Positions 1 to 10,100 of a stretch of DNA of 10,100 nt are shown one piece after another. The translations under genes were made by a program, and so were the position numbers. The notes under the pieces are model-generated. The model did no database searches and had not been told where the DNA came from. It was given only the letters and a program-made list of their open reading frames with translations. The DNA comes from Gammaproteobacteria bacterium (GTDB lineage: Bacteria; Pseudomonadota; Gammaproteobacteria; SZUA-152): assembly GCA_003229995.1 (NCBI GenBank), contig QIGJ01000011.1, forward strand, positions 1-10,100, in the 5' to 3' direction. How positions within the stretch are numbered: position 1 is the first letter of the stretch; every line of letters begins with the position of its first letter.

Positions 1-390
1 TAACAGGGTTTATTCTGCACACATTTCAGCCAAACTAGTGATTTTAGATTGTGATTTTTCCACGACCCTGGAATCCATATAGAGCCTTGTTTTTTAGGTG
101 TTTTATTTTCACCACCTGCGAAATTGGGTTAGGAGCATGCAAATTCCACTATAAAATCAGTACAACGGCTCTAAATCAATTTTTATATGTTTATTGAGTA
201 AACAATCATCATCAAAATTACACAGTTGCCATCGTTGCCGCTATAATTAGCTATAACGTTTGAGAAGCAGGTGTGAAGTGTGCGTTCTTTAATTTCATGG
301 CCAGACGAAATGACGCATAATGGCCCGTTATTGCGGCGACAAGAGTGTGCGATTACATATGCTTTTTCTAGGTTTAATTCTCGCTCCTTA
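1..390. other. Intergenic region without a convincing gene
   Basis: I find no supportable gene here. Short open frames exist on both strands (for example 280-465 plus, which starts at GTG and runs into the palindromic element at 391, and 183-404 minus), but neither has a recognisable motif, a good ribosome binding site or a familiar protein composition. One plus-strand frame is open from the left edge to a TAG near position 80; it could be the tail of a gene outside the window, but 26 codons are too few to judge. I see no tRNA fold and no terminator with a proper T-run. Confidence 0.5.
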
Positions 391-552
391 GGGGCCGTTC
401 TCAATGACCTGAGTAAGCCTGATACGGAGGCATTTTTCTTGCTGGCAAGGCCCGGTGAGGCGTAATAGTTATTCTATGTGCAACGAATCACAACGCCGAC
501 AGCACGAAAAAGGACCAGAATAACGCCACGAACGGTGATTAAGAACGGCCCC
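391..552. repeat. MITE-like palindromic element flanked by TA
   Basis: The ends are inverted repeats: GGGGCCGTTCT at 391-401 is matched by AGAACGGCCCC at 542-552. Counting the flanking TA on both sides (389-390 and 553-554) the arms pair over 21 bp (389-409 with 534-554) with two mismatches. The interior is also imperfectly palindromic: a TTTTTC-TGCTG block at about 432-444 has its reverse-complement counterpart at about 500-513. There is no transposase gene. Non-coding size, a long hairpin and a TA on each side are what is expected of a MITE mobilised by an IS630/Tc1-mariner type transposase; that family assignment is inference. The element ends 45 bp before the start codon of the gene at 598, so it occupies that gene's likely promoter region. 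Confidence 0.72.
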
Positions 553-597
553 TAGTAACACACGAATTTTCCCAATACTTTCAGGTACCACAACTCT

Positions 598-2517
598 ATG
601 ACACCCGATTGGCTTAGCTCCATCCTTGAGTGGCTTACACTCAACCCTGACTGGGCCGGCCTCATTATTTTTTTTGTTGCTTTATCTGAATCGCTGTTGA
701 TTGTTGGTGTCCTCATTCCAGGGGCATTATTGATGCTTGGTGCAGGTACTTTGATTGCTATTGGCGCACTCGACCTATGGTTCACGCTTGCCTGTGCCAT
801 TGCCGGTGCCATCGTCGGCGACGGCATCAGCTTCTGGATCGGTTACCATTTTAAGGAGCGCATCCATAAGGCCTGGCCATTTCGCTCACACCCCAACATT
901 CTTTTAAAAGGTGAACATTTTTTCTTAAAACATGGCGGTAAGAGCATCGTTCTGGGACGGTTTGTGGGGCCTATCCGAGCTGTGATTCCGACCATTGCCG
1001 GCATTATGGGAATGTCGCCCAAAAGTTTTGCATGGGTTAATGTTCTTTCTGCCGTTGCCTGGGCTCCCGCCTATATTTTACCCGGCGTTGCTGTGGGTGC
1101 CTCATTCAACCTTGCCACTCAAGTGGCGACTCGCCTCGGCCTATTTATTTTGCTGATTATTATCACGCTATGGTTAATTGTCTGGTTTATTCGTCATGGC
1201 TTACGCAGTTTACAGTCAACACTTAGCGGATTCTCCATCCTGCTGTTTAGCACTATTGCTGCCTGGTTATTTGTTATTGTGCTATTTCATATTATGAGTA
1301 CAGATTTGTATTACGGTCTTGATGGCATCACGTACCAGTTTCTGCAAACCATTCGCACGTCAGCGGGTGATGATTTTTTTGCCGGTTTCTTTTTACTGGC
1401 CTCGACTGAAGTATTAGTCGTTTGCAGTATCGGTACACTTTTATTCATTTTGCTCAGGAAAAACAAATGGGCCGTGGGTTACTGGATTATCGCATTGTTG
1501 GTTACCGTCATCGTTGACCTTATTATTAAACACATTCTGACTGGCGTTTACCCCGCTCGTATTTATACTGACGCTGAACTCATTACTGTTGCCGACCCAC
1601 ACAATTATTATATTGTGATTTATGGTTTTCTTGCTTTTTTAGTCGCTCAACAGCTCCCTGCTATGCGTCGCTGGATTCCTTATGCTTTCGCGGCATTGAC
1701 CATCACAGGTATAGCGATGTCACGACTTTATCTCGGCAGCCAATGGCTCTCTGATATTGTTGGCAGTTTGGCTCTCGGTATTATTTCAGTAACGCTCTTG
1801 GCCATAAGCTATCATCATCGCCAACAACATACCCAAGCACTCCGCTATCTTGGCAGTAGCTGTCTTGTTATATTAAGCATTATCGCGTCATGGGAAATCT
1901 CTAAACAACATCAGTTCCTGTTGGCACTGTACACACCAAAAATAATCACTACAACACTGGAAGAGAACACATGGCAAACTACCCACTGGCAAAACTTAGC
2001 AACATACCGCATTAATATTCACGGTAAACCGTCACAACCCATGTCAATTCAATGGTCGGGAACGCTCACTAAGATCAATGAAAGATTAACTGAAATAGGA
2101 TGGTCTCCCGCAGTTGAACTCTCAACTCAAACAACACTGATGTGGTTAACACCAGAAGCTGATATCGCGATGTTGCCTATTTCACCGATGATACACAAGG
2201 GACATTATGAGGCTCTCAAATTTTACAAGCTCACAGAAAAGCCAGATAAAAAAAATGAAAGATACGTGCTGAGGCTTTGGTCCGCAAATACGACATTGCA
2301 ACCGGGTGAAAAACCGTTGTGGTCAGGTTTTGTACAAAAACAAACGCTCACTCAAAGTTTTATTTTTACCCACACAACAAACCAGAATAATTTTAATTCA
2401 GCACTACAAAACTTAACCGACACCATAAATCATGGCAAAGTGTTACGCCACAAAATACTGACGCATGACAGTAGCGCTATCCAATGGGATGGGATGGTAG
2501 TTTTGCTAGAAGAATGA
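598..2517 (+). CDS. DedA / PAP2-like / LssY C-terminal domain membrane protein
   Basis: This 639-residue multi-pass inner-membrane protein has three parts. Residues 1-200 are a DedA (SNARE-associated/VTT) domain, with E31, the PG at 41-42 and the GRFVGPIR block at 120-127 leading into TIAGIMGMSP. Residues 205-405 are a PAP2-like membrane domain, recognised by YGFLAFLVAQ and SRLYLGSQWLSD (375-386). Residues 440-585 are soluble and resemble the LssY C-terminal domain (about 452-562). DedA proteins are linked to lipid-carrier (undecaprenyl phosphate) or lipid transport and PAP2 proteins to lipid phosphate hydrolysis, so an envelope lipid role is likely. The PAP2 motifs are degenerate: the usual PSGH is replaced by DPHN (333-336), the RP pair is missing, and the second catalytic His is Gln382, so phosphatase activity is doubtful. 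The ATG at 598 fits the DedA N-terminus; only a weak AGG lies 12 bases upstream. The gene converges with the cluster on the other strand. Confidence 0.92.
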   Translation: MTPDWLSSILEWLTLNPDWAGLIIFFVALSESLLIVGVLIPGALLMLGAGTLIAIGALDLWFTLACAIAGAIVGDGISFWIGYHFKERIHKAWPFRSHPNILLKGEHFFLKHGGKSIVLGRFVGPIRAVIPTIAGIMGMSPKSFAWVNVLSAVAWAPAYILPGVAVGASFNLATQVATRLGLFILLIIITLWLIVWFIRHGLRSLQSTLSGFSILLFSTIAAWLFVIVLFHIMSTDLYYGLDGITYQFLQTIRTSAGDDFFAGFFLLASTEVLVVCSIGTLLFILLRKNKWAVGYWIIALLVTVIVDLIIKHILTGVYPARIYTDAELITVADPHNYYIVIYGFLAFLVAQQLPAMRRWIPYAFAALTITGIAMSRLYLGSQWLSDIVGSLALGIISVTLLAISYHHRQQHTQALRYLGSSCLVILSIIASWEISKQHQFLLALYTPKIITTTLEENTWQTTHWQNLATYRINIHGKPSQPMSIQWSGTLTKINERLTEIGWSPAVELSTQTTLMWLTPEADIAMLPISPMIHKGHYEALKFYKLTEKPDKKNERYVLRLWSANTTLQPGEKPLWSGFVQKQTLTQSFIFTHTTNQNNFNSALQNLTDTINHGKVLRHKILTHDSSAIQWDGMVVLLEE

Positions 2518-2519
2518 GG

Positions 2520-2550
2520 GTAATTACTATTTCTGTAATTACTGTTTCTG
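2520..2550. repeat. 15-bp tandem repeat and small palindrome at convergent gene ends
   Basis: TAATTACTATTTCTG (2521-2535) is followed directly by TAATTACTGTTTCTG (2536-2550), a 14/15 match. The self-complementary 8-mer GTAATTAC occurs at 2520-2527 and 2535-2542, so the transcript can form an 8-bp A/U-rich stem with a 7-base loop. It lies between the stop of the plus-strand gene and the stop of the minus-strand propeller gene (2539-2541) and includes that gene's last codons. A bidirectional terminator role is possible but weak, because the stem is AT-rich and no T-run follows. Confidence 0.45.
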
Positions 2551-3819
2551 TATCTCCGACCAGGTATTTTGAGCAATGCGTGCGACACCACCAAAACTAC
2601 CAATCCAGATGTTATCTTCAACGCCATTCGCCATGGAAAATACATTATTTGCAAACAAACCGTCACGTACGGTGAAGTTGGCGAAGGTATTGTTGGTCGC
2701 ATCCATTCGGGACAAACCTTTACTCGTTCCTATCCACAGGGTGTCCGTTGCATCTATGTAGAGCATAAAGATATGGTTTCCTGGCAAGCCATCTGCCGTG
2801 GTGTAATTAGTCCATTGATCCCCATCGAAACGGGCAAGCCCACCTCCCCAGGTACCCGCCCAAACAGTGCCAGACTGATCGACTTGCAAAGAAATAATGT
2901 AATTGGGATTGTAGGCCACATCGACATCAGACAAACCTTGCTCTTCTTTTTGTTGCGCATGATGCTGGGAAGCTTTAGCCGGATCATTAGTAAACTTTAT
3001 AGCGTCTCGCACCAGCTCAATAGACGCGCCCAGGCCATCTTCATGCTGCCAGTTAGTCCACTTTCCATCCTGATAACGTGCCAGTCCAGCTTCAGTCGCA
3101 AACCACATAACGCCATTCTCGCCTTCTTCAACGCCGTAAACCCAAGGATTAGGCAGGCCTCCTCCTGTATTTTCGACGGTAAAGGTATCCCAGGCTTCAG
3201 GGTCATCTAAACGCGCACCGGCGACTCGATTAACACCAGACCAGGTTGCGATCCAAAGGTCTCCGTTGCTCGCCAGTTGGCTGTCATAAACAAACTGATC
3301 CGCCAGCCCCTGCGGTACGTTGTAATTTGACCACAAGCCTGTCGTCACATCCATGACCGACAAACCACCACCATAACTGCCCACGATAAGACGATCATCA
3401 ATACGGCTTACATGAAAAATACCGTTCGATAAAACACCGGGCGTTTTATTATCGAATACCGTGTATTGATCTGAACCGGTATCGTAACGGATAACACCAC
3501 CGGAGGTTGCAAACCAAACCTGGCCGGGTTCTGCATAAATGCCTTTAACATTGCGATTGCCAATCTCAAAATGGGCAATACGCCCCGTATCCGGCAAACC
3601 CACGGTACCGGCTCCCGAATCTAGAATTTGTGCACGCGCAGTCGCGGCTTGAACAGGGTGAGAAGAGGTAACATCTTCACTTACACTTCCCGTAGATAGC
3701 CCGCTATCAACGGTAATAATGCTGTCTTTTAAAGAAGATCCCTCTTGTCCCAATTGATAAGAAAACAGAGCAATACCTACCGCAACGACTAAAAAAACCC
3801 CAATACTTCGGTAACTCAT
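2539..3819 (-). CDS. Membrane-anchored seven-bladed Reg_prop-type propeller protein
   Basis: This 426-residue protein starts with a short hydrophobic segment (residues 6-20) without a clear signal-peptidase site, so it is probably a signal anchor with the rest in the periplasm. A low-complexity linker covers about 25-75. Seven blade motifs of the W-x-(G/A)-(T/S)-x-x-G-(V/L) type follow, at about 101, 144, 188, 238, 319, 361 and 404, as in the two-component regulator propeller (Reg_prop) family. Six are spaced 42-50 residues apart; the gap between blades 4 and 5 is 81 and holds a charged insert ending in YNPNYI (303-308). No kinase, GGDEF or DNA-binding domain is present, and the protein ends just after blade 7. 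It is a paralogue of the upstream gene, which stops 15 bp before this ATG; a GAGG lies about 11 bases upstream. Its function is unknown; ligand sensing or protein scaffolding are the obvious possibilities. Confidence 0.88.
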   Translation of the reverse strand: MSYRSIGVFLVVAVGIALFSYQLGQEGSSLKDSIITVDSGLSTGSVSEDVTSSHPVQAATARAQILDSGAGTVGLPDTGRIAHFEIGNRNVKGIYAEPGQVWFATSGGVIRYDTGSDQYTVFDNKTPGVLSNGIFHVSRIDDRLIVGSYGGGLSVMDVTTGLWSNYNVPQGLADQFVYDSQLASNGDLWIATWSGVNRVAGARLDDPEAWDTFTVENTGGGLPNPWVYGVEEGENGVMWFATEAGLARYQDGKWTNWQHEDGLGASIELVRDAIKFTNDPAKASQHHAQQKEEQGLSDVDVAYNPNYIISLQVDQSGTVWAGTWGGGLARFDGDQWTNYTTADGLPGNHIFMLYIDATDTLWIGTSKGLSRMDATNNTFANFTVRDGLFANNVFSMANGVEDNIWIGSFGGVARIAQNTWSEIQKQ

Positions 3820-3834
3820 TTACATTTGCCTCGG

Positions 3835-4950
3835 TTACTGCGTCTTCTGCTGTTGTGTAGGTGGCTTTCCTTTGGCCAAGCGAGCCACGCCACTCCGTGT
3901 ACCTGCCCATACTTCGCCTGCTGGGGTTGCTTGCACTGCATAAATACTATTACCCATTAAGCCGTCTTTGCTTTGATAGGTCTGCCAGTTTTCGCCATCG
4001 TAATAGGACAACCCATTATTGGTACCAAACCAAAAATTCCCATCCGAATCTTGGTCCATACTAAAAACGACATTACTTGCTAACCCATCTTTCGCCGTAT
4101 AATTGTGCCATTTCTTGCCGTCATAGCGGCTCACACCGCCCCCCCAGGTTCCCACCCAAACATCACCGGAGTCCGCAACCATCAAACAAAATACATAATT
4201 TGGATTGTAGGTTTCTCGCCCTTCCGTCAAAATGCCTAAATCATGACGAGCGCGCGTACCCAAACCGGTATTGATACTGGTAGGTAAATCAGCGTCGTTT
4301 GTGGCTCCCATACCGTCTTTATTAGTCCAGGCATGCCATGCTTCACCGTCATACATAGAGACGCCCCCTTCCGTGCCCATCCACACTCTGTCTTGTGCGT
4401 CAACATCGATGCCATAAACCCATTCATTGACCAGCTCTTTAACATAGGTATCAAAGTTTTCTCGTTTGGCATCCAGTCTGTTTACACCGGCCCACGTACC
4501 CACCCACAACGTGCCATCAGACTGCTCTGTTGTTGAGTAAACCCAATAATCCGCTAAGCCGTGCATAGGAAAAAATGTTTGCCACTTGCCTTTTTTGTAT
4601 GCTGTCAGACCCCCGCCATTCGTGCCAAACCAACTGACACCCGTTTTATCAACAAAAACTGAGAAAATATATTCATTGGCCAAGCCCGCCGTTCGTGTAA
4701 AAACATCGCGCACGTCTCGACTGATCAAATCAACATAAAGCAAGCCCACTGAAGTACCAACCCAGATAGCGCCCTCGGCTTTGTCTACCGCCAGAGATCG
4801 CACATAAACATCTTTACCCACACCAAATGCTTCGTGCACATAAAAATCATTGGGCTGCGACTTTAATTCCTGGGCTGCAACAAAACTAAACGAAAGTAAT
4901 CCGCCTAGCATTAAAGATATAGAAAAAAACTTAAGGAAGAATACGGGCAT
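3835..4950 (-). CDS. Secreted seven-bladed Reg_prop-type propeller protein
   Basis: The 371-residue product begins with a typical signal peptide: a hydrophobic core at about 4-22 and a probable cleavage after VAA26. The mature protein consists almost entirely of seven blade motifs: IWVGTSVGL (62), SWFGTNGGG (106), LWVGTWAGV (148), VWMGTEGGV (189), VWVGTWGGG (264), FWFGTNNGL (306) and VWAGTRSGV (347). The spacing is 41-44 residues except for 75 between blades 4 and 5, where an insert ends in YNPNYV (248-253). There is no output domain. In the Reg_prop family such blades usually form the periplasmic sensor half of hybrid histidine kinases; here the propeller stands alone. It starts 17 bp after the cytochrome c stop and is followed after 15 bp by its paralogue, so the three are probably co-transcribed and may act together. 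The ribosome binding site is weak. The family call is firm; the role is unknown. Confidence 0.9.
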   Translation of the reverse strand: MPVFFLKFFSISLMLGGLLSFSFVAAQELKSQPNDFYVHEAFGVGKDVYVRSLAVDKAEGAIWVGTSVGLLYVDLISRDVRDVFTRTAGLANEYIFSVFVDKTGVSWFGTNGGGLTAYKKGKWQTFFPMHGLADYWVYSTTEQSDGTLWVGTWAGVNRLDAKRENFDTYVKELVNEWVYGIDVDAQDRVWMGTEGGVSMYDGEAWHAWTNKDGMGATNDADLPTSINTGLGTRARHDLGILTEGRETYNPNYVFCLMVADSGDVWVGTWGGGVSRYDGKKWHNYTAKDGLASNVVFSMDQDSDGNFWFGTNNGLSYYDGENWQTYQSKDGLMGNSIYAVQATPAGEVWAGTRSGVARLAKGKPPTQQQKTQ

Positions 4951-4967
4951 CTGAGGGTGTTCTCAAT

Positions 4968-5276
4968 CTAGTACATGGATCTAATGTAGGCAATAACATC
5001 ATCCATCTCATCACGAGACAAAATACCTTGGTAGGCGGGCATGATTTGCTTGCCTTGTTCAATAATAGAAATCAAATCGCTATTGGGCTTAAATAAACCT
5101 TGACCACGGGTAAAGTCCGGTACGCCGGGCATCGTGCCTCGACCACCGTCACCATGACAAGTCGCACAATGACGGCTATACACTTGCCCTCCATTTCCAG
5201 GGTCAGCAGCATAAGCCAAACTATTTAACAGTAGACCGATAAGAAACAGTACGAGTACAGTCTGTATTTGTTTCAT
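4968..5276 (-). CDS. Small periplasmic class I cytochrome c
   Basis: The product is 102 residues: a signal peptide (hydrophobic 6-20, probable cleavage after AYA23) and a mature domain of about 79 residues. The single heme-binding motif is C37-A-T-C40-H41, and M79 in IMPAY is the likely distal iron ligand. The final helix, DEMDDVIAYIRSMY, is typical of class I monoheme cytochromes. It should act as a soluble periplasmic electron carrier, or as a partner of the propeller proteins encoded directly downstream. Its heme would be attached by the CcmFGHI system encoded upstream in the same cluster. The start is supported by a purine-rich AAGGTGAAGGAAGG immediately before the ATG. Two palindromic repeats separate it from the thioredoxin gene, and before they arose it was probably tightly linked to that gene. 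Confidence 0.93.
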   Translation of the reverse strand: MKQIQTVLVLFLIGLLLNSLAYAADPGNGGQVYSRHCATCHGDGGRGTMPGVPDFTRGQGLFKPNSDLISIIEQGKQIMPAYQGILSRDEMDDVIAYIRSMY

Positions 5277-5320
5277 CCTTCCTTCACCTTGTTTGCTCTG
5301 TATTCAGGAATGTACGTATC

Positions 5321-5328
5321 ACCTAAAT
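5321..5328. repeat. Target-site duplication, left copy
   Basis: ACCTAAAT is repeated exactly at 5450-5457, on the other side of the 121-bp palindromic element. With the preceding C (5320) and the last base of the element (C5449), the match can also be read as 9 bp. Confidence 0.8.
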
Positions 5329-5449
5329 GTAACCGTCCCGACCCCTTCTGGAATTCACCATTTCTGCGTTAAAAAATGATCATTTACACTTGTAAATTCA
5401 CATTTTTTGCCTTGAACTGATAAATTCCAGAAGGGGTCTGAACGGTTAC
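5329..5449. mobile_element. 121-bp MITE with 27-bp inverted repeats
   Basis: Terminal inverted repeats of 27 bp at 5329-5355 and 5423-5449 (outer ends GTAACCGT and ACGGTTAC) match at 25 of 27 positions. The same 8 bases, ACCTAAAT, flank the element on both sides (5321-5328 and 5450-5457), which is the signature of a target-site duplication. The palindrome continues to the centre, where TTTACA-CT-TGTAAA (5383-5396) would form the hairpin tip. There is no coding capacity, so any transposase must be supplied in trans. It lies between the thioredoxin and cytochrome genes and puts a long hairpin into their common transcript. An 8-bp duplication would suit several transposase families, so the parent family is not assigned. 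The near-identical arms suggest a fairly recent insertion. Confidence 0.85.
5368..5396 (-). promoter_or_regulatory. Possible sigma-70-like promoter inside the MITE
   Basis: Reading toward the cytochrome gene, TTTACA (5396-5391; 5 of 6 to the -35 consensus) and TTTAAC (5373-5368; 4 of 6 to the -10 consensus) are separated by 17 bases. This lies about 90 bp upstream of the cytochrome start. Both boxes fall in the AT-rich core of the element, where such matches easily occur by chance. Confidence 0.25.
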
Positions 5450-5599
5450 ACCTAAATCCTGCAAGTGATTGCACGCACTCAGCATAAACTCTTGATCCGT
5501 ATAGCGAAATGAAACTTTTCGGCAATCATAATAAGGATTACGCTCAACGTTGTCATTCGCTCTACAAATTAATATCTTGCACTGCGCAAGCACAATCAC
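5384..5599 (-). CDS. Doubtful small ORF inside palindromic repeats
   Basis: A GTG-started 71-codon frame begins 16 bp after the thioredoxin stop. I do not recognise the protein and see no good ribosome binding site. Residues 1-50 come from the 165-bp palindrome and residues 51-71 from the inserted 121-bp element, with the TAA at the hairpin tip. If the insertion and one duplication copy are removed, the frame continues after G50 for 15 more codons (DTYIPEYRANKVKEG) and stops with a TGA (5275-5273) that overlaps the cytochrome ATG as ATGA. This could mean that a 65-residue coupled gene was interrupted. Equally, long palindromes often give chance open frames. I lean toward non-coding. Confidence 0.2.
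   Translation of the reverse strand: MIVLAQCKILICRANDNVERNPYYDCRKVSFRYTDQEFMLSACNHLQDLGVTVQTPSGIYQFKAKNVNLQV
5450..5457. repeat. Target-site duplication, right copy
   Basis: This is the second copy of ACCTAAAT. It is also the outermost 8 bases of the left arm of the older palindrome at 5450-5614, so the element inserted exactly at, or within a few bases of, that repeat's end. Confidence 0.8.
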
Positions 5600-5614
5600 T
5601 TGTAGGATCTAGGT
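5450..5614. repeat. 165-bp imperfect palindromic repeat
   Basis: The left arm 5450-5474 pairs with the right arm 5590-5614: ACCTA(A/G)ATCCT(G/A)CAAGTGATTG is shared, and the four mismatches over 25 bp are all transitions. The palindrome extends inward. I count about 41 matches over the outer 60 positions of each arm without gaps, including TA-AGCGAA near 5500-5508 against 5556-5564. The centre is near 5532. The right end stops one base before the stop codon of the thioredoxin gene. It could be an old MITE, an intercistronic hairpin that affects mRNA stability, or both. Its arms are more diverged than those of the neighbouring element, so it is probably older. No flanking duplication is visible. 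Confidence 0.65.
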
Positions 5615-5615
5615 A

Positions 5616-6164
5616 TTAATCACTTCGATTAATTTCTTCTCGAAGCTGATTGACCATTGAACGCGTATGCCATACTCGCTCGCCCGCATAGCGCGCAACC
5701 AAACGACCATTTTTGCCTATCAAAAAGGTATGAGGATAAGCCACAATACCAAGCTTTTCATTCGCTTCCTTGCCGCTAAGATCCACATAATTATTGTACG
5801 TCACACCTTGATCAGATAAATATTCCAGCACCAAGTCAACGTCCTCATCAATAGACAGCCCCACTACCGAAAAAGGTTGTTCTTTTAGAATTTGTTCTAA
5901 TTTCTCCAAACTCGGCAATTCTCTACGACACGGAGGACACCAGGTAGCCCATACGTTTAGTAACACAACTTCATCCTGTAGTGAATTAAACGATATGGGC
6001 TTTCCCTCCAGCGTGGTCATATCCAGATCAGGAAAAGGATCACCTATAGTGAGCTGATCAAACACAAATTCGGTTTGCTCGCAGCCACTCAATAACAAGC
6101 ACCCCGTCAGCATCAACCACAAGCTAACTTGTTTTTTTTTAATCTCTCGTTTATGGAACCTCAT
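5616..6164 (-). CDS. TlpA/ResA-like thioredoxin-fold lipoprotein
   Basis: The 182-residue protein has a basic N-terminus (KREIKKK), a hydrophobic stretch and a lipobox LLSG-C28, so it is predicted to be lipid-anchored and face the periplasm. The thioredoxin fold carries the active site WATWC76-P-P-C79 and the cis-proline P144 in VAYPHTFLIG. It belongs to the TlpA/ResA/DsbE-like reductases that reduce disulfides in the periplasm, often in apocytochromes or copper-site proteins. The active-site CPPC differs from the CPSC of the CcmG encoded in the same cluster, so it is a second, distinct thiol-redox protein rather than a copy. The ATG overlaps the end of ccmI by 14 bp and has no visible Shine-Dalgarno sequence, which suggests translational coupling; the next Met (residue 18) would cut into the signal peptide. 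A run of nine A's encodes K9-K11. Confidence 0.93.
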   Translation of the reverse strand: MRFHKREIKKKQVSLWLMLTGCLLLSGCEQTEFVFDQLTIGDPFPDLDMTTLEGKPISFNSLQDEVVLLNVWATWCPPCRRELPSLEKLEQILKEQPFSVVGLSIDEDVDLVLEYLSDQGVTYNNYVDLSGKEANEKLGIVAYPHTFLIGKNGRLVARYAGERVWHTRSMVNQLREEINRSD

Positions 6165-7455
6165 TATTAATATTGATATCTAAGCCAATCATACCCACAT
6201 CAATAACCGCTGTCCTACCTTCAAAATCGCCACTTTGAGCCATCGCATTACCTGATTTGGAAATTCGGGCACTGACAACGATTTGTGGATAATCAGCAAG
6301 TGACATGCCCGACATCATGGCCATTTTTTCATCCAGAGTAAACTCAAACGGTAAGTCTTGCACTTGTTTCTTCAACATAGCCAGTGGCATACGCGGTCCA
6401 TTTGCTGCACGAGCATAGATAAACACCGTATCAGTCGGTGCTGTTTTCTCTTGGTACACAGGATCAACCCGTACTGTGCCCGTCACAAAAGTTGGCCCTT
6501 TTACAGATGAAACCGTTATTATTTCGTCCTCTGGCGGAATAGCGCGACCTGCCGCTCTTAAGCGCGCTTCAACCTCGGCTATATTGGTATTCATTGCATT
6601 TGCATCTTGAGAGTCGGGTTCGACTACATTCCTCAGCCTTCGCCAGGATGACAAGGCCTCCTCATAATCACCACGTTCAAAATCATAGGTTCCAGTCAAC
6701 CACAAAGACTGAACATTATCGGGATCCAGCTCTAATGCTTGTCGAATTAAACGAATAGGGCGACCATCCAAGTTACCGTTTGTTGCCATGGCAAGCGTAT
6801 CAGCAAAGTCAGCAAGAAATTGAGGATTCGTGTTAACCAAAGGCATCGCTTTTTCAAATGCACGAACTGCATCAGCATGTCGCTGCTGAAAACGGTAGGT
6901 GCGCGCCAACATCAGCCACCCTTCAAGGTCATCGGGCTGCTCTTCCATACGAAGCTCCAGCTGCTGCACCATAGCCTCAACCTGATCACCGGTATCAGGA
7001 TGCTCTCCAGAGGCACCACCGCCAGCGGGTATGCCACCTGCAGCAGGTACTGCAACGACAGCAGGCTCATCACCTGTAACGGCTGCTGGGCTTCCCAGAT
7101 CCATATAGAGTAAAACAGAAAACAACGGAATAACCACAGCCAAAACAATCACTAATGGGCGGCCACCCGGCCCTGTTGTAGTACGAGCTTGCTCACCGTC
7201 ATCTTGATTCGCTTCCTGCACGTCTTGTAAAAGACGACGTTCAATTTCGTGCTTGGTTTTCTCATAATAATCAGGAGTAATAGCGCCCATTTCATTATCA
7301 CGCTCCAGCTCAGCAAGCTGATCCTTATAAACGGATACGTTCAATTCATTATGTTCAATAACTTTATCCGCCACCTTTCTCGACAACAGAGGCGGTAAAA
7401 CAAACAACATTGCAGCAATAAAAAGACAAACCGCAATAATCCAAAAAACAACCAT
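6151..7455 (-). CDS. ccmI: Cytochrome c maturation protein CcmI (CycH)
   Basis: CcmI is the membrane chaperone that binds the C-terminus of apocytochrome c and hands it to CcmH/CcmF for heme attachment. The 434 residues show the usual layout: TM helix 1 (3-22), a cytoplasmic coiled region containing LAELERD (about 25-95), TM helix 2 (99-119), a Pro/Ala/Gly-rich linker (122-156), TPR-like repeats (160-280, e.g. WLMLARTYRFQQRHADAVRAFEKA), and a periplasmic C-terminal domain (315-425) of the type that starts with a TGTVRVDP-like strand and ends in FEGRTAVIDVG. The start follows the ccmH stop by 3 bp, with GGGGGAG 9 bases upstream of the ATG. Its stop lies inside the thioredoxin gene. In E. coli this protein is fused to CcmH; here the two are separate. 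Confidence 0.95.
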   Translation of the reverse strand: MVVFWIIAVCLFIAAMLFVLPPLLSRKVADKVIEHNELNVSVYKDQLAELERDNEMGAITPDYYEKTKHEIERRLLQDVQEANQDDGEQARTTTGPGGRPLVIVLAVVIPLFSVLLYMDLGSPAAVTGDEPAVVAVPAAGGIPAGGGASGEHPDTGDQVEAMVQQLELRMEEQPDDLEGWLMLARTYRFQQRHADAVRAFEKAMPLVNTNPQFLADFADTLAMATNGNLDGRPIRLIRQALELDPDNVQSLWLTGTYDFERGDYEEALSSWRRLRNVVEPDSQDANAMNTNIAEVEARLRAAGRAIPPEDEIITVSSVKGPTFVTGTVRVDPVYQEKTAPTDTVFIYARAANGPRMPLAMLKKQVQDLPFEFTLDEKMAMMSGMSLADYPQIVVSARISKSGNAMAQSGDFEGRTAVIDVGMIGLDININNEVP

Positions 7456-7458
7456 AAC

Positions 7459-7938
7459 CTATTTCTCCCCCGTCTCTTTATTGAGTAGAGCGGACACTCT
7501 GACCTGATCTCCTTCAGATAAAGGAGTCACATCGTCAATTATATTATCTTTTTTTCGTGTTAAGTTTCTATACAACATGAAAAGCGCGCCAAAGAACAAT
7601 AAGGCTGGGCCTAGCCAGAGCACTAAAGTAGAAGGCTTAAAGGCCGGCCGGTATCTTACAAAATCGCCATAACGCGCTTCCATATAGCTCACTATTTCCT
7701 CTTCACCCTTTCCTTCTTTTACCATTTCACGAACCTGGCGACGTAAGTCTTTGGCAACCCCGGCATCTGAACTCGCTATAGTCTCGTTTTGACAAACCAG
7801 ACAACGCAACTCGTCAGCTATTTCCATCACCTTGGCTTCCACCACGGGATCCTCAGCCATGGGCGTTGCTTCTTTAGCTGAACTACTCGCAACAAAACCT
7901 GCCAGGAAAATAATGGCCAGACCAAAAGAACGCATCAT
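7459..7938 (-). CDS. ccmH: Cytochrome c maturation protein CcmH (CycL)
   Basis: CcmH is the membrane-anchored thiol protein that works with CcmG to keep the CXXCH cysteines of apocytochrome c reduced before heme ligation. The 159-residue product has a signal peptide (1-21), the diagnostic LRC46-L-V-C49-QN motif, the helical region DLRRQVREMVKEGKGEEEIVSYMEARYGDFVRY, and one TM helix (about 105-124) followed by a short cytoplasmic tail. This is the normal length for stand-alone CcmH. The ATG overlaps the ccmG stop as ATGA, and AAGGAG lies 8 bases upstream, which supports this start over the ATG three bases later. Confidence 0.96.
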   Translation of the reverse strand: MMRSFGLAIIFLAGFVASSSAKEATPMAEDPVVEAKVMEIADELRCLVCQNETIASSDAGVAKDLRRQVREMVKEGKGEEEIVSYMEARYGDFVRYRPAFKPSTLVLWLGPALLFFGALFMLYRNLTRKKDNIIDDVTPLSEGDQVRVSALLNKETGEK

Positions 7939-8471
7939 CCTTGTAACTCCTTAATCTTAGGAATAATTATTTTCTCTAAATCCTGGTAGGTTACCGGACC
8001 AATATGCTTGTATTGAATGATGCCATTTTTGTCGATAATGAACGTTTCTGGTGCCCCATAAACGCCCCAGTCAATGGCAACACGACCCTCATAATCAAAT
8101 GCAATATGGGTATACGGATCACCACCATGGGCGCGCAGCCATCGCTGCCCGTCTTTACGCTCATCTTTATAGCTAAGCCCAACTATAGTTACAAAGTTGC
8201 GCTTGGCCAGTTCAATAAAAGCAGGATGCTCAACACGACACGAAGGACACCATGATGCCCAAACATTAAATAACCATACTTTCCCCTTCATCTGTTCTGT
8301 AGAAAAAGTCGCATTGGCATCGTGCAGTGTAGGCAGTTCAAATACCGGTGCCAATTTACCAATTAAAGGCGATGGTACTTCCGAAGGCTTCAAAAATAAG
8401 CCTTTATATAAAAACCCGACAAAAACAAAAAACACCACCAAAGGTAATAAATAATGAAAAGAGCGAACCAT
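7935..8471 (-). CDS. ccmG: Cytochrome c biogenesis thiol reductase CcmG (DsbE)
   Basis: CcmG is the membrane-tethered thioredoxin-like protein that receives electrons from DsbD or CcdA and reduces apocytochrome c or CcmH. The 178 residues comprise an N-terminal TM anchor (7-26) and a periplasmic thioredoxin fold with WASWC75-P-S-C78 and the CcmG-typical GVYGAPET segment (136-143) carrying the cis-proline. I chose the ATG at 8471. The GTG just before it (8474), directly after the ccmF stop, would give 179 residues but lies only 4 bases from the GGAGGG sequence, against 7 for the ATG. The 3' end overlaps ccmH by 4 bp. Order and spacing fit the conserved ccmF-G-H(-I) operon. Confidence 0.96.
   Translation of the reverse strand: MVRSFHYLLPLVVFFVFVGFLYKGLFLKPSEVPSPLIGKLAPVFELPTLHDANATFSTEQMKGKVWLFNVWASWCPSCRVEHPAFIELAKRNFVTIVGLSYKDERKDGQRWLRAHGGDPYTHIAFDYEGRVAIDWGVYGAPETFIIDKNGIIQYKHIGPVTYQDLEKIIIPKIKELQG
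7947..7952 (-). promoter_or_regulatory. Shine-Dalgarno site of ccmH
   Basis: AAGGAG on the minus strand, 8 bases before the ATG at 7938. It lies within the end of ccmG and supports the first of the two adjacent ATG codons as the start. Confidence 0.75.
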
Positions 8472-8474
8472 CAC

Positions 8475-10100
8475 TTAACCCTCCACAGGAACCGCAGTGG
8501 ACGGTTTGCTTTCAGCTACGCCTTTTTTCCCCTCTACTTTTAATGTACTGCGACGACGCACTTTTAATCGGTATCGTTTGTCTGTCATAGCCAGCAAACC
8601 ACCCAAAGCCATCAAACCCGATCCTCCCCAAATCCAGGAGACTAAGGGCTTGTAATAGAGACGCACACTCCAGGAACCACCACCAACAGGTTCGCCAAGC
8701 GAAACATAGACTTGCTCAAAGAAGGTCGATGCAATTGCAGCTTCCGTCATCGGCCGAGTTTGAACGGTATAAACTCGTTTTTCGGGATGCAACAAAGCAA
8801 AAGGCTTATCGTTTTTAGTAACGACGATAATGCCTCGTTCTGCTGCATAGTTGGGTCCGGGAACCTTGACCACGCCATCAAACAAAAAAGTATATCCCGA
8901 CAAGGTGACCGTATCGCCCACATCCATGCGAACATCTATTTCTTCTTCAAATCCGTTAACAAAAGTCACGCCCAACACAAAAATACCAACACCAAAATGA
9001 GCAACCACCATGCCCCAAAAATGCATAGGCTGTTTTAGCAACTTCGAGACTACAGATTGATTACCACTCATAGACCTAACACGATTAACTATACTCACAA
9101 ACACAGATGCAATTATCCAGCCCGCCAATAAGGTGCCAAAACTGACCATTAACGAACCGCCTCCCATTAGGAGCGGTAAAACAATCGCAGCAATAACACC
9201 GGCAAGCAAGGCCCATTTCAAACGTGCCTGTAATTCAGGTATTACTGCCTGTTTCCACTTGGCTATTGGCCCCACCCCCATAAGGAACAACACGGGAACC
9301 ATGAGAGGGAAAAATACAGCATTGAAATAAGGCTCGCCGACAGACAGTTTACCCATACCCAACGCATCATGAATAAGAGGATAAATGGTACCCAGCAGCA
9401 CCGCACCACAAGCAACGGACAACATCACATTGCCTGTTAACAACATGGATTCACGCGAAACCAAATTAAACCTTCCGCCAAAACCCACTTTAGGTGCTCG
9501 CCACGCAAATAAGACTAATGAAATACCGACGACGATTCCAAGGAAAAGTAAAATATAAGAACCTCGTTCCGGATCGGTAGCAAAGGCATGAACAGAGACC
9601 AACACACCCGAACGCACTAAAAAAGTACCTAGTAAACTTAATGAAAATGCAGTAATCGCCAGTAATAAAGTCCAGTTACGGAACGTTCCTCGTTTATCGG
9701 TTACCGCCAAAGAATGGATAAGCGCCGTGCCTGCAAGCCAGGGTAAAAAGGATGCATTTTCTACGGGATCCCAAAACCACCATCCGCCCCAGCCAAGCTC
9801 GTAATAGGCCCACCAACTGCCGAGAGCAACACCCACAGTCAAAAAGGCCCAAGCTGCTGTCGCCCAAGGACGAGACCAACGTGCCCACGCGGCATCAACA
9901 CGGCCACTGATCAGTGCGGCAATAGCAAAAGAAAAAACAACAGACAAACCCACATATCCCATATACAAAAGCGGGGGATGAATAATAAGCCCAGGGTCTT
10001 GCAGCAACGGGTTAAGATCTCGCCCATCCAGAGCCGCAGGAAACAAACGCTCAAAAGGATTTGACGTTAATATCAAAAACAAAAGAAAACCGATAGAAAG
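8475..10100 (-). CDS. ccmF: Heme lyase CcmF, 5'-partial
   Basis: CcmF is the large inner-membrane heme lyase that takes heme from CcmE and ligates it to the apocytochrome held by CcmH/CcmI. The visible 541 codons stay open to the right edge (upstream residues LSIGFL), so the N-terminus, roughly 100-110 residues judging by the family's usual length of about 650, lies outside the window. Diagnostic features are the tryptophan-rich WWD motif WGGWWFWDP (9791-9765) followed by VENASFLPWLAGTALIHS, the upstream PGLIIHPPLLYMGY with a conserved His, LVRSGVLVSVHAFATDPERG, TIYPLIHD, and AHFGVGIFVLGVTF near the periplasmic domain. A final TM helix and basic tail precede the TAA. The TTG at 10082 is an internal Leu codon, not a start. 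ccmG follows at once. Confidence 0.97.
   Translation of the reverse strand, partial: LSIGFLLFLILTSNPFERLFPAALDGRDLNPLLQDPGLIIHPPLLYMGYVGLSVVFSFAIAALISGRVDAAWARWSRPWATAAWAFLTVGVALGSWWAYYELGWGGWWFWDPVENASFLPWLAGTALIHSLAVTDKRGTFRNWTLLLAITAFSLSLLGTFLVRSGVLVSVHAFATDPERGSYILLFLGIVVGISLVLFAWRAPKVGFGGRFNLVSRESMLLTGNVMLSVACGAVLLGTIYPLIHDALGMGKLSVGEPYFNAVFFPLMVPVLFLMGVGPIAKWKQAVIPELQARLKWALLAGVIAAIVLPLLMGGGSLMVSFGTLLAGWIIASVFVSIVNRVRSMSGNQSVVSKLLKQPMHFWGMVVAHFGVGIFVLGVTFVNGFEEEIDVRMDVGDTVTLSGYTFLFDGVVKVPGPNYAAERGIIVVTKNDKPFALLHPEKRVYTVQTRPMTEAAIASTFFEQVYVSLGEPVGGGSWSVRLYYKPLVSWIWGGSGLMALGGLLAMTDKRYRLKVRRRSTLKVEGKKGVAESKPSTAVPVEG
8479..8484 (-). promoter_or_regulatory. Shine-Dalgarno site of ccmG
   Basis: GGAGGG on the minus strand, inside the last codons of ccmF and 7 bases before the ATG at 8471. 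It decides between that ATG and the GTG at 8474. Confidence 0.75.

Follow-up and report, generated by a model that had tools for sequence, protein, structure and literature searches.

The undecahaem porin-cytochrome conduit Uet was named in Ca. Tenderia, and its founding paper is that of Eddie et al. in 2022 (mSphere 7:e00223-22). For cathode- and mineral-oxidising bacteria, no periplasmic electron route to the undecahaem conduits is yet established, as far as we are aware. A propeller-like protein, OscD, lies beside nanowire-type cytochromes in the osc (OmcS companion) cluster of Geobacter. The portions of the literature consulted here describe Uet (undecahaem electron transfer) as the uetABCDEFGHIJ cluster of Tenderiales (PMC10734462, PMC12575090), with a tetrahaem cytochrome (UetA), a PPIase (UetB), a porin (UetC), trihaem cytochromes (UetDEG), NHL proteins (UetHI) and the undecahaem cytochrome UetJ (PMC10734462). 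Exported Reg_prop propellers are found in the Bacteroides hybrid two-component system (HTCS) sensors BT4663 and BT3049 (PDB 4a2l and 3v9f), which resemble the propellers described below in both sequence and fold.

The stretch of DNA that we analysed, here called the window, is 10,100 nucleotides of contig QIGJ01000011.1 and carries three adjacent genes on its reverse strand. The first, cytC (4968..5276), encodes an exported class I monohaem cytochrome c of 102 aa (PF13442, E=6.3e-14); it is followed by propA (3835..4950), encoding a seven-bladed Reg_prop beta-propeller of 371 aa (PF07494, E=1e-25), and by propB (2539..3819), encoding a second Reg_prop propeller of 426 aa (PF07494, E=6.5e-20). 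An earlier note on this DNA had proposed a cytochrome and two propellers on one strand, separated by gaps of 15-17 bp and appended to a cytochrome c maturation (ccm) operon. The ORF map of the window bears out the three genes, and the short gaps hold inside the trio (17 bp between cytC and propA, 15 bp between propA and propB) but not upstream of it, where 339 bp (5277..5615), including a 48-nt inverted repeat (5328-5375 and 5403-5450), separate cytC from a TlpA-like gene. Given this gap, a single transcript covering the ccm genes and the trio is only putative.

Propeller genes at the loci of relatives were located by BLAST and profile searches. Across 67 loci, propB follows propA in all 62 determinable cases, with propB present in loci L043 and L072 too, and cytC precedes propA in 59 of 66 loci; when start codons are assigned by a fixed rule, the cytC and propA genes share 1 or 4 bp in 45 of those 59. 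The order of the trio stays constant while the flanking genes change, and PropA retains 49-88% identity in comparisons that span many families and more than one or two classes. This arrangement is far beyond chance. The earlier note had named a trio split up in relatives as the outcome that would undo its proposal, and the gene-neighbourhood search found the order kept; judged by these sequence comparisons, cytC, propA and propB are a real conserved unit. Since cytC is absent beside propA in the remaining 7 of the 66 loci, the propellers can work without CytC.

The cytC product matches the Pfam Cytochrome_CBB3/Cytochrom_C models. In the profile-selected CytC relatives, CXXCH is present in 61 of 61 sequences and the axial-Met column holds M in 58 of 61, so that the family shows the single CXXCH and Met axial ligand of class I cytochromes c and, as far as these residues indicate, keeps an electron-carrier signature. 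CytC is similar in these respects to cytochrome c6 and to the C-terminal domain of CcoP (best E 6.3e-13); what sets it apart from these cytochromes is a propeller gene that abuts or overlaps its own.

The AlphaFold2 model of PropA has a mean pLDDT of 90.4, a pTM of 0.90 and 28 strands, which amounts to seven four-stranded blades. In the read-through model of PropA and PropB, the PropB part also adopts a propeller fold; its 26 strand elements include two long ones and are consistent with seven blades. The earlier description as seven-bladed Reg_prop propellers thus stands for PropA and fits PropB. Each protein has a family-specific conserved insert, NTGLGTRxRHDL...YNPNYVF in PropA and DPAKxSxHHAxQK...YNPNY in PropB. 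Reg_prop is the sole Pfam domain above cut-off in either protein, with no output domain and no redox-cofactor domain recognised by Pfam.

These structures bear on whether the propellers are envelope redox or ligand sensors that signal to a neighbouring HAMP-PAS-GGDEF-EAL protein or to a histidine kinase/sigma-54 pair. The nearest sequences of solved structure are the sensor propellers of the Bacteroides hybrid two-component systems, and BT4663 and BT3049 head the Foldseek results for the PropA model; in the VIA-align structure list, WD40 propellers rank level with these sensors, so that the list supports the fold only. Furthermore, a GGDEF-EAL gene follows the trio in 22 of 52 determinable loci, and regulators lie upstream in the Sedimenticola and L039 loci. 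In contrast to the HTCS sensors, PropA and PropB are stand-alone proteins with a lipobox or a single N-terminal anchor and have no kinase, receiver or DNA-binding domain in the same chain. An ordinary two-component sensor is thereby ruled out, as the earlier note had argued from the missing output domain. The regulator also varies by locus (30 of 52 loci have no GGDEF-EAL gene, and 15 of 55 have one for a Kelch protein), and PropA is usually a lipoprotein. We therefore consider a sensory role highly unlikely.

The earlier note had assigned export signals to both propellers, a point that needs correcting for PropB. PropA of the window has the form of a signal peptide by eye and no lipobox cysteine; a lipobox is present in 54 of 63 relatives, so that PropA appears usually to be a lipoprotein, and the +2 residue is Ser in 42 of those 54 and rarely Asp. 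The N-terminus of PropB, judged by its sequence, looks like a membrane anchor: of 64 relatives, 57 were scored and 54 have a strong hydrophobic stretch, followed by a linker of 61 aa in the window and mostly 35-93 aa in relatives. An AxA motif, a possible cleavage site, stands behind the hydrophobic stretch in 22 of the 54, for which reason a membrane tether for PropB is only putative; by eye, the motif is absent from PropB of the window. A docked PropA-PropB pair, which the periplasmic complex of the earlier note would have allowed, is not supported by the read-through model, which has a pTM of 0.54 and a disordered linker with a pLDDT mostly of 20-50; this argues only weakly against docking, as just 4 of the 9 rows in the model's alignment cover both domains, and MAFFT placed propA-only rows on the propB half.

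The tight partner of the trio appears to be the Uet undecahaem conduit. UetJ, with 11 haems, was detected in 40 of 369 genomes of the class, and 39 of these are propeller-positive, out of 43 propeller-positive genomes in all (p=6e-47 by Fisher's test, with no correction for relatedness). A sample of the phylum added 19 genomes with propellers, 16 of them outside the class, and every one holds UetJ, as do 7 of 8 genomes behind loci found by another route. Propellers and UetJ are present or absent together within seven families (f10, f91, f93, f125, f154, f107 and f139). UetJ is absent from the propeller-positive genomes G109, G166, G232 and G380 and from the Gallionella MAG of locus L037; G103 has UetJ and neither propellers nor a CcmF match, so its contig with the ccm genes and the trio may simply be missing. 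In the 12 kb around propA, an NHL propeller was found at 28 of 46 determinable loci, an OmcE-like 5-haem cytochrome at 28 of 46 and a 3-haem cytochrome at 32 of 46. The 5-haem profile matches 39 of the 369 class genomes, 37 of them shared; UetJ- or UetA-type proteins are among its matches, so that this co-occurrence overlaps with that of UetJ and is given no weight.

The trio is thus found almost only in those sampled bacteria that have Uet machinery and is probably a missing part of it; that it belongs to the Uet system is, on this comparative evidence, very probable, and the earlier suggestion of redox or electron transfer as its functional area is upheld. Around the trio as around uet, multihaem cytochromes and beta-propellers occur together with genes for cytochrome maturation, and the trio would resemble Geobacter osc in having a propeller beside nanowire-type cytochromes. 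The trio propellers belong to a Pfam family other than that of the NHL propellers in the Uet cluster, and cytC, propA and propB lie outside the Uet components described in the part of PMC10734462 considered here, where UetF is not described. No description of the trio appears among the titles and abstract openings of the literature matches listed, although an earlier mention may exist, for instance in the founding Uet paper.

Joint inheritance could also arise if the trio were a passive hitch-hiker, functionally unconnected with Uet and kept beside it only by a common island, mobile or ancestral. In 18 of the 39 genomes, UetJ and the propellers do share a contig, at distances of about 5-44 kb (six of these stretches were read), which would make joint inheritance easy. 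They nevertheless co-occur on different contigs as well, for example in the drafts G002, G224 and G317, where the true distance is not fixed, and neither the identity of PropA across families and classes nor the constancy of the trio amid changing flanks fits a passenger. We regard this explanation as extremely improbable.

Upstream of the trio, on the same strand, the window carries a TlpA/ResA-like thioredoxin gene (5616..6164; Redoxin E=1.5e-22, with TlpA/ResA models below curated cut-offs), which in the nearest relative, L035, likewise sits between ccmI and cytC. It is preceded by ccmI (6151..7455; Ig_CycH, TPR_CcmH_CycH and TIGR03142 all over cut-off), ccmH (7459..7938; PF03918, E=3.1e-45), ccmG/dsbE (7935..8474; TIGR00385 over cut-off) and ccmF (8475..10100; TIGR00353, 643 bits, over cut-off), the last truncated by the contig end. 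Of 59 determinable loci, 43 have ccmFGHI no more than 5 kb upstream; among the other 16, ResB/CcsA-like genes occur within 12 kb in 8 and are absent in 6, with 2 undetermined. The earlier picture of a trio appended to a ccm operon nevertheless misses the core of the matter. CcmF is present in 278 of the 369 class genomes, against 43 for the propellers; general cytochrome maturation thus does not need the propellers, and the trio is excluded as a general part of Ccm (System I).

A more specific assembly role has to be weighed, in which the propellers would be chaperones or scaffolds that mature or deliver Uet and pentahaem cytochromes after haem attachment, beside Ccm (System I) or ResB/CcsA (System II) lyases, with CytC as client or redox partner. 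The closest linked genes in most loci are those of cytochrome maturation, which favours assembly and counts against a relay module; TlpA-like and TPR genes recur near the trio, the propellers are without a recognised redox domain, and the Uet cluster annotated at locus L113 brings along a PPIase, ResB and CcsA of its own. On the other hand, the independence of general maturation from the propellers speaks against it, as does the electron-carrier signature of CytC. Moreover, only one of the 43 propeller genomes has no CcmF match, and 40 of the other 42 have just one, so the neighbouring ccm genes are often the sole set of the genome, and the adjacency may be historical. On balance, we find an assembly role somewhat unlikely.

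That the trio serves Uet-type extracellular electron transfer as an accessory module in the periplasm is a reading drawn from gene content and neighbourhood, and we put its chances at about even. PropA, as a lipoprotein with rarely Asp at +2, would sit on the periplasmic face of the outer membrane, and a single helix and the linker would hold PropB to the inner membrane. Both could act as docking platforms holding the small CytC, and probably also the neighbouring pentahaem and trihaem cytochromes, which would give electrons a path between redox enzymes of the inner membrane and the conduit in the outer membrane. This docking and relay mechanism is tentative, a little short of an even chance. 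Counting against the module reading are the loci with no cytC beside propA, the missing docking prediction for the propeller pair, the possible cleavage site of PropB and the propeller-positive genomes in which UetJ is absent. A bolder version, which we consider rather unlikely, would make a pillar across the periplasm out of PropA, lipid-anchored to the outer membrane, and PropB, tethered to the inner one; by holding mono- and multihaem cytochromes in position, this pillar would complete the Uet path. If true, a redox-free protein scaffold would be obligatory for extracellular electron transfer across Pseudomonadota. A co-inherited three-gene module would supply concrete, testable missing parts of the undecahaem electron route, and the trio would serve as a marker for finding further organisms with Uet machinery.

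Several smaller observations concern the window and its genes. The window contig is probably mis-binned. A plasmid-borne trio was ruled out, there being no plasmid match at E<=1e-20, and no structured RNA was matched in the window by Rfam at gathering cut-offs. Over 33 loci, the propA and propB distance matrices correlate with r=0.89, and with a partial correlation of 0.61 given CcmF, values too strongly confounded by relatedness to carry weight. The sources consulted label the propellers no more precisely than "ligand-binding sensor domain-containing protein" and "regulator".

The three trio ORFs lie on the minus strand of the window, which is the entire 10,100-base MAG contig G000:C17, just where the earlier note placed them: a gene for a monohaem cytochrome c, cytC (5276-4968), followed by two Reg_prop beta-propeller genes, propA (4950-3835) and propB (3819-2539). 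The 15-17 bp gaps it described are likewise present, i.e., 17 bp between cytC and propA and 15 bp between propA and propB. Its description of the trio as appended to a ccm operon holds in part: ccmF (truncated by the contig end), ccmG, ccmH, ccmI, and a gene for a TlpA/ResA-like thioredoxin do lie upstream on the same strand, but a 339-bp spacer containing a 48-nt inverted repeat separates the thioredoxin gene from cytC, so that co-transcription of the trio with the ccm genes is not established. The element in this spacer (5328-5450; 48-nt arms, 79%) and a second, different inverted-repeat element at 389-554 (21-nt arms, 90%) both look like small mobile (MITE-like) elements. Convergent with propB, a plus-strand gene (598-2517) encodes a single protein with VTT/DedA, PAP2-like, and LssY C-terminal parts, the PAP2-like part scoring slightly below the cut-off.

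Among the fetched loci, the eight window proteins tested are closest to locus L035 of G201, a genome of another family (89% identity for CcmF, 81% for propA, and 85% for propB), and the second propeller pair of the bin, on contig C377 (L006), is closest to the bin's own genus (L055/L057, 86-92%). Due to this difference in affinity, the window contig was probably mis-binned. Its tetranucleotide correlation with the bin pool, a weak sign, is 0.871; three further contigs of similar length (about 10 kb) reach 0.915-0.937. Mis-binning has no effect on the conclusions about the trio.

Gene order was compared across 74 stretches, reduced to 67 by leaving out L087 and L099 as duplicates and L047, L067, L071, L080, and L083 as having no full propA inside the stretch; these loci are not independent, many coming from one genus and family that had been searched. 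The trio is kept together, which the earlier note had proposed to check: propB follows propA in all 62 determinable loci, and cytC precedes propA in 59 of 66, being absent there in L038, L076, L077, L091, L093, L101, and L107. With start codons picked by rule, 45 of 59 loci show a 1- or 4-bp overlap between cytC and propA (largest gap 58 bp), and propA and propB are at most 60 bp apart in 44 of 59 (maximum 497 bp). In a large protein collection, propA matched 2226 proteins at E ≤ 1e-30.

The assignment of the trio to the inventory of Uet-type electron transfer (Uet being the undecahaem cluster uetABCDEFGHIJ) is well supported by sequence comparison. A cluster fitting Uet in gene sizes and haem counts is present on the trio contig in G045, G059, G093, G176, G263, and G358. 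Pooled over these six stretches, some parts lying outside some of them, it comprises a 4-haem cytochrome (unless truncated by the stretch), proteins of ~325 and ~590 aa, 3-haem cytochromes, propeller-like lipoproteins, an 830-940-aa 11-haem protein, and a ~340-aa protein. In the G093 copy (L113), Pfam identified a doubled-CXXCH cytochrome, a PPIC-type PPIase, trihaem C7 cytochromes, NHL propellers, ResB, and CcsA, with no assignment for the 598-aa protein, a make-up agreeing with the Uet composition in PMC10734462.

With the 11-haem protein UetJ as profile, 40 of the 369 class genomes were positive at E ≤ 1e-100, and the propeller query retrieved 43 from 22 families at E ≤ 1e-40, G080 and G166 having the propB type only. 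Both are present in 39 genomes, i.e., in 39/43 propeller-positive genomes (Fisher p = 6e-47, kinship ignored); UetJ was not found in propeller-positive G109, G166, G232, and G380, even at 1e-60, and occurs without propellers in G103, a genome that also has no CcmF match. In 18 of the 39, the two lie ~5-44 kb apart on one contig (~19 kb from UetJ to the trio in G263). As a partial kinship control, presence and absence were compared within families f10, f91, f93, f125, f154, f107, and f139: one sampled genome per family (G386, G234, G115, G356, G176, G624, and G697) has both propellers and UetJ, and class-sample genomes of the same families (e.g., G032, G113, G235, G147, G286, G129, and G161) have neither. 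Propellers were detected in 20 of the 398 genomes of a phylum sample, and a UetJ search covering these alone was positive in 19/19 besides G000, 16 of them outside the class. Seven of the eight genomes behind loci found via genome contigs (ten loci minus L035 and L041 of G201 and G324, both counted already) also have UetJ, which was not found in the Gallionella MAG of L037. A 5-haem profile, not independent of UetJ, matched 39/369 class genomes, 37 in common.

In Ca. Tenderia electrophaga, the trihaem genes Tel_16515, Tel_16520, and Tel_16530 are among the highest expressed at the cathode and lie close to the undecahaem gene Tel_16545, per PMC5371394, and because of this proximity they are probably UetDEG. 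No mention of propeller, ccm, maturation, or subsequent locus tags was found in that paper, and no description of the trio was found in titles and abstract openings among the literature matches listed.

The trio cytochrome is a class I cytochrome, with CXXCH in 61/61 and an axial Met in 58/61 profile-selected relatives; among solved structures, CcoP domains and cytochrome c6 come closest to it. The propA structure model (pLDDT 90.4, pTM 0.90), from an alignment of 39 rows (the window, 33 of 120 listed homologues, and 5 loci), has 28 strands and therefore seven blades. Both by sequence and by Foldseek it comes closest to the BT4663 and BT3049 periplasmic propellers, and WD40 propellers equal sensor-type propellers in score upon VIA re-alignment. 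A lipobox is found in 54 of 63 propA relatives, the window copy having no lipobox cysteine. Under the Lol rule, the +2 residue of a lipoprotein tells its membrane destination, and with Ser in 42/54 and Asp in 2/54, the propA lipoprotein is probably located at the outer membrane. An N-terminal strongly hydrophobic stretch occurs in 54 of 57 scored propB relatives (7 of 64 unscored), followed by a linker of mostly 35-93 aa; an AxA motif in 22 of these 54 copies could be a cleavage site. Each propeller has a separate, strongly conserved insert ahead of a common YNPNY-type motif, and a joint model yields two folded domains without confident relative placement.

The role of the propellers within Uet-type electron transfer is an inference. 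With propA as a probable outer-membrane lipoprotein, propB probably held at the inner membrane by a tether, and a Met-ligated cytochrome coupled to them, the propellers may serve as a periplasmic scaffold on which electron carriers dock. It is possible that they are instead a sensor, although one without an output path. The trio's neighbours also suggest an assembly factor in place of a docking scaffold: 43 of 59 loci have ccmFGHI at most 5 kb away, and System II-like genes (ResB/CcsA, families identified from L046 members) within 12 kb in 8 of the 16 loci without ccmFGHI (6 without, 2 undeterminable). A general ccm component was ruled out, since CcmF (TIGR00353) is found in 278/369 class genomes versus 43/369 for the propellers. 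CcmF is present in 42 of the 43 propeller genomes (exception G356), as a single match in 40, which adjoins the trio in, e.g., G045, G093, and G263 and lies away from it in, e.g., G098, G109, G232, and G317. In 14 of 63 loci (including L037, L038, L039, and L042), a gene for a Sel1-repeat protein directly precedes the trio, and adjoining ccm genes were detected in none of the 14.

Other recurring neighbours are NHL propellers and 5-haem cytochromes (28/46 loci each), 3-haem cytochromes (32/46), Kelch proteins (15/55), and GGDEF-EAL proteins (22/52). A Kelch protein (~455 aa) and a 6-blade NHL lipoprotein occur near the trio in, e.g., L051, L058, L061, L070, and L098, so the islands can encode three propeller families. 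The GGDEF-EAL protein follows propB in L035 (12552-15017), L041 (12412-14904), L045 (12166-14625), and L056 (6383-8983); all four copies inspected have a single CXXCH at residue 158-195, N-terminal to a HAMP domain in L035, the sole annotated copy, and the protein may sense redox state through haem c and thereby control c-di-GMP. PDB entries 7tfs and 9yuq are matched both by the 5-haem profile (E = 4.6e-26 for 7tfs) and by 4-haem (UetA-like) and 5-haem island cytochromes (L113 4307-5146; L109 1744-2568; L058 13480-14469 and 15736-16647). As 7tfs is the filament-forming Geobacter cytochrome OmcE, Uet bacteria may make cytochrome nanowires.
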